IMG/VR virus record: IMGVR_UViG_3300010413_002638
Coordinates: 48,805 to 112,804 of that record
Origin: a virus
Strand: one strand, 5' to 3'
Length of the DNA: 64,000 nucleotides
Shown here: positions 1 to 64,000 of the stretch, piece by piece
Position numbering within the stretch: position 1 is the first letter of the stretch
How the letters are laid out: each line of letters begins with the position of its first letter
Translations under genes and position numbers: made by a program
Notes under the pieces: model-generated
Database searches by the model: none
What the model was told of the DNA's origin: nothing
What the model saw: the letters and a program-made list of their open reading frames with translations, nothing else

Positions 1-443
1 ACGAATATCTACATAACCAGATAGATGAAATGTTTGCGCTGAAAGCAGCCGAGCTGATACACGCCGACGGCGTATGCCAGGCATTTCACAAAGTCCACAG
101 CTACAAGTATCTGGACGATCCCTCATTCAAGACCGCCATGGAAAAAGAAATGGTGGCCCAAGGGATTCCAGCAGAAGAGCGGAACAAAGCCGCTGAATGG
201 ATTCCGCAAATAATCCAAGAACTCAGGGAAGAACAATCTGAATGGGCCGAGAAAGACCACGGCTTCCATCCAGATATGAAAGAAATTAAAGAAATGAGCC
301 AGCCCGACCAGCCGCTGGACTTCGCTGTCGAAGACGTCGAAGGCTGGCCCACCACCGCTAACGTCGAATGGGACAAAGGCAACGCCAGCCCCAGCCGCAC
401 CCCAGACGAAGCACAAAATACCAAAAATCGCCAAACAAAATGA
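1..443 (+). CDS. Hypothetical protein, 5'-truncated by window edge
   Basis: The reading frame is open from base 3, upstream of the first ATG at 30, with no stop, so the gene very likely begins outside the window; about 146 residues are visible. The visible part is helical and acidic, rich in Glu, Lys and Trp, and ends in a polar Asn/Lys/Arg tail. I recognise no domain. Its TGA overlaps the ATG of the next gene (ATGA at 440-443), suggesting translational coupling in a plus-strand operon that runs to 1474. The ATG at 30 could be the true start, but there is too little upstream sequence to judge. Confidence 0.7.
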   Translation, partial: EYLHNQIDEMFALKAAELIHADGVCQAFHKVHSYKYLDDPSFKTAMEKEMVAQGIPAEERNKAAEWIPQIIQELREEQSEWAEKDHGFHPDMKEIKEMSQPDQPLDFAVEDVEGWPTTANVEWDKGNASPSRTPDEAQNTKNRQTK

Positions 444-718
444 GCGCCTATTGCGTCATAAGTGAATTCTTCCGCCAACTAAAAGAAATGGAAGAACTTC
501 TTCCGCAAGTTCAAGACATTGAACTCCGCGAGAAACTGGCCGCCATCCACGCTCATATGCACAAAGTAGTCCGTATTGGCGAAAGAGCAGCAATGGATCT
601 GGAACGAGGAGTCAAGCACGACTGCATGGTCATCCCCAGACCAGTGTTGGAGCGTCAAAACGACCTGTACAAACTCGATTACGACGTTGAAACCTATGAA
701 GCTCAGCCAGATCAATGA
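440..718 (+). CDS. Small hypothetical helical protein (92 aa)
   Basis: Starts at the ATG of an ATGA overlap with the preceding gene; the same frame is open further upstream, but the overlap start fits the packing style seen throughout the window. The product is mostly amphipathic helix (Leu/Glu/Lys heptad-like spacing over residues 8-60) with a single His-rich stretch (residues 34-40). No family recognised. It lies in the same run of small genes as its neighbours and overlaps the next gene by 23 bases. Confidence 0.7.
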   Translation: MSAYCVISEFFRQLKEMEELLPQVQDIELREKLAAIHAHMHKVVRIGERAAMDLERGVKHDCMVIPRPVLERQNDLYKLDYDVETYEAQPDQ

Positions 719-938
719 AAATCTGATGATGCAACAGCTTCGCGGTGCTCTCTCCGCCAACGGACCATACTTCATGCGGCCCAACGTCCAACTAAGCAAC
801 AGCTATTCAGCTAATAGCGGATTCGATGCCGGTGCAAGAAATTCCGGCCTAACTATGCTACCCACCGGTATCCCCAGCAAACCCAGACATAGACAATATC
901 TGGGCCTCGAGCGGCGACCCGGCACCCTCCGGTTATGA
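696..938 (+). CDS. Small hypothetical protein (80 aa)
   Basis: An open frame extends upstream inside the previous gene, but the ATG at 696 gives a modest overlap and a sensible size. The product is Asn/Ser/Pro-rich with a basic C-terminus and no recognisable domain. No clear Shine-Dalgarno sequence precedes 696; the double ATG at 726/729 is an alternative start. The stop overlaps the start of the methyltransferase gene in an ATGA (935-938), which is the main reason to believe the gene is real. Confidence 0.55.
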   Translation: MKLSQINENLMMQQLRGALSANGPYFMRPNVQLSNSYSANSGFDAGARNSGLTMLPTGIPSKPRHRQYLGLERRPGTLRL

Positions 939-1474
939 TGGAACACTTCTATCAGCTACCCCATATGGGTGAAGACTATTTCACCTACCCACACCTCTAT
1001 CGCGACATGGTTCAAGAGTTCGGTGACGGCAGCCATTTCGTAGAACTTGGCGGCTTCAAGGGCAAATCGACAGCCTATATGGCCGTCGAAATAATCAACT
1101 CTGGCAAGCGCATTCGCTTCGATTGCATAGACTTATTCATCGATTGTCCGCAAGGTAGCGGTGAATTCATCAAATCCTGTTTTTTGAATAATATCCAACC
1201 AGTAAAACACGTAGTCAATTTGTTTATCGGAGATTCAGCGGGAGCTGCTCGCTGTTACGTAGACGAATCGATCCATTTCATTTTTCTAGATGCCGACCAC
1301 ACCTACGAAGGCGTCGGCAGAGATATAACGTGCTGGCTACCAAAAATCGCTGTCGGTGGGATCTTAGCTGGCCACGATTATGAATGGACAGGTGTTAGAC
1401 AAGCAGTGTCAGAATTGCTACCACAAGCAACAAACTACAAACGAGACCCACACTGTTGGTTCGTCAGGAAGTAG
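935..1474 (+). CDS. Class I SAM-dependent methyltransferase (Methyltransf_24 type)
   Basis: A 179-residue Rossmann methyltransferase of the small type often found in glycan clusters. Motif I is seen as VELGGFKGKST (residues 36-46), followed by an acidic strand end (CIDLF) for the adenosine ribose, then FIFLDADHTYEG and GGILAGHDYEW, the usual strand 4/5 signatures where the Asp/His pair sits near a possible metal site. The substrate cannot be read from sequence; the family modifies sugars or small molecules. It ends a plus-strand run and overlaps the converging zinc-protein gene tail to tail by 11 bases. At least four related methyltransferases occur elsewhere in the window. Confidence 0.85.
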   Translation: MMEHFYQLPHMGEDYFTYPHLYRDMVQEFGDGSHFVELGGFKGKSTAYMAVEIINSGKRIRFDCIDLFIDCPQGSGEFIKSCFLNNIQPVKHVVNLFIGDSAGAARCYVDESIHFIFLDADHTYEGVGRDITCWLPKIAVGGILAGHDYEWTGVRQAVSELLPQATNYKRDPHCWFVRK

Positions 1475-2243
1475 AAATAATACCACTGCCACCACACTTT
1501 GGACACACTTGTGTGTTTCGGCCCATTCTCACATCACCATCACCATGGCAGATCGGGCAAGTGGCAGTAGTATTGGCATAACCAGACCTAGCGAAATCCG
1601 GCGTCTGGTCGTGCATGGAATCAGCCGCCATCTTTTTGAACCGCTGTTGTAGCTTTCTGTCGTCTTCCGTCTTTTGGATACTGATTCTGGTCGTACCTGT
1701 GCCATCTACCCGTTGTTGCGGTACAGCAAGCGGCTGACCTTCCCGGCCTTCTACAACAGCCATCTTCACTTTTCCCTTAAGAGCATCGGCAGGGAGTTCA
1801 CCTTTCACGCTGGTCGTGTCATGGCTAGCATATGATTGTACGTTCCCGAGTGTAGTATTCCCTCCGACACTAGACATTGGTCGTGATCGATCAACTACGT
1901 CTGTGGATACCCAATCGCCGTCTTCTTCCTGTGCCACCGGCTGCGGTTGGGGCTTCGGTTGGGGCTCCGGCGTTGATGCTTCTTGTACCGGTTCGGGAGT
2001 TTGCTTTTCCGCGATTGCTATCCCACCAGACTCTGAGATATTCAAGCCCAGTGCTTTGGCTTGTTCGATAACTTCCTGGATTTTCTTTTGCTTATCCAAG
2101 AACGCGGCTTTGGCACTCTTGATACTGGCTTCTTCCGCATGTTCATCGCAAATATCGACTGTATGCTTAAGTCCATCATCAAGCGTAATGGTCAGCTGCG
2201 TATTTAAATTCTTGGAAGTACCGCAGTAGATACATTGCGACAT
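1464..2243 (-). CDS. Zinc-ribbon protein with DnaJ-type zinc centre
   Basis: 259 residues. An N-terminal treble-clef-like unit (C4-x2-C7, then a CDEH motif about 30 residues on) is followed by a helical segment, a Pro/Gln-rich linker and a C-terminal pair of CxxCxGxG motifs (CPICHGDG and CPKCGGSG), the arrangement of one DnaJ zinc centre. There is no J-domain, so it is not a DnaJ co-chaperone. A protein- or nucleic-acid-binding scaffold is possible, but function is unknown. I chose ATG 2243 because GGAGAA lies 8 bases upstream; a TTG two codons earlier (2249) is also in frame. It is divergent from the next gene with only 27 bases between starts. Confidence 0.75.
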   Translation of the reverse strand: MSQCIYCGTSKNLNTQLTITLDDGLKHTVDICDEHAEEASIKSAKAAFLDKQKKIQEVIEQAKALGLNISESGGIAIAEKQTPEPVQEASTPEPQPKPQPQPVAQEEDGDWVSTDVVDRSRPMSSVGGNTTLGNVQSYASHDTTSVKGELPADALKGKVKMAVVEGREGQPLAVPQQRVDGTGTTRISIQKTEDDRKLQQRFKKMAADSMHDQTPDFARSGYANTTATCPICHGDGDVRMGRNTQVCPKCGGSGIISTS

Positions 2244-2270
2244 TTTCAATATTCTCCGAAGGACAAGCTA

Positions 2271-2678
2271 ATGGCAAAAGTATCTATCATCGAAGTTGAT
2301 CTAGGTTTCAGTGTATCCGATCTAATCAATGAAGACGTAGCCGGTCTGGTTGGCGAAGCACAAAAGGAATTAGAAACCGCCATTTCGACAGCCAAAAAAG
2401 CCAACGCACTACGAGAGCAAAAGGAAAGAGAAGCCCAAGAGTCAGTTGACAAAATTAGTGCAGTCATGGCCACGGCATACGACAATATCAAAACAGCCGG
2501 GGAAGAAGGAGTCCCAGCCGACCAAATCATGGCAGTCATAGATGGAGCAATCCCCAACATATCCGCCTTCACCTTACGAATGAAGAAAATCCTACGCGAC
2601 AACGGCAACGAATATGCCATCATCAAAAAGAAAAAAGGCGGAGTCCCGCATTATATATTTATACCCTTCAATCAATAA
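2271..2678 (+). CDS. Hypothetical protein, helical N-terminus, basic C-terminus
   Basis: 135 residues. Residues 25-65 are a likely coiled coil (Glu/Lys/Ala-rich); the C-terminal 60 residues look like a small winged-helix-like module ending in a Lys-rich turn (IIKKKKGG) and a hydrophobic strand, but this is only an impression. ATG 2271 is preceded by AAGGA about 7 bases upstream, which favours it over the ATG-like start at 2235. The gene is isolated on the plus strand between minus-strand genes. It diverges from the zinc protein and converges on the alpha-CTD-like gene with a 7-base overlap. Confidence 0.7.
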   Translation: MAKVSIIEVDLGFSVSDLINEDVAGLVGEAQKELETAISTAKKANALREQKEREAQESVDKISAVMATAYDNIKTAGEEGVPADQIMAVIDGAIPNISAFTLRMKKILRDNGNEYAIIKKKKGGVPHYIFIPFNQ

Positions 2679-2905
2679 AAACCGTGATTTGCCAACACTT
2701 CATAAATACGGTCTATCGTTCTCTGACTCACACCATTAATAGTAAGTAATTGTTTCTTGGTGCGAGCGAGCAGCATGCCCAGATTATGAATTCCATTACT
2801 ATCCAAAATGCCTGCGATAGTAGCACTCAGACCAGCATCCTGACAAGGTATATCTAGCTTAGCTTCTAATTCTTCCCGAGAGAATTGTGAGTAGTGTTTT
2901 GCCAT
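2672..2905 (-). CDS. RNA polymerase alpha-CTD-like helix-hairpin-helix mini-protein
   Basis: 77 residues. From residue 10 the order of elements matches the C-terminal domain of bacterial RNA polymerase alpha subunit: a first helix, a loop, 'GIHNLGMLL' (alpha: 'GI.TVGELL'), a Thr-Lys-x-x-LL helix, then a 'INGVSQRTIDRIYEVLANHGF' helix-hairpin-helix unit (alpha: 'GKKSLEEIKE.L...G'). The alpha N-terminal domain is absent. Such a free CTD could bind DNA, a sigma factor or polymerase; I infer a regulatory or DNA-repair role. It overlaps the uracil-DNA glycosylase gene by 40 bases and is the last gene of the 10-kb minus-strand operon. No Shine-Dalgarno is visible. Confidence 0.65.
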   Translation of the reverse strand: MAKHYSQFSREELEAKLDIPCQDAGLSATIAGILDSNGIHNLGMLLARTKKQLLTINGVSQRTIDRIYEVLANHGFY

Positions 2906-3675
2906 TTGGTGCGTAAGACCTTAACCAATTCACACATCACTCTTATCTGATCCTCGAAAGCCGCCTTGCGGCTTCCATCGCGAAAATTAACCGGTGATGG
3001 GTGATAAATCGCAAAGACGCCCACGCCAAATTTCTCGCTCTTGGTAATCTTCTTCAGCGACGGGCCAAAATCAACACCAGGGCATAATTGCGTAAACGAT
3101 ACCGCCCCCAGCGCTATAATTAGTTTTGGCCGCAGCAAATTGATCTCCATACACAAGAAAGGCTCGCAACGATCCATATGACGCTGCGTCGGCCTCTGAT
3201 TTCCTTCCGTATAGCAACGCACCGTATTACAGATATAGAACCAATCCCTCGAAACACCGTGCTTCTTTATTTCCGTATCGAAATTATTACCAGCCGCCCC
3301 CACAAAAGGCTCATTCTTCTCCAATTCGTTCCAACCCGGATTCTGCCCCACGATAACAAAAGGTGAGGGATTCATATTACTCAGCACATGTGGGTCGCGG
3401 ATTTCATTTTTGCGTTCCGCACCTTTGATGCCAAGCTCGCACATACTACACGCTGTGCAAGTAGTAGAAAGCTGACGAAGCATACGCAATTTGCGATCTC
3501 GCCACGCTTCTTTACCGACGTCAAGAACGCTGATGAAATCTGGCACGAATACCTCGGCTGGTGCTGTGCTAGTGAAACCAAACCAATCGAAATTCCTCAG
3601 CTCATCCAGAGGATCACTGGGTTCAGGGGTCTCAATACAAGCGAATCTTTTTCGGTAGGCTTCATATTTTGACAT
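2866..3675 (-). CDS. Uracil-DNA glycosylase, family 4-like (Fe-S type)
   Basis: 269 residues. Removes uracil from DNA, leaving an abasic site. Motif 1 reads GQNPG (110-114) with PFVGAAGN (123-130); motif 3 is HPSP (225-228). Cys pairs C76-x2-C79 and C154-x15-C170 match the 4Fe-4S ligand spacing of thermophile-type family 4 enzymes. The canonical motif-1 catalytic Glu (GEAPG) is Gln here, so activity level is uncertain. An N-terminal extension of about 65 residues is specific to this protein. It sits between CMP-KDO synthetase and the alpha-CTD-like gene in the replication operon, overlapping both; co-transcription with polymerase genes fits a role in genome maintenance. Confidence 0.85.
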   Translation of the reverse strand: MSKYEAYRKRFACIETPEPSDPLDELRNFDWFGFTSTAPAEVFVPDFISVLDVGKEAWRDRKLRMLRQLSTTCTACSMCELGIKGAERKNEIRDPHVLSNMNPSPFVIVGQNPGWNELEKNEPFVGAAGNNFDTEIKKHGVSRDWFYICNTVRCYTEGNQRPTQRHMDRCEPFLCMEINLLRPKLIIALGAVSFTQLCPGVDFGPSLKKITKSEKFGVGVFAIYHPSPVNFRDGSRKAAFEDQIRVMCELVKVLRTKWQNTTHNSLGKN

Positions 3676-4369
3676 GTCGTTTTACGAAAGCATCATATTC
3701 TTCGCGAGTATCAATACCAGCATGTAGTATGGAACGAGTGAGCACTTTAATTCGATAGCCAGCTTGCAACCAGGTTAATTGTTCTAGCGACTCGCCGGAA
3801 TACGTGGTTTTATCGAGCGTGGCCGTTGCCATCAATGTTTCGTACGTGAAAGCATAAATCCCCATATGCTTCAAAGCCGCTTCCGGCTGGTCATATGGAA
3901 TAGGGCAGCGACTAAAGTACATCGCCAGATCGTCATGATCCAAGACTGCTTTTACCACGTCTGGAGACTGGTATTCTTCCGACGTGGCCGATGCAGCTAG
4001 TGTCGCCACCTCCACGTCATGCCTCGTGCAAGCATACGCCAAATCCAACACGTGCAGCGGGTCTAATTCTGGTTCGTCGCCCTGCCAATTAACTATGATA
4101 GTATCATTATCAATATCCATATCTCCCGCCAATGCCGCTCTCACGCGCTCAGTGCCAGAAGAACAATTACCGGTCATGATGACTTCGGCAGACTTCCTAA
4201 CCACATCGCGAATTTGTTGGTTATCCGTAGCCACCACCACACGACCAAACCTCTCTTTGGCGGCCTGGACGGTATGCAAAATAAGCGGTTGCCCGGTTTC
4301 ACTCAACAATAATTTGTTGGGTAATCGGGAAGATTCTAGCCTAGCAGGAATTACTACAACAACTCTCAT
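3662..4369 (-). CDS. kdsB: CMP-KDO synthetase (3-deoxy-manno-octulosonate cytidylyltransferase)
   Basis: 235 residues. Activates KDO with CTP to CMP-KDO for lipopolysaccharide or related glycans. The N-terminal nucleotide-binding signature PARLESSRLPNK (8-19) is followed by VVATDN, SGTERV and the WQGDEPEL motif, then KAVLD, YFSRCPIPYD and HMGIYAF, all in the order known for KdsB. It is slightly shorter than the bacterial enzyme (about 245-250 aa), with the internal loop before HMGIYAF reduced. ATG 4369 overlaps the upstream gene's TGA (ATGA); a longer frame upstream lies inside that gene. It overlaps the glycosylase gene by 14 bases. Finding it inside a DNA replication operon is unexpected. 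Confidence 0.9.
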   Translation of the reverse strand: MRVVVVIPARLESSRLPNKLLLSETGQPLILHTVQAAKERFGRVVVATDNQQIRDVVRKSAEVIMTGNCSSGTERVRAALAGDMDIDNDTIIVNWQGDEPELDPLHVLDLAYACTRHDVEVATLAASATSEEYQSPDVVKAVLDHDDLAMYFSRCPIPYDQPEAALKHMGIYAFTYETLMATATLDKTTYSGESLEQLTWLQAGYRIKVLTRSILHAGIDTREEYDAFVKRHVKI

Positions 4370-5313
4370 GGCTTGATAATTTTCATAGTGGCTGGCTTGA
4401 ATTCGCGTTGAGCATATTTCAGAAGCCGCATAATGCAGGAACCGACATCCATGCACCAATCCCATTGGGCATAGCTACCAACGCAATAAATACCAGCACG
4501 CTCCACATTGTCCAATTTGGGAGTATGACCCATAGGCAAAGCATTTTCGATGGAAGTACCATCGATAATCTCAAAACGAGACGTAAACGCCATCAAATAA
4601 ACACCAGGAGTCGGAATCTCCTCATGACAGTAGAACAAATATCTATTCTTGGATATATTAGCCACCTTGAAGAAAGAAATAGGAGCATCAACAACCAATA
4701 ATTGATTAAAGCCTTCAAAATCAAGAGAGTCGGTCTCCACGTGCAAATAATGTAGTGTCTTCGACGGCAGTTCCACGTTAACGTTCATCAACTTACACAA
4801 CGCATCCAGCGGTATGGTGCTCACAGCATTATCAAAGTCAATTCTATTCCCATCACGTATGAAGAAATGATCACCTACTGCTGTTACTGCTCCCTTGGCA
4901 GCCTCTTCCTTCAAGTCTGACAAAAATTCATTCACCAACGATTGATATAAGCCGTTGACTCGAATATCATAAACAAACAAATTCATCCTGTTACTATGAT
5001 AAATCTCGCTCTGGGGCGGAACCACTGTTCCAAACATTTTGCTAAGCCAATCAGAGCATAACCCCGAACTATAGTCGGATATTATCTGCCCGGCTATTGA
5101 CCAAGCTCGCTTGTATACGTATACAGGCAACGACTTGCCATATAAGTCTTTGATGAATGGATCTAACTGTTCGTCCCGGATGATAAAGTTATCATCCAGT
5201 GCCGGGTTAAACGAGAAGAATCTACTACGATAAAACGGGATGACCTTCCAGGAAGGTCCTAGAATCTTCCGTGCCAATAATCCAACTATTCCAGACCCAA
5301 AGATTACGTTCAT
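4366..5313 (-). CDS. FAD/NAD-binding Rossmann protein (UDP-galactopyranose mutase / amine-oxidase-like)
   Basis: 315 residues. The N-terminus MNVIFGSGIVGLLAR carries a dinucleotide-binding GxGxxG (G6, G8, G11). The C-terminus (GIYCVGSYAQWDW ... VGSCI) matches the second FAD-contacting segment of flavin amine oxidoreductases and UDP-galactopyranose mutases. The middle is divergent, with VSTIPLDALC resembling the substrate-domain strand of mutase-like proteins. The usual E/D that binds the FAD ribose is not evident, so cofactor binding is inferred. ATGA overlaps at both ends couple it to KdsB and to the acidic zinc protein. Its link to KdsB suggests sugar-nucleotide chemistry. Confidence 0.6.
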   Translation of the reverse strand: MNVIFGSGIVGLLARKILGPSWKVIPFYRSRFFSFNPALDDNFIIRDEQLDPFIKDLYGKSLPVYVYKRAWSIAGQIISDYSSGLCSDWLSKMFGTVVPPQSEIYHSNRMNLFVYDIRVNGLYQSLVNEFLSDLKEEAAKGAVTAVGDHFFIRDGNRIDFDNAVSTIPLDALCKLMNVNVELPSKTLHYLHVETDSLDFEGFNQLLVVDAPISFFKVANISKNRYLFYCHEEIPTPGVYLMAFTSRFEIIDGTSIENALPMGHTPKLDNVERAGIYCVGSYAQWDWCMDVGSCIMRLLKYAQREFKPATMKIIKP

Positions 5314-6047
5314 TCTTCTGCTAAATCACTGTCATCGAAGTTGGCTGACTCTTCCTGCTCCTCCACTGGTCCCGCCGCGTCAATAAGCTTCTGCCAGGCT
5401 TCTTCGTTGGCGTCTTCGGCCATATCATCTGACGCCTGCTGTAGTGCATTACCAACGAAATCTGTACTGCTTGCCTTTTTCTTGGGGACCTTCTTAGGAG
5501 CCTTTTTGGCGGCTTTCTTAGCTGGCTTTTTCTTGGTACTCTTCGGCTTTTCCTCTTGCTCTTCTTTAGGCTCGAGAACGTCAATCAGGTCTTGGTCCAC
5601 CTCGGGCTCAGAATCGCTCGGAAGGGCTTCCGATGGCTCCTCGAGGGCCTCCGCCAAGTCATTTACATCGATTCTATCGCCAATGGGTTCCCCGGAGGGT
5701 GTTATCGGTTCATTAAAGTCATGCAACAAGGGGTCCAATTCTGACGCCGGAACCCTCCCGGATTCAATGGGATTATTAAATGGATCGTTGATGACCGGCT
5801 CAGGAGGAATACAATGCTCGCAAGAATAATGTACCGGCTGAAAAGGCGGGTCCATCAACTTCACATGCACGACCAATCCCTGCCCGCAATTGGGGCAAAC
5901 CGTCGATAATTTACTCGGCTTGACAATATTCCCAAAAGCATTTTCCATTGTGTTGTGGTCAGCGATCGGCGTGTCGAATTCGATCGGACGACCAAATATT
6001 TCAACGCCATTGATAACCATCGGAACCAAATCGTATGGATTGTACAT
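5310..6047 (-). CDS. Zinc-ribbon protein with acidic and Lys/Ala/Pro-rich tails
   Basis: 245 residues. A zinc ribbon at about 50-80 (CPNCG ... CEHC) is followed by a long disordered acidic, Pro-rich region, then a histone H1-like Lys/Ala/Pro segment (repeats of the KKAPKK type, about residues 165-192) and a final acidic tail. The basic block could bind DNA non-specifically and the acidic blocks could mimic DNA or contact replication proteins; no specific function can be assigned. GGTGAG upstream of ATG 6047 serves as ribosome-binding site. It lies downstream of the polymerase gene in the same operon and overlaps the next gene by ATGA. Confidence 0.7.
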   Translation of the reverse strand: MYNPYDLVPMVINGVEIFGRPIEFDTPIADHNTMENAFGNIVKPSKLSTVCPNCGQGLVVHVKLMDPPFQPVHYSCEHCIPPEPVINDPFNNPIESGRVPASELDPLLHDFNEPITPSGEPIGDRIDVNDLAEALEEPSEALPSDSEPEVDQDLIDVLEPKEEQEEKPKSTKKKPAKKAAKKAPKKVPKKKASSTDFVGNALQQASDDMAEDANEEAWQKLIDAAGPVEEQEESANFDDSDLAEE

Positions 6048-6054
6048 TTCTCAC

Positions 6055-6609
6055 CTATGATTGCGTGGACCACTTGCCAGCTGACTTGCGAATCTGCTCA
6101 GCCTTCTTACGTAGCCCCAAAAAGGAATCTTCTGACAAACTGAACTCCAAAAATCGATCATCAGTATGTATCGACGCTGGTTTTACATAATTTGTGTTGC
6201 CACACGAACAAGCCTTGTCCGCATCAAATGTCTTCTTTTGGCACTTAGTGCAAATATTCGGTTGCCCAGCCATTCTGACATCGACCTTGGTCGCAGTGCA
6301 ATAATAATAGCTGTAATTCGCCCCAAATTTTTCACCAGTGAGTTCACAAATATGTGGAGCACGTTGCCGTCGTGTTCCCGACATCACGAGCTTATAATTA
6401 TTGATTATTTGCTGACTCAGTGTTGAAAAACACGCCGTGCAGATGTCCAACGAAAACACAATTTGTGAGTGATACAGCGTATCCAAGCCAGGCATACGAC
6501 CGTCAGTCACTGTAATATGCCGGAAATCAAACGAATAATAGATAAAATCATTGCGATAAGAAGCACCACAATGATCGCAAGCTATCCCACTTCTGTCACT
6601 GGTTTGCAT
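6055..6609 (-). CDS. Hypothetical multi-zinc-ribbon protein
   Basis: 184 residues with four Cys pairs: ACDHCG near residue 10, ICTACF near 56, ICTKCQ near 119 and CSCGN near 134. This suggests two zinc ribbons separated by a Tyr-rich, possibly beta-structured middle. No enzymatic motif seen. GGAG sits 7 bases before ATG 6609. It is placed directly downstream of the polymerase catalytic half with 14 bases between, so an accessory role in replication or transcription is plausible but not shown. Confidence 0.7.
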   Translation of the reverse strand: MQTSDRSGIACDHCGASYRNDFIYYSFDFRHITVTDGRMPGLDTLYHSQIVFSLDICTACFSTLSQQIINNYKLVMSGTRRQRAPHICELTGEKFGANYSYYYCTATKVDVRMAGQPNICTKCQKKTFDADKACSCGNTNYVKPASIHTDDRFLEFSLSEDSFLGLRKKAEQIRKSAGKWSTQS

Positions 6610-6623
6610 AAATAGTCTCCATA

Positions 6624-9368
6624 CTATTTATTCAACTTCTCCATCCTCTCCGCCTCATAGGCTTCTCTCCAACCACGATGGAGTAGTTTAATAATTACCT
6701 CACCTCGCACCAAAGTGAAGGTATTGCGCATCTCATCATATTCGACAAAGAGCTGCACACCAGTACCAGGTTGCTGGATCATCTCTAAATCCTGCATCAA
6801 CAGAGCCTTGCCAAAAAGCATCACCAGAGTGCTTTGGATGCCGTCACTAATCACCAGTCTACCGTATGGCTTGTTGTTCTTTGATTCCGCCATTTCAAAA
6901 CCTATGATAACGCCCTCCAATTTGGCCTCACCATTCTTAACGGAATTCACTTTCGCATCTTCAATAGTGCAACCGCCCTCTATCTCATACACATCCAAAG
7001 GAGAGTGTAAATAATATCCAAGATATTCCTTCTCGAACTCAAGCATTTGTTCAATAGTGAAGTCCTCTGGAAACAAGGACATTACTTTCTCGGGAGAATC
7101 ATCAGGGACCGGCTTCCAATTCTCCATTTTGGTCGGAACCTTGCGGCGATTTGGATATGCTTTGAAATATTCATCAATTTGGCGTTGACGTTCTTGTTCG
7201 ATAGCTTCGTCCGTCCAATCATCCAGCAGCAACAATTTTCGCCTTATCTCCTGGCGGAGCTTGGTGATGTCCTTGCCACTGCAATATTTGTACCTGTAAT
7301 ACTCCCAAGTCGCCTGAGCATTTTCGTATCCTGGAAACTGCCTGAATGACCCCAATTTGATGAAACGCTCAAAAACCGACTTGTCCTTCCCTGCCGAGTC
7401 AACCATATCATCCAAAGAAGTAAATTGCCGTTGGCTGGTCCATTTTTTAGCGGCAACATCGCCCAACCCCTTGATGCCAATCAAACCCTGGTTCACCACA
7501 TCGCCCGTAACCGTGAAATTGGCGGTCATATTCTCCACATTGATCGTGTCGAACTTCACGCCACGAGCACGTTGCTTCGGTTGGAACTTGCCACAATACG
7601 TGATATCCGTCGGTTCCCAGTTCTCAGACCGTGCCACGCCCATATAACGAACGAGTTTGTCCGGATGGCAATCGCTCATCACCGCCGCCCAGAACTCTGG
7701 CGCGAAATGAGCCTTCAACCATAAACATCGATGAGCCACCAGGCAATAACTGACAGCATGGCTGCGGTTAAACGCATATCGCCCAAACGTCTCCATCTTC
7801 GTCCACCACTGCTCCGCTTCCTGCTCACCCAAAACACGCGAAGCACCGCGTACCCATTTCTCCTTGATGGGCTTGAGCTTGTGCGTCCATTTCTTGGCTA
7901 CAGCCTTACGAGCCTCCTGAGCCTCCGGAGCCGTAAAACCAGCCACAAGCTGCCAAATAGCCTGCAACTGCTCCTGATAAACAATGACTCCATAAGTGTC
8001 TTTCAAGACACTAAGAATATCCGGATGTAATTTCTTCTGCCAACGGCCTGATGTATCATCGCGGTTTGCCACCGCATCCGGAATAGAGGCCATAGGACCA
8101 GGATGCCCCATGGCATTAAAGAGCATCAGATCCTCAAAATTCCGTACACCATTCTGCAAGATACTCTTGGCCAGATTCGTATCGAATTGAAAAACGCCAT
8201 CTGTCTTCTGGGCGTTTGCCAGTGCAAGCGCGTACTCGTCATTTAGGTCAATATATCGTTTATTCCCGTCGCCGTCGAAGAAATGACCAGCTCGGCTTTG
8301 TGTAGGATCAATATCATCCCATCCGTCCATGTTCTTGCCAAAAGAGATACCACGATTCCGCTCGATCAATTTGCAACATTCGAAGATATACTTGAGCGTC
8401 TTGAGACCGAGAATGTCCCACTTAACATAACCAAACTTGGACAGCTGTGTGTTACGGCCTTCCGTCCACATGCTGATCCAATAGCCACCCTTCTTGCTCT
8501 TAGCCAGCGGAATATTGCCGTAGAGAGAGCGATCGGCAATAATCAGGGCACCAGCGTGCATACCCATATTGCGAACGCGACCTACCAACTTGACCGCATA
8601 ATCAACGATCTTAGGGTGCTTCTTGGCGAATTTGAGGAGATCTTCATGGTCTCGCAGAAGTTTACCAATAGTAATTCCATCTGTGTCAGCAGATCCGCAT
8701 TTAGGGCACTTGGTAGCGTTATGCGAATGCCCACATTCAGTCTCTTCACCGGTATCTGCATTGACGACACGGCCCTTACAATTAGACTTGCCTCCATCCT
8801 TTAGATCATCCACTTCATCCGGCAGATTGGTCGTAAGTGATAAAATCTCCTGTTTATCCAGCCAGCCGGTGGCGGCACAGACATCGATAAGAGCAGATCG
8901 GAATTTGTAGGTTGTCCATGTGCCCACACTGCAGACAGCACCATAACCGTCTTTGATGTGCGCACCGAATTTCCGCATCGCATATTCTTTAATAGGATCA
9001 CGGGCTTCCGGTAGACAATCTATATCAATATCCGGTTGGTCTGGATCTTTGATGAGATCAGGCGGGATAAAGCCCTGGTCGCGCTTGAAATCTGATACCA
9101 CAGAAGCCCGCACGCTATTGAGCATGGGCGTGGTGCGAGCAGCAATCGGGTCTCCTTCGACCATTCCCAACAACCACGGCAACAAAAGAAAGTTGGGATT
9201 AGAAGAGAATTTCTTGCCGTCGTTGTAGAGATTCGTCCAGTAAGTGATAGCACCTTGCTTCTCAACTTCCTGGATTTCGAATTTCAGCCGTTCTTGATAC
9301 TCTTGGCCGTTCTTGCGATTTGCTTTGTTTGCTATCTCTTTGATTTCTTGCCAAGAGACTTCAGCCAC
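6624..9368 (-). CDS. dnaE: DNA polymerase III alpha subunit, catalytic (C-terminal) half
   Basis: 914 residues of a C-family replicative polymerase lacking the PHP domain. PDIDIDC (112-118) carries the metal-binding aspartates; the third Asp is D318 in WDILGLKTL. Fingers (GVIVYQEQ ... FGRYAFNRSHAVSY), the helix-hairpin-helix (GLIGIKGLGDVAA) and a C-terminal OB fold (about 800-880) follow in normal order. An extra zinc ribbon (C197, C212, C221, C224) is inserted in the palm/fingers region. Residues 24-75 weakly repeat the segment that ends the PHP half. The start is GTG at 9368, with GAGG about 10 bases upstream. The missing GxGSxxGS motif is encoded separately at 10663-12081. Confidence 0.9.
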   Translation of the reverse strand: MAEVSWQEIKEIANKANRKNGQEYQERLKFEIQEVEKQGAITYWTNLYNDGKKFSSNPNFLLLPWLLGMVEGDPIAARTTPMLNSVRASVVSDFKRDQGFIPPDLIKDPDQPDIDIDCLPEARDPIKEYAMRKFGAHIKDGYGAVCSVGTWTTYKFRSALIDVCAATGWLDKQEILSLTTNLPDEVDDLKDGGKSNCKGRVVNADTGEETECGHSHNATKCPKCGSADTDGITIGKLLRDHEDLLKFAKKHPKIVDYAVKLVGRVRNMGMHAGALIIADRSLYGNIPLAKSKKGGYWISMWTEGRNTQLSKFGYVKWDILGLKTLKYIFECCKLIERNRGISFGKNMDGWDDIDPTQSRAGHFFDGDGNKRYIDLNDEYALALANAQKTDGVFQFDTNLAKSILQNGVRNFEDLMLFNAMGHPGPMASIPDAVANRDDTSGRWQKKLHPDILSVLKDTYGVIVYQEQLQAIWQLVAGFTAPEAQEARKAVAKKWTHKLKPIKEKWVRGASRVLGEQEAEQWWTKMETFGRYAFNRSHAVSYCLVAHRCLWLKAHFAPEFWAAVMSDCHPDKLVRYMGVARSENWEPTDITYCGKFQPKQRARGVKFDTINVENMTANFTVTGDVVNQGLIGIKGLGDVAAKKWTSQRQFTSLDDMVDSAGKDKSVFERFIKLGSFRQFPGYENAQATWEYYRYKYCSGKDITKLRQEIRRKLLLLDDWTDEAIEQERQRQIDEYFKAYPNRRKVPTKMENWKPVPDDSPEKVMSLFPEDFTIEQMLEFEKEYLGYYLHSPLDVYEIEGGCTIEDAKVNSVKNGEAKLEGVIIGFEMAESKNNKPYGRLVISDGIQSTLVMLFGKALLMQDLEMIQQPGTGVQLFVEYDEMRNTFTLVRGEVIIKLLHRGWREAYEAERMEKLNK

Positions 9369-9730
9369 TTTTGATATTCCTCTAACTTGTCAGCATGATT
9401 ACTTTTTACATGCAGCGTCCGCCCACTAGTGCTAGACATAGGTTTGTTGCAAAATGGACAACACAGCTGATCGGTCGGAGCTGGTTCTGGTACTGGTTCC
9501 ACCTGTGTGGGTCTGGGAATAGTATCTGGGTCCAATTCCCATGGTTGTATGGCAACCAATCTACCCTGGCGTTTTTCCATAGGTGCAGAATAGAGACAAT
9601 AACCAGCCTCCACTGCCCTATTTAGCAGCTCCTGATACTCTGAGTTATTCTTTAGTTTGTGCTGCGATATAATGCGGCTCGGTGGTTTAACCAGAATGAA
9701 AGCAGTATGCTTGAAGTCAATCTTGTTCAT
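9332..9730 (-). CDS. Zinc-finger protein between the polymerase halves
   Basis: 132 residues: a basic N-terminal half, a Pro-rich linker (PVPEPAP) and a C-terminal CPFC ... LHVKSNH unit with C2H2-like spacing, ending in a basic tail. Probably binds DNA or a protein partner; no family recognised. It overlaps the polymerase catalytic half by 37 bases and the RNase H-like gene by 14, so it is tightly coupled to the replication genes. A bridging role between the two polymerase polypeptides is a speculation. Confidence 0.65.
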   Translation of the reverse strand: MNKIDFKHTAFILVKPPSRIISQHKLKNNSEYQELLNRAVEAGYCLYSAPMEKRQGRLVAIQPWELDPDTIPRPTQVEPVPEPAPTDQLCCPFCNKPMSSTSGRTLHVKSNHADKLEEYQKWLKSLGKKSKR

Positions 9731-10172
9731 CCGGCAAATGGTCCACAGTCTGTGAATCGTATTGTTGCTGAGATAGACAAATCCTGCTCGCTAGCGACCG
9801 GCAGACAGCAAGATTTTCGTTATTGGGCGAATCAACTACAAATCCGACATCTTCGAAGAACCCCACCCATCGTACGAACTCATCTATCTCCTGCTTGTAT
9901 CCTTTCACATCGCCCCTCAAATAATTTAATACTGTCTCGTCGGGGAAGTGCATAATTATTTTAAGTTTTCGACAGGCCGGATTAACAGCGGCCAAAGCCA
10001 ATTTAGCAGCCTGGATCTTAGCCCTATCGATCTCGGAACCACCTAGCCCAAAACCCAACAACCGACACCGCACCTGGTCATTAGAGCTAAACATTAGAAG
10101 AATACCACACGAACTCAATTGCATGACCTCGTTGGCATTCCTGATAGAAATCGCACAGAAAATATCGATCAT
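9717..10172 (-). CDS. RNase H-fold protein, catalytic residues apparently lost
   Basis: 151 residues. The order resembles RNase HI: a first strand (MIDIFCAIS), a second strand (CGILLMFSS), a third (CRLLGFGLGG), then a helix (RAKIQAAKLALAAV) and the fourth strand (KLKIIMHFPDETVLNYL). The positions expected to hold the metal ligands read Ala/Ile in strand 1 and Lys in the helix instead of Asp and Glu; only an Asp near 78 remains, one residue off. A structural or nucleic-acid-binding role is therefore more likely than nuclease activity. It starts at an ATGA overlap with the MazG-like gene. The RNase H assignment is by pattern and needs a profile search. Confidence 0.5.
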   Translation of the reverse strand: MIDIFCAISIRNANEVMQLSSCGILLMFSSNDQVRCRLLGFGLGGSEIDRAKIQAAKLALAAVNPACRKLKIIMHFPDETVLNYLRGDVKGYKQEIDEFVRWVGFFEDVGFVVDSPNNENLAVCRSLASRICLSQQQYDSQTVDHLPDEQD

Positions 10173-10663
10173 AGTAGATTATTCTTGAGATCTCGGATCT
10201 CTGGGTAAGTCGATTTGGTATACGATTGTAGGGCACGCAACGCCTCAGCAATCCCCCGCAAAACAGCATTTTTTGCCGCTCGCTTGTCAGGTAGACCCCG
10301 CGACCTACCCACCAACACCAACAATTGATCGGCGTGAGCCTTCACGTTGTCCGGGAATGTCTCATCCTTGGCTTGGGCCTTTATCATCCGTTCATCAAAA
10401 GAACGCTGTAGCCAAATAGCCAAAGATTCAATCACGTGGAAAGACAAATCAGCACATTCTTTCTCCACCCTGGCGAGGCAAGTTTTTCTATTACCCTCAT
10501 TCTCCAAGGCGTTATACAAGTCATCCACCACATCAAGTAATTTCACCAGGAACACTGACAACTGGGGGCTTGGACCGCCCTGCAGCAGAACATGTGTATA
10601 GATGGAATGCTTCAATTCAGCAAGAGATTCGGTGGCCGACGGGCCAATAGGTGTCTGCATCAT
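10169..10663 (-). CDS. Helical protein, possible MazG-like nucleotide pyrophosphohydrolase
   Basis: 164 residues, almost all helix. D44-x2-D47 in one helix and E69-x2-D72 (KECADL) in the next recall the ExxE ... ExxD metal site of MazG-like all-alpha NTP pyrophosphohydrolases, with Asp replacing Glu in the first pair. If correct, it would hydrolyse a (d)NTP to (d)NMP, which matters because a MazG-type enzyme supplies dGMP to PurZ in 2-aminoadenine phages. The evidence is thin, and a plain helical accessory protein is the alternative. Its ATG overlaps the PHP-half stop by one base; the second ATG at 10660 is also possible. Confidence 0.4.
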   Translation of the reverse strand: MMQTPIGPSATESLAELKHSIYTHVLLQGGPSPQLSVFLVKLLDVVDDLYNALENEGNRKTCLARVEKECADLSFHVIESLAIWLQRSFDERMIKAQAKDETFPDNVKAHADQLLVLVGRSRGLPDKRAAKNAVLRGIAEALRALQSYTKSTYPEIRDLKNNLL

Positions 10664-12081
10664 TACTCACTCGGCATTTTGACGTTCAACATGTATCCAC
10701 CACGGCTCGACGCCAGGAACCGGTCAAACGAAAGACCCCACAACAATGGGTCCAAGACGTGAATCCCCAGCAGAAAACAAACCAGCGAACCGCCAGCACT
10801 TCCACGTGGACTGAAAGGCCAACCTCGTTTCTTTCCGTACTTAATAAGATCCTTGGTGATAAGGAAGTAGCTAGCGAACCCTTTATCAATAAACCGGTTC
10901 AATTCAATACTAGCCTGTTCCCTATAAGTCACCTCGCGGCCATCGATGAGAAATTTGGTCTTACATTTCTCCAATCCACGCCACCGCAATTCCTTAATGA
11001 CCAGTTTACACAACTCATTATCAGCATCAGATATCTCGGGATATTTGGGAGCAGTATCAACACCAAATTTCTCACAGCGATCGGCAACCATTAGGGTATT
11101 ATCGCACAATTGATCAAAAGTTCGGTTGTCTATGCCGTTACTGTAATTGCCGTTACGGAACGTGGCCCATAATTCTGCCCGCGACTTCATGAATTGTTCA
11201 TCACTATTGACATGGAATAGATCCGGCGAATCGATGGTTGTTTCCTGGGCGACAGCCATCATCAGTTTCTGCAATATGAAGTCAGCTCGATTGAGATAAT
11301 GACAATCATTGGTGAGTACAACAGGAATCTTGAAGAAATCAGCGATAGATATCAACTCACGAAATACCTTATCATCCTCTGGGATGCCAGGCATTTGAAC
11401 TTCAAGATAATAGTCCTGGCCGAATGCTTTCTTGAACTTCTTGATGTATTCGACAGCCGCGTCTAATCTGGCCTTCTTTTTCCGCTCGACCAGAACCTTT
11501 CCTTCTTTGTCGGTGAGCTGTTTATAGCGAAGCTCATGAGACACTGGCCCATTTAGACACCCAGACAACACTATGAGTCCTTCGCGAAACTCGCAAAGTT
11601 TATCGAACCAGATCCTATTGTATTGTGTACTACCCATACCGAATAGACCGGTCTCATAAGCTTGGGTTGTCAATCTTACGAGATTATGAAATCCGGTTTC
11701 ATTCTTGCAAAGGACCGTCAAATGTCTATTGCGCCTGATACGGCTGGAAGTGTCTGGATTTTCTTCCTGCCATTCTTTCGAGCGAAATTTGATTCCTTTT
11801 GCCACCAGTTCTTGTCGTAATGGTTCGAAGTCATTGAAGTAAATTTCGCAACCTGGGATGTACTTCAAGCCGTGCTTCTTGAAGGCGAGATACATGTCAG
11901 GCACGGAAGCCATATGGCCGTGCTCTGTAGCACTCATAGCGGAGTAGCCGCGAGCTGCACATTGCTCGGCATACTGTTCTGGCGTAGCCACGCCGTCCAG
12001 AGCTGAAAAGACGGTGTGATTGTGCAGGTGCACGAAATCAGAAGGGCCGGTATATTCTTCAGGACTGAATTCTTCTGACAT
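10663..12081 (-). CDS. dnaE: DNA polymerase III alpha subunit, N-terminal half with PHP domain
   Basis: 472 residues. The PHP domain shows HLHNHTVFSALDG (18-30), EHGH (53-56), GCEIYF (78-82), LSGCLNG and NDCHYL: the set of His/Asp/Glu/Cys metal ligands looks intact, so a metal-dependent 3'-5' proofreading activity is plausible. After the PHP domain come the palm-proximal helices and PRGSAGGSLVCFLLGI, the nucleotide-binding GxGSxxGS-type motif, and SFDRFL. The protein then stops about 15 residues later, just before the PDxDxD motif, which is on the separate ORF 6624-9368. Both halves are needed for one active site, so they must associate. It overlaps the upstream gene by 23 bases. Confidence 0.9.
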   Translation of the reverse strand: MSEEFSPEEYTGPSDFVHLHNHTVFSALDGVATPEQYAEQCAARGYSAMSATEHGHMASVPDMYLAFKKHGLKYIPGCEIYFNDFEPLRQELVAKGIKFRSKEWQEENPDTSSRIRRNRHLTVLCKNETGFHNLVRLTTQAYETGLFGMGSTQYNRIWFDKLCEFREGLIVLSGCLNGPVSHELRYKQLTDKEGKVLVERKKKARLDAAVEYIKKFKKAFGQDYYLEVQMPGIPEDDKVFRELISIADFFKIPVVLTNDCHYLNRADFILQKLMMAVAQETTIDSPDLFHVNSDEQFMKSRAELWATFRNGNYSNGIDNRTFDQLCDNTLMVADRCEKFGVDTAPKYPEISDADNELCKLVIKELRWRGLEKCKTKFLIDGREVTYREQASIELNRFIDKGFASYFLITKDLIKYGKKRGWPFSPRGSAGGSLVCFLLGIHVLDPLLWGLSFDRFLASSRGGYMLNVKMPSE

Positions 12082-12724
12082 TAGCCACTATTTCGTCGTT
12101 GATGTTGTACAATGACTGACTTCTAAACACTGTCTGGCACACTCGCTCGATCAACTCATTATCTAGGTCAGTCGTATCCGGGTAATTAGGCGTCGTTGGT
12201 TGTCTTCCCAAGCGGCGTATAAATCCTTCAAATATCGCTGCCGCGCTAGGCATATTAAAATTACAAGTTTGCCAAAATCTGCATAAGTAATTATATAGCC
12301 TATTTCTGCCACCTTTCTTCAATAACCTGTCGAAGTTATCAACAATAGATTTTACGTGGATCTCTTCTATTTTGGCGGGATCGATCAACTCGATAAAGTA
12401 AGACCTGGCGTAATCGTTGGTGAGATCTGTTTGAAAGATCGTTCGCCTGGACTCTATTACGGCTTGGGTAATTAATTGGCGAACGTTTTCTGCTGAAAGC
12501 CCACATGATAACCCAACGGAAAACGCCTTACTCATATCGCGTAGGCCACGCAACGAATGCCTTTGATCGGTCTTTGCTTGCAACCAATTATCGAGATTCG
12601 GCACCACCATCTTATGCAACGTATTATCAAATAGTTCTGGTAGATTCGCACTGTCGCGGAAATAAAATAGCTCTCCATCGATCTCGAAAACAGTCACCGT
12701 TTTCTCAACATATCTAATAATCAT
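12059..12724 (-). CDS. Hypothetical protein at head of replication operon
   Basis: 221 residues, mixed alpha/beta N-terminus followed by helices with several Arg-rich faces; no motif recognised. As the first gene of the minus-strand polymerase operon and overlapping the PHP half by 23 bases, it may be a replication accessory factor. The start ATG 12724 lies on the opposite strand of the same CATG that contains the ATG of the divergent glycosyltransferase, so any promoter for this operon must lie inside that neighbour's coding sequence. A TTG four codons upstream is an alternative start. Confidence 0.65.
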   Translation of the reverse strand: MIIRYVEKTVTVFEIDGELFYFRDSANLPELFDNTLHKMVVPNLDNWLQAKTDQRHSLRGLRDMSKAFSVGLSCGLSAENVRQLITQAVIESRRTIFQTDLTNDYARSYFIELIDPAKIEEIHVKSIVDNFDRLLKKGGRNRLYNYLCRFWQTCNFNMPSAAAIFEGFIRRLGRQPTTPNYPDTTDLDNELIERVCQTVFRSQSLYNINDEIVANVRRIQS

Positions 12725-13682
12725 GTTATCTAACAATCGAAGAAGAGAAATAAGCGTCGTTGTCGTTTGCGGCGACCAATACCACGATTATCTCCGAACA
12801 GCTATAGACAGCATTCGAAGACAAACCATTCAGCCAGATGAGATAATAATAGTATACGACAACACCGAGCCAAGTATGACCTCCTACCCATATCTACAAA
12901 CACACAATGACAACCCTCTCGCCAGCCGCAGGGACGGATTTGCCGCTACCAGCAAAGAAACAGTCTTTTTCCTAGACGCCGACGACTATATCAGCGATGA
13001 TTATATCGGTTCTGGTCTGGCCCTCAAAACCGACAACAACATAGTCTACTCAGACGTCCGCCTCTTCGGAACAATGAACAAAACATTACGTTATTCACCC
13101 AAATTCATGTCCCAAGAAAACTATCTGCATGTAGCCAGTCTCATCAGTCGCGACGCAATCGACATAGCAGACGCCTTCAACCCAATACCACCAGTCGATT
13201 GCCATGAAGACTGGGTATTCTGGCGGCGATTATTAAAAGCCGGATGCCCAACTATCAAACAACCTGGCATCCACTACCACCGAGAACATGAACACAACCG
13301 TTCCAAGAAAATCGTGCAACACGAATTTCCCATAGCCAAGGGAATCTGGTGTGATACTATTGGCTTCGTTCGCGCGGACGGCCAAGAACACGAAGAGCAA
13401 GTCTTACAACAATGGCCACCAGAACAGAGAGAATTATACACCATAGATAACCCGGATATCAGAGCAATCAACAAAATCCTCCAGAGAACAAACGCTGACT
13501 ATTTGTTATTCTATAGCACAAAAGACCTACAAATGATTAGAATGATGGCAGATCTAGACTACGGTGTGGCAATTGTCCAAGCCCGTGATTTACCAATGTG
13601 GTATGGAACACTCATCGTCGTTGACCTACTCAAAGCTCAATCACCGTCTTACACGTTTAACGGCAAATCGATACTGGTCTAA
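12723..13682 (+). CDS. Family 2 glycosyltransferase
   Basis: 319 residues. Starts with the GT-A strand ISVVVVCGDQYHDYLRTAIDSI, then IIIVYDN, the basic GFAATSKE segment and the DxD-type motif FLDADDYIS (D85, D87, D88) that binds the metal and nucleotide sugar. A downstream CHEDWVFWRRL matches the ED acid-base motif of GT2 enzymes. The last 100 residues (after the transferase core) are unusual and may be a second small domain. The start ATG shares its CATG with the divergent gene at 12724 and lacks a Shine-Dalgarno. It heads a plus-strand operon that includes the radical SAM/peptide cassette. Confidence 0.85.
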   Translation: MLSNNRRREISVVVVCGDQYHDYLRTAIDSIRRQTIQPDEIIIVYDNTEPSMTSYPYLQTHNDNPLASRRDGFAATSKETVFFLDADDYISDDYIGSGLALKTDNNIVYSDVRLFGTMNKTLRYSPKFMSQENYLHVASLISRDAIDIADAFNPIPPVDCHEDWVFWRRLLKAGCPTIKQPGIHYHREHEHNRSKKIVQHEFPIAKGIWCDTIGFVRADGQEHEEQVLQQWPPEQRELYTIDNPDIRAINKILQRTNADYLLFYSTKDLQMIRMMADLDYGVAIVQARDLPMWYGTLIVVDLLKAQSPSYTFNGKSILV

Positions 13683-14428
13683 TGGTAAACAAGATTTCCA
13701 TATTGATGGCTATCTATAACTGTGCAGATTATCTGCCAGCGTCCATTGAAAGCATATTAGGCCAAACAGTAGGAGATTTCGAATTTATCATCATAGACGA
13801 CGGCTCAGACGAATCGGTAATGGAGATATTAGAATGGTACAACGACAGGCGTATCAAAATTATCAGAGTCGATGAGAATGTCGGCTTGACCCGTTGCCTA
13901 AACATCGCCTTAGACGTAGCTACTGGCAATATATTCGCACGTCATGACGGGGATGATATTGCATTACCAGACAGACTGGCAATAGAATTACCATTACTTA
14001 CTGGGCGTACCGGTCTAGTGAGCTGCTGGGCGGAGCCCATCAACGAAAATGGAGAGATAATCAAAGACGACTGGACAGAGCAAGAATTGCAAAGAGAAGC
14101 TGATGAAGTAGAAAAGTTGATGTCCCAAACAAACTGCGTGTTGGCCCCAGGAGCAATATTCACCAGAGAAGTGTTCGAACGAATAGGATATTTCGATCCA
14201 GAAGTCAGATATGCACAAGATTATAATTACTGGTTGCGATTGATGAACGAGTTTACCATCAACATCGTGCCAGAGGTATTAGTGCAAAAGAGAGTCCATA
14301 AAGAATCAGTGTGGGGCCAAGAAGAAGAGCACGACCAAGATTGGCGACAAATAGCCAAAGACAGAGCCACAACAGATCCAACGATTTTTCAAGTAGAGCA
14401 TCCCCCATTTCATTGGAGAAGGCATTGA
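13682..14428 (+). CDS. Family 2 glycosyltransferase
   Basis: 248 residues of a classical GT-A enzyme: ISILMAIYNCADYLPASIESILGQT, IIIDDGSDE (37-44), LTRCLNIAL, and the DxD motif RHDGDDIA (D89, D91, D92). An acidic YAQDYNYWLRL segment supplies the likely catalytic base region. It is a single catalytic domain without membrane segments, so cytoplasmic. The donor and acceptor sugars cannot be read. Its ATG overlaps the previous stop by one base (TAATG), and its own stop overlaps the TTG start of the radical SAM gene, so the transferases and the radical SAM enzyme are translationally coupled. Confidence 0.88.
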   Translation: MVNKISILMAIYNCADYLPASIESILGQTVGDFEFIIIDDGSDESVMEILEWYNDRRIKIIRVDENVGLTRCLNIALDVATGNIFARHDGDDIALPDRLAIELPLLTGRTGLVSCWAEPINENGEIIKDDWTEQELQREADEVEKLMSQTNCVLAPGAIFTREVFERIGYFDPEVRYAQDYNYWLRLMNEFTINIVPEVLVQKRVHKESVWGQEEEHDQDWRQIAKDRATTDPTIFQVEHPPFHWRRH

Positions 14429-15618
14429 AACTTTCACATTACGTAGTTCGTACTTTTTCTGGTGAACAAGATATACTTTTTCATACAGTCACAAGAAAAG
14501 TGCTGCTAGCAGATGCCGATGAGAAAACATTGGCAGAGAATTTCTTTTATGCTGGCCAAGAGAAACAAGCTGTCCTGGCGAAACTCGCACAACCACCGGA
14601 TGGTTGGTTTCACTTTCATTTATCTCCGACCTGGGAATGCAACCTTCGCTGTACACATTGCATGGTACGACATAGACTCATCAAAGATGACACCAATATT
14701 CTAGAGGTCGCACCAGTAATTCGTTTAGCACAACAAAGCAAACAACTATTCGACGTACGTCGAATGTCAGTGAACTTCTTCGGTGGCGAAAGCATGCTAG
14801 CCATCGATAAATGCAACGAAATCGTCGATGCGTTCAACGGGATTGATCTTGAACTGATGCACTTTCAGTTGTTCACGAACCTCACCATGGAACTAACCGA
14901 CAAGCATCTTGAATTCTTCCGGCAAGTCGATAGTATCGGCGTCAGCATAGACGGTCTGGAACAGATACACAATGCTCAGCGTATGCCGATTTCTCCCATG
15001 AATCCATTCGAAAAAACGATGCAAAATCTCAAAATATTGGTCAAGCAAGGCTGGAAAGAAAAAATCTCGATACAAGCCTGCCTAAGCGACCAACATAATA
15101 CACTAGATAATAGAGTTTCGTTCTACAGAACCATTCTGCAATTTGGCATTCGTCCACATAGGATTATGATTGGAACTATCGCTCCAACCAAGACCAATCC
15201 CACACCAGGCGACCATTACAAAAAAGGATTGCATCAAGTCAAATTGACTGACGGATTCTGTTGTAAGTATAGATTAAATAATCTGGTCATCGACAACACT
15301 GGGAATGTCTTCTCAGATTATTATTCATACACCAAAATAGGCACAGTGAATGATGACTTATTGATGCTATTGGGTGAAAAAGAAAAAATTACATTAGAAA
15401 CAGCCCCGGCTCTAAATGATCCAAAATGTCAGAAATGCCCAGCACTAGGCTTTTGTTGGGGCGGTTGCTCTGTCACAGAAAATGATGCACCACTTAGTAC
15501 ATATTGTAACCAAGACGGCATCATAGCTGTTATTGAAGAGGCAGCCAAGCTCGGCCAATTTAAGTTAGGAAATGAAAATGGCCTCCCCATCGACAGCCAA
15601 ACCCACTTATTTCACTGA
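14425..15618 (+). CDS. Radical SAM/SPASM enzyme next to Cys-rich small proteins
   Basis: 397 residues. C72-x3-C76-x2-C79 (CNLRCTHC) is the radical SAM 4Fe-4S site; FFGGES is the GGE-type SAM motif; VSIDG lies in strand 4. The C-terminal SPASM domain has CQKCPALGFCWGGC and a final YC, able to hold auxiliary clusters. This architecture is typical of peptide-modifying enzymes (sactionine, thioether, C-C crosslinks) and anaerobic sulfatase maturases. About 60 N-terminal residues before the barrel could be a peptide-recognition element. The start is TTG 14425, chosen because GGAGAAGG lies 5 bases upstream and TTGA overlaps the previous stop. It overlaps the first small-protein gene by 41 bases. 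Confidence 0.88.
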   Translation: MKLSHYVVRTFSGEQDILFHTVTRKVLLADADEKTLAENFFYAGQEKQAVLAKLAQPPDGWFHFHLSPTWECNLRCTHCMVRHRLIKDDTNILEVAPVIRLAQQSKQLFDVRRMSVNFFGGESMLAIDKCNEIVDAFNGIDLELMHFQLFTNLTMELTDKHLEFFRQVDSIGVSIDGLEQIHNAQRMPISPMNPFEKTMQNLKILVKQGWKEKISIQACLSDQHNTLDNRVSFYRTILQFGIRPHRIMIGTIAPTKTNPTPGDHYKKGLHQVKLTDGFCCKYRLNNLVIDNTGNVFSDYYSYTKIGTVNDDLLMLLGEKEKITLETAPALNDPKCQKCPALGFCWGGCSVTENDAPLSTYCNQDGIIAVIEEAAKLGQFKLGNENGLPIDSQTHLFH

Positions 15619-15850
15619 ACAAGAGAGAAAAGAGCTTGGGCTTCCCGATGACCACGATATAGCCGTACTGTTAGACAGATGTAAGGCAAATGATTTATCC
15701 CCATTTGCTGCCGCCACCAACTCGCTGGGATATGATGTAACCGGCGAGCCGTACTGTTATTGTGGTTTCTGCAAACCAGAGTCCGGGATCAACGGAACCT
15801 GTAATGGCCCCTCGGCGTCTTTATCTGATACAATACCAATCCCACTCTAG
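15578..15850 (+). CDS. Cys-rich small protein A, candidate RiPP precursor
   Basis: 90 residues. An N-terminal leader-like helical half (TEQERKELGLPDD ... LLDRC) is followed by a short Gly-rich turn and a Cys-rich C-terminal segment with C60, C62, C65 and C75, ending in a Ser/Pro-rich tail. Residues 9-83 match protein B at 70 of 75 positions. Placement directly after, and overlapping, a radical SAM/SPASM gene is the usual layout of a precursor peptide. A small zinc protein is the alternative, since C-x-C-x2-C-x9-C could bind metal. ATG 15578 has AGGA 8 bases upstream; ATG 15572 is too close. Confidence 0.75.
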   Translation: MASPSTAKPTYFTEQERKELGLPDDHDIAVLLDRCKANDLSPFAAATNSLGYDVTGEPYCYCGFCKPESGINGTCNGPSASLSDTIPIPL

Positions 15851-15858
15851 GAAAGAAA

Positions 15859-16134
15859 ATGACACAATCCCCTACAATCGGCAGGCCCACCTATTTCACT
15901 GAACAAGAGAGAAAAGAGCTTGGACTCCCTGACGACCAAGATATCGCCATAATGTTAGACAGATGCAAAGCAAAGGATTTGTCTCCCTTTGCCGCAGCTA
16001 CTAATTCACTAGGGTATGACGTAACCGGCGAGCCATATTGTTATTGTGGCTTCTGCAAACCAGAATCTGGAATCAACGGAACCTGTGATGGTCCTTCGGC
16101 ATCATTATCACATTCAGTAGCCGGGCCAGAATAA
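15859..16134 (+). CDS. Cys-rich small protein B, tandem paralogue of A
   Basis: 91 residues, a recent tandem duplicate of the preceding gene: differences within the aligned 75 residues are only His/Gln, Val/Ile, Leu/Met, Asn/Lys and Asn/Asp. The five cysteines (C36, C61, C63, C66, C76) are all kept, while the extreme N- and C-termini diverge. The DNA differs mainly at third codon positions, which argues for protein-level constraint. A strong AGGAAAG lies just before ATG 15859. Multiple near-identical precursors for one maturase are common in RiPP systems, but a product and cleavage site are not apparent. Confidence 0.75.
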   Translation: MTQSPTIGRPTYFTEQERKELGLPDDQDIAIMLDRCKAKDLSPFAAATNSLGYDVTGEPYCYCGFCKPESGINGTCDGPSASLSHSVAGPE

Positions 16135-16146
16135 AAAGTACACCCT

Positions 16147-17274
16147 GTGATACATTCCTATCTGGAATATTATTCTCATCCGACAATCAAAAATGCCAAA
16201 CGATTGTGGGAATCTATCAGAGAATATGACTATCACGAACCACTAGATGACCTAATCGCTGCTCGCAAAGTCATCAAGCCCAAACTACACTTAGCCGATC
16301 GCTACCTGTTCAGCAACGGAACAGTAGGCAAAACAAGAGCATACCTGATAGGACCGCACGCGGACTTCTGGATCAAACAAATAGAAGACTTCGTAAAATA
16401 TCGAACCACCAGATATATCAATATCCTAGATCTATTATCCTTCAACCACCACAAAATAGCTCGAATGCCCGAGCCGATCACAGACGACTCATATTATTAT
16501 ATTGCTGCAGCAGACTACCGCCAAATTGACAAATTCATACAGGAATTAGCAAGACTCGGTAATTACGGCTTCAACGCCGCGCCGAACACATGGTTATATC
16601 TGCTCAGCCTACCGGCATTTCGAGAATTTCTATCATCCCGCCAGATAATATGCTTATCGACCGGCTGGGACGGATTCTATAAACAACCGCCAACCAATAT
16701 CCATATGAACGATAATATGGTAAATTGGACAACCGGGATGAATTTCTATACCTGCCAGTACGGAACCAGACACTACCTACAAACATTCGCAATCGCACCA
16801 GAAGGCATCGTCAATCTGTTAAACCTGGCTTGCCAACCAGTCTTGCCAGTCGATGATCTCATGCAGATCTCTCCGGTAGTCAAACGTTGTCAGTGTGGAA
16901 GAAATTTTCGCGAAATCTCTTATTTTCCGCATTATATCTGGTTGCCCAAATCATCTGACGGTGAAATAATTTATGATCTACAGCTGGCCGACCACTTTAA
17001 AGCTTCTTATCTGAACTTACAATTTATTCAGATCGGCCAAACAATTGATGTCTTGTATATCTCTAACAGTAACAACGACCTGTTAGAACATGACCAAAAC
17101 ATCATCACCACATTTTTCGAAAGCCATGGATTGGAGACGGTGTTCAAACGTGATAAATATCGTAGTATCAATCGCAAGTACCATGTTTTTCTTAGAATAG
17201 CAGCACCAACCACTTACAAATCCTGGAATCTGGTATGCACCAATTCGCAACCGTCATCACAGCCGACCATATAG
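16147..17274 (+). CDS. PaaK/LuxE-like adenylate-forming enzyme
   Basis: 375 residues. SNGTVGKTRAYLIGPHADFW (56-75) resembles the ATP-binding SSGTTGKP...Y loop of phenylacetate-CoA-ligase-type ANL enzymes. Later, CQYGTRHY (203-210) and CQCGRNF (248-254) match the 'C.YG.YH' and 'C.CGR' landmarks of the PaaK group. The enzyme would activate a carboxylate as acyl-AMP; whether it ligates it to CoA, an amine or the small proteins nearby is unknown. Sequence between landmarks is divergent, so loss of activity cannot be excluded. The start is GTG 16147, 12 bases after the small protein B stop. It overlaps the next gene by 40 bases. Confidence 0.6.
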   Translation: MIHSYLEYYSHPTIKNAKRLWESIREYDYHEPLDDLIAARKVIKPKLHLADRYLFSNGTVGKTRAYLIGPHADFWIKQIEDFVKYRTTRYINILDLLSFNHHKIARMPEPITDDSYYYIAAADYRQIDKFIQELARLGNYGFNAAPNTWLYLLSLPAFREFLSSRQIICLSTGWDGFYKQPPTNIHMNDNMVNWTTGMNFYTCQYGTRHYLQTFAIAPEGIVNLLNLACQPVLPVDDLMQISPVVKRCQCGRNFREISYFPHYIWLPKSSDGEIIYDLQLADHFKASYLNLQFIQIGQTIDVLYISNSNNDLLEHDQNIITTFFESHGLETVFKRDKYRSINRKYHVFLRIAAPTTYKSWNLVCTNSQPSSQPTI

Positions 17275-18119
17275 ACAAGACGTTGGTGCTTCTTGAATCG
17301 CTCCGAACATTCAATGAAGCCGAATTACACGCACTAGTCATCGACTATAACCCGCGTATAATGGCCAGCGTCGATTTCGACCACTTGTACGTGCATGATC
17401 TCCAAGAATTACTAGGAGATAGAGATCACGGCGTTGTTGCCAGAATCATCGCCAACAAATATGCAAACTTGCGCGACGAATTACGCTGGGCACTCAAAGC
17501 CCCATTCATCAAAAGTTTACGCACAGAACATCCAGAAATCTGCTACGTCGATTGCGACCTATGCTTTTATGCCGACTACCAATTTCTGATGGATAAATTG
17601 GCTACCTCGGCTATCTTGCTCACGCCGCACTGGCGCGAAATAAACCCGATGACTATAGATTTCCGCTACAACTTCAAGCACGGAATCTATAATGCTGGCT
17701 TCGTCGGCTTCGGGAACGGGTGCGAAGAGATGCTCGATTGGTGGGAAGAAATGTGTGCTATCGAATGCACCAAATCCGATCGAGCCTTCACATACGTTGA
17801 CCAACGATATTTGGATCTGGTACCAATCTATTTCAACAATGTCGAAATCATACAACACTTTGGTTGTAATGTCGCAGCCTGGAACACCTCTTATCTCAAA
17901 CGTGAGGTGGTCGATGGAGAAACCTTAATCCAAGGCGAACCTATTATCTTTATCCATTACTCGCCAATCACCATCGATTATGTCGAGAATGGCAAAGATA
18001 ACGCTCTGTATGATTACTACAACCATTATCGACTAGCACTGCGACAAACCCGCAAGAAGCTGGTAGGATTGGGCCTAAAAGACTGCACATCCAAACCAGT
18101 CGAAGACCAAATATTGTAA
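17235..18119 (+). CDS. GT8-like nucleotide-sugar transferase, copy 1
   Basis: 294 residues. The N-terminus (FATVITADHIDKTLVLLESL) and the YVDCDLCFYADY motif with D106-x-D108 place it in the GT-A superfamily with a DxD near the family 8/77 type. YNAGFVGFG and a later HFGCNVAAWN ... IFIHYS segment match the acceptor-side blocks of these enzymes. It is cytoplasmic, without membrane segments. It is followed by a paralogue whose ATG overlaps its stop. Together they may add consecutive similar sugars. Confidence 0.8.
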   Translation: MHQFATVITADHIDKTLVLLESLRTFNEAELHALVIDYNPRIMASVDFDHLYVHDLQELLGDRDHGVVARIIANKYANLRDELRWALKAPFIKSLRTEHPEICYVDCDLCFYADYQFLMDKLATSAILLTPHWREINPMTIDFRYNFKHGIYNAGFVGFGNGCEEMLDWWEEMCAIECTKSDRAFTYVDQRYLDLVPIYFNNVEIIQHFGCNVAAWNTSYLKREVVDGETLIQGEPIIFIHYSPITIDYVENGKDNALYDYYNHYRLALRQTRKKLVGLGLKDCTSKPVEDQIL

Positions 18120-19009
18120 TGAACCACTTTTCGACTGTTATAACAGCGAACCACCTCGACAAAACCCTCGTATTGCTGGATTCACTCAACGAATTCGGTG
18201 AAGCAACATTACATACCCTCGTTGTTGATGAAATCCCAAACATCCAATTCACCAATCTAATCATTTACAGCCTCAAAGACCTAGCAAAGAAACAATTGGC
18301 CGCCAGAACACTGGCAATAAAACACGCAGAAGAACAAGATGAATTACGATGGGCACTAAAACCCACATTCATGCTACATCTAATGCAAGAATACACCAAG
18401 CTCTGTCACGTAGACGCAGACATCTGCTTCTATGATGAATACCAATTTCTATTCGACGAATTGAACGATTATCCGGTAATCCTCACGCCGCACTGGCGTC
18501 AGATATATCAATATGGGCCAGATTATATCCATAATTTCAGCGACGGCTTGTACAACGCTGGGTTCATTGGGTTTAGCAGAACGGAACACAAGGGCTCGAA
18601 TATGGTGTCAGGTATGAGAGCACTTCGATGGTGGTCGAAAATCTGTGCTAAAGAATGCACGCAATCATCCGAAAATCACACTTACACCGACCAACGATAC
18701 CTGGACCTATTCCCGATCTACTTCCGAGCTAAAGTATTGCGACATTATGGATGTAATGTGGCTGGTTGGAACGCTAGCTATCTACAACGAACCAAGGAAG
18801 ACGAACACATCCTCGTTCGTGGCATGCCACTTATCTTCATCCACTTCTCTGAAATTACAGAACGCACCATCGCGGACGGTCTAGATGATTTATTACGCGA
18901 GCCATACAGAAAATATCTAATCGCATTACAGAAAAAACGCCAGCAGTTGGCAAAAGCAAAACTCGGCATGTGTATTTCTAAACAACGATATCCTTCTCAG
19001 GCAATCTGA
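18119..19009 (+). CDS. GT8-like nucleotide-sugar transferase, copy 2
   Basis: 296 residues, a clear paralogue of the preceding gene: same N-terminal strand (FSTVITANHLDKTLVLLDSL), DELRWALKP block, HVDADICFYDEYQFL with D99-x-D101, LTPHWRQI, YNAGFIGF, DQRYLDL and CNVAGWNASYL. Divergence is much larger than between the two Cys-rich small proteins, so this duplication is older. An insertion after YNAGFIGFSR (about ten residues) distinguishes it from copy 1. Its 3' end overlaps the converging minus-strand gene by 32 bases, leaving no room for a terminator. Confidence 0.8.
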   Translation: MNHFSTVITANHLDKTLVLLDSLNEFGEATLHTLVVDEIPNIQFTNLIIYSLKDLAKKQLAARTLAIKHAEEQDELRWALKPTFMLHLMQEYTKLCHVDADICFYDEYQFLFDELNDYPVILTPHWRQIYQYGPDYIHNFSDGLYNAGFIGFSRTEHKGSNMVSGMRALRWWSKICAKECTQSSENHTYTDQRYLDLFPIYFRAKVLRHYGCNVAGWNASYLQRTKEDEHILVRGMPLIFIHFSEITERTIADGLDDLLREPYRKYLIALQKKRQQLAKAKLGMCISKQRYPSQAI

Positions 19010-20324
19010 AAGGGATTTTCTTCAAATAGTAGCTAGGCTTGTCGCGAAAAGCAGAAATAAATGCTGAAAACGACGACATTCCAGCAACAAAAACATCAGC
19101 ATCTATCATGCTTTTAGCTACCCTATATAATCGCGGATAGACCTGATCGCAAATTTTTACGTTTTCACCGACAAAATCACCCACTAGGTCATTCACAGGG
19201 CCTTGCGTGTAATAAACGACATTCAATCGTTTGCCAGGATGGTCATCTCTCACACGATCCAACACCCTATCATACTCGCTCTTGGGAATGATTCTGCCAC
19301 CATTATCATGTAGCCGACCACCACCACGCACATAGACAGCCACATTCAACACACCAGCCGTCGCCTCGAAATCAGACGCAAAAAAATTATAGAAATTAGT
19401 CCGTTTAATAAGAGATTCCCACAACCGCAAATTCTTTTGATACAAACCCGGTAGTGTATCACCCTGCTGCTCAGCTTCGAACAATTGCTTGAAACCAAAA
19501 AACGTTGACCTCCTAAGAATAACGCTAGTTCCAGACGGAAGCCCCCGCAAATATTGTCTCGCCAACGTAAGTGGCATACCCCACCACTTCATCTTCTCAT
19601 CTGGCGTGTAAATGTCGCAAGCTGGTTCCTCAATGCTGTGCTTATCGAAAAAATCCGCGAAATTGAAATAATAGTTAAACATCTCCTCGCCCCATTCATG
19701 CGGATAAAAGCCAGTATAATGATACCCAAGACCAAAAATATCCGCCAAAATAGGGCCACTCACAATATCATTAAATTGATGACCTATGCGGCCCCATTCC
19801 GGGAGCATCGACAACCATATATTCCTAGGGTTCGTAACGGGTGGTAAAAACTCCAACAACTCCGACTCATCAATCACCCTTAACAGTTCGCCCTGGCGCT
19901 GCTCGAATTCTTGTTCATCAACACCCACCATCAGTCTTTTACTATTGGGGCGCTTCAAAACGATCATACCGGGTATGATAGTAACAGAATCGACTTCTTC
20001 CAGCCGCCTAATTTCTAGAATATCCCGCCATCTTTCGACGCACCTGATTATTAGCAAGCACCCATTATCATTTAAGCGCGAGATTGCTGCATGAAAGTTG
20101 TCCTGCACGACCACATCATTCAACAAAATAAGATCATACTTTCTGGCACAACTTGCAAAGAAACTAGAAGCAGAACCGCGAAAATTACCACCGGCTGTCG
20201 GATGAACACCAGTTTTATCTGTCAAACTTATCCGACTAAATATCGCATCGTCACACCCCAGCTCTAAATAGGACGAAAAAGAATATCTGTCGGCTAAAGA
20301 GTTCAATAGTTGGGTTATATTCAT
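18978..20324 (-). CDS. Methyltransferase-like domain fused to GT11-like glycosyltransferase domain
   Basis: 448 residues in two parts. Residues 15-130 look like a Rossmann methyltransferase remnant (YLELGCDDAIFSRI, then ARKYDLILLNDVV and NDNGCLLIIRCVERW). Residues 165-448 resemble GT-B fucosyltransferase-like enzymes of the GT11/GT23 group: WGRIGHQFNDI, VAVYVRGGGRLHDN where VxxHxRRGD is usual, and VAGMSSFSAFIS near the end, the nucleotide-binding region. The canonical HxRRGD is altered, so donor specificity is uncertain. It is coupled by ATGA to the next upstream gene. Confidence 0.65.
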   Translation of the reverse strand: MNITQLLNSLADRYSFSSYLELGCDDAIFSRISLTDKTGVHPTAGGNFRGSASSFFASCARKYDLILLNDVVVQDNFHAAISRLNDNGCLLIIRCVERWRDILEIRRLEEVDSVTIIPGMIVLKRPNSKRLMVGVDEQEFEQRQGELLRVIDESELLEFLPPVTNPRNIWLSMLPEWGRIGHQFNDIVSGPILADIFGLGYHYTGFYPHEWGEEMFNYYFNFADFFDKHSIEEPACDIYTPDEKMKWWGMPLTLARQYLRGLPSGTSVILRRSTFFGFKQLFEAEQQGDTLPGLYQKNLRLWESLIKRTNFYNFFASDFEATAGVLNVAVYVRGGGRLHDNGGRIIPKSEYDRVLDRVRDDHPGKRLNVVYYTQGPVNDLVGDFVGENVKICDQVYPRLYRVAKSMIDADVFVAGMSSFSAFISAFRDKPSYYLKKIPFRLPEKDIVV

Positions 20325-21304
20325 AAGACACTTTTGATGATATCTGCGAATCTTTTTGCTAGATATTTTTTGTCGCGACCTTTCATTGCATTTTGGAAGG
20401 CCAGCACTCGCATTTCATCATATTCAGGATAATTGGCTAGTATGTCAGCTAATATTTTCTCCAAGTCCGAAAAATCAGTCTTACATACAACATACGGAAT
20501 ATCAGGCCAAGAAACGGCAAAAGAAGTATCTGGCTTAATTAGAACCGCTCCCACCAGAGCGGCCTCAAAATCTCGAAAACACGTAATATCATATCCCCAA
20601 GGAGATAAACATACCTTGCTTCGTGTCATTATATCGAAATATTCTTGAAAATCAACAAACGTATCGCTGGATGGTATGCGAACTCTAACATTATATCTAT
20701 CCCGCAAATCACAAACAGTATTCACCGCCACCTGGCGATGAAGGCGAGTTTCGGCATCTGGATAGAATTCGCCTATGTCGCCAAGCATCATAGATATATC
20801 CAATTCCTTTTGTTGATCCAACACAAAAGGTAGTTTCTGATAAATGGGACGTTGGAAATGTTCCCAAGATATAAGATTAGCAAAAACATGTATCTTATCA
20901 GAAAGATGACTCACGCGAGGCTGTCGCATTAACGTTGGTTCGCGATCAGCCATTATTGCAACATGCTTCTTATAGCAGTAAAATTCCTTATCATAGTCCA
21001 ATGGATCTACGAATTTGGACGTCTTCATCATTGCCTTGACATTGTCGCGTATTAAGAATTCGCGTAGATTCCACCAATTGATCTCCGGACCCAAATAGAG
21101 ATCATGTAAAATAGTGGGTTTATCGTCGTCCAGCACGCGACGCACATAATCGACGTCCCGTGAGCCCTGAACTAATTTGATATCGCCTGGGCCGTCCGTA
21201 AAGATGATGCCCAGGGCACGTAATTCATCCTCTAGGCGTAGCCAGCATTGCAAATGAAAATTGAAATATCTAGCACAATTTGGTTTAATATCGAGCTTGA
21301 TCAT
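20321..21304 (-). CDS. Glycosyltransferase, GT-B type (exostosin-like)
   Basis: 327 residues. The C-terminal half carries the GT-B nucleotide-sugar signature: DFQEYFDIMTRSKVCLSPWGYDITCFRDFEAALVGAVLIKP, in which a Glu/Asp after FRDFEA would contact the sugar nucleotide, as in exostosin-like and Glyco_trans_1_2 families. The N-terminal half is a poorly conserved acceptor domain. No membrane segment. It overlaps the fusion gene downstream by ATGA and abuts the actin-like gene upstream with no spacer. Confidence 0.7.
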   Translation of the reverse strand: MIKLDIKPNCARYFNFHLQCWLRLEDELRALGIIFTDGPGDIKLVQGSRDVDYVRRVLDDDKPTILHDLYLGPEINWWNLREFLIRDNVKAMMKTSKFVDPLDYDKEFYCYKKHVAIMADREPTLMRQPRVSHLSDKIHVFANLISWEHFQRPIYQKLPFVLDQQKELDISMMLGDIGEFYPDAETRLHRQVAVNTVCDLRDRYNVRVRIPSSDTFVDFQEYFDIMTRSKVCLSPWGYDITCFRDFEAALVGAVLIKPDTSFAVSWPDIPYVVCKTDFSDLEKILADILANYPEYDEMRVLAFQNAMKGRDKKYLAKRFADIIKSVL

Positions 21305-22402
21305 CTAATCGACTATGCCTTTTTCAGCTGCCTCCAAACAGCCCGTAGCCACGCAATATAATGGTATATCAGAACAAGTAATCGTACCAATATCGAAGGG
21401 TACGTCCAATTCGTCAAACTTCTTGGAAACTCGTTTTACAAATCCCTTTGGTGAGCTAGTTCCACCGGCCATATAGACATTAATAGCTTCCCCGTCCAAC
21501 CGTGCCTCGGATTCATTCTCCTCGAATCCCTTGATGATCCCGTCAATCACCGTGCTTATCAGCACATCATAATGTAGTACGATATCCAAGCCGATCCGGT
21601 CGTCTGGTTCTTTGCCCGGCGTCAAATCAACACTCATTTTCCGCTTAGACACCGTGGTCGGCGTTTCTTTGGCTGTTTTCTTGCGAATCTTAGACGCCAA
21701 AGCACTGTAGCCATGCCTGATTGCGACTTGCTCATCAATCCAATCACCAGCACCGACCCAGCAGAAAGAGAAGATCTCGAGCCCATATTTCACGTAGCTG
21801 ACAGTGACAGTCCCGGCACCCCACGATATACCGATACCAGTACCATCTTGACTCATATTAATAACAATAGCGTGTGATTCACGAATGGCCTTGCGTTGAA
21901 TCTTCGCCTTGGTTTCATAGCCATCAATCACGATATCAACGACCCGCTCATGGTAATCGATATTCAGATCTTTATTAAGAGCTGGGGCAGTGGTGCAATA
22001 ACAGACCTTCAATTGATCACTGAACTTGCCAACTTCGTTCTCGGCCATTTCCATTAATCCCTGAACAATACTGCCCAGAATGGTCATGGCTTCTTCATCG
22101 GCGGAAATGCCACCTTCGGCCATCGGTCGGCGAAGAGTGTCGTTTTTAGCGTAAGCAAATTCTTCGGCATCTTGGCCCAACACGACGGCTTGACCATCTG
22201 GCATTTCGACCCATCTGGCTGCTCGTTTGGTTCCGTCGCTGCGGATTTTGTTGGGGTCATCGAGCATGTTTTTGATGAAGGGAGTGGCTCGCTCGAAGGG
22301 CCAATATCCGTTAATTTCGCTAATATAATGGACTTGACCTTCGTCGTCGCGGTAGGCGAGCACTACGGTGCGGGTGCCAATATCGATACCCAATTGTTTC
22401 AT
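21305..22402 (-). CDS. Actin-like (MreB-related) ATPase
   Basis: 365 residues. Actin-fold landmarks: phosphate-1 loop LGIDIGTRT (4-12), phosphate-2 region GISWGAGTVTVSYV, an SFCWVGAGDWIDEQ block like the MreB GG-D-x-F/W-D-E, the adenosine motif VYMAGGTSSPKG and a C-terminal PLYCVATGCLEAA resembling the MreB ending. It would polymerise with ATP to position DNA, virions or envelope machinery. AGGAG lies 8 bases before ATG 22402, supporting this start. However, the frame continues open to 22849 through a coherent Pro-rich stretch, so an N-terminally extended form is possible. A membrane-protein gene precedes it. Confidence 0.8.
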   Translation of the reverse strand: MKQLGIDIGTRTVVLAYRDDEGQVHYISEINGYWPFERATPFIKNMLDDPNKIRSDGTKRAARWVEMPDGQAVVLGQDAEEFAYAKNDTLRRPMAEGGISADEEAMTILGSIVQGLMEMAENEVGKFSDQLKVCYCTTAPALNKDLNIDYHERVVDIVIDGYETKAKIQRKAIRESHAIVINMSQDGTGIGISWGAGTVTVSYVKYGLEIFSFCWVGAGDWIDEQVAIRHGYSALASKIRKKTAKETPTTVSKRKMSVDLTPGKEPDDRIGLDIVLHYDVLISTVIDGIIKGFEENESEARLDGEAINVYMAGGTSSPKGFVKRVSKKFDELDVPFDIGTITCSDIPLYCVATGCLEAAEKGIVD

Positions 22403-22678
22403 TATACATCTCCTGCCGGTGTAAACATCACCAAGTCTATATACCTGGTAATTCTGTGTTGTGGTTATATCCAGCAAAAGCCCCTCAACCTGAGGGACGG
22501 CGACGGGGAGGTCACTTTCTTCGACGACGGGCTCCGGGAGGGGTTCCGGTGATATCACAACTGGCACCGGCGTCGGCGGGACCGGGGTCGGCGGGGTCGT
22601 CGGGGGTGGCATCACTGACCTGACCACCTTCACTTCCTGTTTCGCCACTGTTTCCTTGTTGAATTTGTAAATCGTCAT
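22403..22678 (-). other. Proline-rich in-frame extension or overlapping reading frame upstream of the actin-like gene
   Basis: The actin-like frame has no stop for 149 codons upstream of its ATG. From ATG 22678 it reads as a believable polypeptide: MTIYKFNKETVAKQ, a run of Pro/Thr/Val-Pro repeats, an acidic PEPVVEES, then an ordered-looking end (LLLDITTTQNYQVYRLGDVY). Its 3' 109 bases are not covered by any other gene; its 5' part overlaps the membrane protein in another frame. No Shine-Dalgarno is seen before 22678. It may be an extended actin-like protein, a separate overlapping gene or chance. Confidence 0.4.
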
Positions 22679-22943
22679 CTGTACGAACTGCGGACCCGAA
22701 CCCGCCCCGTGGCCTTGGCGGTTTGAAGAGGTTGGGAGCGACGACTTCTGGTGGGAGTGGTTCGACTCTTCGAACCGTGATCGTTGAATCCTCTGTTGGA
22801 GATGAGACCGCAACTCCATCGCCAATTTTTTGCCGTTTGCTGAGAACATTCACCAGGGCCTCTAAAACATGGATAAGTCTAACTCCTAGATAGGCTAGAA
22901 CTCCAACAAAAGCAGCAGAAATGGCAACAAAAGTCCAAATCAT
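22512..22943 (-). CDS. Small membrane-anchored protein with disordered tail
   Basis: 143 residues. MIWTFVAISAAFVGVLAYLGV is a single N-terminal transmembrane segment, followed by an amphipathic helix (LIHVLEALVNVLSKRQ), then a Pro/Gly/Asp-rich disordered region and a basic RRRRK end. Most likely an inner-membrane protein with its tail in the cytoplasm. The position immediately before the actin-like ATPase suggests a membrane anchor for the filament, by analogy with cytoskeletal partners; this is inference. It overlaps the upstream glycosyltransferase by ATGA (22940-22943). The last third overlaps the Pro-rich frame. Confidence 0.6.
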   Translation of the reverse strand: MIWTFVAISAAFVGVLAYLGVRLIHVLEALVNVLSKRQKIGDGVAVSSPTEDSTITVRRVEPLPPEVVAPNLFKPPRPRGGFGSAVRTDDDLQIQQGNSGETGSEGGQVSDATPDDPADPGPADAGASCDITGTPPGARRRRK

Positions 22944-24358
22944 GCGTGATTAACTCGAAAGAGAGGAATACCTGAACTAAGAGCCAACTTACCAAGCTGA
23001 TCTATACCATTATCATAGAAAGCAAACCGCCTCCGTGTCTGCTCAGACTCCGTCCATATCTGTCCATCATTATAATAATCTAGCCTCGAAGTATGACTCT
23101 TTCCCTCTATAATTTTATTATCACAACCAAATAGAGAAATACTACGCGGCCCCAAGAACAACGCAAAATGAGTAGCCATATGCACACAACTACCAAAATC
23201 ACAAAACGGCGGATTAACCGACCTCAACACACCAATATCACCAATCTCAAACTGAACAGCACCCGGCACCACATGCCCGGCAAAAACATACTCTCCAGCC
23301 GTCTGATGTTCCAAAACATACGGAACAATAAAGCGTTGCTCAGGATATTTCTCACGCAGCTCGGAAATCACCTGCACGGAATTAGTCACCACATAGTCAG
23401 CATCCACCAACAAACCCACATAATCCACAGCAATCACAATATCATGATTATTGATCTGTGACAGATTCAAATAATCCAATGACGGACCATCTCCCACCAC
23501 AGCAATCCGTTTACCATGAGCTGTATTCCGCAACAAATAGACACCCAACAACTCCGGCTGCAAATGCTCCAACCACCACTGCGATGACCGCTCCGCCGAT
23601 TCCGCAAACCTCACCAGCTCATCGATCCGACCAATATCAACCGAGCCTGGTTCCAACTCGCATGCCTCATAGAAATGCGTGATATGCTTCGGGAACCAAG
23701 CTTCCATCATCCGTGCCAGATTACGCCTCGCTTCTGATTCCACCTCGGGGATTACTGCAATATAGCTATCATCCACCACCAATACTTCGCCACCGGCCAT
23801 CCACGTCTTCAACGATAGACAAATATTATCGCCTGGGCCTGGGCTAGCATCGTCATCAAATCCACCAATTTCGTCAAAGAATTTCTTATTAATTGCTAAG
23901 CAGAACGCGGCCAACGGCGATTTATCGCCAAATCGCCGATTATACATTGCCATGCTCCATCGCATGCCATACCGTCGCCACCCTCTATCCTCTGTAGCCC
24001 ACAGATTAGTGTCAAGAGAAAATGCGAGAGGGCTTACAAGTCTTTTCTCAGCTAGTTCACTAACGACTGGTAAGAACCAATCTTTTCCGAACTTAACAGG
24101 AGCGGTAAGAAATACAAGCTGTTCGGAGGTGGCCAGTTTGGCAGCGGTATTCCAGGCTCGAGATCTACCCACTTGTTCTGTTTTAGATATAATATCCCAA
24201 TCGTTCCACGGAAAACCGTGATCTTCCAGCGGAATGGCGTTTGTTTCATCACAAAGAATGATTTGTTCGACGTACTGTGGAGGAGTTTTGTCGATTAAGT
24301 CATTCAAAGTGCGTTCTATATGATCGCTGTTGCGACAGTAGATTATAAAAGTGGCCAT
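22940..24358 (-). CDS. Two-domain protein: GT2 glycosyltransferase plus DUF115/GT42-like domain
   Basis: 472 residues. N-terminal GT-A domain (about 1-240): FIIYCRNSDHIERTLNDLI, QIILCDET, VGRSRAWNTAA, FLTAPVKF in the DxD position, then GGFDDDASPGPGDNICLSLKTW (polypeptide-GalNAc-transferase-like layout). The usual DxD is replaced. C-terminal domain (about 280-472): AVVGDGPSLDYL, a V-AVDYV block, CVHMATHFALFLGPRSISLFGCDN, matching the DUF115 / sialyltransferase-like (GT42) fold. The same C-terminal type occurs alone at 44854-45789. It probably builds and transfers an acidic sugar in host or virion glycan synthesis. Confidence 0.75.
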   Translation of the reverse strand: MATFIIYCRNSDHIERTLNDLIDKTPPQYVEQIILCDETNAIPLEDHGFPWNDWDIISKTEQVGRSRAWNTAAKLATSEQLVFLTAPVKFGKDWFLPVVSELAEKRLVSPLAFSLDTNLWATEDRGWRRYGMRWSMAMYNRRFGDKSPLAAFCLAINKKFFDEIGGFDDDASPGPGDNICLSLKTWMAGGEVLVVDDSYIAVIPEVESEARRNLARMMEAWFPKHITHFYEACELEPGSVDIGRIDELVRFAESAERSSQWWLEHLQPELLGVYLLRNTAHGKRIAVVGDGPSLDYLNLSQINNHDIVIAVDYVGLLVDADYVVTNSVQVISELREKYPEQRFIVPYVLEHQTAGEYVFAGHVVPGAVQFEIGDIGVLRSVNPPFCDFGSCVHMATHFALFLGPRSISLFGCDNKIIEGKSHTSRLDYYNDGQIWTESEQTRRRFAFYDNGIDQLGKLALSSGIPLFRVNHA

Positions 24359-24375
24359 GAAAATATATACATCAC

Positions 24376-24611
24376 CTAGAATTTGTAACCGAAGAATTCA
24401 ATAGATTCTGCATATCCCTCGGCTACTCTTTCTCGCATTTCGTCAGTGTACGCTTCTTGATATGGTCGGTCAGAAAAGCAATTGACACGTGGCAAGATGC
24501 GTTGAGCAATATCTAGATTATCATATTCCACTTCTTGTTGCCCATCGATAGGGCACCAGTTCCTATCGATGGTCTCTTGGTCCTCCGGTGCACGTCCTGC
24601 GAGCGCAGGGA
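24376..24611 (-). pseudogene. Out-of-frame C-terminal continuation of the collagen-like virion protein
   Basis: In the frame one base back from the virion protein, an open stretch continues to a stop at 24376 and reads as plausible protein: PEDQETIDRNWCPIDGQQ, then ILPRVNCFSDRPYQEAYTDEM and a final IEFFGYKF. The virion-protein frame itself becomes Arg/Ser/Thr-rich and stops at 24513. The frames cross at about 24560-24620. Either a small indel (real or sequence error) separated the true C-terminus, or a -1 shift is used; I see no canonical slippery heptamer. The next gene starts at 24358, so this segment fills an otherwise empty gap. Confidence 0.55.
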
Positions 24612-26204
24612 TGCCGATACTTCTGGAGATGCGCAATCAAGAGGTGGGTCTTGCACGTTAGGACACCAGAACCAGGAATCCTCACAGCATTCGTCTTCTT
24701 CTGGTTCACCCCCGATAATGAGATCCCATGGATAAATTCCTGGGCGGGAGGCATCCAAACCGTACCAAACTGCTCCATCAGAACACGCTTCAACGTCCGT
24801 GCTAGGTATCCAACGAAATTCGTGTTTAGCATAATGTCTCTGCGTTACACAGCCAGGTTGAGGGTCCCAGTGCACAAGTTCCAACTCGGGAGACTCATCA
24901 CTTTCAAGCTCAACCTCATAACGATTGACATATTTGCACTCCTCTAAAGTCATCTGGGCAGAAGCAAAAACACTCTTCAATGTCGTCGCGTCAGATAACG
25001 TGTTCGAATTCGGGAGCAAGCTGATCTTATCAACACATAATTCCTCCAGCAGATCAGCACAAATAGTGTAAATAATATCCAAATCACAATCAAGACGAGC
25101 ATTAATGATCGGACAACTGACTGTAACATTCGTGTCATCAATAGTACACTCAACAATCCGCAAATAACACTCGCCCGGATCACCCGTCAGCCCATCCGGA
25201 CCCTTCTGACGCGATTTCACACACCAATCATTCGAAACATCAGCCCAATTGAAACCATTCAAAAAGACCGAACCACAAATGATATTCGTAGTCAGATCAT
25301 ACTGAATACTCGCCTTCGTCGCCGCCTCATCCACATCCAAATCAGAAATAATCGTAATATCAGTAGGATCAACCGGGCTCACCTCTATCGTCACCGAAGG
25401 CGAACTCTCAACTACCGCCCCGCCCGTAATTATCGCCACTTTGCTCAGCGGAATATCACACAAACTCTCTGAATATTTCTCACCAAGAGCCCGCTTCAAC
25501 AACAAATCACGAGTATGCTGGAAACTAGGCAACACCTCCGGATGAAACTTGTTATAAACAATCGCCATATGTTGCATCTGATCGACTGCCTTCGACTCCT
25601 CGACAGTCTCCTCAGAAATCTTATACAAGCGAACTGATATTTCCGGCACATGACGATTCGGATACTCGATAGGACCGCCCGGCAAAATAGGTGTCGGCGT
25701 ATGAATAGCAAAATCTAACCGAGTTTGTTGAATTTCCGATGGATAATAACAAACCTCCGGAGCACCAGGAACGCCATCTCGTCCCTTATCCCCCTTCGGC
25801 CCATTTGCACCACGTGCGCCAGGACAAATCTGCTTCATCAATATCTGAAACAGACGCCCCCTATCCACTTCGACACGAAGAGCGGATTCACCCTCGGGTG
25901 AAAACCGAAAAAGCTTGTCGCTCGAGCGGAAATAATACCAATAGGCGTCAACACCAGGATAAAGCTTGAGTGGACGAATATCGACGCCCGTTTTGAGATA
26001 AGCATCTAATTTGCTTAATCGCGAATAGATATCCGAATCGATTATACCGTTGTTGTTTTCAGTAACAACAGCCGGAGCTATCACGACGCCCTTGGAAATC
26101 CAAGCGTCGCTTTCGGCAGTATATTGCCAGCGGTTTCCGTAGACATCGGATACTTGATCTCCGTCAGTCGGATTTCGCGGAAATTTTCCGATGTTTGTGG
26201 CCAT
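24513..26204 (-). CDS. Collagen-like virion protein (tail fibre or decoration type)
   Basis: 563 residues. The N-terminal region (FPRNPTDGDQVSDVYGNRWQYTAESDAWISKG) is a short beta-hairpin motif common in phage tail and neck-fibre proteins. Two short collagen-like Gly-X-Y runs follow, one near residue 150 (seven triplets) and one near residue 350 (GPDGLTGDPG). Between them are Asp/Thr/Val-rich beta-structured parts with many cysteines. It is probably trimeric and exposed on the virion. ATG 26204 was chosen because the fibre motif starts there; upstream in-frame codons look non-coding. The 3' end appears frameshifted (see 24376-24611). Confidence 0.75.
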   Translation of the reverse strand: MATNIGKFPRNPTDGDQVSDVYGNRWQYTAESDAWISKGVVIAPAVVTENNNGIIDSDIYSRLSKLDAYLKTGVDIRPLKLYPGVDAYWYYFRSSDKLFRFSPEGESALRVEVDRGRLFQILMKQICPGARGANGPKGDKGRDGVPGAPEVCYYPSEIQQTRLDFAIHTPTPILPGGPIEYPNRHVPEISVRLYKISEETVEESKAVDQMQHMAIVYNKFHPEVLPSFQHTRDLLLKRALGEKYSESLCDIPLSKVAIITGGAVVESSPSVTIEVSPVDPTDITIISDLDVDEAATKASIQYDLTTNIICGSVFLNGFNWADVSNDWCVKSRQKGPDGLTGDPGECYLRIVECTIDDTNVTVSCPIINARLDCDLDIIYTICADLLEELCVDKISLLPNSNTLSDATTLKSVFASAQMTLEECKYVNRYEVELESDESPELELVHWDPQPGCVTQRHYAKHEFRWIPSTDVEACSDGAVWYGLDASRPGIYPWDLIIGGEPEEDECCEDSWFWCPNVQDPPLDCASPEVSASLRSQDVHRRTKRPSIGTGALSMGNKKWNMII

Positions 26205-26274
26205 ATGGTAATCCCATTTATGGTATTTTTGGTGGACACCGGCACACAAATATTTATCTATTAGGATTAGATAG

Positions 26275-26499
26275 TTAGGGTTCCTCGCCGTGGACCCAAC
26301 TAACATGCTTGTTATGTTCTTTATAGATCTGCTTCACGTCCTCCGGTATGAAATCTATCGGCCCTTCCCAAGCTAATTTACCATTGTAGAGGATGCGAAT
26401 CCAACGACCGTGCTGATAACAGATTATTTCTTCTGCGTTGAGCTTTTCTTCTTTGGGCTTTGAGAAGAGTTTCTGGAGTATTTTACGCAATATCTTCAT
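26275..26499 (-). CDS. Small hypothetical basic protein (74 aa)
   Basis: A basic amphipathic N-terminus (MKILRKILQKLFSKPKEEK) is followed by a small beta-rich part with Trp/Tyr residues (GRWIRILYNGKLAWEGPIDF) and a short helix. No known family; it could associate with membrane or nucleic acid through the basic helix. GGGGGAG lies about 9 bases upstream of ATG 26499; three further ATG codons upstream (26523-26529 area) are possible but precede that site. It is the first gene of the minus-strand block that ends at 18978, next to a large non-coding region. Confidence 0.6.
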   Translation of the reverse strand: MKILRKILQKLFSKPKEEKLNAEEIICYQHGRWIRILYNGKLAWEGPIDFIPEDVKQIYKEHNKHVSWVHGEEP

Positions 26500-26544
26500 A
26501 TAGTGGTGCTCCCCCGTCCTCATCATCATAATAAAATCTTTTTT

Positions 26545-26584
26545 AATTCTTAAGATTCTCTATTTTAAGATTCTCTTAAGAATT
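26545..26584. repeat. AT-rich inverted repeat
   Basis: AATTCTTAAGA (26545-26555) and its exact complement TCTTAAGAATT (26574-26584) are separated by 18 bases. TTAAGATTCTC also occurs twice in the same span. The location just upstream of the minus-strand block suggests an operator or melting region; a cruciform or hairpin could form. Confidence 0.6.
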
Positions 26585-27020
26585 TGATGATTCGGCACTC
26601 TTTAGCGAACACTGTCACTTCAAGATCACAGCAAGCACCAGAACTATTACCAGTTCGCAGGGGGAGGCTAGCACATCCTGGTCGAAATCTGCGTCCATGT
26701 TCCCGCCGTCATCACTTCCTTCCCAGGAAGCCGCTGTACTCTACCAGTTTCGGTACCTCGGGAACTTCGAGTTCTCTGATTATCACCCCAACAAGTATCC
26801 TACCTCATTATCACTGCCAATGCTCCCGGCTTCGTCAAGGCTACGCACATCAAACTCACATAACAATCAAACAAATTTCGCACTGTCAACATTCTTGCCA
26901 CTATGGGCGCTTCAACTAATTTCGCAAAAATCAGACAATTCAGGCGGTTCAACTTTCAGACAATTAATGAGTGCCTCGCCCCACCGTTGGTACATTGGGG
27001 GTGTCAATAATAGATAACCA

Positions 27021-27235
27021 GGTCCGGGTCCTCAGCCTAATTCATTCGTTTTTGGACGCTTGTCATCCTGAGGCGCGGCGTAGGACATGGGGGCTCTCAT
27101 TGCTGAGCCCAGGCCCAAAAGGACCCTAAACGAACTATAACAAACCACTGTTGTCCAGGCCGACTGAGGTTCAACGGAACACCAACTGTGGCAATTTGGG
27201 CCACTATGTACGACGGGATTGACTACACCGTCGGT
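27021..27235. ncRNA. Candidate structured RNA, multiple stem-loops
   Basis: Perfect stems visible: GGGCTC/GAGCCC (27091-27110, 8-base loop), GTTC-AACG-GAAC near 27171, and CGACGG/CCGTCG (27211-27233). A long-range pairing is possible between GGGTCC + CTCAGC at about 27026-27036 and GCTGAG (27102-27107) + GGACCC (27121-27126). The stretch is GC-rich compared with its surroundings and not open for coding. No Rfam-type identity is recognised, and the transcribed strand is unknown. Confidence 0.35.
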
Positions 27236-27290
27236 AGCTAAATACCAGAGCAACGCACCACAACAACAAATCCAATTTGTCGAGGATCAT

Positions 27291-28286
27291 ATGAGCTGTT
27301 GGAATCCCTTCGAAGAGCTGCGTTGCAACCCAACCGTCTACACCACCTGTTGCCCACCCTGGTTGGACAAGAAAATGTGGTATGGCGAATGGGAAAACTA
27401 CGACACACCAGCCCTAGAAGCAAGCCCCTGGGAAGTCTGGAACAACCCCGTACTTCAAGAACTCCGCAAAGCCATCCTCAATTACGACTATAGTAATTGC
27501 ACCAACTGTGCCAAAGTCTTCGCCGGGCACCTCGAAAAAGTCATCGAACCCTGGATGAAGCCTATTCTGGAAGTACCACCACGGCGCTTATGGCTCGAAC
27601 ACGACCGCCACTGCCAACTAAAATGCCCCAGTTGTCGTCCCGCCTTTGTCATGCACACCGTCCAGCAAGACAAACGCGACACCAAAATCAAAGAAATCTG
27701 TGAAGAATTCATGCCCACCGCGCTCTGGATCATCCTTATGAGCAGCGGAGAACCATTAGTCAGTCGCTCGACTCTTGAGATTATCTCTTGGGTCCAGAAA
27801 TATCCTGAACTAGAAATGGAACTCTATACCAATGGTCTTCTTCTACCGGAGAGATGGGACCTATTGCCAGAGGAACAGATAGGCAAGATCAATATCAGTA
27901 TCGATGCCGCCAGTAAAGAGACTTATGAGGATGTGCGGCGGCCAGGCAAATGGGCCAAATTATTACAGAGCCTTGCTCTCGTAGCCGAGAAAAGAAGATC
28001 GGGTCTTATTCCGGAATTTCAGGCGAATTTCGTAGTTCAAGCCAAAAATTTCCGAGAAATACCTGACTTTGTTCGCCTCTGCATCAATCACAATGTTACC
28101 TATTGCGTTTTCGCACCATATAATCAACTACACCATACCGATGAAGAATTTGCCGAGATCAATATCTTCAATCCCGATCATCCAGAACATTCGGAATTCG
28201 TAAAGGTGCTGGCCGATCCTATTATTGCGGATGATTCGGTCTGGTGTCCGGATTTCTGGCAATTCGAACCGAGCTTGAAGAAATAA
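27291..28286 (+). CDS. Radical SAM enzyme with N-terminal SPASM-like domain
   Basis: 331 residues. The radical SAM core has C108-x3-C112-x2-C115 (CQLKCPSC), a SSGEP motif, an ELYTNG strand and SIDAASKETYEDVR. Unusually, residues 1-75 look like a SPASM domain placed before the core: C12, CC at 20-21 followed by PPW, a GEW turn, SPWEVWNNPVLQELRKAI and C70-x2-C73, the usual SPASM landmarks. The substrate is unknown; relatives modify peptides or sugars. A GAGG lies 6 bases before ATG 27291. It opens a four-gene plus-strand unit with a zinc protein, a second radical SAM enzyme and a methyltransferase. Confidence 0.82.
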   Translation: MSCWNPFEELRCNPTVYTTCCPPWLDKKMWYGEWENYDTPALEASPWEVWNNPVLQELRKAILNYDYSNCTNCAKVFAGHLEKVIEPWMKPILEVPPRRLWLEHDRHCQLKCPSCRPAFVMHTVQQDKRDTKIKEICEEFMPTALWIILMSSGEPLVSRSTLEIISWVQKYPELEMELYTNGLLLPERWDLLPEEQIGKINISIDAASKETYEDVRRPGKWAKLLQSLALVAEKRRSGLIPEFQANFVVQAKNFREIPDFVRLCINHNVTYCVFAPYNQLHHTDEEFAEINIFNPDHPEHSEFVKVLADPIIADDSVWCPDFWQFEPSLKK

Positions 28287-28297
28287 AATATACAGAT

Positions 28298-28852
28298 ATG
28301 AAACTCTTCCATATCACCGAGCAGCGCCGTTGTCCTTCTTGCGGAAAACCGTTCAAGAAGGATGAGCCATATCCCGATGTAGAGAATTGTGAAGTCTGTG
28401 AGCGCTTCGGCCCACCAAAAACAGTCAAAGAAGATTTTAATTATGAGACTCCAGCTAAGGTGATGTGGCGGGACCTCATTCGAGACGCGATGAAAGAGTT
28501 TGATGTATCGTTCGACCTAGAGAACGATGATAAGGTGGTTGGTCGCGATATCAAAATAGGCGAAGATAATAAATTCTATTGTGAATTATGGAAAGCTGGT
28601 GGAGATTGGCAGAATCCTATCGCCTATTTCCGCTGCGAACTAAAAGACGGTTATCTGGAGAATCCCCTTCATTCTCAATATAATGATCCACATTTCGTTT
28701 TCATCCCCGGCGTGGACGAGGGAAACCCACACCTAGTCCGCACCAAGAACGGTAAGTGGTCCGCTCCTGACAACCAGGACGACGATGAGGGCGAACCGGA
28801 TGAAAAGCTATGTTGGAAGTCATTAAACGAATATCTCCAGAGTCTTGAATAA
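28298..28852 (+). CDS. Zinc-ribbon hypothetical protein between two radical SAM genes
   Basis: 184 residues. A zinc ribbon near the N-terminus (RRCPSCGKPF ... ENCEVCERFG, residues 11-37) is followed by an acidic alpha/beta region with several Trp and Tyr, and an acidic DDDEGEPDE stretch before a final helix. No family recognised. It lies 11 bases after the first radical SAM gene and its stop adjoins the start of the next, so it is presumably co-expressed and may be a substrate or partner. The longer frame from 28244 overlaps the upstream gene and lacks a ribosome-binding site, so ATG 28298 is preferred. Confidence 0.7.
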   Translation: MKLFHITEQRRCPSCGKPFKKDEPYPDVENCEVCERFGPPKTVKEDFNYETPAKVMWRDLIRDAMKEFDVSFDLENDDKVVGRDIKIGEDNKFYCELWKAGGDWQNPIAYFRCELKDGYLENPLHSQYNDPHFVFIPGVDEGNPHLVRTKNGKWSAPDNQDDDEGEPDEKLCWKSLNEYLQSLE

Positions 28853-29629
28853 ATGGTAATACCCGAACTTGTTGACGGTTGTCAACTACGCTGTGCCCTA
28901 TGCTGGAATCGTTCCCGCGTACCATCCAATAATCAGATGTCAATGGAGGTCTTTGATAAAGTTCTAGAGAAATATGGGCGTGCTTCGCGGATAGACTGGT
29001 TCAATTGGGGTGAACCACTTTTACATAAAGAATTTCTTACTATTGCCGAACGGCTTCGTGATACTAATTCTCGCATCAGCACCAATTTTTCACTTCCAGT
29101 GTCTGACGAATACTTAGAGGCTCTTAACAATTTCAAGATTGTTTATATTTCTCTGTCTGGTATGACCGAGCAGGTGTATCGAATTTATCACAAAGGTGGG
29201 GATCACGGGTTAGTATTTGATAACATTAAACGATTCATGGCTCGTGCGACGACGCATGTACGAGTTCGTTGGTTGATACACAAACATAATCAGCATCAGT
29301 GGCATTGGTGTCGCAAATTCTGTAATTTACGGGGAATTAGATTCGAGCCAATACCATTAAATGCGGAAGTAGAAAACTTGCTCGAGGAGAGCTTCTCACA
29401 CGATCTTTATGCGAAGACAGAGAAACGAGAGAAACGAACTACGTGTCATATCATAGAGTGGCTGCCGATAGGCTGGGATGGCCGTTATTACCTATGTTGT
29501 GCGAGCCATAACGTAGATACTGGGTATACTGTGTTTGATGATATCACACCGACCCAATTGATAGATATCAAGAAGAAATTACCACTCTGTCAAGAGTGTC
29601 AGAAGTACGAGATCTGGAAATATTTCTGA
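28853..29629 (+). CDS. Radical SAM/SPASM enzyme
   Basis: 258 residues, compact. C10-x3-C14-x2-C17 (CQLRCALC) starts almost at the N-terminus, followed by NWGEPLL (GGE-like motif) and a short barrel (YISLSGMTEQVYR). The C-terminus has a SPASM-type pattern: TCHIIEWLPIGWDGRYYLCC ... LCQEC. This normal order contrasts with the swapped order in 27291-28286. It resembles small enzymes associated with glycan or peptide modification clusters. Its ATG follows the zinc-ribbon gene's stop without spacing, and its stop overlaps the methyltransferase ATG (TGATG). Confidence 0.82.
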   Translation: MVIPELVDGCQLRCALCWNRSRVPSNNQMSMEVFDKVLEKYGRASRIDWFNWGEPLLHKEFLTIAERLRDTNSRISTNFSLPVSDEYLEALNNFKIVYISLSGMTEQVYRIYHKGGDHGLVFDNIKRFMARATTHVRVRWLIHKHNQHQWHWCRKFCNLRGIRFEPIPLNAEVENLLEESFSHDLYAKTEKREKRTTCHIIEWLPIGWDGRYYLCCASHNVDTGYTVFDDITPTQLIDIKKKLPLCQECQKYEIWKYF

Positions 29630-30219
29630 TGCAACGCATTCATGAAATTGTCTGCAAGAAGTTTGATATTGATGCTCGCTATGATAATCTGCCTTTGGCT
29701 GGAGTGACAGGTACCCGCAATGACCTGGCTGAGCTGTTCGCTGAGTTCGGATACAAGAAAGGTGCTGAAGTTGGTGTATGCGAGGGCATCTATTCAGAGA
29801 TTTTATGTAAAGCTAATCCTGAACTTGAGCTAATTTGTATTGATCCGTGGGAACCCACTTTCAAGTATACACCACGTAAAGTAAGGCGACTCCAAAAAGA
29901 AGCTACAGAAAGATTGGCTCCTTATAAGGCTACATTGATAAAAGGTTATAGCTTAGAAGTAGTAAAAACTATCCCGGACAAGTCGTTAGATTTTGTTTAT
30001 ATAGATGCCTTACACGAATTTGATCCGGTGATAATGGATATTATCAATTGGATACCAAAGATTCGTCGTGGTGGCATTATCGCTGGCCACGATTTTTGTC
30101 ACTTCAAGTATGGCGGTGTGGTATTTGCTGTGGAAGCATATACTCGTGCACACCGAATTGATCCGTGGTACGTGACACGATGTGACAGAGAACCATCCTG
30201 GTTTTGGGTGGTTCAATGA
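29629..30219 (+). CDS. Class I SAM-dependent methyltransferase
   Basis: 196 residues. Motif I AEVGVCEGIYSEIL, motif II LICIDPWEP, motif post-I to IV LDFVYIDALHEFDPVIMDI and GGIIAGHDFCHF correspond to the Methyltransf_24 group, also seen at 935, 50415 and 59895. The His/Asp residues in GHDF may bind a metal in some relatives. It is the last gene of the radical SAM unit and starts in a TGATG overlap; the longer open frame from 29596 lies inside the upstream gene. It overlaps the converging small gene by 7 bases. Confidence 0.85.
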   Translation: MQRIHEIVCKKFDIDARYDNLPLAGVTGTRNDLAELFAEFGYKKGAEVGVCEGIYSEILCKANPELELICIDPWEPTFKYTPRKVRRLQKEATERLAPYKATLIKGYSLEVVKTIPDKSLDFVYIDALHEFDPVIMDIINWIPKIRRGGIIAGHDFCHFKYGGVVFAVEAYTRAHRIDPWYVTRCDREPSWFWVVQ

Positions 30220-30395
30220 GTGCCGCTGCAGACACAAGTGGGTTCGTAACCGGTACAAATGTCTGCGTATTGTTGGCACTGCATCTCTTTGTCGATGAGA
30301 TCCCACATTTCTTCGAGGTCGATCTGACCGTTACGAAACATTTCGACGAGAGAAGTTATCAGCATAGTTCCTGTGTGATCTAATGAATTGAACAT
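30213..30395 (-). CDS. Small Cys-containing hypothetical protein (60 aa)
   Basis: 60 residues: a helical first half (SLVEMFRNGQIDLEEMWDLIDKEM) and a Cys-rich end (CQQYADICTGYEPTCVC). AGGAGGACGGAGG lies directly upstream of ATG 30395, one of the strongest ribosome-binding sites in the window, which supports the gene despite its size. Function unknown; the Cys cluster could bind zinc. It converges with the methyltransferase gene (7-base overlap) and follows SbcD on the minus strand with about 90 bases between. Confidence 0.65.
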   Translation of the reverse strand: MFNSLDHTGTMLITSLVEMFRNGQIDLEEMWDLIDKEMQCQQYADICTGYEPTCVCSGTH

Positions 30396-30486
30396 GGCCT
30401 CCGTCCTCCTATGGTCGGAGTTGCACCAGAACTTGCAAGAGCACCGATTCCAAACTATCTTTGGTCATATGCTAGCATCGCTAAAA

Positions 30487-31578
30487 CTAAGATTCTGCTT
30501 GTTCAACAGCGTATAATTCGTCGCCCTCTACGACTACTTCGTTGTGAACCGAGAATAACACTTTCTTGTCTAATTCTTTGTGGCCCTTTTTGTCCGCATC
30601 ATACCACGCCACAAAGAGATCCTTGTGTTGAGGAGCGTCCGGTTTGGTCTCTTCTTCCGTCTTCTTTTGTTTGATATCCAACCAACGTACCGACTTAGCA
30701 CCCAGATCAACCAAGCGTTTCTTGATGACTTGTTTCTCGGCAGCCGTATAATCGCGCTGGAGAGCGACCCGAATCATATTGCCAGCAATATGACTCTCAG
30801 TCTTTTCCGGCAACAATTCATCTAACAACGTACAGAACTGTGGCGGAGCTTCTTCATCTGGTAAGAACCGCTCGCCAGCCTTCCAAATGTTGATGAATTT
30901 GTGAGTATCAGTTTCCAGATCAAGACAATAGAAACCATGGGCTATATCACCTTCATCGAACTTGAAGGGAATAGGTGAACCCGGATACCACACATTTTCA
31001 CCTATTTGTTGCTTGTTGTGAAAATGGCCGGTGTAGATGCGATTGAAAGGCAGGTCCTCAAAATCGATGGTGGTCCAATTTTGGAGTAGGAAGCAGGTAT
31101 TCATGGTGGCTCCATGAATACCGATGTGTGTCAGCAAATTGTCACCGGGCTGTACCTGGTCCCTAATAGCCTTCAATACCCGCATATAGGATTTCTCGTA
31201 GGTGATGAACGGAAGAATCCAAAAGCGAGTGTCATCCACTTTGACTATTTTCACGTCTTCGACGACGGTGATGTGTTTGCGGAGGGCGGTTAGGCTGTTG
31301 ATTTCCCAAGAGTGGCGGAGGAACATGTCGTGGTTACCGGGGAAGGCGATCCATTTTTGGTGGTAATCATCGACTGTTTCTTCGAAGAAGCGGGAAACGT
31401 GGGAGAGTACTTCGATGTCTAGGCTGCGCCGGTCGTGAAAGAGATCACCGAGTATGAATACTGTGTCGATATTGGCTGCGTGGCAATATTCACGCATGAC
31501 TCGGCAGGCCCAGAGAATGTCTTGGAGGCGGCCTGGAACGCCGAAGTGAATATCAGCAGTGATGAGCAGTTTGGACAT
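30487..31578 (-). CDS. sbcD: SbcD/Mre11-type nuclease subunit (T4 gp47-like)
   Basis: 363 residues. The calcineurin-like phosphoesterase motifs appear in order: TADIHFG, LGDLFHDRR, PGNHDMF, THIGIHG and TGHFHN, which bind the two Mn ions. A capping domain follows (about 250-363). With SbcC it would form the ATP-dependent double-strand exonuclease/endonuclease that processes hairpins, broken ends and, in T4, host DNA and recombination intermediates. The partner is at 36211-38040 on the opposite strand, separated by about 4.6 kb, which is unusual. Start at ATG 31578 is favoured by AGAGGA spacing; ATG 31581 is adjacent. Confidence 0.93.
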   Translation of the reverse strand: MSKLLITADIHFGVPGRLQDILWACRVMREYCHAANIDTVFILGDLFHDRRSLDIEVLSHVSRFFEETVDDYHQKWIAFPGNHDMFLRHSWEINSLTALRKHITVVEDVKIVKVDDTRFWILPFITYEKSYMRVLKAIRDQVQPGDNLLTHIGIHGATMNTCFLLQNWTTIDFEDLPFNRIYTGHFHNKQQIGENVWYPGSPIPFKFDEGDIAHGFYCLDLETDTHKFINIWKAGERFLPDEEAPPQFCTLLDELLPEKTESHIAGNMIRVALQRDYTAAEKQVIKKRLVDLGAKSVRWLDIKQKKTEEETKPDAPQHKDLFVAWYDADKKGHKELDKKVLFSVHNEVVVEGDELYAVEQAES

Positions 31579-31850
31579 CATTTTCCTCTGTCTTTATATA
31601 CCAGATAGACTAAACGTTCGTACATTGAATTGGTGGGATGTCGCAACATCTTATTAATACGTATTTAGTATTTTGTAACAGTAGATGGGTACTATTATGA
31701 AAGAAAAGCGACTACCAAAGCGTGAAAAACGCAGAAAGATATATCGCTCTGACAGAGCCAATTGACCTAATAGAATATATGACAAATTATTTTCAGCGGA
31801 GATTCATTGAAAGATACCAAGGGATGTTCGAAACACACTAGGAGAAGAAA
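31579..31850. promoter_or_regulatory. Divergent intergenic region between sbcD and a small-gene operon
   Basis: About 270 bases, AT-rich in the middle (TTATTAATACGTATTTAGTATTTTG at about 31650-31675 in overlapping words). It must hold promoters for both strands, but no clear -35/-10 pair stands out. A TATATAAA word on the minus strand (31593-31600) sits too close to the sbcD ribosome site to be a normal -10 box. It also contains the tiny frame at 31697-31765. Confidence 0.4.
31697..31765 (+). CDS. Possible 22-residue basic peptide
   Basis: ATG AAA GAA AAG ... to TGA encodes a 22-residue peptide, 12 of them Lys/Arg (MKEKRLPKREKRRKIYRSDR plus AN). No convincing ribosome-binding site (GATGGG lies 10 bases upstream). 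It could be a small nucleic-acid-binding peptide or a chance frame; the strong basic bias is the only argument for it. Confidence 0.25.
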   Translation: MKEKRLPKREKRRKIYRSDRAN

Positions 31851-32378
31851 ATGTTTGACGCATTACTAATATCACTAGCTGATGGCCAATCCTACAAACA
31901 CGTGCGTATCTTGGAAGACCAAGATATCCAAGCTAGCGATTTCCCGAAGCTCTTCGAAGAATACACTTCCGCCTTCCACACCGATGACGGTCGTTTCGTC
32001 ATCTGCCACAATTGGGGCATCAAACTAATCCACCTAGATCGTCATCAACGTGGGACTCGAACAGGATTGAAAGTAGAAAGAATATTGGTGTCAGGAGACG
32101 CTCTGTATGCTCCGGCTACGATACTTCCAGGTGAATCCTGGTATGATAACGGAGTACCCTACTACTTCCTGAATACTAGTGGGATTACCGGTCAGTTTGT
32201 ATTTTCTACAGTAGAGGGCACGTTCCTTACCGCCGACAAGAACGTGGTAAGCGTCATATTCCCAGCGATGCCCAAACGAGCTATTACTAGCAGTGAGAAC
32301 GTCCAAAAATCCTTCGTTACTATGCGTAAGCGATCAGCAATACCTGATACTGTCAGTGGCAAGATACAACATACATGA
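31851..32378 (+). CDS. Hypothetical protein (175 aa)
   Basis: A mixed alpha/beta protein with no known motif. The middle region (VERILVSGDALYAPATILPGESWYDNG ... FVFSTVEGTFLTADKNVV) looks like a beta-sandwich; the end is basic. A strong AGGAGAAG precedes ATG 31851. First gene of the plus-strand unit leading into the DinG-like helicase; its TGA overlaps the next ATG. Confidence 0.75.
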   Translation: MFDALLISLADGQSYKHVRILEDQDIQASDFPKLFEEYTSAFHTDDGRFVICHNWGIKLIHLDRHQRGTRTGLKVERILVSGDALYAPATILPGESWYDNGVPYYFLNTSGITGQFVFSTVEGTFLTADKNVVSVIFPAMPKRAITSSENVQKSFVTMRKRSAIPDTVSGKIQHT

Positions 32379-32719
32379 GCGGTCTGGTCGATCTAATATA
32401 CCAATATCTGATGAACCATGAGGTGGTTGAGAGCTTGAATCCTACCGGGTTCGGTCTATCGCCACTAGCACATATTTCGTCCTCATACTACATTATTGAA
32501 TTTGTAGTGTCGGTGGAGATGCGGCGGGAGCCACCTGTCCCGTTGCTGTATCATATAAATCTTGATTCTGACAGAGCTATTCTGACTGTTTTAGATGGTA
32601 TACATGTACAAGTTTACCGATATTGTGATCCTGAGTTCCCACAAAATCTCCTCCAAGCACTCTCAAACATAAAGACCAATGTTGAACGATTTAGCAATCA
32701 CCGAACCAGTACACTTTGA
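32375..32719 (+). CDS. Hypothetical protein with 'DPEFPQNL' C-terminal motif
   Basis: 114 residues. An N-terminal helix is followed by beta strands (YYIIEFVVSVEMRRE ... LLYHINLDSDRAILTVLDGIHVQVYRY) and CDPEFPQNLLQAL. The protein at 34798-35181 has the same end pattern (SNPEFPTNLIRYV) after a similar strand pair, so the two are probably distant paralogues flanking the helicase gene. Function unknown. It overlaps the helicase start by 41 bases. Confidence 0.7.
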   Translation: MSGLVDLIYQYLMNHEVVESLNPTGFGLSPLAHISSSYYIIEFVVSVEMRREPPVPLLYHINLDSDRAILTVLDGIHVQVYRYCDPEFPQNLLQALSNIKTNVERFSNHRTSTL

Positions 32720-34460
32720 TCTTGACGCGATCGATGCTTCTTTCCCTAAGCCTAGTTATCGCGACGGACAAAAAGAGGCCATCGAGTTCGCCCTCGAGTC
32801 CTTCAACGCCGGAAAACGCATAGTCATCCTCGAGTGCCCTACCGGCAGCGGCAAATCAGCCATCGGGATGACCATTGCGGACATGGTGGAACGATCTTAC
32901 TACATCACCATCACCAAAATCCTTCAAGACCAGCTTGTTGGTGACTTCGGTGATACCATCGTTAATCTCAAGGGACGAAACGCATATCCATGCACTTTCT
33001 ACAACCGAGAAGGGCAGAAGTTGGTTGATAGGAAGCTTTGGACAGCCCAAAAACTCAAGGAGGCTGTCAATGCCCGACCGACTTGTGCCACTGGTTTCTG
33101 CCGTACCAAGACTAACAGGGATATGCCCGGAGCATCTTCAAGTCATTGCTCCATGTGCTTCACAACAGATGGTCCTTTCGGAACCGGTAGACCGAAAGGT
33201 GATTTGCATGATTTGCCATATGGCATGTCATATTCTGCCTGCCCATATTACGAGACTGTCTACTCGGCCATCCAATCTCGCAAAGTGGTCATGAACTTTT
33301 CGAGCTTTCTCTATCAAACGAGCTTGACCAAGCGATTTGATGAACCGCGCGATCTGATGATTGTGGACGAGTGTCATAATATTGAGCCACAATTATTGGA
33401 CTTCGTGGCCTTTACGATTAGTGACCAGCACTTGCAGCAGTATGGCATCTTTATTCCACAATTAGCCAGTCCATATGATTATTATGTCTGGCTGGTGGAC
33501 ACTAGAGTTGCCCACTTGCTGTACGATATTATCAAGCAAGCCGAGGATGAAGAGAACCACAAGCTGGCCGACGAATTGAAATACACCTTGAAGAAGTTCC
33601 AGCTTTTCATTCATCGGATCGAAGAATCCGATGATGACCGGAATACCGAGTGGGTGGCCGATTATACGGAGAAATTGAACAGCTCTGGTGACATTCAACA
33701 CCGGTCCGTCACAATCAAACCGGTCTACGCCAACGCTTTTGCCCAACCTTTGTTGTTCAGATACGCCAAGCGGATTCTGCTGATGTCGGCGACGGTGTTG
33801 GACGTGAACGTGGTTTGTCGTTCTTTGGGTCTAAATAAGTCCGAGATAGCCGCGAAAAGGCTCAAGAACCGCTTTCCGGTCGAGAACCGTCCGATCTACC
33901 TGAATACCGTCGCGAAGATGACGGGAGGCAAGGAAGCTATGTCCAAGTGGGCTCCCGCCCTAGTATCTGGTGTCAACGAAATCGTAGAGAAGCACAAAGG
34001 CGAAAAAGGAATAATTCATACCCATAACTTCGCCATTATGGACCATCTGTTGGTTCGGTGCAAGCCGAGCGTCAAGGCTCGATTTCTCTGCCAGCGGGAT
34101 TTCATGAATAAGACGGAGATGCTGGCGGAGCATGAAAGGTTAGAGGATTCGGTGTTGATAGCTCCGGCGATGCACGAGGGTGTAGATCTCGTGGATGCTT
34201 TGAGCCGGTTCCAAATCATCTGCAAGGTACCATTTGCCAATTTCTTCGACAATCAACAATTGGCTAGGCGTGTGGAAGTCGATCGGAAATACTATATCTG
34301 GCTCACGGCACTGAAATTGGTCCAATCTTACGGGCGGAGTGTCCGTAGTGAAGATGACTACGCGGTGACTTATATTCTGGATGAGAGCATTCATCGCTTT
34401 CTGAAAGATGCGAGGAAGATGTTACCAACCTGGTTTACAGAAGCTATAAAGGACGAATAA
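32679..34460 (+). CDS. dinG: DinG/XPD-family superfamily 2 DNA helicase
   Basis: 593 residues. Walker A ECPTGSGKSA (52-61), DEAH-type VDECHN (about 228), SATVLD (motif III-like), APAMHEGVDL (motif V) and QSYGRSVRSEDD (motif VI) identify a Rad3/XPD-type 5'-3' helicase. Between motifs Ia and II lies a Cys-rich part (YPCTFY, CATGFC, HCSMC, ACPYYE) that can supply the 4Fe-4S ligands expected of DinG/XPD. It likely unwinds forks, R-loops or recombination intermediates. It lacks the exonuclease domain seen in some Gram-positive DinG. The start overlaps the preceding gene, and the stop overlaps the next ATG (TAATG). Confidence 0.9.
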   Translation: MLNDLAITEPVHFDLDAIDASFPKPSYRDGQKEAIEFALESFNAGKRIVILECPTGSGKSAIGMTIADMVERSYYITITKILQDQLVGDFGDTIVNLKGRNAYPCTFYNREGQKLVDRKLWTAQKLKEAVNARPTCATGFCRTKTNRDMPGASSSHCSMCFTTDGPFGTGRPKGDLHDLPYGMSYSACPYYETVYSAIQSRKVVMNFSSFLYQTSLTKRFDEPRDLMIVDECHNIEPQLLDFVAFTISDQHLQQYGIFIPQLASPYDYYVWLVDTRVAHLLYDIIKQAEDEENHKLADELKYTLKKFQLFIHRIEESDDDRNTEWVADYTEKLNSSGDIQHRSVTIKPVYANAFAQPLLFRYAKRILLMSATVLDVNVVCRSLGLNKSEIAAKRLKNRFPVENRPIYLNTVAKMTGGKEAMSKWAPALVSGVNEIVEKHKGEKGIIHTHNFAIMDHLLVRCKPSVKARFLCQRDFMNKTEMLAEHERLEDSVLIAPAMHEGVDLVDALSRFQIICKVPFANFFDNQQLARRVEVDRKYYIWLTALKLVQSYGRSVRSEDDYAVTYILDESIHRFLKDARKMLPTWFTEAIKDE

Positions 34461-34801
34461 TGTGCACATATTATCCCTATCAACCACAAGATGCTAAATC
34501 TAATCTCGACTCTACTCTCGGCAAGGTGGAGATGGAACACGCCGCTGCTGTGATTATCCAACAAGCCCAAAAGCAGGGCAATTGGAATGTGCGTGTTCTT
34601 TTGTGTGGTTATTCTAATCATGATACTGTATATGGTATGGAACTACTTGCTGGCTACGGCTGGTTAATATTTTTACCCGACGAGGAACGATGGACTATTA
34701 CGCCTGAATTCATCAAGCGAGTCTGTCAGAGTACCGAAGATCGGGATCTACACCGAGCTATCCAAGACTACGACGTGAAACCAGATGATTATTCACCATG
34801 A
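34460..34801 (+). CDS. Hypothetical protein (113 aa)
   Basis: A small alpha/beta protein: helix with KVEMEHAAAVIIQQAQKQ, a strand NVRVLLCGYS, an aromatic YGWLIFLPDEERWTITPEF and an acidic C-terminus. No known domain. Translationally coupled on both sides (TAATG at 34458-34462 and ATGA at 34798-34801), so it belongs to the helicase operon. Confidence 0.75.
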   Translation: MCTYYPYQPQDAKSNLDSTLGKVEMEHAAAVIIQQAQKQGNWNVRVLLCGYSNHDTVYGMELLAGYGWLIFLPDEERWTITPEFIKRVCQSTEDRDLHRAIQDYDVKPDDYSP

Positions 34802-35181
34802 CAATTGATAATATCACGATAGAACGTGCTGCCTCTAAGCTCATCGAAGAAGGTCTAGAGGTGGCAGATATTTCTGGTCATTTCAATGTAAGGCGTGAAG
34901 GGTATCGCCGAATTATTATCTCCGGTCCCGGAGAATCTCATTGTGACAATCACAGGGAAGGTGTTTGGATCTATACCTATACCCATTGTTCTCGCGTCCG
35001 CACTAATCCTTTCCGAGAGTTAAATGAAGACCGGTACTTCGAGCATTCTAATCCTGAGTTCCCCACGAATTTAATCAGATATGTGGAGCTTGCCACATGT
35101 TCTTGGGCGGATTGGTGGGAGGTCTTCGAGAGGGAAGAAGGGGAGCGTGAACAATGCGAGTCTATCGACTCTTGCGAATAG
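34798..35181 (+). CDS. Hypothetical protein, likely paralogue of 32375-32719
   Basis: 127 residues. A helical start (IERAASKLIEEGLEV) precedes strands (YRRIIISGPGES, VWIYTYTHC) and the HSNPEFPTNLIRYVELA motif also found in the protein at 32375. The C-terminus is Glu-rich with two Cys. Function unknown. ATGA overlaps its upstream neighbour, and it overlaps the next gene by 28 bases. Confidence 0.7.
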   Translation: MTIDNITIERAASKLIEEGLEVADISGHFNVRREGYRRIIISGPGESHCDNHREGVWIYTYTHCSRVRTNPFRELNEDRYFEHSNPEFPTNLIRYVELATCSWADWWEVFEREEGEREQCESIDSCE

Positions 35182-35489
35182 GGCGGCTCAAACAACGAAT
35201 GGTGCCGTACAAACGTGCCCTAGACGATAAAGCATTACCCGCTGATCGGCGTATTATCGCCCTAACCGAAGATGGGTTGGACAATCCACGAGCCGAACCG
35301 GTCATTATCACTGATGACAGCTTGGTTCTCTTCGCAGATGGCCAAATCTGGCATCTAGGCGGTACCGCTTCTCTGGAAACGTGCCAGATACCCGATGGTT
35401 ATCGACCTTCTTACAATTGGCAGGCGGACCAACCTCGGCGATCATATAAGTGTTATATGATCTGGCAATCATTTCAATCTACTCCGTAG
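35154..35489 (+). CDS. Small hypothetical protein (111 aa)
   Basis: A basic N-terminus (RVYRLLRIGRLKQRMVPYKRAL) is followed by a beta-rich part (RRIIALTEDG ... PVIITDDSLVLFADGQIWHLGG) and a Trp/Tyr-rich end. No known family. It ends the helicase operon and converges on the zincin gene with a 21-base overlap. Confidence 0.65.
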   Translation: MRVYRLLRIGRLKQRMVPYKRALDDKALPADRRIIALTEDGLDNPRAEPVIITDDSLVLFADGQIWHLGGTASLETCQIPDGYRPSYNWQADQPRRSYKCYMIWQSFQSTP

Positions 35490-36125
35490 CCACTCCCGCC
35501 AAGGTCGGATGCTGGGACGGTAGTGGATATTTTCTTTTTCCGCCTTGTCCGCTATAACCACGCAACGTTTCGCTTGCCATTCCCAGATTTTATTCAGCTC
35601 TTCGCGGTCTTTGTAGTTGGCTGGTACCATTTCTTTTAGGACGTGGCAATAATAGCCGAACTCACAGGCCCGCTCGATTTCTAACCAGGCCGGTTCGCGT
35701 ACTCTGCTGTAGACAGCGACGGCAGCACCATTAGTATATGCAGTCCATTCGTCATATACATATAATGCTGTTTCATCCCAATATCTCTGTTGCTCGCAGA
35801 GGTAGCAGGGATAGCCACCGCCGCGATATCTGACGCATCGTGCTAGTTGGGACAAGCGAATGCCGGTCTTGGAGACTTTGACGAATCGTTTCTGTCCAAC
35901 ATAATAACATTGAGCACCGTATTGATTTCGCAGTATACTATTGATCCCATGTGTTGATTCATGTACGGTGGTGAGTGTACTCCCACTTTTGTAGATGGAA
36001 GGAGCATTTGCCAAGGAGTATGGTGATTGGAAGAATGTTTGTCCTTCTAATGGGTTGAAATAAGCCAAGCAAAATGGTATTAGTTGTAACACCATGATAC
36101 GAAGCGATACCTCGGGTCTAAACAT
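35469..36125 (-). CDS. HExxH zinc metalloprotease-like protein
   Basis: 218 residues. TVHESTHGINS contains the gluzincin/zincin HExxH site (H55, E56, H59); DETALYVYDEWTAY about 65 residues later offers a Glu as third zinc ligand. Cysteines (C73, C97, C107, C110, CEQQ) suggest a structural metal or disulfides. No clear signal peptide, although residues 9-23 are hydrophobic (RIMVLQLIPFCLAYF). It could be a host-targeting or prohead protease. ATG 36125 is preferred over the upstream TTG because GAGGAA lies 5 bases before it. Divergent from sbcC. Confidence 0.6.
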   Translation of the reverse strand: MFRPEVSLRIMVLQLIPFCLAYFNPLEGQTFFQSPYSLANAPSIYKSGSTLTTVHESTHGINSILRNQYGAQCYYVGQKRFVKVSKTGIRLSQLARCVRYRGGGYPCYLCEQQRYWDETALYVYDEWTAYTNGAAVAVYSRVREPAWLEIERACEFGYYCHVLKEMVPANYKDREELNKIWEWQAKRCVVIADKAEKENIHYRPSIRPWREWLRSRLK

Positions 36126-36178
36126 CTGTTCCTCGCTTGCCAATGGGATTATTGAGAGTCCCGTCTTGTGGCGTATTT

Positions 36179-36212
36179 ATGGGTAAAACACTCCCGTCCG
36201 AGGTATACCCAT
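36179..36212 (+). promoter_or_regulatory. Hairpin covering the sbcC start codon
   Basis: ATGGGTA (36179-36185) can pair with TACCCAT (36206-36212), whose last bases are the AT of the sbcC ATG. The 20-base loop contains GAGG, the likely ribosome-binding site. Such a 7-bp stem could reduce initiation until disrupted. Confidence 0.4.
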
Positions 36213-38040
36213 GCTTGAATTAAGAAGCGTTTCCTGGCGTAATTTCATGTCCTATGGTGATTATGTCTCTACACTTGATCTCACCACTCTGGGACAATGC
36301 CTTATTACCGGAGAGGTTATTGAGTCTGACGTCAAGGAAACATATGATTCTGCTAACCCAATTCCAATAAGGAAGTCCAACGGGGCTGGCAAATCAACAA
36401 TCCCTAGCGTGATTCAGTGGGTGCTCTTTGGACGCACCATGCACTCGGCGAATCCAGGCTCAAAAGTAGTCAATCATTTCACAGGGAAGGACTGTTGGGC
36501 CAAAATCGAGTTCAAGAACGGGGACAGTATCACCCGCACTAGAAATTTGGACGGAACCAACGAACTTATCTACGTCCTCAACGGCGACGAAAACGTCGTC
36601 ACTGCCAACACCCTGTCAACCGTCCAAAACCAACAAAAACAACTCGCCCGTGCTTTCAACCTCGATTGGGAAATGTTCTGCGGCAGTGTCTTCTTCAACC
36701 AGTATAGCAAGCCATGGATGGAAATGGCTGACCAGTCCCGCAAGAAAGCCATCGAACGAGCCCTCCACGTCGATCGATTCGAATATTACGCCAAAATAGC
36801 CAAAGGCAAACTAGCCAAAATCGAAGCCGACGTAGAAGCCAGCGACCTCAAAGTACAAGGTATCCTCAACGAGATCGAACGAATTAAAGCATCCATCGGA
36901 AGACTCCAAGCATCCGCCGCGTCCTTCGAAGACAACAAGAAAGAACGCAAGAAAGATCTCCTCCTCCGCGCCAAACGAGTCAAGGAAGAACGAGATGCCA
37001 TGGAACTACCCGATCTAGACAAACTCAAAGCCAAATGGACAGTAGTAGACAAAATCAACAAAAAGCTAGGCGAATATCGAGCCGAAGCAAACCGCATCAC
37101 CAGCGATATAGCCGAACTGAAAGGCACCAAATCTTCGCTCGAGCGAAAAATCGGCCTCTGGAATGACAAGAGCGGCACGATCTGCACCAGTTGTGAACAG
37201 ACCGTGCCAGCGGGCCACGTGGCCGCCCGCGTGGAGCCACTACAAAAATCGCTCGAAGAAACCATCGCCGAAATAGAGATCAAAGAGGCCGAACTAGGTC
37301 AGATCAGAGATACCATCGCCAAAACTCAGCAAATAGTGGCCCAAAAACAACCATCTTTGTCCACACGCGATGCTGAATCTATTCATTCTAGGCACAAGTC
37401 CAGAACAACAGAAATCAAACGACTCAAAGAACAAGCCGTTGCTATCGATGATGAAACTAATCCACATCACCAATCCATTACTGATGCCGAAAAGACGATG
37501 GAGGACCGGCAGGCAGCACTAGAGAAGATCAAAGAAGACAACGAAAAGAAGACATACCTTAGCCAACACTACCAGTACGTGTACAAAGCGTACAATGACC
37601 GGACGAAAATCAAGAGCTATGTCTTCCAGGAGCATATCCCATATATTAATGAGCGGATCAAGCATTATCTGGAGGTTTTTGGGCTTGACGTGCATATCGA
37701 GCTGACTTCTTCGCTAGGAATATCTAGTAATCTTTGGGGTTACGAATTTGAGTCCGGTGGTGAGCGAAAGCGGACAGATGTAGCCTTCATGCTGGCAATG
37801 TTTGACTTCCACGAGCAAATGTATGGTCGCCAATGTAATATTCTGGTTCTAGACGAAGTCGATGGCCGCTTGGACGATGACGGTATTGATTCTCTGATAA
37901 ATATTATCAAGGATGATCTTAGCTCCAAGGTAGAATCTATTCTGGTTATCTCCCATCGTGAGTTGATGTGGGATACGTTCGCCAATGAGGTGAAGGTCAC
38001 CAGGAAAGATAGGTTTTCGCACCTGCGGTTAGCAATATAG
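36211..38040 (+). CDS. sbcC: SbcC/Rad50-type ATPase subunit (T4 gp46-like)
   Basis: 609 residues. N-terminal Walker A SNGAGKST (56-63), Q-loop region FNQYSKPW, a long antiparallel coiled coil (about 190-500) with a zinc-hook CTSC (C325, C328) at its middle, the ABC signature ESGGERKR (about 513) and Walker B LVLDEVDGRL with the H-loop VISHREL. All parts of a complete Rad50-like SMC ATPase are present, but the coiled coil is short. It pairs with SbcD at 30487. GAGG lies 7 bases before ATG 36211, inside a possible hairpin. Confidence 0.95.
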   Translation: MLELRSVSWRNFMSYGDYVSTLDLTTLGQCLITGEVIESDVKETYDSANPIPIRKSNGAGKSTIPSVIQWVLFGRTMHSANPGSKVVNHFTGKDCWAKIEFKNGDSITRTRNLDGTNELIYVLNGDENVVTANTLSTVQNQQKQLARAFNLDWEMFCGSVFFNQYSKPWMEMADQSRKKAIERALHVDRFEYYAKIAKGKLAKIEADVEASDLKVQGILNEIERIKASIGRLQASAASFEDNKKERKKDLLLRAKRVKEERDAMELPDLDKLKAKWTVVDKINKKLGEYRAEANRITSDIAELKGTKSSLERKIGLWNDKSGTICTSCEQTVPAGHVAARVEPLQKSLEETIAEIEIKEAELGQIRDTIAKTQQIVAQKQPSLSTRDAESIHSRHKSRTTEIKRLKEQAVAIDDETNPHHQSITDAEKTMEDRQAALEKIKEDNEKKTYLSQHYQYVYKAYNDRTKIKSYVFQEHIPYINERIKHYLEVFGLDVHIELTSSLGISSNLWGYEFESGGERKRTDVAFMLAMFDFHEQMYGRQCNILVLDEVDGRLDDDGIDSLINIIKDDLSSKVESILVISHRELMWDTFANEVKVTRKDRFSHLRLAI

Positions 38041-38082
38041 TTATCAAATATAAAAGGAACAGTTGACTCCGGGAGCTACTCT

Positions 38083-38628
38083 ATGGATTCCCATACTACT
38101 GAACATATCAAGCACGTCACGAACACCGAAGTTGTTCGACGCTTGCTTATCCGCTATTTTATGGAAAAGGGATTCACGGAGAGCTTCGACCGGCATCTCT
38201 ATCCTGCCCTTCTCCAAGATCTGACACTTCGTGTTCCACAACTCACCACGAAGATCGAAATAGTTCCCTTTGCCGAAGAAGTGGATACATTCCAGGGTAA
38301 AGCCATCTTGGGTTGGAACCTCTTCGTCCTCGGGAATCAACGGATGTACCTGGGGCAGACCTACCATAACGATTTGCGGAGTCTAGCTCGGCAACTCCAA
38401 ACGGGAATGGTAGTTATTCCTGAGGGAAGTGTTATTAATGCCCGCCGTCAGACGACGCCACGCAGAGTAGTAACTTTCATTACTCGCGTGTTGGAGTCGC
38501 ACGAGGCTGGTTATGTGGATTTGTCGGTTGCTACAAATCCGAAGAAGATTGGCGAGCCATATGCCACGAAGAATAGCCTAATGGGCATGCCGCAGCAATT
38601 TTTTACACGTAGTGGGTACGGCGTGTGA
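38083..38628 (+). CDS. Hypothetical protein (181 aa) downstream of sbcC
   Basis: An alpha/beta protein with no motif I recognise. Helical residues 5-50 (HTTEHIKHVTNTEVVRRLLIRYFMEKGF) are followed by beta segments (KIEIVPFAEEV, GWNLFVLGNQRMYLGQTYHND) and a C-terminal strand-rich part (RRVVTFITRVLESHEAGYVDL). The helix and strand lengths recall small nucleic-acid-binding phage proteins, without further support. It follows sbcC by 42 bases; a GGGAGC lies upstream of the ATG. Confidence 0.7.
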   Translation: MDSHTTEHIKHVTNTEVVRRLLIRYFMEKGFTESFDRHLYPALLQDLTLRVPQLTTKIEIVPFAEEVDTFQGKAILGWNLFVLGNQRMYLGQTYHNDLRSLARQLQTGMVVIPEGSVINARRQTTPRRVVTFITRVLESHEAGYVDLSVATNPKKIGEPYATKNSLMGMPQQFFTRSGYGV

Positions 38629-38649
38629 AAGAACAGTTTCGTCATGTAA

Positions 38650-38669
38650 ATATAACATGGAGGTTATAT
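38650..38669 (+). promoter_or_regulatory. RBS hairpin upstream of HNH gene
   Basis: ATATAAC (38650-38656) pairs perfectly with GTTATAT (38663-38669), leaving loop ATGGAG; the GGAGG ribosome site for ATG 38671 is thus in the loop and closing base pair. The 5' arm is preceded by TGTAA, giving a TAAATATAAC word like a T4-type late promoter. In T4, homing endonuclease genes use just such hairpins, with a late promoter inside the stem. Confidence 0.45.
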
Positions 38670-38670
38670 T

Positions 38671-39402
38671 ATGCACGAAACTATCAACGAATCAGGAAAT
38701 GTCTACGGCAAATGGATAGTACTATCGAAGTACAAATCCACCACTTCTTCTGCCGCTTGGCTTTGCCGCTGTGAATGCGGGTACGAACGACCAATTCTTG
38801 GCGTCGATCTCCGTCGTAATAAACTGCCGTTGTGTACTAATTGTTGTCGCGTTTGTGGCAAGACCAGGAACGAAACCGAGTTCAAGGGTAATAAACGTAT
38901 CTGTAAAGAATGCGACAAACGGCGAATAAAAGAATGGAAAACGGCTACGAACTATCAGAAGCAATATATGAACCCCTGGCTTAAAAGGAATCCAGAAGCT
39001 GTTGCCAGGCACAAAGAAACAGAACGAGATCGCTTACAGTCAGATCCGTACATTTTCCTTTGTTATAAATTGAAGGATATACGTAGGAAAATCAAGAGAG
39101 CCGATAAAAATCTATCTCTTGGCACTAAACAAAGATCTAGGCTAATTGACCGCGAGGTCACTATAACCGAAGAAGAACTTATCGCTCTTTGGGACAAGCA
39201 GAATGGGTTATGTGCTATTTCTGGTATGCCGATGGCTCACGAGTTCAAGAATCTTCGGTCTGCTAGTATTGATCGGATTGATAGTAGTAAGGGATATGTG
39301 CCTGGGAATGTCCAATTGGTATGTCAGTGGGTGAACTACGCTAAGAATAACCATGCCGACGCGGAAATAAGAGAGGTATTGGCCGAATATGGCAAAGCGT
39401 AG
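38671..39402 (+). CDS. HNH endonuclease-like protein with zinc-ribbon N-terminus
   Basis: 243 residues. The N-terminal YGKWIVLSKYKST...WLCRCECG (C32, C34, C36) and LCTNC (C55, C58) form a ribbon found in phage HNH proteins; a second CGKTRNETEF...RICKECDKRR unit (C62, C78, C81) follows. The C-terminal part has GLCAISGMPM ... ASIDRIDSSKGYVPGNVQLVCQWVNYAKNN, a divergent HNH-type fold in which the first His is replaced by Ile/Asp, as in many phage-encoded free-standing endonucleases. It is likely a homing endonuclease. GGAGG lies in a hairpin upstream. It overlaps the second HNH gene by 14 bases. Confidence 0.75.
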   Translation: MHETINESGNVYGKWIVLSKYKSTTSSAAWLCRCECGYERPILGVDLRRNKLPLCTNCCRVCGKTRNETEFKGNKRICKECDKRRIKEWKTATNYQKQYMNPWLKRNPEAVARHKETERDRLQSDPYIFLCYKLKDIRRKIKRADKNLSLGTKQRSRLIDREVTITEEELIALWDKQNGLCAISGMPMAHEFKNLRSASIDRIDSSKGYVPGNVQLVCQWVNYAKNNHADAEIREVLAEYGKA

Positions 39403-39682
39403 AAAGCAAAAACGACAGAAGGGTTGGAAACAACCAAAATATCACCAATATATTAAATCAAAGGCTTGGCGCAATAGACGAAAACAAGCATTGATTGCGG
39501 CTAATTTTCGTTGTGAGATATGTGGTAGCACCGAAGACTTGCACGTTCACCATCTTAATTACAAGAGAGTTGGCAGAGAAAAGAAAGAAGATCTACAAGT
39601 ATTATGCGATCAGTGCCACAAAAACGAACATGATATACCAACATTTCTCGATGAGGAGTATGCCGCCATTGTCGGCGATTAG
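39389..39682 (+). CDS. HNH endonuclease
   Basis: 97 residues. A basic N-terminal region (MAKRRKQKRQKGWKQPKYHQYIKSKAWRNRR) is followed by a canonical HNH core: C42-x2-C45, LHVHHLNY (H54, H55), then DLQVLCDQCHKNEH with C73-x2-C76 and H77. The catalytic His and both zinc pairs are present, so it is likely an active nicking or cleaving enzyme: homing, packaging-associated or restriction type. It is much shorter than its neighbour and unlike it in sequence apart from the fold. Confidence 0.85.
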   Translation: MAKRRKQKRQKGWKQPKYHQYIKSKAWRNRRKQALIAANFRCEICGSTEDLHVHHLNYKRVGREKKEDLQVLCDQCHKNEHDIPTFLDEEYAAIVGD

Positions 39683-39729
39683 CAAATTTATTGTATGAAG
39701 CTCTCTGCTAGGCTATGGTGTATGATTAA

Positions 39730-40374
39730 ATGAGACTTGCCCTCATCAACGAGCGTATCGACTCTTTACACGATCAAAGGGTAAAGACCCTCAAGAATAT
39801 CGCTCCATTTGTAAGAAAAATCGCTGCCAGATTTGTCAATGGCGATAAGGAATATGCTGATCTCAAAAGCGCAAGATATACACCGTCTGATGAAGACGAC
39901 CTCTATCAAGTGGGACTCATGGCTCTCTGGAATTATTTAAGCAAAGTCGAAAGAAAAGAAGACGGTCGCTTGGATGTCAGTTTCAGCCGCGTAAAACAAG
40001 AGATATTTTCTGCTATGGCGCGAGGTGGCAACGCAGAATATCAAGTATTTGGTGATATACCATTCCAGATATCCTCAGACGTGTATAAAAGAGACAAAGA
40101 TTATACCGGTGTTGATCCTACTTATGATGTCTCTGATTTCGCTCAACCTGAAGGCAACAGAAGACATATGTTGGCTTCCAGAGCTGTGGATAACGCCAAT
40201 ATACCAGAGAGAGCTAAGATGGTCTTCCGTAAGCTCTTATCTGGTATGCAACAAGCAGAAGTTGCTCGTGAATTGAACGTCAGCAAAGTTGCTGTTCATA
40301 AGACGGTAAAGAAATATATGCCACAAGTACAGGCTGCTCTAGAAGAGGCGAAAATTGCTAATGCGATTCTATGA
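39730..40374 (+). CDS. RNA polymerase sigma-70-family factor, compact
   Basis: 214 residues. DEDDLYQVGLMALWNYL (54-70) matches sigma region 2.1/2.2 (polymerase beta-prime contact); the C-terminal LLSGMQQAEVARELNVSKVAVHKTVKKYM (about 175-205) is a region 4-like helix-turn-helix. Region 3 and region 1 are missing. It probably directs the host RNA polymerase to a phage promoter class. It follows the HNH pair by 47 bases. The 3' end overlaps the converging CAP gene by 17 bases. Confidence 0.8.
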   Translation: MRLALINERIDSLHDQRVKTLKNIAPFVRKIAARFVNGDKEYADLKSARYTPSDEDDLYQVGLMALWNYLSKVERKEDGRLDVSFSRVKQEIFSAMARGGNAEYQVFGDIPFQISSDVYKRDKDYTGVDPTYDVSDFAQPEGNRRHMLASRAVDNANIPERAKMVFRKLLSGMQQAEVARELNVSKVAVHKTVKKYMPQVQAALEEAKIANAIL

Positions 40375-40837
40375 ATTTGGCCAGCCTACCAACACTGTCT
40401 GAAAGGTCTTTGACTTGATTACTAATGGTATACCGGCTATTGCTAAATTGCATACACCAGTAATAGCGTCCATTCCATTGATAGCAGGCAGCACCAGTGT
40501 AGCGGTAATTACCCAACATTATCGAACGATGGCCGCGACTGTTCATCCAACTCTGTATTGCTTCTCCTACTGTGCGTTGGCCGGAGGCGATAATCTCCGC
40601 AGCGCCACTACTGTGAGTGAGAGAGTTGCTCCTGACCATCCACTTAGTGTGGTTGGATGCCCGTAGCATTAGGCCATAATCCGCTTGGACTGGTTGTAAT
40701 CCATATCTGGCCCGTTGAGCATTTGCTTGGTCGATCATCGCCACGAAAGCTGGCTGGTATTTGGTGGCGGCGGTAGCGTTGATCCGTTCATTCATGTTGT
40801 CGGACGCTATGGCCCAGAGAATCAATAGCATACCCAT
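40358..40837 (-). CDS. CAP/SCP-domain (PR-1-like) secreted protein
   Basis: 159 residues. An N-terminal hydrophobic stretch (MGMLLILWAIAS) acts as signal peptide or anchor. The CAP fold markers are ASNHTKWMV (first His), LTHSSGAAEIIASG (second His and Glu), VGEAIQSWMNSRGHRSIML and YYWCMQF. Two of the four cavity residues (His/Glu/His/Glu) are visible. Bacterial CAP proteins are often secreted or envelope-bound; in a phage it could be a lysis-related or virion factor. AGGAG lies 7 bases before ATG 40837. Rare in phages as far as I know. Confidence 0.75.
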   Translation of the reverse strand: MGMLLILWAIASDNMNERINATAATKYQPAFVAMIDQANAQRARYGLQPVQADYGLMLRASNHTKWMVRSNSLTHSSGAAEIIASGQRTVGEAIQSWMNSRGHRSIMLGNYRYTGAACYQWNGRYYWCMQFSNSRYTISNQVKDLSDSVGRLAKFIESH

Positions 40838-40863
40838 GTCAAGCTCCTAGAAATAGTGGCGTC

Positions 40864-41118
40864 CTAACTTTGACCCACTATTTCCTGAGCCCAACTGGCA
40901 AGATATGCTCTGGCACACCGCCCTTCTTTCCCGGATTGCCAACCGTCTACTATCAGATAGCGGCAGCAATCATCGTCCAGTTGCGGCTCGTAGCGACGCA
41001 AATGGGTACCGACTTCTAGCACTTCTCGTACTTGAAATCTTAATGTGCCGCGAGGGGTTCGCCATGTTCGCTTAAGACGGGCACCGACGGTGATGAGATC
41101 ATGCTTTATTGGCCACAT
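40864..41118 (-). CDS. Small hypothetical basic protein (84 aa)
   Basis: Mostly beta with basic patches: ITVGARLKRTWRTPRGTLRFQVREVLEV looks like an SH3-like barrel, then CCRYLIVDGW and a short helix SYLASWAQEIV. It starts at ATG 41118; the codon before is TTG. It overlaps the next upstream gene by 20 bases, in the same direction. Function unknown. Confidence 0.6.
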   Translation of the reverse strand: MWPIKHDLITVGARLKRTWRTPRGTLRFQVREVLEVGTHLRRYEPQLDDDCCRYLIVDGWQSGKEGRCARAYLASWAQEIVGQS

Positions 41119-41494
41119 CAATCTCGAACTCCGGTTCTGGCACCAATTTGAATAGACCCTTTAATTCATTACACCAGGTGAGGCTGTCTTCTTTGGTGAA
41201 GATGCAATAATATTGTTCTTTGACGTCTGAATAAAGGATTTCGAGAACAGCCAAATCTTGACCAGGTGCGTTATACCAGTACCAGCCTTCGGCGTTCAGT
41301 TCTTCGGCTGGTATCCATTTGCCCTGTAGTCTCATGAATGTTTGCAGGGCGGCATTATAGAGGATTTGTCGGGCAGTACTGATAATGTTGCGTTCTTTCA
41401 AGTAGGTGGCATACGCGGCCCAAAAGGACGTGAGGTCGCCCTTGTTTAATAGTTGTGCCAGTGCCAGCCACCATTCTTGTTCTGTGCGTGCCAT
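41099..41494 (-). CDS. Hypothetical protein (131 aa)
   Basis: A helical N-terminus (ARTEQEWWLALAQLLNKGDLTSFWAAYATYLKERN) followed by a strand-rich half with aromatic residues (GWYWYNAPGQDLAVLEILYSDVKEQYYCIFTKED) and an acidic end. No family recognised. No clear Shine-Dalgarno upstream of ATG 41494. It precedes the small basic gene with a short overlap. Confidence 0.6.
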   Translation of the reverse strand: MARTEQEWWLALAQLLNKGDLTSFWAAYATYLKERNIISTARQILYNAALQTFMRLQGKWIPAEELNAEGWYWYNAPGQDLAVLEILYSDVKEQYYCIFTKEDSLTWCNELKGLFKLVPEPEFEIDVANKA

Positions 41495-41543
41495 GGTCAA
41501 AGCTAGGTTGGGTATAGAACGGGCGAAACGTGATGTGTGCTTG

Positions 41544-41582
41544 AGCCAGCCTCGGATATTTTATTCGGGGCTGGCTTTTTTT
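41544..41582 (+). terminator. Rho-independent terminator (plus strand)
   Basis: AGCCAGCCTCG (41544-41554) pairs with CGGGGCTGGCT (41566-41576) with one wobble, 11-base loop, followed by seven T (41576-41582). It would stop plus-strand transcription arriving from the sigma-factor unit, though the genes here are on the minus strand. Its 3' part overlaps the end of the minus-strand gene 41561-41974. Confidence 0.7.
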
Positions 41583-41974
41583 ATATATGCTTCGACAATT
41601 CCTATGATCCACTTTTCTAATTCACTAATCGAATCCGGGTGGACAAGATCAAAGATCTTGGAGCGGTTCGCTTCGGAGAGATGATTTCCTTCTTTCACTA
41701 CTACACTGCGGGCCACTAAGCGATCGTCGCTTGATTCTTCTGAGGTAGTTTTAGCAGCAAAAAATTTGAATGTTACGGAGTTCTCACCATCAGCTACTAC
41801 CAATAATGGTGGAGTGAGGAGGCTTTTGGTGGCACCGCTGGGGCCGACGACTATTTTGTTTGGCCCGATTACCGCTGGGTGGCCTTCAATGCGGAGGTTT
41901 GAGTATTTCTTGCGTAGATCTCTTGCGAGGGATTTGACGATGACGTCGCGGATAGAATGTGGTTTCTTGACCAT
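41561..41974 (-). CDS. Hypothetical protein (137 aa)
   Basis: A basic N-terminus (VKKPHSIRDVIVKSLARDLRKKYSNLRIEGH) then GPNKIVVGPSGATKSLLTPPLLVVADGE and a strand-rich core, ending in a helix (SISELEKWIIGIVEAYIKKAS). The GPSGATKS segment superficially recalls a P-loop (GxxxxGKS) but lacks the second Gly and is unlikely to bind nucleotide. Function unknown. The stop lies within the loop of a strong plus-strand terminator hairpin. Confidence 0.6.
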   Translation of the reverse strand: MVKKPHSIRDVIVKSLARDLRKKYSNLRIEGHPAVIGPNKIVVGPSGATKSLLTPPLLVVADGENSVTFKFFAAKTTSEESSDDRLVARSVVVKEGNHLSEANRSKIFDLVHPDSISELEKWIIGIVEAYIKKASPE

Positions 41975-42267
41975 GTTGGTCTGTTGCGAGCCAAGACGCA
42001 GTGTTAATAAGCTGAGGCCCCGCAGCGCCTTTTGAGCACCACGGGGCCGGTTGTGGAATTTTTAGCTTTTAATTTTCAGTTCTAAACCGGTCCGGACCCT
42101 ACCCGGCATCCCCCCGCTCGATTACGAGGTGGCTTGGACTTAGCCCACGCAAGTCATGTGACTGGTCTCAACCAGTATCGTCAAACAATATTTTTCTCAT
42201 GTCAACGATCCTATATCTTTTGTGCATTCAGTAGTATCTCTGCCCCTAAAATACATCTAGTGTATTT
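41975..42267. other. Structured intergenic region with four stem-loops
   Basis: About 290 bases between two minus-strand genes. Visible stems: GGCCCCG/CGGGGCC (42016-42048), palindrome GGTCCGGACC (42089-42098), ACTGGT-CTCA-ACCAGT (42161-42176) and AAAATACA/TGTATTTT (42248-42268). The last lies at the stop codon of the Zn-sigma gene and could act as a terminator. No tRNA fold or coding frame is evident. It probably contains the promoter of 41974 and/or an RNA element. Confidence 0.45.
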
Positions 42268-42268
42268 T
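42248..42268 (-). terminator. AT-rich hairpin, possible weak terminator
   Basis: AAAATACA (42248-42255) and TGTATTTT (42261-42268) pair over 8 bp with a 5-base loop, exactly at the 3' end of the minus-strand gene 42268-43569. It lacks a separate U-tract beyond the stem, so efficiency as a terminator is doubtful. Confidence 0.35.
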
Positions 42269-43569
42269 TAGCTAACGGGTGCGAGGCCGTTTAGGTGACA
42301 ATGAATACGGATTTGTTCGTGGCACTGTCCAATTGTTCTGTTGGGGACTCCTAAGAATTCTGCCATGTGGCATTTTCGGGGGTCACCATTTCCATAGATG
42401 TCGCTGAATTCCCGGTAGGTCTGTCCTTGACCGCTCTGAATGTCAAAAACGGCCTTACAGGTACCATCCGGTAAGGCGGCTCGTATTGCCTCCATGACAT
42501 CCCTATTATCTACTACTGCAACATGATCGTCTTGGTCCATTCTAGCTCCCTCAATCGTACGATAACCAATTTGTTTGATGGTAAATCCATTCTCATCAGC
42601 TTCATTTTCCTCCTGAAACATCACGTGCTCTGGCATACTCACGCGCGTGGTCATGCTGCGAGCATTACTATTCTTCAATACGCGAACAGCATTGCTCGTG
42701 GTTTCAATGGCTACCTCCTCCTTCAACGCCCGCTGACGGAGGAGAGCTAGTTCCACCGTGAATTCCGGTGGTGTCAAAAGGCCGACAACATATACTTCGA
42801 AGACTTTCTCGTCATAGTTCTCGGGGTCATAGCGGAAGTCAAGCTTCATCTTCCGGCAGATTGCCAAAAGCTCCTGCAAAATGACTTCGTCCGCCCGAGC
42901 GATAACGGTTCGCGGGGTCTTCCGGTGTTCCGCTCGTTCGTTCTCACGGATTTGTTGGCGAACGTAATTCCAGCCATATTCGCCAAAGAATTTGCTACGT
43001 TGGACCGGATCGTTGATGATCGACATGGGATCATCGTAGAATTTCTCGCCGGTCACATATTTGATGGCCGAACGGCATCGCGGGGGACGTTCATCATCGC
43101 CATATTGGGCAACGATTGCCTGGAACTGCTCATAGGGTAGGAATTGCCCTTTGGTTAGTTCTTCGCTGTCGCCAGGGTCCTTGATCTGAACGTGATCGCA
43201 GTTGGGGCAACGGAGCTGTTGGCGATCGATGGAGGCGACTTTGTTCCGTTTGGTGACGTAGCAGGAGCTACCACAGGCTTGGCAACGGAACTTGTATTTG
43301 CAGTGATAGAAGAGGTTGACGACACCTCGCCATACGGCGATATACCATTCTTGGTCGGCTATGGTGCGGTCGTCCCTGTAATCCCAGCCGATGGTTGCGC
43401 CAAGGCCGCGAATGATGCTGGCACGCTTGGCTTGCATGTCTGGATCGTTGACAATCGCGCGTACGATTTCATCGATTCGAACTCGGTCTTCCTCCGTGAG
43501 ATTCGCCATCGTAATGTTGGCGATACTGCCACGCAGGCACAACTTGGGCAGCTGTCGTTGTAGCGGCAT
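42268..43569 (-). CDS. Sigma-like protein with inserted zinc ribbon
   Basis: 433 residues. N-terminal helices (VRIDEIVRAIVNDPDMQAKRASIIRGL ... DQEWYIAVWRGVVNLFYHCKYKFR) resemble sigma region 2, interrupted by a zinc ribbon (CQACG ... CPNCDHV, about residues 95-127). The C-terminal QGQTYREFSDIYGNGDPRKCHMAEFLGVPNRTIGQCHEQI looks like a region-4 helix-turn-helix. The middle is unique. It may be a phage-specific sigma or DNA-binding regulator. AGGAG lies 6 bases before ATG 43569, supporting this long start over ATG 43509. Divergent from another sigma-like gene. Confidence 0.5.
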   Translation of the reverse strand: MPLQRQLPKLCLRGSIANITMANLTEEDRVRIDEIVRAIVNDPDMQAKRASIIRGLGATIGWDYRDDRTIADQEWYIAVWRGVVNLFYHCKYKFRCQACGSSCYVTKRNKVASIDRQQLRCPNCDHVQIKDPGDSEELTKGQFLPYEQFQAIVAQYGDDERPPRCRSAIKYVTGEKFYDDPMSIINDPVQRSKFFGEYGWNYVRQQIRENERAEHRKTPRTVIARADEVILQELLAICRKMKLDFRYDPENYDEKVFEVYVVGLLTPPEFTVELALLRQRALKEEVAIETTSNAVRVLKNSNARSMTTRVSMPEHVMFQEENEADENGFTIKQIGYRTIEGARMDQDDHVAVVDNRDVMEAIRAALPDGTCKAVFDIQSGQGQTYREFSDIYGNGDPRKCHMAEFLGVPNRTIGQCHEQIRIHCHLNGLAPVS

Positions 43570-43684
43570 ACAAAACTCCTAAACCAACGTTGCACAAAGA
43601 AAAGAGGTATATCTCGTTGATTCGGGAGTTCACCGTATTGGTGAGAACAAGATACACCCCATACACTGTTGCAAAGGAAATACA

Positions 43685-44440
43685 ATGGGTCAATACTGTG
43701 ATAGCCAAAAGCTAGAACATTACTGGTACCATTGGATATTAAGCTCATCCGTGCCAGCTTTGGAAGAATACCGCCGAAGAGGAATACTTTGGACCAAAGT
43801 GATTGGCTTTGCCCAACACGACGGGCAATTGCTACTGTCCAACGGAAAACCATTGCCAGACCCATCTCATCCAACCAGGTTGCATTGTTTGGCATTGGAT
43901 TATCCCCTATTCTTTCGGACAGAGGAAGGAATGCCAACAGCACCTATCTCCAATTTCGGACGGAATTTACGAGAATCGCCCGGTGAGATAAAATTCAAGT
44001 ATAAGAATTTAGCTCGCCGCCAAGCATCTGCGGACGAGGAATTGTTTGCTGAATTGAAGCGACTTGGGTACGCAAAAGAGTACACGACCGACCACAGTTG
44101 GCATAATATGTTGGAGGATATCAGGAATATATGTAATGGTATAGCGATGAAGTTTCGACTTAGCAGCGAAGATGAGCAATTGGACTTAGCGTCCGACGCC
44201 CTTCTCCAGGTCGTAAACAAGCTAGATTCAGGAAGGCTTGTGTACATGCCAGGCCGAGCCCCTGTCTTCAACCTGCTAACCACGACGACTTACAGAATTA
44301 TGTATAGTATTCTGAACAAAAAGAATGGTCAGAAGTATAGCATCCGAAAGCTTATAGATGATGCTGCGGCGGGTGTCTTGCCTGATTCTGGGCGAAGCAT
44401 CCGTGTGCCCACCATCCGATCTCCTATTAGATCACACTAA
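43685..44440 (+). CDS. gp55-like sigma factor
   Basis: 251 residues. The central-to-C-terminal part (about 139-215: HNMLEDIRNICNGIAMKFRL, EQLDLASDALLQVVNKLD, FNLLTTTTYRIMYSILNKKNGQ) resembles the region 2 core of T4-type gp55 late sigma factors (ARKYV...DMIQEAIVDAF ... FNYFTQICHNAF). The N-terminal 120 residues are unrecognised. A T4-like late sigma would recognise a TATAAATA-type -10 box. AGGAAA precedes ATG 43685. Together with 39730 and 42268 the window carries three candidate sigma-type proteins. Confidence 0.65.
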   Translation: MGQYCDSQKLEHYWYHWILSSSVPALEEYRRRGILWTKVIGFAQHDGQLLLSNGKPLPDPSHPTRLHCLALDYPLFFRTEEGMPTAPISNFGRNLRESPGEIKFKYKNLARRQASADEELFAELKRLGYAKEYTTDHSWHNMLEDIRNICNGIAMKFRLSSEDEQLDLASDALLQVVNKLDSGRLVYMPGRAPVFNLLTTTTYRIMYSILNKKNGQKYSIRKLIDDAAAGVLPDSGRSIRVPTIRSPIRSH

Positions 44441-44642
44441 CCATTTCTTGTCAAGTAGACACAGCCGTCGGTGTGTCGTCACCACAATACTCAAAAGGAG
44501 TTAGAGAACCTATTCTTAATTCCTGTCGATGTATTGTACACAACAGATATTGTGCTAGCATGCACACCCAATATTAAGGGGACTTCTGGCAAAAAGGAGG
44601 CTACGTTAATCGGATCGAAAGGTTTTAACTCGAAGGGGAACA

Positions 44643-44903
44643 ATGTCTACCCAAACCCACAAGGAAGGTCAAGTATCGGAGGAGATCAAGCAAATATTTC
44701 AACAACATCGAGAAGCTATCATCATCACAGTTGACCCCGTTGCAGAATCAGAAGAAACAGCCGTGAACGCTTTCGTCAAAATGCTAGATAAAAATAAAGG
44801 CGGGAAACTGGCCTCCCTGCTGGATAGCATTTTGACCAACCTGAAAGCGACCTATGGCGAAAAACGTGGTGGTATGCCGAGTTCGTCCGCAGCTCATCCG
44901 TAA
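44643..44903 (+). CDS. Small helical hypothetical protein (86 aa)
   Basis: Mostly helix (HKEGQVSEEIKQIFQQHREAIIITVDPVAESEETAVNAFVKMLDKNKGGKLASLLDSILTNL) with a basic, Ser-rich end. No family recognised. AAGGGGAA lies just upstream of ATG 44643. It overlaps the next gene by 50 bases. Upstream, 200 bases (44441-44642) contain no gene and no obvious promoter pair. Confidence 0.65.
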   Translation: MSTQTHKEGQVSEEIKQIFQQHREAIIITVDPVAESEETAVNAFVKMLDKNKGGKLASLLDSILTNLKATYGEKRGGMPSSSAAHP

Positions 44904-45789
44904 GCGGACTATCATCAAGACGGTGCCAACTGTCCAGGTCATCGCTAAACCGGCACAGCAGAAAGTCCTAAAACTACAGGATATTCGGCCACCCAGCCCT
45001 CCAATCCCACAGAACTCAGCTGCCGTCGTTCAGCCAAAGAACGTCAAACGCCAGCGGAATATCCGGAAAAAGACCCACGTCCGTTACCAAACTCGCGACC
45101 CACTACCAGGATCACTGGAACGGACTAAGGCTATACAGGGTATGGGTCGTGGTAAGGTCCTCATCATTATTGGCAACGGCCCTTCCATATCAGAAGCGCC
45201 ACTAGACCAATTAGTTGGCGTACCTAATATCGAAATAATGTCAGTCAATCGACCTGACGAACGAATTTGGCCAACTACTTATTGGTCTTTCTTTGACCTC
45301 TCTCAAATGCGACGGCACGAGAAATTGTGGGAGAATTATGAAGGCTATATCTTCAATTCCACAGCTATTCGTCGCCAAAAAGCCAAATCTATTCAATTCA
45401 AGAATATAATGGGCCAAGGTTGGAGTCGAGATCTAACCAAAGGTATCCATATTGGTCGATCTTCTGTCTACGCTTCTATGCAGATAGCTATGTGGATGCA
45501 ATTCGCACATGTTTATGTCTTCGGGTGTGACATGAACCCCGACGGAATAAATGGTCAGTTGCATTTCTATGGTGTGAATCCTGATGTTGAACCCAACATC
45601 AGAGCGCAGCGATTCTTAAAGGAGTCAGAGTTCTACGTTAACGCCGCCGAGGTATTAACGGAAGAAGAACGAGCGAAGTTTACCTTTGCCACTGACTACA
45701 ACCCATGGGATTTTGTACATAAATACAATCAAATGTCGCACAAATCCATGGGTCCCATAATTGAACACGCTGCATCCCTAACACCATGA
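44854..45789 (+). CDS. DUF115 / GT42-like sugar-processing protein
   Basis: 311 residues. A basic, Pro-rich N-terminal 90 residues (probably disordered) precede a Rossmann-like domain: VLIIIGNGPSISEAPLDQL (about 100-120), IEIMSVNRPD, YWSFFDLSQ, then HIGRSSVYASMQIAMWMQFAHVYVFGCDMN. This order matches DUF115 (MptE-like) and sialyltransferase-like GT42 enzymes, as in the C-terminus of 22940-24358. It likely transfers or pyrophosphorylates a sugar or pterin-like group; a glycan role fits the window. It is followed by the deoxyribosyltransferase-like gene via ATGA. Confidence 0.7.
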   Translation: MAKNVVVCRVRPQLIRKRTIIKTVPTVQVIAKPAQQKVLKLQDIRPPSPPIPQNSAAVVQPKNVKRQRNIRKKTHVRYQTRDPLPGSLERTKAIQGMGRGKVLIIIGNGPSISEAPLDQLVGVPNIEIMSVNRPDERIWPTTYWSFFDLSQMRRHEKLWENYEGYIFNSTAIRRQKAKSIQFKNIMGQGWSRDLTKGIHIGRSSVYASMQIAMWMQFAHVYVFGCDMNPDGINGQLHFYGVNPDVEPNIRAQRFLKESEFYVNAAEVLTEEERAKFTFATDYNPWDFVHKYNQMSHKSMGPIIEHAASLTP

Positions 45790-46319
45790 CAAACAACCAA
45801 TCTGTTCCGCTCGGAAGAGTATATATTGCTTCTAGTCTGCACAACGCCGAGCGAGTAAAACACATCAAACAAAAGCTCGAATCATTGGGCGTAATGGTCA
45901 CTTATGATTGGACCGTGCACGGCCAAGTCTTCGACAAAGAGGAATTGATAAGAATAGCCATAGCAGAGGAACAGGGAGTAAGCGACGCGGACGTGTTCTT
46001 AATGGTATTTCCTGGTCGGACCGGTACGCACGTCGAGTTTGGGCTTGCTCGCGGATTGGGTATTCCGATCGTGCTGTTGGAAGAAGTAGAAGTAGAACAG
46101 AAATCATTTTATTATCTGCCTGGCCTCCATAAGACCCAAACGGAAGAAGAGGCCATCAGAGCAGTGTTGCGTATTTTGCAAGACAAAAATAGCTGGCCAA
46201 GCAGCGTCCCTAAAACCGTGGGTGAAGTGCTGCAACTGGTACCAAAGATCTTAGAATCGCTGAGGAGTGATAATGTCGATTTTCCACAAGCTCGAACTGG
46301 ATGTAATGCAGACCAATGA
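45786..46319 (+). CDS. Nucleoside 2-deoxyribosyltransferase / dNMP N-glycosidase-like protein
   Basis: 177 residues. RVYIASSLHNAERVKHIKQKLESLGVMVTYDWT matches the N-terminal strand and helix of the NDT superfamily, and SDADVFLMVFPGRTGTHVEFGLARGLGIPIVLL the conserved block with catalytic Glu (E84 in THVEFG). The family exchanges or hydrolyses the base of (deoxy)nucleosides or nucleotides (NDT, Rcl/DNPH1, BlsM types). Which of these cannot be told. Coupled by ATGA to the gene before, and its 3' end overlaps the DeoC-like gene by 47 bases. It lies 1.4 kb upstream of the PurZ-like gene. Confidence 0.75.
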   Translation: MTNNQSVPLGRVYIASSLHNAERVKHIKQKLESLGVMVTYDWTVHGQVFDKEELIRIAIAEEQGVSDADVFLMVFPGRTGTHVEFGLARGLGIPIVLLEEVEVEQKSFYYLPGLHKTQTEEEAIRAVLRILQDKNSWPSSVPKTVGEVLQLVPKILESLRSDNVDFPQARTGCNADQ

Positions 46320-46965
46320 ATTGGAAGATGCTGCTAAAATAGCGGTCAAGTATAACTTCCAGGCTATGGTCGTACACCCGCTGATTGTCACCGATGCCAT
46401 TTTCCTACGTGGTCGAACTCAGGGTAGGTATAAGATAATCACACCAGTTGATTGGCCCAAAGGCGAGAACTTTGGTATGGTCAAATTACGTGGTTTGTCC
46501 TCCGACGCCCTGGACGTCGATGGTTTCGAGATATTATTGACCGGCGATAAAACTCTGGTCGAGACCCGCAACGAAGCCAAGGTGTTGACCAATTTCATCA
46601 AGCAACAATTATCAGAATTGGTCGAAGTGCGATTTGTACTTGGCACGTCCCTGCGGACACCGGAAAATGTCGCTCACATGATGGAAGCGTTCAAGGATGT
46701 GAGAATTCCAGCTTATATCCGCAACGACCACCATCTAAAGTTGCAAGTGAGCAAGGCCAACGCCGACACGCATAATGCCTTTATGGACAAATTGTTCGAG
46801 ATATTTCGGGCACCGGTCAAGCTGAGTGGCAATATTAATACTGTCAGAGCGATTACCTCTTGTGATCGTGCACAACGGTTTGCCGTAAATATCAATCAAG
46901 CACGGACAATAATCAAAGAAGTCCACCAGCAACCAGAAGAATTGAAGTCAATTCTAGATGCTTGA
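46273..46965 (+). CDS. DeoC-like TIM-barrel protein
   Basis: 230 residues. The order LELDVMQTNELEDAAKIAVKYNFQAMVVHPLIV, KIITPVDWPKGE, DVDGFEILL, VRFVLGTSLRTPENVAHMMEAF, PAYIRNDHH and PVKLSGNINTVRA follows deoxyribose-phosphate aldolase. The Schiff-base Lys (FIKTSTG in DeoC) appears as Arg (R150), while the second Lys (K183, VKLSG) is kept. Aldolase activity is therefore uncertain; a related phosphate-binding role is possible. Adjacent to an N-glycosidase-like gene, it could remove deoxyribose 5-phosphate. ATG 46273 has GGAG 5-6 bases upstream. Confidence 0.65.
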   Translation: MSIFHKLELDVMQTNELEDAAKIAVKYNFQAMVVHPLIVTDAIFLRGRTQGRYKIITPVDWPKGENFGMVKLRGLSSDALDVDGFEILLTGDKTLVETRNEAKVLTNFIKQQLSELVEVRFVLGTSLRTPENVAHMMEAFKDVRIPAYIRNDHHLKLQVSKANADTHNAFMDKLFEIFRAPVKLSGNINTVRAITSCDRAQRFAVNINQARTIIKEVHQQPEELKSILDA

Positions 46966-47302
46966 AGCAATTTGCCCGGAGTGTGGCATAACCAATTCTT
47001 TCGACGAATCACAAGTAATCTACGAATTTGACTTCGTATATGTTCTTTGTTATAATTGCGGTAGCACGATAAAAATACAATGCGAGACAATAATCCCAGG
47101 AAGGTGTTCCGCAGAAATAAGTGCTCCCGTATTAGAAATTGGTGAAATTGTAAAAATAACTAATAGAGAACACGCCTGGTATGACGAAATCGCAATAATC
47201 CGCGCCAAGAAATTCAAGCATTATCGCATCGAAATACACGGTCAATTAATTTGGGTTCCAGAACACTGGGTAATATCCGATGAGCCTGATGACATTGATT
47301 AA
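46958..47302 (+). CDS. Zinc-ribbon protein with SH3-like C-terminus
   Basis: 114 residues. Zinc ribbon CPECG (6-10) and CYNCGS (31-36), then a beta barrel-like half (ISAPVLEIGEIVKITNREHAWYDEIAIIRAKKFKHYRIEIHGQLIWVPEHWV) resembling KOW/SH3 modules of transcription or translation factors. It overlaps the DeoC-like gene by 8 bases and the next gene by 23. Function unknown; a nucleic-acid-binding role is plausible. Confidence 0.65.
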   Translation: MLEAICPECGITNSFDESQVIYEFDFVYVLCYNCGSTIKIQCETIIPGRCSAEISAPVLEIGEIVKITNREHAWYDEIAIIRAKKFKHYRIEIHGQLIWVPEHWVISDEPDDID

Positions 47303-47651
47303 CGATCTTGGTGACAACGCCGATCTTCTGGTAAGGAGCGACGCTTGGCTCGAAAATGAGCGTCGATCCACCGCAGCAGAATTAGACCGATGCTGCAACG
47401 AACTGCGAGCCATTCAACTCGCCCAACGGATCAAGCGTGCGCTGCAACAAAAGAATATAGTAGCAGTGCAAGAATTAATCCATGACATAGATGGTAACAT
47501 ACAAGATATAGTAGTAAGAATACTAGATCTGCCCAAGGCTATCCAAAAGCTGAATGGCAAAGTCCCACAAGACACTCTAGACGCCATCAATTCTATGGCC
47601 CAAATCAAGGGCTGGCGGTCCGACGGCTACGACGTCGATCTCTTTCTCTAA
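47280..47651 (+). CDS. Helical hypothetical protein (123 aa)
   Basis: A long amphipathic helix region (LENERRSTAAELDRCCNELRAIQLAQRIKRALQQKNIVAVQELIHDI) suggests a coiled coil; no domain recognised. Its ATG lies inside the end of the zinc-ribbon gene. It is followed by a 101-base gap before the PurZ-like gene, which is probably transcribed from its own promoter or read through. Confidence 0.65.
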   Translation: MSLMTLINDLGDNADLLVRSDAWLENERRSTAAELDRCCNELRAIQLAQRIKRALQQKNIVAVQELIHDIDGNIQDIVVRILDLPKAIQKLNGKVPQDTLDAINSMAQIKGWRSDGYDVDLFL

Positions 47652-47752
47652 TCATCGTGCTCACAAGTATCATGTCAGCCACCAGACGTGAATGAGTATT
47701 TAAACGATGATGATCGATTGTCGGTACGGACATCCAAACAGGAGCACAAGAG
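47652..47752 (+). promoter_or_regulatory. Leader region of the PurZ-like gene
   Basis: A 101-base gap, long for this window, precedes the PurZ-like start. It contains GAGTATTTAAACGATGATGATCG (in pieces: TATTTAAA at about 47697) and ends in ACAGGAGCACAAGAG with AGGAG 8 bases before the ATG. A promoter is likely, but no standard -35/-10 pair is clear. Confidence 0.35.
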
Positions 47753-48937
47753 ATGTTGAGGACCAACGAAGTTGGTGGCCGAGTAGTAGTAACCGCTGAT
47801 GGTGGAGCCGGAAGTAGTGGCAAAGGAGCCTTCAACGCCTGGCTCGCTGACAAATATCCATTCGATGTTGCCACCAACAATTGGGCCACTAACGCCGGTC
47901 ACTTCGTAGAATGGATCGACAAAGATGGCAACAGACAACGAGTGCTCAACCAGCACATCTGCTCTGCCTTCGTCAACCCAAACACCGAGCTGCACATCAA
48001 CCCCGGTGCATCCCTCGACATCAAAACACTGTTGGACGAAATCGAGACACTAGAAAATCTCGGCTTCGAGATCAAAGACCGATTGAGTATCCATCCTCTG
48101 GCCAACGTCATTACGGAAGAAGACAAACTACAAGAAAAGGAAATCATCAAGAGCGGCAGTACCTTCAAGGGATGCGGAGCGGCCTTGGCCCGTAAAACAC
48201 TGCGAATTCCAGGACAAAAACTAGCTCGCGATTATGACGAGCTGCGGCCATTCATCGCAGATCGCACTCTTGACGTTCTCAACGCAATCGAAAAGGGTGC
48301 CAAAGTCCTCGTCGAAGGTGCTCAAGGTATCGACCTCGACATCAATTTTGCCGAATTCCCGCACGTCACCAGTCGTCAAACTCATCCAACACAACTCATG
48401 GCCGACGCCGGGCTCCCTTGTCAAGCTGTTACCAACACCATCATCAACCTGCGGACCAATCCTATCCGTATCAGCAACGTATCAGCGGCCAACGAAAATG
48501 AGCTGTGCTATACCGGCAATTACTGGGACGCCAAGGAAATCACCTGGGAAATCGTGGCAGAAAGAGCCGGATATGCCACATTCGAAGAATTCGTGAAGGA
48601 ATACGAATTTGCTATGATGACCTCGGTGACCAAAAAAGTCAGGCGAATCTTCGAATTCCCCAAGGTCCGTATGGAATTCCTGCATGCCCTGGTCGGCGGA
48701 AACCTGCCAGACAGCAGCGTTCTTTACAGCCTGAACTTCATGAATTTCATCGACCGAACGGTACGCGGCGTCAAGACCGAAGAAGAACTACTGACAGAAA
48801 AAGTTCGGGATTGGTTGCATACGAACCTCTCCGCCTCGGTGAGAAGCAAGTTGCGCTGGATTAGAACCGGTCCAGAACACACCGAAATCGTGGAACTTGT
48901 CGATTTCGCAGCCAAAGAAGCCAGCGTTCCAGTCTAG
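47753..48937 (+). CDS. purZ: PurZ-like adenylosuccinate synthetase (2-aminoadenine pathway type)
   Basis: 394 residues of the adenylosuccinate synthetase family, which joins aspartate to a purine nucleotide using GTP or ATP. Where PurA has the catalytic Asp in GDEGKG, this reads GSSGKG (20-25), so Asp is Ser21, the change typical of PurZ, which uses dGMP to make 2-amino-dATP precursors. Other PurZ-like landmarks: NAGH (47-50, catalytic His), INPGASLD, IHPLANVITEE, KGCGAAL, EGAQGIDLDI (188-197), HVTSRQ, TNPIRIS and SVTKKVRRIFEFP. As I recall the phiVC8 PurZ shows the same blocks. Longer than PurZ by an insertion near the C-terminus. It would feed modified dNTP for genome synthesis. Confidence 0.85.
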   Translation: MLRTNEVGGRVVVTADGGAGSSGKGAFNAWLADKYPFDVATNNWATNAGHFVEWIDKDGNRQRVLNQHICSAFVNPNTELHINPGASLDIKTLLDEIETLENLGFEIKDRLSIHPLANVITEEDKLQEKEIIKSGSTFKGCGAALARKTLRIPGQKLARDYDELRPFIADRTLDVLNAIEKGAKVLVEGAQGIDLDINFAEFPHVTSRQTHPTQLMADAGLPCQAVTNTIINLRTNPIRISNVSAANENELCYTGNYWDAKEITWEIVAERAGYATFEEFVKEYEFAMMTSVTKKVRRIFEFPKVRMEFLHALVGGNLPDSSVLYSLNFMNFIDRTVRGVKTEEELLTEKVRDWLHTNLSASVRSKLRWIRTGPEHTEIVELVDFAAKEASVPV

Positions 48938-48968
48938 GCTTCCAGGTACGTAGACCTGGAGAAAACCT

Positions 48969-49769
48969 ATGATCGAAAATCTCAAGGTCGCTGCGTATCT
49001 AGAAGACGCCGGTGAAGATCCGGCGTCAGCTTGCAAGACCATCAAGGATGCCGGTATAAACTATGTCATAATCCGGCATGTTTGGACATCCAATATCAAG
49101 GATTTATCGGATAGCGGCTGCGTCAAACTGCGCAAGATAATGTCCGATAACGGCGTAGCACCCGCCGCCATCTTATCCACAATAAGTGATGTTCCCGCCT
49201 CGGATTTGCCCAAAATAGATGACAAAACCGTAGACAGAACATTTAATCTTGCCAAATATTTTGGCGTGCCCATGATAGGGCTCACATGTGGTCTCAAGAC
49301 GGCTAATCAAGCTGATAAACAAATTGACCAATGGCTATACCGAATCACTAGCCAGGCCGCTTCTCTCAACATCAATTGTCTGATCGAGACGACCACCAAA
49401 AGCCACATATATGCTGCTGGTGAACTAGCTATGCTGTTAACCAAACACAAAACAATCAAATTAATATACGACCCAGCTCAACTTATCATTAGACAAAACA
49501 TCGATCCATTCATAAAATATTGGACTTTATTGAAGCAGTATGTCCGCGCCATCGATGTGCGCGACTACAAGATCGGACGTGGCTTCAAGCCAGCAGGACA
49601 CGGTGATACACACATTATCCGAACAGCGATGGATGCGATCAATTCAAATTATAATGGGTGGTTCTTTTTTGAGCCGTCTTTGGGCCGAAAACACGGTACT
49701 GCACAATCCAAAAGCGATGTTTTCAAAATGGCATTCACAGCCTTTAAGGACGCTCTTGGTCAAAGTTAA
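48969..49769 (+). CDS. Xylose-isomerase-like TIM-barrel protein
   Basis: 266 residues. Beta-alpha repeats typical of the AP endonuclease 2 / sugar isomerase superfamily: NLKVAAYLEDAG, INYVIIRHVW, VPMIGLTCG, INCLIETTTKS (metal Glu), KLIYDPAQLI (metal Asp), VRAIDVRDYKIG...PAGHGD (metal Asp/His), WFFFEPS (metal Glu). A divalent-metal isomerase, epimerase or endonuclease-IV-like enzyme is expected; the substrate is unknown. It lies 32 bases after the PurZ-like gene, so it is probably co-transcribed and may act on a sugar or nucleotide in the same pathway. Confidence 0.75.
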   Translation: MIENLKVAAYLEDAGEDPASACKTIKDAGINYVIIRHVWTSNIKDLSDSGCVKLRKIMSDNGVAPAAILSTISDVPASDLPKIDDKTVDRTFNLAKYFGVPMIGLTCGLKTANQADKQIDQWLYRITSQAASLNINCLIETTTKSHIYAAGELAMLLTKHKTIKLIYDPAQLIIRQNIDPFIKYWTLLKQYVRAIDVRDYKIGRGFKPAGHGDTHIIRTAMDAINSNYNGWFFFEPSLGRKHGTAQSKSDVFKMAFTAFKDALGQS

Positions 49770-49780
49770 AGGGGATAATT

Positions 49781-49993
49781 ATGCCGATCAATTTCAATGA
49801 GACTATCCAACGGATCAAGCAAGCTGGCTCTACGGGTGTCCGCTCCGTCCCCATGCCCAATCAACCGATCGATGGTGACTACCAGATCGAAATTCTGACA
49901 GAGGGCAACTGGACACCGCTCGTCACCGGTATCAATAAAAAGACAGCCGAAGACATTATTAGCCAAGCCACAAACCGAGTGATCCTTGGATGA
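49781..49993 (+). CDS. Small hypothetical protein (70 aa)
   Basis: A small alpha/beta protein (MPINFNETIQRIKQAGSTGVRSVP ... DYQIEILTEGNWTPLVTGINKKTAEDIISQATNRVIL) with an SPFH- or helix-hairpin-like appearance but no specific match. It is preceded by GGGGAT and lies 11 bases after the TIM-barrel gene; its stop overlaps the next ATG (ATGA). Confidence 0.65.
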   Translation: MPINFNETIQRIKQAGSTGVRSVPMPNQPIDGDYQIEILTEGNWTPLVTGINKKTAEDIISQATNRVILG

Positions 49994-50418
49994 AACGGAA
50001 AGTCACCTCCGTACTAGAATTGGCACGGTATAAAGTAGGCACAGTGGCCTACTGGTTGGCACTACGTACCAACGCTCCCGTGCCAGATCTAAGAGAGGAA
50101 GACGTCTGGCTAACCAACGTACACCCAAAACAACTATACAAAGGACCATACAAGAAACTCTGGCCGACTCACGCCAAACTACCAAAGCTACATCACGTAG
50201 ATTTCAACACTCTCGTGACAGTACTCGTATCAGAACTCTGCGTAGAAGAATTTCGAGTTGTCGAAATAATCAGAAGCAACGACACCGGAGAATTCTTCTA
50301 CAGCAACGAAGATGACGAATGGATGCCAGAAACTAATCTGTTCGACACCGTGACAGCAGCCCGCAAAGAACGATCACGCATCCTCGGCATGATACGCAAA
50401 TGGGCCAAAGACAATTAA
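49990..50418 (+). CDS. Hypothetical protein (142 aa)
   Basis: Basic N-terminus with a Trp/Tyr-rich helix (VLELARYKVGTVAYWLALRT), a middle KQLYKGPYKKLWPTHAKLPKLHH and a strand-rich C-terminal half, ending in a helix with several Arg/Lys. No family recognised. Coupled by ATGA to the gene before; it converges on the methyltransferase gene with a 4-base overlap and has no terminator. Confidence 0.65.
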   Translation: MKRKVTSVLELARYKVGTVAYWLALRTNAPVPDLREEDVWLTNVHPKQLYKGPYKKLWPTHAKLPKLHHVDFNTLVTVLVSELCVEEFRVVEIIRSNDTGEFFYSNEDDEWMPETNLFDTVTAARKERSRILGMIRKWAKDN

Positions 50419-50960
50419 AGCTTTCTAGCCATAATCATGCCCACACTATCCGGCTTCGTCAGATACGCCTCGATCTGCCATTCTGACGAACTCTCCAAGT
50501 AAGGCCGCAATAATTTCGCCTTCACCGAGAACACACCGGCTTCTCGCACGTCCATATCCCAATCATGCATCCCATAGATAGCACCCTGTCGTAAGCGGGG
50601 TGCTATTAACAAGAAATCATTAAGATTAAGTTCCGGCTCTTCTGGCCCGTCGTTGAATACAAAATCCGGGATGATATTAGTACCCAACAAATGATTAATC
50701 ATATCTGTTGAAGCCATATAATGACACTCAACAATGTTTCGCCACGCACCTGAATAAATCCCCCTAGCCTCTTCGTAGAAGACCCGGTTCGTTTCACACG
50801 TGTATAGCTTGCCAGCCCCCAATTGTCGTAGTGCCGTTGCTATTTGATAAGTTGAACCACCACCTTTCCAGGTACCGATTTCTAATACTACTTGCGGCTT
50901 GACGCGCAAGACAGTATCAAAGAGCAACTTGCGTTCTGCGGGATATAATTGACCTTCCAT
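50415..50960 (-). CDS. Class I SAM-dependent methyltransferase (Methyltransf_24 type)
   Basis: 181 residues. VVLEIGTWKGGGSTYQIATAL is motif I; LYTCETNRVFYEEA motif II; PDFVFNDGPEEPELNLNDF motif IV; GAIYGMHDWDM the metal/His block. Same subgroup as 935 and 29629. It overlaps the second methyltransferase gene by one base (the ATG of one and the stop of the other), so the two are translated together. Substrate unknown; probably a sugar in the neighbouring glycan island. Confidence 0.82.
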   Translation of the reverse strand: MEGQLYPAERKLLFDTVLRVKPQVVLEIGTWKGGGSTYQIATALRQLGAGKLYTCETNRVFYEEARGIYSGAWRNIVECHYMASTDMINHLLGTNIIPDFVFNDGPEEPELNLNDFLLIAPRLRQGAIYGMHDWDMDVREAGVFSVKAKLLRPYLESSSEWQIEAYLTKPDSVGMIMARKL

Positions 50961-51673
50961 TATTGCCTCTTCGCGATAAAATATCCGTCGTTCTCATACA
51001 ATATCTCCATACCACTCTTGAACTCGTTCAGTACAACGGACTTTACTCGAATTGGGTGGCCCACATCGTACAAATTATCGATGTTTAGATCATCGTAAGT
51101 TCGCTCACCCATGATGATCAAGCCGCCAGGCCGTAGAGCTAATTTAATATTTCGCAACACTGCGGCCACATCACGAACGTGCTCAAGCACATTGATGCAG
51201 ATTATCGTATCGAACTCTTCCAACCGTCGCAAATTCTCTGCCGGAAGCGGAACAAGACGAGGACTTGGTCGTAAATTCCAGTAAGCACAGTTGGGATGAT
51301 GCTTATAGTGCTCAATGAGTGGATCAGCTAACGTTATAGAACGTGCTGTATGTCCTTTCGACAGGATGAATCTTGTCTGTGTAAACGGGCCGCAACCAAC
51401 TTCTAGTATATCGCCTAGATTATCCGGTAAGACGTGGTAATCATTAAAGAGTGCTGCGTGTTCTGTGTCGCGATCAGATGATGCGTCTCTGGCATGCTGC
51501 AACCAAGTAGCTAATTCATACGCTTGCGCTTTCTTCCAGCGTTCATCGTCTACTTTGACGATACCATTCGTGTCGTTCCAATACTTAGCATCACTCTCTG
51601 CTCGCAGAGCATCTGTAGCGTCTTGTCCGCGTCGTACGTCAACTGGTGAACCGATCCAAATAGGATTATCCAT
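50960..51673 (-). CDS. Class I SAM-dependent methyltransferase (Methyltransf_11 type)
   Basis: 237 residues. LGDILEVGCGPFTQTRFIL (motif I, about 90-108), ITLADPLIEHYKHH (motif II), FDTIICINVLEHVRDVAAVLRNI (motif IV/V) and LALRPGGLIIMGE are the classical UbiE-like blocks. The first 85 residues form an unusual helical cap with KYWND ... ELATWLQHARD. Divergent from the plus-strand gene 51712; no strong Shine-Dalgarno, although TAAAAATGG precedes it on the minus strand. Confidence 0.85.
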   Translation of the reverse strand: MDNPIWIGSPVDVRRGQDATDALRAESDAKYWNDTNGIVKVDDERWKKAQAYELATWLQHARDASSDRDTEHAALFNDYHVLPDNLGDILEVGCGPFTQTRFILSKGHTARSITLADPLIEHYKHHPNCAYWNLRPSPRLVPLPAENLRRLEEFDTIICINVLEHVRDVAAVLRNIKLALRPGGLIIMGERTYDDLNIDNLYDVGHPIRVKSVVLNEFKSGMEILYENDGYFIAKRQ

Positions 51674-51711
51674 TTTTACCTCTCTACGGATATATAATTT
51701 GGAGTCTAATC

Positions 51712-51990
51712 ATGAACCAAGGCTGTATGCGATTAGGCGGGATGACGCCCGCTGAATGTTGTTATGATTTACCAACGACATTTCACATATCAAAGATCTT
51801 GGAATCTGAAAATTTGCTGACATTCTTTTGTAATCATAACGACTTCACGGGCAAAGAGCTAGTATGGGAGTCTAAAGAATCGATTAGGATAGATGGCAGA
51901 TCGATCCCGCTTCATTGTTCCCCATCTTATCGTACCAGCTGGTGTACTTTCACTATACGGCCTCTGACTCTGTTCGAGGACAACATATGA
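51712..51990 (+). CDS. Small hypothetical Cys-containing protein (92 aa)
   Basis: 92 residues with six Cys, of which CCYDLP and FCNH lie in the first half. No domain recognised. TTGGAG lies 7 bases before ATG 51712. Its TGA overlaps the ATG of the next gene (51987-51990). It opens the large plus-strand glycan operon that runs to 62314. Confidence 0.6.
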   Translation: MNQGCMRLGGMTPAECCYDLPTTFHISKILESENLLTFFCNHNDFTGKELVWESKESIRIDGRSIPLHCSPSYRTSWCTFTIRPLTLFEDNI

Positions 51991-52613
51991 GATCAGCGAT
52001 AATATTAAGCGGCCAACTAAGAAATTTTGACGAATGCTACCCATCACTCAAAGAGCATATTCTCGACCACAATGATTGCCATATCTACATGCACACCTAT
52101 CTGGACACCGAGCCAGAAAAACTGCAACAAGCGATATCTTTGTATCAACCACAAAAACTGTTACTAGAACAACCAGAAAAAGATTTCTCCATTTGTGAAC
52201 AGTGTGGACCAGACAGAGAACCAATGTACTGGATGTGGCGAAACGTGCGGGTCGCTTTCTGTTTGATCCCCGAGTATTACGAATGCATCGTCAAAGCACG
52301 TTATGACTTGAAGTACACACAACCAATTGTCTTTGCAGACCATGATATGGCCGCTATAAACATACCCTCTGGTGGTAACTTCCTGAACGGCATTAATGAT
52401 CTTTTCGCGTTTGGCTCCCCCACAAACATGGAATATTATTGTTCCATGATCGACGTAATCGACCAATATGTCTCAGAAGAAGGAATTACATGCCATCCAG
52501 AAACGTTGCTTAGGCATCATCTTCGCGACAAACAAGTAGACAGGCCAGTGTTTCCTATTATTCTCCGCGACGTTATTATGACGGACCACTATCCCAATGA
52601 CAACCCAAATTAA
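51987..52613 (+). CDS. Glycosyltransferase-like protein, 'SGQLRNF' family, copy 1
   Basis: 208 residues. The N-terminus AIILSGQLRNFDECYPSLKEHILDHNDCHIYMHTY is diagnostic of a family of putative glycosyltransferases in large phages and algal viruses, with YDLKYTQPI and LFAFGSPTNMEYYCSM as further blocks. No canonical DxD; KARYDLKY may hold the metal/nucleotide site. It is paralogous to 53142-53807. The start at 51987 is set by an ATGA overlap. It overlaps the KdsC-like gene by 17 bases. Confidence 0.7.
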   Translation: MRSAIILSGQLRNFDECYPSLKEHILDHNDCHIYMHTYLDTEPEKLQQAISLYQPQKLLLEQPEKDFSICEQCGPDREPMYWMWRNVRVAFCLIPEYYECIVKARYDLKYTQPIVFADHDMAAINIPSGGNFLNGINDLFAFGSPTNMEYYCSMIDVIDQYVSEEGITCHPETLLRHHLRDKQVDRPVFPIILRDVIMTDHYPNDNPN

Positions 52614-53142
52614 AATGATCGTCTTAGACGTAGACGGCGTAATGACCGACGGTAAGAAGTACTACGACCGGAAAGGTGCAGTAGTCGTCAAGTCCTTCTG
52701 CGACAAAGATTGGACTGCTATCAAAAGGTTTCGTGCGATCGGCATCAACGTCGTCTGCATTACCGGAGACGGATTTAATGCCGCAATCCTCGCCAATCGA
52801 AACATCCCAGTAATCATTTGCCGCACCGACAATGCTCATACTGACAAATCCAACTACCTGGCTGGCATCATTGAAGAATATGATTGCACTTATGACGAAG
52901 TCTGCGTAGTCGGCGACGATCTATTTGATCTAAAGCTGATGATGATGGTTAAGCATCGTTTCTGTCTGCTAGATTCGCCATCTGTGGTTAAGCAATACTG
53001 CGACGTGCTTGGATGCAAAGGTGGAGAAAATGCGATCGCTGTCTTGTTTGATCGCTTAGAAGGATTTGAATTAATTCCTAAGGTTCCCTGGCAAGAAGCC
53101 ATGGACAAGATTTATGAAATAGATGCCAAAGAAAGATTCTGA
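52597..53142 (+). CDS. kdsC: KdsC-like HAD phosphatase
   Basis: 181 residues. VLDVDGVMTDGKKYYDR (HAD motif I with nucleophile D11 and D13), GINVVCITGD (motif II Thr), and CVVGDDLFDLKLM (motif IV) match KDO-8-phosphate phosphatase, the tetrameric cap-less HAD type (KdsC or the related N-acylneuraminate-9-phosphatase-like). It would dephosphorylate an eight- or nine-carbon sugar acid before activation by the KdsB at 3662-4369. It lies between two paralogous transferase-like genes, overlapping both. Confidence 0.82.
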   Translation: MTTQIKMIVLDVDGVMTDGKKYYDRKGAVVVKSFCDKDWTAIKRFRAIGINVVCITGDGFNAAILANRNIPVIICRTDNAHTDKSNYLAGIIEEYDCTYDEVCVVGDDLFDLKLMMMVKHRFCLLDSPSVVKQYCDVLGCKGGENAIAVLFDRLEGFELIPKVPWQEAMDKIYEIDAKERF

Positions 53143-53807
53143 TGCTGCTGCACGACGGCACATGCGCGATCATAATAAGTGGTTATTTGCGAGATTTCGT
53201 AAAATACTTCCCGTCATTCAAGGAGTGTATTCTCGACCACAACAACTGTCATATTTATATGCAAATATATGCCTCCGAATTGGACAGAATACAAAAAGCA
53301 GTACAACTATACAAGCCACAAAGGATATTGGTAGAAGAACCCATAAAAGACTTCGTTTTTGAAGGAGAATGGAATACCTATACAAACCGAGAGGGATATT
53401 ATTGGCAATGTAAGAATCTGAAGACTGCGTTCGGGCTAGTACCAGATTATTACCCCTGCGTAGTTCGAACACGATACGATTTGAAATATACCTCACCAAT
53501 AAAGTTCCTGAGTTTTAACCTACACCACATACATATCCCAGCCCATAGGATAGGATTATATGGTTACCAAGGAAATGGCATCACAGATGTTTTTGCATTT
53601 TCTTCCTACGAAAACATGCGATATTATACTTCTCTCTATGATTATATCAATCATTACGTGAAACAAGGGGTGGAATGCACACCCGAAGTGCTACTGATGC
53701 ATCATTTAAGAGACAAATCTTTAGTTAGACCAATTTTTCCCATCTTTCTGAGAGACATGTGTATGACCACGCCGCACGGTCATCACGAATTTTTGGTGGT
53801 AACATGA
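53142..53807 (+). CDS. Glycosyltransferase-like protein, 'SGQLRNF' family, copy 2
   Basis: 221 residues, paralogous to 51987-52613: AIIISGYLRDFVKYFPSFKECILDHNNCHIYMQIY, VRTRYDLKYTSPI, VFAFSSYENMRYYTSLYDYINHYV and LLMHHLRDK align with the first copy. The N-terminal SGQLRNF is SGYLRDF here. The start ATG overlaps the KdsC-like stop (TGATG). Probably a second, different linkage activity. Confidence 0.7.
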   Translation: MLLHDGTCAIIISGYLRDFVKYFPSFKECILDHNNCHIYMQIYASELDRIQKAVQLYKPQRILVEEPIKDFVFEGEWNTYTNREGYYWQCKNLKTAFGLVPDYYPCVVRTRYDLKYTSPIKFLSFNLHHIHIPAHRIGLYGYQGNGITDVFAFSSYENMRYYTSLYDYINHYVKQGVECTPEVLLMHHLRDKSLVRPIFPIFLRDMCMTTPHGHHEFLVVT

Positions 53808-54961
53808 AGAAATACAATCTCGTACTCCCGATCTCCGGCAGAGCCCAACGCTTTATCGATGCTGGCTACAAAATGCCCAAACCACTCATTCTGGTCAAGG
53901 ACAAGCACGTCATCGACTTGGCGCTGGAATCAATGGACATCTCGGATTGTAATTTAATCTTCATAGTGAGACTCGACCACATCTATGATTTCAGTATCGA
54001 TCAGATACTAAAACAGAAGTACGGAGATGATATAACTATAGTCGTAGTTGATAGGATAACCAGAGGTGCACTTGAAACCTGCACCCTTGCTGCTGAGCAT
54101 ATCAACAATGACATCCCACTCATCATTTACACGCCAGATGTCAGCTTTTTCCCGCAATTCAACCCCAACGCTATCAGCGAAGAAGCCGATGGATTTCTAC
54201 TAACTTTCGCCGCCAATAGCCCTTCTCACAGCTATTCTGTGATTAATGACGGCATTGTATCCAAAGTGGCCGAGAAAGAAGTAATTTCCAATGACGCCAA
54301 TGTTGGCATTTATCATTTCAAATCTGGAAGCCTATTCCTGAAATATGCTAACGTTATGCTCGAGCAGAACATAACGGCTAAAAATGAATTCTATATTGCC
54401 CCAATTTACAATCTGATGATAGCCGATGGCTTGATGGTAAAAGCATTCGGCGTCGAAAAAATGTACGTTCTTGGCACGCCAGACTCATTCCAATTCTTCT
54501 GCAACCATATCATGCGAAAGCCATTCGACAAGCCAATCGCCCTAGCAGCAGATCATTCCGGATACGCTCAAAAAGAATCTACCAAAAGATTAATGGATAA
54601 AGATGGTATTCAATATATTGACGTCGGCACTTATGTCAACAAGTCCTGTGATTATGTTGATTATCTTAGTCAATCTGTGGCCCTCATCAGAGACAATCAT
54701 TGCAACTTTGCGATATCGTTCTGTCGATCTGGACAAGGAATGAACATTGCGGCAAACAAACATGATGGAATTATCTCAGCTCTCGTATTCGACGCACATA
54801 GTGCCGAATATGCTATCCGCCATAACTGTTGTAATCACTTCGCAATACCCGCCAGAAACAGCAACGCATTTCTCATGGCGGAAGTACTAGAAATGCTGAA
54901 GAAGCATTCGTTCGAAGGCGGAAGACACTACACGAGACTACAAAAGTTCTTATGTTTATAG
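53804..54961 (+). CDS. Nucleotidyltransferase fused to RpiB-like isomerase
   Basis: 385 residues. Residues 1-235 form an NTP-transferase fold (LPISGRAQRFIDAGYKMPKPLILVKDKHVID; TRGALETCTLAAEHI; IIYTPDVSF for the metal Asp). From about 243, PIALAADHSGY ... YIDVGTYVNKSCDYVDY, FCRSGQGMNIAANK (about 305, catalytic Cys kept), DAHSAEYAIRHN and FEGGRHYTR reproduce RpiB ribose-5-phosphate isomerase. I know of no such fusion. An isomerase of pentose phosphates could supply arabinose 5-phosphate, the KDO precursor, while the first domain activates a sugar. ATG 53804 is set by ATGA overlap with the preceding stop. Confidence 0.8.
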   Translation: MKKYNLVLPISGRAQRFIDAGYKMPKPLILVKDKHVIDLALESMDISDCNLIFIVRLDHIYDFSIDQILKQKYGDDITIVVVDRITRGALETCTLAAEHINNDIPLIIYTPDVSFFPQFNPNAISEEADGFLLTFAANSPSHSYSVINDGIVSKVAEKEVISNDANVGIYHFKSGSLFLKYANVMLEQNITAKNEFYIAPIYNLMIADGLMVKAFGVEKMYVLGTPDSFQFFCNHIMRKPFDKPIALAADHSGYAQKESTKRLMDKDGIQYIDVGTYVNKSCDYVDYLSQSVALIRDNHCNFAISFCRSGQGMNIAANKHDGIISALVFDAHSAEYAIRHNCCNHFAIPARNSNAFLMAEVLEMLKKHSFEGGRHYTRLQKFLCL

Positions 54962-55557
54962 ATCACCAGCAGAAGTTCCTCTTCGTAGCAGTCCCGAAGA
55001 CGGCAAGCGGGTCAGTCCATTTTTATTTCAACCAGCCGCCGCTCTACGATGGCTTCCATGTCTATTTCATGGAAAAGTATCATTACCCATATCGGTGGAT
55101 TCTAACCGACCATCCAGAAGCTGCTGATTATTTCAGTTTCGGGTTCACCAGAAATCCGTGGGACAGAATGGTATCATCTTGGTTTGATTTCACCAATAGC
55201 CAAGGACATAGAAAGATATGGAGCGAAAGGCTAACATTATACAAAGACTTCCAACAATTCATAATGGAATTCCCGAATAGCGAATGGGCACAAGAGATCC
55301 ATTTCCAACCGGCATCCTGGTACTTAGGGCATGGAACAGAACAGGTTGATTTCACAGGCCGGTACGAAAGCATCGATGAAGACTTCGGACACATCCTACG
55401 GAAACTAGGCAGGCCAGAATTCGCCCTCACAAGCAAACAAAAGCTTAGAAAATCGGCCAGAAACGCCGATTATCACCAATATTACACCAATGAAATGATA
55501 GAGATAGTCGGGAACCATTTTCATGATGACATTGTCAACTTCGGATATCAATACTAA
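54952..55557 (+). CDS. PAPS-dependent sulfotransferase
   Basis: 201 residues. FVAVPKTASGS (11-21) is the 5'-phosphosulfate-binding loop (PKxGS type) and FGFTRNPWDRMVSSW (63-77) the 3'-phosphate-binding motif with R67 and S75; a downstream GRYESIDEDF and a C-terminal Arg-rich helix fit the Sulfotransfer_2 family. It would sulfate a sugar hydroxyl. It overlaps both neighbouring genes by 10 and 32 bases. Sulfated glycans on a phage would be unusual. Confidence 0.85.
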   Translation: MFIDHQQKFLFVAVPKTASGSVHFYFNQPPLYDGFHVYFMEKYHYPYRWILTDHPEAADYFSFGFTRNPWDRMVSSWFDFTNSQGHRKIWSERLTLYKDFQQFIMEFPNSEWAQEIHFQPASWYLGHGTEQVDFTGRYESIDEDFGHILRKLGRPEFALTSKQKLRKSARNADYHQYYTNEMIEIVGNHFHDDIVNFGYQY

Positions 55558-56371
55558 TGCCTGTATTCTACTATCGCATGTCTTCATACAACCAAACGAA
55601 CTACACAAAAGACAAATAGTCGAATTGGCCGCTAAGCACTATCGCTTGCACAATCCCGATAGCTATCTTATCCTAACCGGCCATGGATTAATGCCATCAC
55701 CGGCAACAGTAGAGCTTTGCGATTTCGTTTACTGGGATACAAAAATCGATCGGCGAGAAATAGGCGTCGGACATCCCAAATTAGTCAATGTCGGTATCAA
55801 ACACGCAATGGAGAAAGGGTATAAGTGGTTATTTAAATGCCGAGCGGATGGCGTTATTCTTCGTTCTGGCATTCTCACCTATTGCCACCAATTGCTGGAA
55901 AATAAGCAAATTCTGCTAACCCAACAAACAGAGTTTGCCAGACCTCGTGCTGGCGATTTGTTCATGTATGGCCCCATAGATTTTCTGCAACAGTGCTGGG
56001 ATATTACAACGTGGTATCCAACAGACACTGGCCTCACCAGCTTCGCCAAGAATATTATGCTAACTACGGGTGAGACAGATTGGGTCCGATGCCTATTGGG
56101 CCATGCAGCGTTCGTTGATATTTATAACATCAAATGGATTGACTTGTATTACAACTGGAATACATTACACCAAAGAAGCGCTGATATTCTTAAGAATCAG
56201 CTAGATGACTTCGAGAAATATTTATGGGGCACGAAAGAAGGTGCTCACACTTTCGACGCTACTGGGGATATGACAGCGTATATCGGCCCCATTATTTGTG
56301 AAAAAGATTGGCGAAAGAGGTTGAATGAAAATCATAGCACATCGCGGAAACTTGATGGGTCCAAATCATGA
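55526..56371 (+). CDS. WavE-like glycan synthesis protein
   Basis: 281 residues. NACILLSHVFIQPNELHKRQIVELAAKHYRL, YLILTGHGLMP, KYKWLFKCRADGVI (aspartate in a GT-A-like DxD position) and QTEFARPRAGDLFMYG match the WavE LPS-synthesis family of putative glycosyltransferases. ATG 55526 and 55523 both lie inside the sulfotransferase gene; the former is preferred only for size. It overlaps the GDPD-like gene by 47 bases. Confidence 0.7.
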   Translation: MTLSTSDINTNACILLSHVFIQPNELHKRQIVELAAKHYRLHNPDSYLILTGHGLMPSPATVELCDFVYWDTKIDRREIGVGHPKLVNVGIKHAMEKGYKWLFKCRADGVILRSGILTYCHQLLENKQILLTQQTEFARPRAGDLFMYGPIDFLQQCWDITTWYPTDTGLTSFAKNIMLTTGETDWVRCLLGHAAFVDIYNIKWIDLYYNWNTLHQRSADILKNQLDDFEKYLWGTKEGAHTFDATGDMTAYIGPIICEKDWRKRLNENHSTSRKLDGSKS

Positions 56372-56846
56372 GGCCGAAAACACAACCAACGCTATCGATG
56401 ATTGCATTGGCAGAGGCTACGACGTCGAAATAGACGTTTACGTTTCAGCAGGCACGATCTGGCTGGGGCATGATAACCGACATAACCAGGTCGAGTTAGA
56501 ATATTTGCTCGCTCGCAAAGACAAATTGTGGGTGCATGCGAAGAATATCGTCGCGGCAGAATTGTTATCTGATACAGATCTCCACTGGTTTTGGCATGAT
56601 CGAGATGCAATGACTATAACCAGCAAGGGTGTTATTTGGTGCCACTACGCTTTTATCAAGAATGGTATTACTATACTCCATACTGCCAGAGAAATAGATC
56701 ATCTTAAACCTAATATAAATGGCATCGTGCCAAACATAGGTGGTATCTGCACAGATTATCCAACGCTGGCGAGGTTGGTAATAAATGAAAATATCCGGCC
56801 TGACAATAATCAGAAATGCGTTCACGAACGGATACCCTATCGCTGA
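56325..56846 (+). CDS. Glycerophosphodiester phosphodiesterase-like protein
   Basis: 173 residues. IAHRGN (H6, R7), EAENTTNAIDDCIGRGYDVEIDVYV (E18, N19, E35, D37) and LGHD (H49, D50) are the GDPD active-site set at the start of a TIM barrel. The barrel is about 60-80 residues shorter than bacterial GDPD (230-250 aa), ending after IGGICTDYP, so it may be a reduced barrel. It would hydrolyse glycerophosphodiesters, or remove a phosphodiester-linked decoration from a glycan. Confidence 0.8.
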   Translation: MKIIAHRGNLMGPNHEAENTTNAIDDCIGRGYDVEIDVYVSAGTIWLGHDNRHNQVELEYLLARKDKLWVHAKNIVAAELLSDTDLHWFWHDRDAMTITSKGVIWCHYAFIKNGITILHTAREIDHLKPNINGIVPNIGGICTDYPTLARLVINENIRPDNNQKCVHERIPYR

Positions 56847-57573
56847 GGTTATCGACAACCTCGCCCTAATCTCAGACGAAATAATCGTCTGTGACGGATA
56901 TTCAACAGACGGCACCACTCAATATCTGCAAAGCCGAAACGATATTACCCTATACCAAGATCGTTGGAATCTTCAATCCAAAAATGGCCTCGAATTCGCC
57001 AATATCACCAACTGCGGCGTAGAACGATGCAGCGGGGATTATGTCTTCTATCTGCAAGCGGATGAAATAATGCACCCATCAGATACGCTCTTATTGCGAG
57101 ATCTGATAGAAGAGGATCGATATAACGCTATTTTCTGCGATTTCTACCATATCCGGTATGATTTCGATTACGTGCTCACTGGCGGCTACAAAAGTGCCAT
57201 TAGAGCGATCAGAAACAAATGCGGTATCTCTTCAGAATACGATGGTTTCAGCTTCTTGGGAAACATTGTTCCATCTTTTCATTCTGGGTTGATGGTATAC
57301 CATTTTGGTTATGTCTTCTTGCGGAATATCTTCCGCAAAATGATTAATCACGCCGACTGCTTCTACCATGAAGCTAAGAATTACCATCGCCGGAAAGAGC
57401 TGGCTCTTGATTATCTCGCCAAATTGGATAATGGCGAAACCCTAGATCCCCTAGAGGTACAACGAGTGTTGGAGCCAGAATATTCACTCCACAAACACAA
57501 CACAGTCATTCCCGCATGTATGGAACGGCTGCGAGGAGCGATTTCCTACACTCTGCCGGAAAGAGAAGCATGA
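56785..57573 (+). CDS. GT2-like glycosyltransferase
   Basis: 262 residues. MKISGLTIIRNAFTNGYPIAEVIDNLALISDEIIVCDGYSTDGT is a GT-A N-terminus (the phosphate-binding strand and DGYSTDGT in place of DDGSTD), and FYLQADEIMHP the DxD site (QADE). The family resembles WaaE/KdtX-like LPS transferases. It overlaps the GDPD-like gene by 62 bases and is coupled to the next gene by ATGA. Confidence 0.8.
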   Translation: MKISGLTIIRNAFTNGYPIAEVIDNLALISDEIIVCDGYSTDGTTQYLQSRNDITLYQDRWNLQSKNGLEFANITNCGVERCSGDYVFYLQADEIMHPSDTLLLRDLIEEDRYNAIFCDFYHIRYDFDYVLTGGYKSAIRAIRNKCGISSEYDGFSFLGNIVPSFHSGLMVYHFGYVFLRNIFRKMINHADCFYHEAKNYHRRKELALDYLAKLDNGETLDPLEVQRVLEPEYSLHKHNTVIPACMERLRGAISYTLPEREA

Positions 57574-58370
57574 CATTCAAACCCAGTCGATTATACACTG
57601 AGATGACTATAGTGATGGTCTGCCGCAATTGGGCTTCACTATATTATCCATTCGTAGAAGCTATTTGGTCCACCATGCCGCTGGGATGCCGATACTTGAT
57701 AGGCATCTTCGACACTACCGACAACACGATGGATTATCTTAACGTCATCGGTCAATACGTTCCTATCGAGTACTATCACAGTACATGGCGATACCAGAAC
57801 AAGTTAGGGGCGATTGGCGTGGCCACACACGAAACATGGCAACAAGCCACTACCACCGCCCGCTTTAACCTCCAAGGCAACGAAGTGTTGCTCGACGATG
57901 GTCCCGAGAAAATTTTTGCGTATTTTGACGAATACTGGCCTAGCCCGGTCGATCCCAAGGTACACGGTGGTCTAGAATTTCGGCACTTTTGGGGCGATTT
58001 TCATTTTGAGGGGTGTAAAGCCGGTGGTGCATATAATTTCGCTCGACGGATAGGCAATGCCCGTGATGATTATATTCACGGCAGTGGTGATGGTTGTTAT
58101 CCGAATCCGCCCAGTGCTCATCCTACCGGTGCCACTCTTCATCGCTATAGCTATTGTTGGGACAATCAACTCGAAGCCAAACACCGTAATCATTCCAAGA
58201 TTATCGATGGCAGAGACGCGGCTTATCACATCGCCGGGTGCAAAAATCTTCGCAATATGTCGAATTATGATGGTGACCATCCGAGCTACGTACAACATTT
58301 GAAAGACCAGCGTAATTACAATATAGACAAAAGCATGCAAATCTTTCTAGCAGCAATGAACGATGTATAA
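57570..58370 (+). CDS. Putative glycosyltransferase (266 aa)
   Basis: A GT-A-like start (TIVMVCRNWASLYYPFVEAIWSTMPLGCRYLIGIFDTTDNTMDYL) is followed by a QQATTTARFNLQGNEVLLDDGPEKIFAYF block where LLDDG takes the DxD role, then an unusual HFWGDFHFEGCKAGGAYNFARRI and a Gly/His-rich end. Similar layouts occur in family 2-like enzymes of phage glycan islands. Donor and acceptor unknown. ATG 57570 is set by ATGA overlap. Confidence 0.7.
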   Translation: MTFKPSRLYTEMTIVMVCRNWASLYYPFVEAIWSTMPLGCRYLIGIFDTTDNTMDYLNVIGQYVPIEYYHSTWRYQNKLGAIGVATHETWQQATTTARFNLQGNEVLLDDGPEKIFAYFDEYWPSPVDPKVHGGLEFRHFWGDFHFEGCKAGGAYNFARRIGNARDDYIHGSGDGCYPNPPSAHPTGATLHRYSYCWDNQLEAKHRNHSKIIDGRDAAYHIAGCKNLRNMSNYDGDHPSYVQHLKDQRNYNIDKSMQIFLAAMNDV

Positions 58371-59922
58371 AGTACTCATTCCGTCAGCCGGTCTAGGCAC
58401 TCGACTCGGGCCACACTGTGCTCATCTCAACAAAGCGATGGTCGCAGTCAACAACAAACCAGTCATATCTTATATCATAGAAAAATTTCCAGTCGATACA
58501 GTTATCGTGGTAGCTTTAGGTTACAAAGGTGATCTGCTTCGACAATTCTTGATGTGCGCGTATCCAGACAGATACTTTCTATTTGTAGAAATCGACCCAT
58601 TTGAAGGTGAAGGCTCAGGTCTCGGCTATTCGATACTGCAATGCAGAGATTTATTGGATTGTCCATTTGTCTTTTGTGCCAATGACACTATCGTCCTGGA
58701 AGAGGTACCGGAGCCGACAGAAAATTGGATCGGTGTCAGTTATATTAATGATATTACCAATTACCGAACTGTCTCATTACGCGACGATAAAGTAATCTCC
58801 CTGAACGAGAAAGGTACGCCCGGCCTAGGATTGTTGCCGTATATTGGCCTGGCAGGAATCGCAGACTATGAAAAATTCTGGGCAGAAATGGAAAGTGGAC
58901 GTAATTACGGCTCCATTACAGAAGGAGAAAGTTACGGTCTCAAGCACCTCATAAGCACTTGCTCCACGACAGTCAAAGAATTCACATGGTATGACATCGG
59001 CAACCTCCAACAATTAGAGAACACAGAAAAATATTTCCGCACCGAGCATTCACCAGCGATCCTGCCCAAAGTAGGCGAGGCAATCTGGTTCGTCAACAAG
59101 AGAGTGATCAAATATTCAGCCGATACTGAATTTATCTCCAAGCGAGCCAAGAGAGCCAAGTTACTTAACGGTTTTGTGCCAGAAATAATATATTCTACCG
59201 ACAACATGTATGCCTATCGTGAGGTGGCAGGGCAGACATTAGCACGAGTTTGTAATGCTACGATCTTTCGGAATTTTTTGAATTTCATGCGTGGGTTATG
59301 GGTACAAGTCGATAATCCGGATTTGAAAGAACAATGCGAAATTTTTTATCGCGATAAAACCATCAAAAGAATAGAGCAGTATTTCGCTAGATTTCCAGAT
59401 CAGATCGACGCTCGCGAAACAATCAATGGCGTGACTATCCCCAAGATGGAAACCTTTATCCAACGATTAGACTGGGACAATATCTGCAACGGAGTGTCAT
59501 GCCAAATCCACGGCGATCTTCATTTCGAAAATATTTTGCTGACCGAGACCGGCACATTTGTATTGCTCGATTGGCGACAAGACTTCGGTACTAAATTGAA
59601 TAACTTTGATATTTATTACGATTTTGCCAAACTATTACATGGGTTGATCGTATCCCACGAGATCGTGCAACAAGGGCGCTTTTTATACCACGAAGATAAC
59701 GGCATTGTGGATATTGATATTCCCATTTCATTTCGCCTGCTTGAATTCCAACGCATCTTGGAGGAATTCGCACTAAATCTGCAACTGTCGTGGGATAAAA
59801 TCAGGCTACTCACAGCGATCGTTTTCATCAACAATGCCCCACTTCATGAAGAGATGTATGGCAAGTTCCTATTTCATCTCGGAAAGTATCTGTTATGGAG
59901 CGGAATGAACTCCCATTGCTGA
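58363..59922 (+). CDS. Bifunctional nucleotidyltransferase-kinase (LicC/LicA-like fusion)
   Basis: 519 residues. The N-terminal NTP-transferase (1 to about 230): PSAGLGTRLGPHCAHLNKAMVAVNNKPVI (nucleotide loop), CANDTIVL (metal Asp) and GWYDIGN-like TWYDIGN. The C-terminal half (about 235-519) is a choline/aminoglycoside-kinase-like fold: AYREVAGQTL, SCQIHGDLHFENILLTETGTFVLLDWRQDF (about 383-411; catalytic Asp in HGD and DW as the metal-binding Asp). In Haemophilus LicA phosphorylates choline and LicC activates it; here both steps are in one chain, but the substrate might equally be a sugar. It overlaps the previous gene by 8 bases. Confidence 0.8.
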   Translation: MYKVLIPSAGLGTRLGPHCAHLNKAMVAVNNKPVISYIIEKFPVDTVIVVALGYKGDLLRQFLMCAYPDRYFLFVEIDPFEGEGSGLGYSILQCRDLLDCPFVFCANDTIVLEEVPEPTENWIGVSYINDITNYRTVSLRDDKVISLNEKGTPGLGLLPYIGLAGIADYEKFWAEMESGRNYGSITEGESYGLKHLISTCSTTVKEFTWYDIGNLQQLENTEKYFRTEHSPAILPKVGEAIWFVNKRVIKYSADTEFISKRAKRAKLLNGFVPEIIYSTDNMYAYREVAGQTLARVCNATIFRNFLNFMRGLWVQVDNPDLKEQCEIFYRDKTIKRIEQYFARFPDQIDARETINGVTIPKMETFIQRLDWDNICNGVSCQIHGDLHFENILLTETGTFVLLDWRQDFGTKLNNFDIYYDFAKLLHGLIVSHEIVQQGRFLYHEDNGIVDIDIPISFRLLEFQRILEEFALNLQLSWDKIRLLTAIVFINNAPLHEEMYGKFLFHLGKYLLWSGMNSHC

Positions 59923-60587
59923 GAGATCTGGTGATTCTCAACGAATGCCGAAAGATAGTAGAAGTAGGGGTCTGGGAAGGGCAGGCCACTAGTTTTCTTT
60001 GTCAAGCTGCCATCCAAACCGGTGGCCACGTCTGGGGATTTGACTGTTGGGCAAGACATGGATTACGCGGACAATTTCGGCCTCGTGGAACAGCCGCACC
60101 AGAAGCAGTCATCGCCAAATTAGCAGCCCAACAAATCTCACCGGAAATCTATGACCTAATCAAGATTGACACAAGAGCCGAGAATATCAAGTTCCGACAG
60201 TATCTTGTTGATAATTGTGCACCAATTGACTTCTGTTTCATAGACGGGTGTCACTCTTACGTTGGTGTGAGCAACGATTTCTTTACTGTCTACCCTCTCT
60301 TGTCCGAGACCGGTGTTATCGCATTTCATGACACCTACGTCATTGATGGTTGTAGAGAATTCATGCTCGACCTGCGGACTAAATATTACGACGGTACATA
60401 TGATATAGTTGATTTCCCCTTCGGATTCGGCAAAAGAAATTGTGGTATCAGTTTGTTGGTCAAGCGATCATACCACAAACTAGGCAGACCAATGGACGAA
60501 GTCTGCAATCTAGAGGACAAGCGCGAAGAAATAGAGAGACGCGAACGTGAGTATTTCCGGGAGCAAGAGAGATTATACCAATCCTAG
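59895..60587 (+). CDS. Class I SAM-dependent methyltransferase
   Basis: 230 residues. CRKIVEVGVWEGQATSFLCQ (motif I), VWGFDCWA (motif II), IDFCFIDGCHSYVGVSNDF (motif IV) and TGVIAFHDTYV (the His/Asp block of Methyltransf_24). The last 35 residues are a highly charged helix (EDKREEIERREREYFREQERLYQS), probably a coiled-coil tail. It overlaps the fusion gene by 28 bases and the KbaZ-like gene by 41. Likely a sugar O-methyltransferase in the glycan island. Confidence 0.85.
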   Translation: MERNELPLLRDLVILNECRKIVEVGVWEGQATSFLCQAAIQTGGHVWGFDCWARHGLRGQFRPRGTAAPEAVIAKLAAQQISPEIYDLIKIDTRAENIKFRQYLVDNCAPIDFCFIDGCHSYVGVSNDFFTVYPLLSETGVIAFHDTYVIDGCREFMLDLRTKYYDGTYDIVDFPFGFGKRNCGISLLVKRSYHKLGRPMDEVCNLEDKREEIERREREYFREQERLYQS

Positions 60588-61530
60588 CCTATTCATAAGC
60601 CCCATATCTAAAAATATCATCGACGCAGTATTATATTGTCGCAACGCCTACGACTTCAACATCGGGATGGCAGCCACTCGCCGCCAAATAGACAATAAAC
60701 ATTACTACGTGCTCGACACCTACCAATTCGTAGAATATGCTACAACAATAGCAGATATAGTGCTGGAACGTGACCATGGCGGACCCTGGCAGGGCGGCGT
60801 CAAAGACGACGGAGTCGTATCTATCGCTAACGACGTAGAATGTGGCATTGGTCTTATTCACTTAGACCCATTTAAAGCATTTCCAGATATTATCGCAGCC
60901 GCTAATTGGACCAACAACATGATCCAGTATGTTGAGGATAGAAACGATCATGTCCGATTCGAAGTGGGTACAGAAGAAGCAATAAAACCGTACAAACTCA
61001 ATGATCTGGCCACTTTTGTGGCGTTTCTGCACCCCAAGCTATACAAAGTGGATTACATTGTCGTGCAAACTGGGGCCAAAATTCAAGGCCGAAGCAATAC
61101 AGATACATTAGATCCCGACAAAGCCAGAGAAATGATCGACTTTTGCCACGCGAACGGAGCAAGAGCCAAAGAACACAACGGCGACTTTTTATCGGATGAG
61201 TCTATTAAACAGAGGTTTCAGCTCGGGTTAGACGCAATCAACATAGGGCCAGAGTTAGGGTTGCTTGAAACAGCCACCATCCTGGACACCATATCACCAC
61301 AGGACGCTGAAATACTGACTACTCTGTTCGTAGACAGCGATAAATGGAAGCGTTGGCTGCCAGAAGATAGTCCCAGATCAGAAAAAGCTGAGTTTGCGGG
61401 GCATTATCTCTACAGTAATCAAACATTTTTGCGAATCAAGTATAAATACCCAACACTAGACCATCTAATCACTATTCGCCTAATAAATAAAATCAAAACC
61501 AGATACGAGGCCACATTATGCGAAAAGTAA
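60547..61530 (+). CDS. KbaZ/GatZ-like class II aldolase-type TIM barrel
   Basis: 327 residues. TRRQIDNKHYYVLDTYQFVEYA, VLERDHGGPWQGG, GIGLIHLDPF, VRFEVGTEE, YIVVQTGAKIQG and ARAKEHNGDFLS give the block order of the non-catalytic tagatose-bisphosphate aldolase subunit (KbaZ/GatZ) and related barrels. Whether it condenses a triose or pyruvate with a sugar is unknown; an aldolase making a longer keto-sugar would suit the KDO-type genes nearby. The start is GTG 60547, inside the preceding gene; it overlaps the HAD gene by 13 bases. Confidence 0.7.
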   Translation: MSISGSKRDYTNPSLFISPISKNIIDAVLYCRNAYDFNIGMAATRRQIDNKHYYVLDTYQFVEYATTIADIVLERDHGGPWQGGVKDDGVVSIANDVECGIGLIHLDPFKAFPDIIAAANWTNNMIQYVEDRNDHVRFEVGTEEAIKPYKLNDLATFVAFLHPKLYKVDYIVVQTGAKIQGRSNTDTLDPDKAREMIDFCHANGARAKEHNGDFLSDESIKQRFQLGLDAINIGPELGLLETATILDTISPQDAEILTTLFVDSDKWKRWLPEDSPRSEKAEFAGHYLYSNQTFLRIKYKYPTLDHLITIRLINKIKTRYEATLCEK

Positions 61531-61865
61531 TTTTTCTCGATATTGATGGTACAATTCTCCGCCACCCTAACGCCGGTTTGTCATCGGTCCTCACAGAACA
61601 ACCGGAAGTGTTGCCAGGCACGATCGAAAAGTTCAATGAATGGGAAGCAAAACAATATAGAATAATACTTATCACTGGACGCGCGGAGAGCATGCGGAAG
61701 TTCACAGAAGACCAATTACAATCGCTAGGCATATTCTATAGTGCCTTGATAATGGAAGTAACTGGTGATAGGATATTGGTAAACGACAAAAAACCAGACG
61801 GGCGAGAAGCAGCACTCGCGATCAATATTGACAGAAATCAAGGTATCAGGGAGCTGAATATATGA
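61518..61865 (+). CDS. Small HAD-family phosphatase
   Basis: 115 residues. VIFLDIDGTIL (D8, D10 of motif I), IILITGRAESM (motif II) and LVNDKKPDG (motif III/IV) mark a minimal HAD phosphatase without cap domain, of the type found in capsule and sugar-biosynthesis clusters. It may remove a sugar 1- or terminal phosphate. It overlaps the KbaZ-like gene and is coupled by ATGA to the next gene. Confidence 0.8.
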   Translation: MRKVIFLDIDGTILRHPNAGLSSVLTEQPEVLPGTIEKFNEWEAKQYRIILITGRAESMRKFTEDQLQSLGIFYSALIMEVTGDRILVNDKKPDGREAALAINIDRNQGIRELNI

Positions 61866-62314
61866 GCAAGGAAAAGCCCAAACGCCGAAAAGAGCCACAC
61901 CCAACCTTCTTCGTGCTCGAAGGAGCAATCCGCTGCTATGAAGACGGATCTATGCTAGAACTATATTCTCAGATCAAGTCGGATGAGTGGGAGGTAATAG
62001 TCTCCGAGACCGTCCATTACAAAGTCTTCCTTGAATGTTTAAAACAAGTAGCTTGCCCGATTCTCGAAGAACCCTGGACGAAAGAAGATGATTATTTCCT
62101 AGTCCAGATGGAAGTAGCCGTGTCCCGTATGCGCAATATTGATGCGTTGTTGGTTGCCAGCATCGACCAGAAGAAAATACTGCGGGCCTATACTAAAAAG
62201 GCCCAAGTGAATGCACAAGCACTAAAAGCGGAAATTAACGAACTTAAGCAGCAGCGAGCCAAACTATTGCTAGATCTACAGGATGGGGACATCACAAAAG
62301 TGTCAGATCTCTAG
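61862..62314 (+). CDS. Hypothetical protein (150 aa) with C-terminal coiled coil
   Basis: A basic start (MSKEKPKRRKEPHP) and an alpha/beta N-terminal half (TFFVLEGAIRCYEDGSMLELYSQIKSDEWEVIVSETVHYKVFLECL) precede a predicted coiled coil (AYTKKAQVNAQALKAEINELKQQRAKLLLDLQDG). No domain recognised. ATGA couples it to the HAD gene; it is the last gene of the glycan operon. A short inverted repeat AATCTA-AAAA-TAGATT (62321-62336) follows the stop by 6 bases. Confidence 0.65.
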   Translation: MSKEKPKRRKEPHPTFFVLEGAIRCYEDGSMLELYSQIKSDEWEVIVSETVHYKVFLECLKQVACPILEEPWTKEDDYFLVQMEVAVSRMRNIDALLVASIDQKKILRAYTKKAQVNAQALKAEINELKQQRAKLLLDLQDGDITKVSDL

Positions 62315-62356
62315 TACTCAAATCTAAAAATAGATTCCTCCCCATACGAGGTTAAT

Positions 62357-64000
62357 ATGAGTACTGACCCGTTCGATGATGTCAAACGACCGATCTCAGG
62401 TGAATACCAAGAGATATCTCAATCTACCTTTGTGGAACTAATATCCGCTAAGAGAGAGTATATTTCGCCAGTCATAAGATCAGCAACTCCCTCCGTCAAT
62501 AATTCCTTGGCACGAGTAGCCTTCGGTCGCAGCTGTGCTGGTACCACCAAAGATCCGTCCACGCACAATCAGATAATTGCTATCCCTCAACAAACACAAA
62601 GCCTATCTTATACGCTACAAGCCGATGCCCAAGCATACCACAAAAAGGTCGCCGGATTGGCAGCTGCCAAATCCAACACTGACATTCGATCATTAGTGTT
62701 CAATTCCTTAGTGGCCGGTGTTTGCCCGCTTATGCCGGAAGATCCATGCTTTGAGGCACCCTGCCCCATTGATTTTGTACTATGTCTTGATAATTCTAGA
62801 AATGGACTTCCTTCTTTTGATAATGTAAAACAAGGTATTGAAGACTTCATCTTCGCGTTGGCCGATGTAGTCGATGAGAATATGCGATTGGGGATAGTAA
62901 CATTCGCGGATTATCTATCAGTTAAACGATATCTTTGGTATACACATGTAGCTGGGCGTACCGAATACCAGTGTATAGATGCCCTAAATGGCTTCGTCAG
63001 CATACTGCGATATCTGGAACTTCAACCACATGGTTATGATCCAACAATAGGTAATTGGTCTGCTCATGCTGTGCGGAGAGTACTGGAAGGCTTATGTGGC
63101 CCCTGGCGTGTACCATCCACAGTTGCCTATCCAATCAACAAAATCATCATGGTGGTCACACCAACATATAACGACGATTATACTGGTGATACGGCACTCA
63201 GTGCTGCTATACATGCCAGAGATTGTGGCGTCAAAGTAATCTACGTACTAGTGCCAGCTGGTGAATTGTTTACACCACCCAAAGATCCGGCAATCATCGA
63301 AACGATGATTGCAGAAGGAGAAACTTATGAAGCCTATACTGGTGGCCCATTTATTCATGTCAACGCCAATGGTACTGGTATTCCCGAAGCTTTAGAATCT
63401 TGGGTTGACTTGCAATGCGATGTTGACGTTGATCCTTGTGTGCCGGGAGAGGACGACGTTTGTTCGGTGGACCTGGCCATTGTCTTGGACGACACCGGAA
63501 GCATGAGTGGTACTATTAATGGCCTGAAGGACGGTATCCCGGAAGTAATCAGCATATTGCAAGAAGCTATAGGTAACAACTTTCGATTGTCGTTGACTAC
63601 TTTCAAGGATAACGTCACAACACGCGAACCATTTAGTAATAAATGTGGTACTGACTCATATAACGCTTTCACGGCGGCTCTAAGCCCAGTTTATGCTTCT
63701 GGTGGCGGTGGTATTGATGAGTATTCTGCTGCGGCCATCAAGCATGTTGCTGAGGGCAATTCAGGCGCGTGGCGTACCAGCGCCTTACGTGCTATGTTGG
63801 TGCTGACAGATGCACCAAACAACATCAGTTCTGGCGTCACCTATATTCAGGCTGCAGCAGCAGCCGCAGCCCAGGGCATTAAAATAGCGTATGCTGGAAC
63901 GCCATTTCATGACGCCACGCAGCGAACCGAAGGTGAGTATTATGCTGCTACCACAGAGGGTATTGTCGTAGAGACCAACAACGCTGGTGACAACCTAAAG
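62357..64000 (+). CDS. Large von Willebrand factor A-domain protein, 3'-truncated by window edge
   Basis: 548 residues visible, open to the end of the window. Two vWA domains: the first (from about 136, DFVLCLDNSRNGLPSFDNVKQGIEDF) has a degenerate metal site (DNSRN in place of DxSxS); the second (from about 372, DLAIVLDDTGSMSGTINGLKDGI) has the usual DxTGS signature. Both show the following TFADYLS / TTFKDNV strand and a V-TPTYND or LTDAPNN metal-loop region. Likely a virion or secreted adhesin. A GAGG lies 6 bases before ATG 62357. Confidence 0.85.
   Translation, partial: MSTDPFDDVKRPISGEYQEISQSTFVELISAKREYISPVIRSATPSVNNSLARVAFGRSCAGTTKDPSTHNQIIAIPQQTQSLSYTLQADAQAYHKKVAGLAAAKSNTDIRSLVFNSLVAGVCPLMPEDPCFEAPCPIDFVLCLDNSRNGLPSFDNVKQGIEDFIFALADVVDENMRLGIVTFADYLSVKRYLWYTHVAGRTEYQCIDALNGFVSILRYLELQPHGYDPTIGNWSAHAVRRVLEGLCGPWRVPSTVAYPINKIIMVVTPTYNDDYTGDTALSAAIHARDCGVKVIYVLVPAGELFTPPKDPAIIETMIAEGETYEAYTGGPFIHVNANGTGIPEALESWVDLQCDVDVDPCVPGEDDVCSVDLAIVLDDTGSMSGTINGLKDGIPEVISILQEAIGNNFRLSLTTFKDNVTTREPFSNKCGTDSYNAFTAALSPVYASGGGGIDEYSAAAIKHVAEGNSGAWRTSALRAMLVLTDAPNNISSGVTYIQAAAAAAAQGIKIAYAGTPFHDATQRTEGEYYAATTEGIVVETNNAGDNLK

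Follow-up and report, generated by a model that had tools for sequence, protein, structure and literature searches.

A PurZ-like synthetase in large phages with a split C-family DNA polymerase suggests a Z-system variant without DatZ

Can a phage with a PurZ-like synthetase, a C-family DNA polymerase and no visible DatZ carry 2-aminoadenine (Z) in its genome, and by what route would it do so? The question is raised by an open reading frame in a 64,000-nucleotide stretch of viral DNA (the window), which corresponds to bases 48805–112804 of the virus record IMGVR_UViG_3300010413_002638 (112,804 bases) and whose positions are used below unless stated otherwise. The remaining 48.8 kb of the record were also read. 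The closest relative, G005, measures 227.7 kb and the record of the window is about half as long, so that genes missing here may sit past the contig ends. The reading frame at the center of the question is the following.

47753–48937, plus strand: PurZ-like 2-amino-deoxyadenylosuccinate synthetase, 394 aa; PurZ models score best, PurZ clade, Ser/Thr/Asn signature

The original prediction called this protein PurZ-like on the basis of a Ser in place of the catalytic Asp of PurA in GSSGKG and of further blocks closer to PurZ than to bacterial PurA. The motif is indeed present, within ADGGAGSSGKG, and PurZ models rank first. In the family scan NCBIfam NF038379 (PurZ) was the top model at 1.8e-46, ahead of all PurA models, and phrog_1211 matched at 9.3e-43; the NCBIfam score of 158.7 bits lies below the curated cut-off of 300 bits, though this was the best-scoring model. 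A tblastn search against named phages returned 198 records, every one below 60% identity, with 'purA' of Bacillus phage vB_BpsS-140 as the nearest match at 36%. In a tree of 40 sequences, including PurZ0 and PurA, the window protein, that of vB_BpsS-140, the metagenomic relatives and the characterized PurZ of phiVC8, SH-Ab 15497 and S-2L formed one clade with support of 100/99. PurZ0 fell outside this clade and PurA further out, so that the phylogeny proposed along with the prediction sets the protein apart from PurA; its tree partner was L006 (61%). When GTDB genomes were scanned with PurZ alignment A1, no relative was confirmed.

The substrate-interacting residues specific to PurZ are S23, T273 and Q308 in the S-2L enzyme (PMC8342488). 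In the alignment, the window protein has Ser, Thr and Asn at the equivalent positions, which is the phiVC8 pattern, whereas PurA of E. coli and C. difficile has Asp, Gly and Asp. All three PurA residues (Asp13, the Gly and Asp333, which contacts guanine) are thus in the PurZ state, and the NAGH motif retains its His. The Ser of GSSGKG was rejected as sole proof of PurZ, since PurA-like proteins on Agrobacterium plasmids have GSEGKG. In the tree, two of these (L038:401-1321 and L039:501-1262) sit immediately outside the PurZ and PurZ0 sequences of phages. An Agrobacterium plasmid homologue has the Ser but Gly and Asp, as in PurA, at the remaining signature positions, and the full Ser/Thr/Asn signature separates the window protein from PurA and from the one Agrobacterium plasmid protein checked. 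Tree and residues together support the attribution to PurZ, for which the use of dGMP is predicted.

The PurZ gene is part of a conserved block with the order NDT-like enzyme, DERA-fold protein, two small ORFs, PurZ and TIM barrel. Its other members are as follows.

45786–46319, plus strand: NDT-family protein, 177 aa, candidate for a DmtZ-like role, as N-glycosidase acting on dAMP or as deoxyribose-phosphate transferase; PF05014, 4.1e-7
46267–46965, plus strand: DERA-fold protein of at most 232 aa, with an uncertain start codon and an overlap with the NDT gene; no Pfam match
46958–47302, plus strand: small conserved block ORF; homologues in the same place in relatives, no Pfam match
47280–47651, plus strand: second small conserved block ORF; homologues in the same place in relatives, no Pfam match
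48969–49769, plus strand: xylose-isomerase-like TIM barrel adjoining PurZ; PF01261, 3.3e-10; found 3' of PurZ in most relatives

The NDT-like protein matched MilB, NDTs and DNPH1 by profile and fold; its AF2 model matched MilB, other N-glycosidases and NDTs, with DNPH1 lower in the list. The protein keeps the catalytic Tyr13 and Glu84 of the NDT family, differs from DmtZ at the equivalents of Asp12 and Asn77 and showed no significant sequence kinship with DmtZ of Gordonia phage Ghobes (hhalign probability 4.7%; no phmmer match). The AF2 model of the DERA-fold protein (pLDDT 79.9) gave a best Foldseek E-value of 7.4e-11 at a TM of about 0.73, and nearly all of its top 50 matches were described as deoxyribose-5-phosphate aldolase. 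This kinship was seen by fold comparison only: the DERA-like profile gave nothing useful when searched against PDB sequences, and a comparison of the family profile to E. coli DeoC fell short of significance. The Schiff-base Lys of the KTSTG motif is Arg in the window lineage, as judged with moderate certainty from a remote alignment, and the proteins of L006 and L022 kept this Lys and lost the second one. On account of these changes we do not claim aldolase chemistry, and the reading of the gene as an ordinary aldolase was rejected because the Schiff-base Lys is missing. A reaction for the TIM barrel was likewise rejected, as it had weak PDB matches only and a single-protein scan returned no relatives. 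Neither the NDT-like nor the DERA-like protein had a tblastn match in named phages. Elsewhere in the window, a radical SAM protein (PF04055) is encoded at 14311–15618, among many ORFs that resemble glycosyltransferases and methyltransferases. The product of L003:13308-20600, 2430 aa with extended repeats of the SPSASPS type, probably belongs to the virion surface or the tail.

DERA-like and PurZ genes occurred together in 27 viral contigs (window included; some near-identical to each other), in records of up to 408 kb, which were reached by three independent queries. The DERA-like queries found 18 contigs besides the window, all 18 with PurZ within about 3 kb (one cut by a contig end); the usual gene order was NDT, DERA-like, small ORFs, PurZ, TIM barrel. 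Four more contigs with the gene pair came from the PurZ query, and the C-family polymerase query led to further contigs, four long ones of which carried NDT, DERA-like and PurZ genes. An NDT gene of one of two subtypes lay directly upstream in 24 of the 27. The second, larger subtype precedes the DERA-like gene in L006:5002-5595, L022:2498-3082 and L118-L121. Two unrelated-looking NDT subtypes thus occupy one position, as though for the same step.

PurZ was present in all 14 records of at least 120 kb that carry this DnaE lineage; the DnaE-lineage records without PurZ are shorter and may be fragments. The window PurZ is only 33–34% identical to those of its syntenic neighbors L015-L017, whereas the DERA-like protein (64%), the NDT (60%) and DnaE (68%) remain close to those of L015. 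It therefore appears that one PurZ replaced another in place, which implies that this position in the block is kept for a PurZ. Other members of the group vary in content. In a 137-kb relative (L052:11720-15358) the PurZ gene encodes 1212 aa with two inserts bearing intein-splicing, LAGLIDADG and homing-endonuclease domains. The jumbo phage L075 (395-kb record, G026) has PurZ, a C-family polymerase and a small PolA, and no DERA-like or NDT gene was found beside its PurZ. A tail sheath protein (PF04984) on a fragment of a relative (L033:8094-10985) indicates that at least part of the group is contractile-tailed, unlike the described Z-phages, which are siphoviruses and podoviruses (PMC8599892).

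The enzymes that control the nucleotide pool in known Z-phages were then a matter of presence or absence. DatZ (PF12917), which the original prediction had not seen in the window, was undetected in the whole record and in 13 related records and scored in three control phages. DUF5664 (PF18909) and DUF550/MazZ (PF04447) were undetected in the record and the group, the SH-Ab 15497 and S-2L controls being positive. The MazG model PF03819 had no matches, but missed the control phages as well and is therefore uninformative. A weak MazG-like candidate had been proposed, presumably 10169–10663 on the minus strand; it was not borne out, as no family model matched it and the DUF5664 and DUF550 models stayed empty across the record. 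The search of the rest of the record for DatZ, MazZ and DpoZ found none of them and a small PolA-like gene instead.

No enzyme converting dATP to dAMP was found in this record, dUTPases included. dUTPases are common in phages and were found in most relatives; in G005 the dUTPase is encoded about 33 kb beyond PurZ, further than the contig of the window reaches. In PurZ0 phages, DutZ and DUF5664 convert dATP to dAMP, and DmtZ, of the NDT family, hydrolyzes dAMP or transfers its deoxyribose phosphate to Z (PMC12884076). This published route of DutZ and DmtZ suggests that the NDT gene may do the job of DatZ. Its product is the likeliest pool enzyme, a predicted counterpart of DmtZ by fold and context. 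The proposal that other enzymes remove dATP hence gains a plausible NDT-like replacement, which the original prediction had not listed, while its first step, from dATP to dAMP, has no enzyme in the record.

The polymerase is encoded by two genes on the minus strand.

10663–12081, minus strand: N part of the C-family DNA polymerase, with PHP and the first section of the palm, 472 aa; PF02811, PF07733; phrog_405
6624–9368, minus strand: C part of the C-family DNA polymerase, with palm, fingers and HhH, 914 aa; PF07733, PF17657, PF14579

The split enzyme keeps the catalytic Asp residues, in the PDIDID and KWDILGL motifs of its C part. A C-family polymerase is present in most long relatives, and its pairing with PurZ, predicted from the window, was seen throughout the PurZ phage group. 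That it is the only replicative polymerase held within the window; outside it, genome positions 43218–44411 encode a PolA-like protein of 397 aa. Most large relatives likewise have a PolA of about 400 aa that lacks an exonuclease domain. This small PolA retains the motif A and motif C Asp residues, and its HDS at motif C is common to both aligned DpoZ sequences; its match to DpoZ was weak (8e-5), with otherwise general PolA similarity only. DpoZ proper, a PolA with 3'-5' exonuclease, was not found in the record. All phages with ZTGC-DNA but S-2L are stated to have a PolA polymerase, and the replicative enzyme of published Z-phages is the PolA-type DpoZ, with the S-2L PrimPol as the sole stated exception (PMC8342488). 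When S-2L genes were expressed in E. coli, Z entered the chromosome and plasmids, replacing only part of A (PMC8342488). Cellular polymerases therefore accept dZTP, and the extension of this to C-family enzymes is a reasonable inference.

A cultured phage bears on the same question. Bacillus phage vB_BpsS-140 (MH884512; DSM 29700) has a PurZ-clade enzyme with the Ser, and a split DnaE, listed as dnaE_1 and dnaE_2 (PMC6375668). Its two DnaE genes (L007:31760-35367) have no CDS in the annotation table, though they are in the genome paper. It shares with the window phage this PurZ, the split C-family polymerase and the lack of DatZ, and differs in being a 55-kb siphovirus with dUTPase and adenylate kinase genes, no NDT/DERA block found and no PolA match. 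DraI failed to cut its DNA, alone in its phage set, and cutting by EcoRI was reported (PMC6483233); the genome has 21 DraI and 24 EcoRI sites. As evidence for Z the restriction pattern is mixed, because cutting by EcoRI speaks against a fully Z-substituted genome, unless this enzyme tolerates Z.

We favor, with a probability of about 0.6, the reading that the phage makes Z nucleotides and most likely has a Z genome, that dATP is removed without DatZ and that the split C-family polymerase copies the genome. In its favor are the PurZ clade and residues, the linkage of the block, the exchange of PurZ in place, the missing pool enzymes of known Z-phages, the NDT-family precedent of the PurZ0 phages, the uptake of Z by E. 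coli and the DraI resistance of vB_BpsS-140. Against it count the cutting of that phage by EcoRI, the missing enzyme for dATP to dAMP, the distance of the NDT from DmtZ, the lost Schiff-base Lys and the additional small PolA. PurZ would condense aspartate and dGMP, with ATP, to succino-2-amino-dAMP (dSMP synthesis), which host PurB and kinases would carry on to dZTP. A pyrophosphatase, possibly the dUTPase of the relatives or another phage or host enzyme, would convert dATP to dAMP. The NDT-like enzyme would then split dAMP into adenine and deoxyribose 5-phosphate, or move the sugar phosphate to the Z base, and the DERA-fold protein may act on the released deoxyribose 5-phosphate. From a pool rich in dZTP and poor in dATP the split C-family polymerase would copy the genome, bringing Z into the virion. 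The wider version, in which a large-to-jumbo lineage (up to 408 kb) has Z genomes through the split C-family polymerase and destroys dA by a new module of NDT and DERA-fold proteins in place of DatZ/MazZ or DutZ/DmtZ, its very large genomes being fully Z-substituted, is in our judgment evenly poised between right and wrong.

Rather unlikely, but to be taken seriously, is a partial substitution, in which PurZ works, the polymerase is indiscriminate and dATP is not fully purged, giving a mixture of A and Z that blunts some nucleases. It would accommodate the resistance of vB_BpsS-140 to DraI along with its sensitivity to EcoRI (PMC6483233), the lack of a selective DpoZ-like polymerase and the incomplete replacement of A in E. 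coli with S-2L genes (PMC8342488). The linkage of NDT, DERA-like and PurZ genes in 24 of the 27 contigs, however, suggests active removal of the competing nucleotide, and in S-2L a non-selective PrimPol, together with pool control, achieves the replacement of all A (PMC8065100, PMC8342488). Improbable, too, is that the family-A polymerase of about 400 aa is a reduced DpoZ and the Z polymerase, DnaE having another role. Its conservation in most large relatives, the Asp of motifs A and C and the DpoZ-like HDS would fit; the missing exonuclease domain and the merely general similarity to PolA do not, other genes of the record, FEN-like and NAD-ligase-like, fit gap repair, and vB_BpsS-140 has PurZ and DnaE with no PolA match.

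More doubtful still is a genome of ordinary A, with PurZ making dZ nucleotides or just consuming dGMP for host takeover or counter-defense. The NDT-DERA pair could indeed serve general nucleotide breakdown, but PurZ nests with the enzymes of proven Z-phages and is present in 14 of 14 DnaE-lineage records of at least 120 kb, and the DraI resistance of vB_BpsS-140 (PMC6483233) also speaks against it. That the protein is a diverged PurA making adenylosuccinate from IMP we consider very improbable: a remote similarity to archaeal and bacterial PurA would fit, but it lies outside the PurA group with full support and all three PurA residues are in the PurZ state. We consider that these large phages have a real and widely conserved Z-system, probably with Z-DNA, which is a variant rather than a new category since PurZ itself is known.

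If Z-DNA is present in this group, it is copied by a third polymerase family, very large genomes can be Z-substituted and dATP removal has been solved in yet another way. Z-DNA may then be commoner, and assembled by more routes, than thought, and the finding offers a cultured test object in vB_BpsS-140 (DSM 29700) and new enzymes for laboratory Z-DNA.

In comparison with the known systems, the PurZ of the group is of the same clade and has the same substrate residues as that of phiVC8, SH-Ab 15497 and PMBT28 (PurZ with DatZ, MazZ or DUF5664-DUF550, and DpoZ). Unlike these phages, the group has no detected DatZ, DUF5664 or DUF550, a split C-family polymerase with an exonuclease-less small PolA, NDT and DERA-fold genes beside PurZ, and much larger genomes, the Z-phage records used here being about 39–68 kb. 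The PurZ0/DutZ/DmtZ systems of Gordonia phage Ghobes and Arthrobacter phage Wayne (PMC12884076) likewise have no DatZ and an NDT-family gene near the synthetase, and the dUTPases of most relatives add to this likeness; the group differs in having PurZ and not PurZ0, an NDT without detectable kinship to DmtZ, an extra DERA-fold protein and no DpoZ-1. The window phage, with its C-family polymerase and no DatZ or MazZ, differs from cyanophage S-2L (PrimPol, DatZ, MazZ, PurZ), with which it would share a Z-system that works without DpoZ and in which control of the pool would decide the base that is used.
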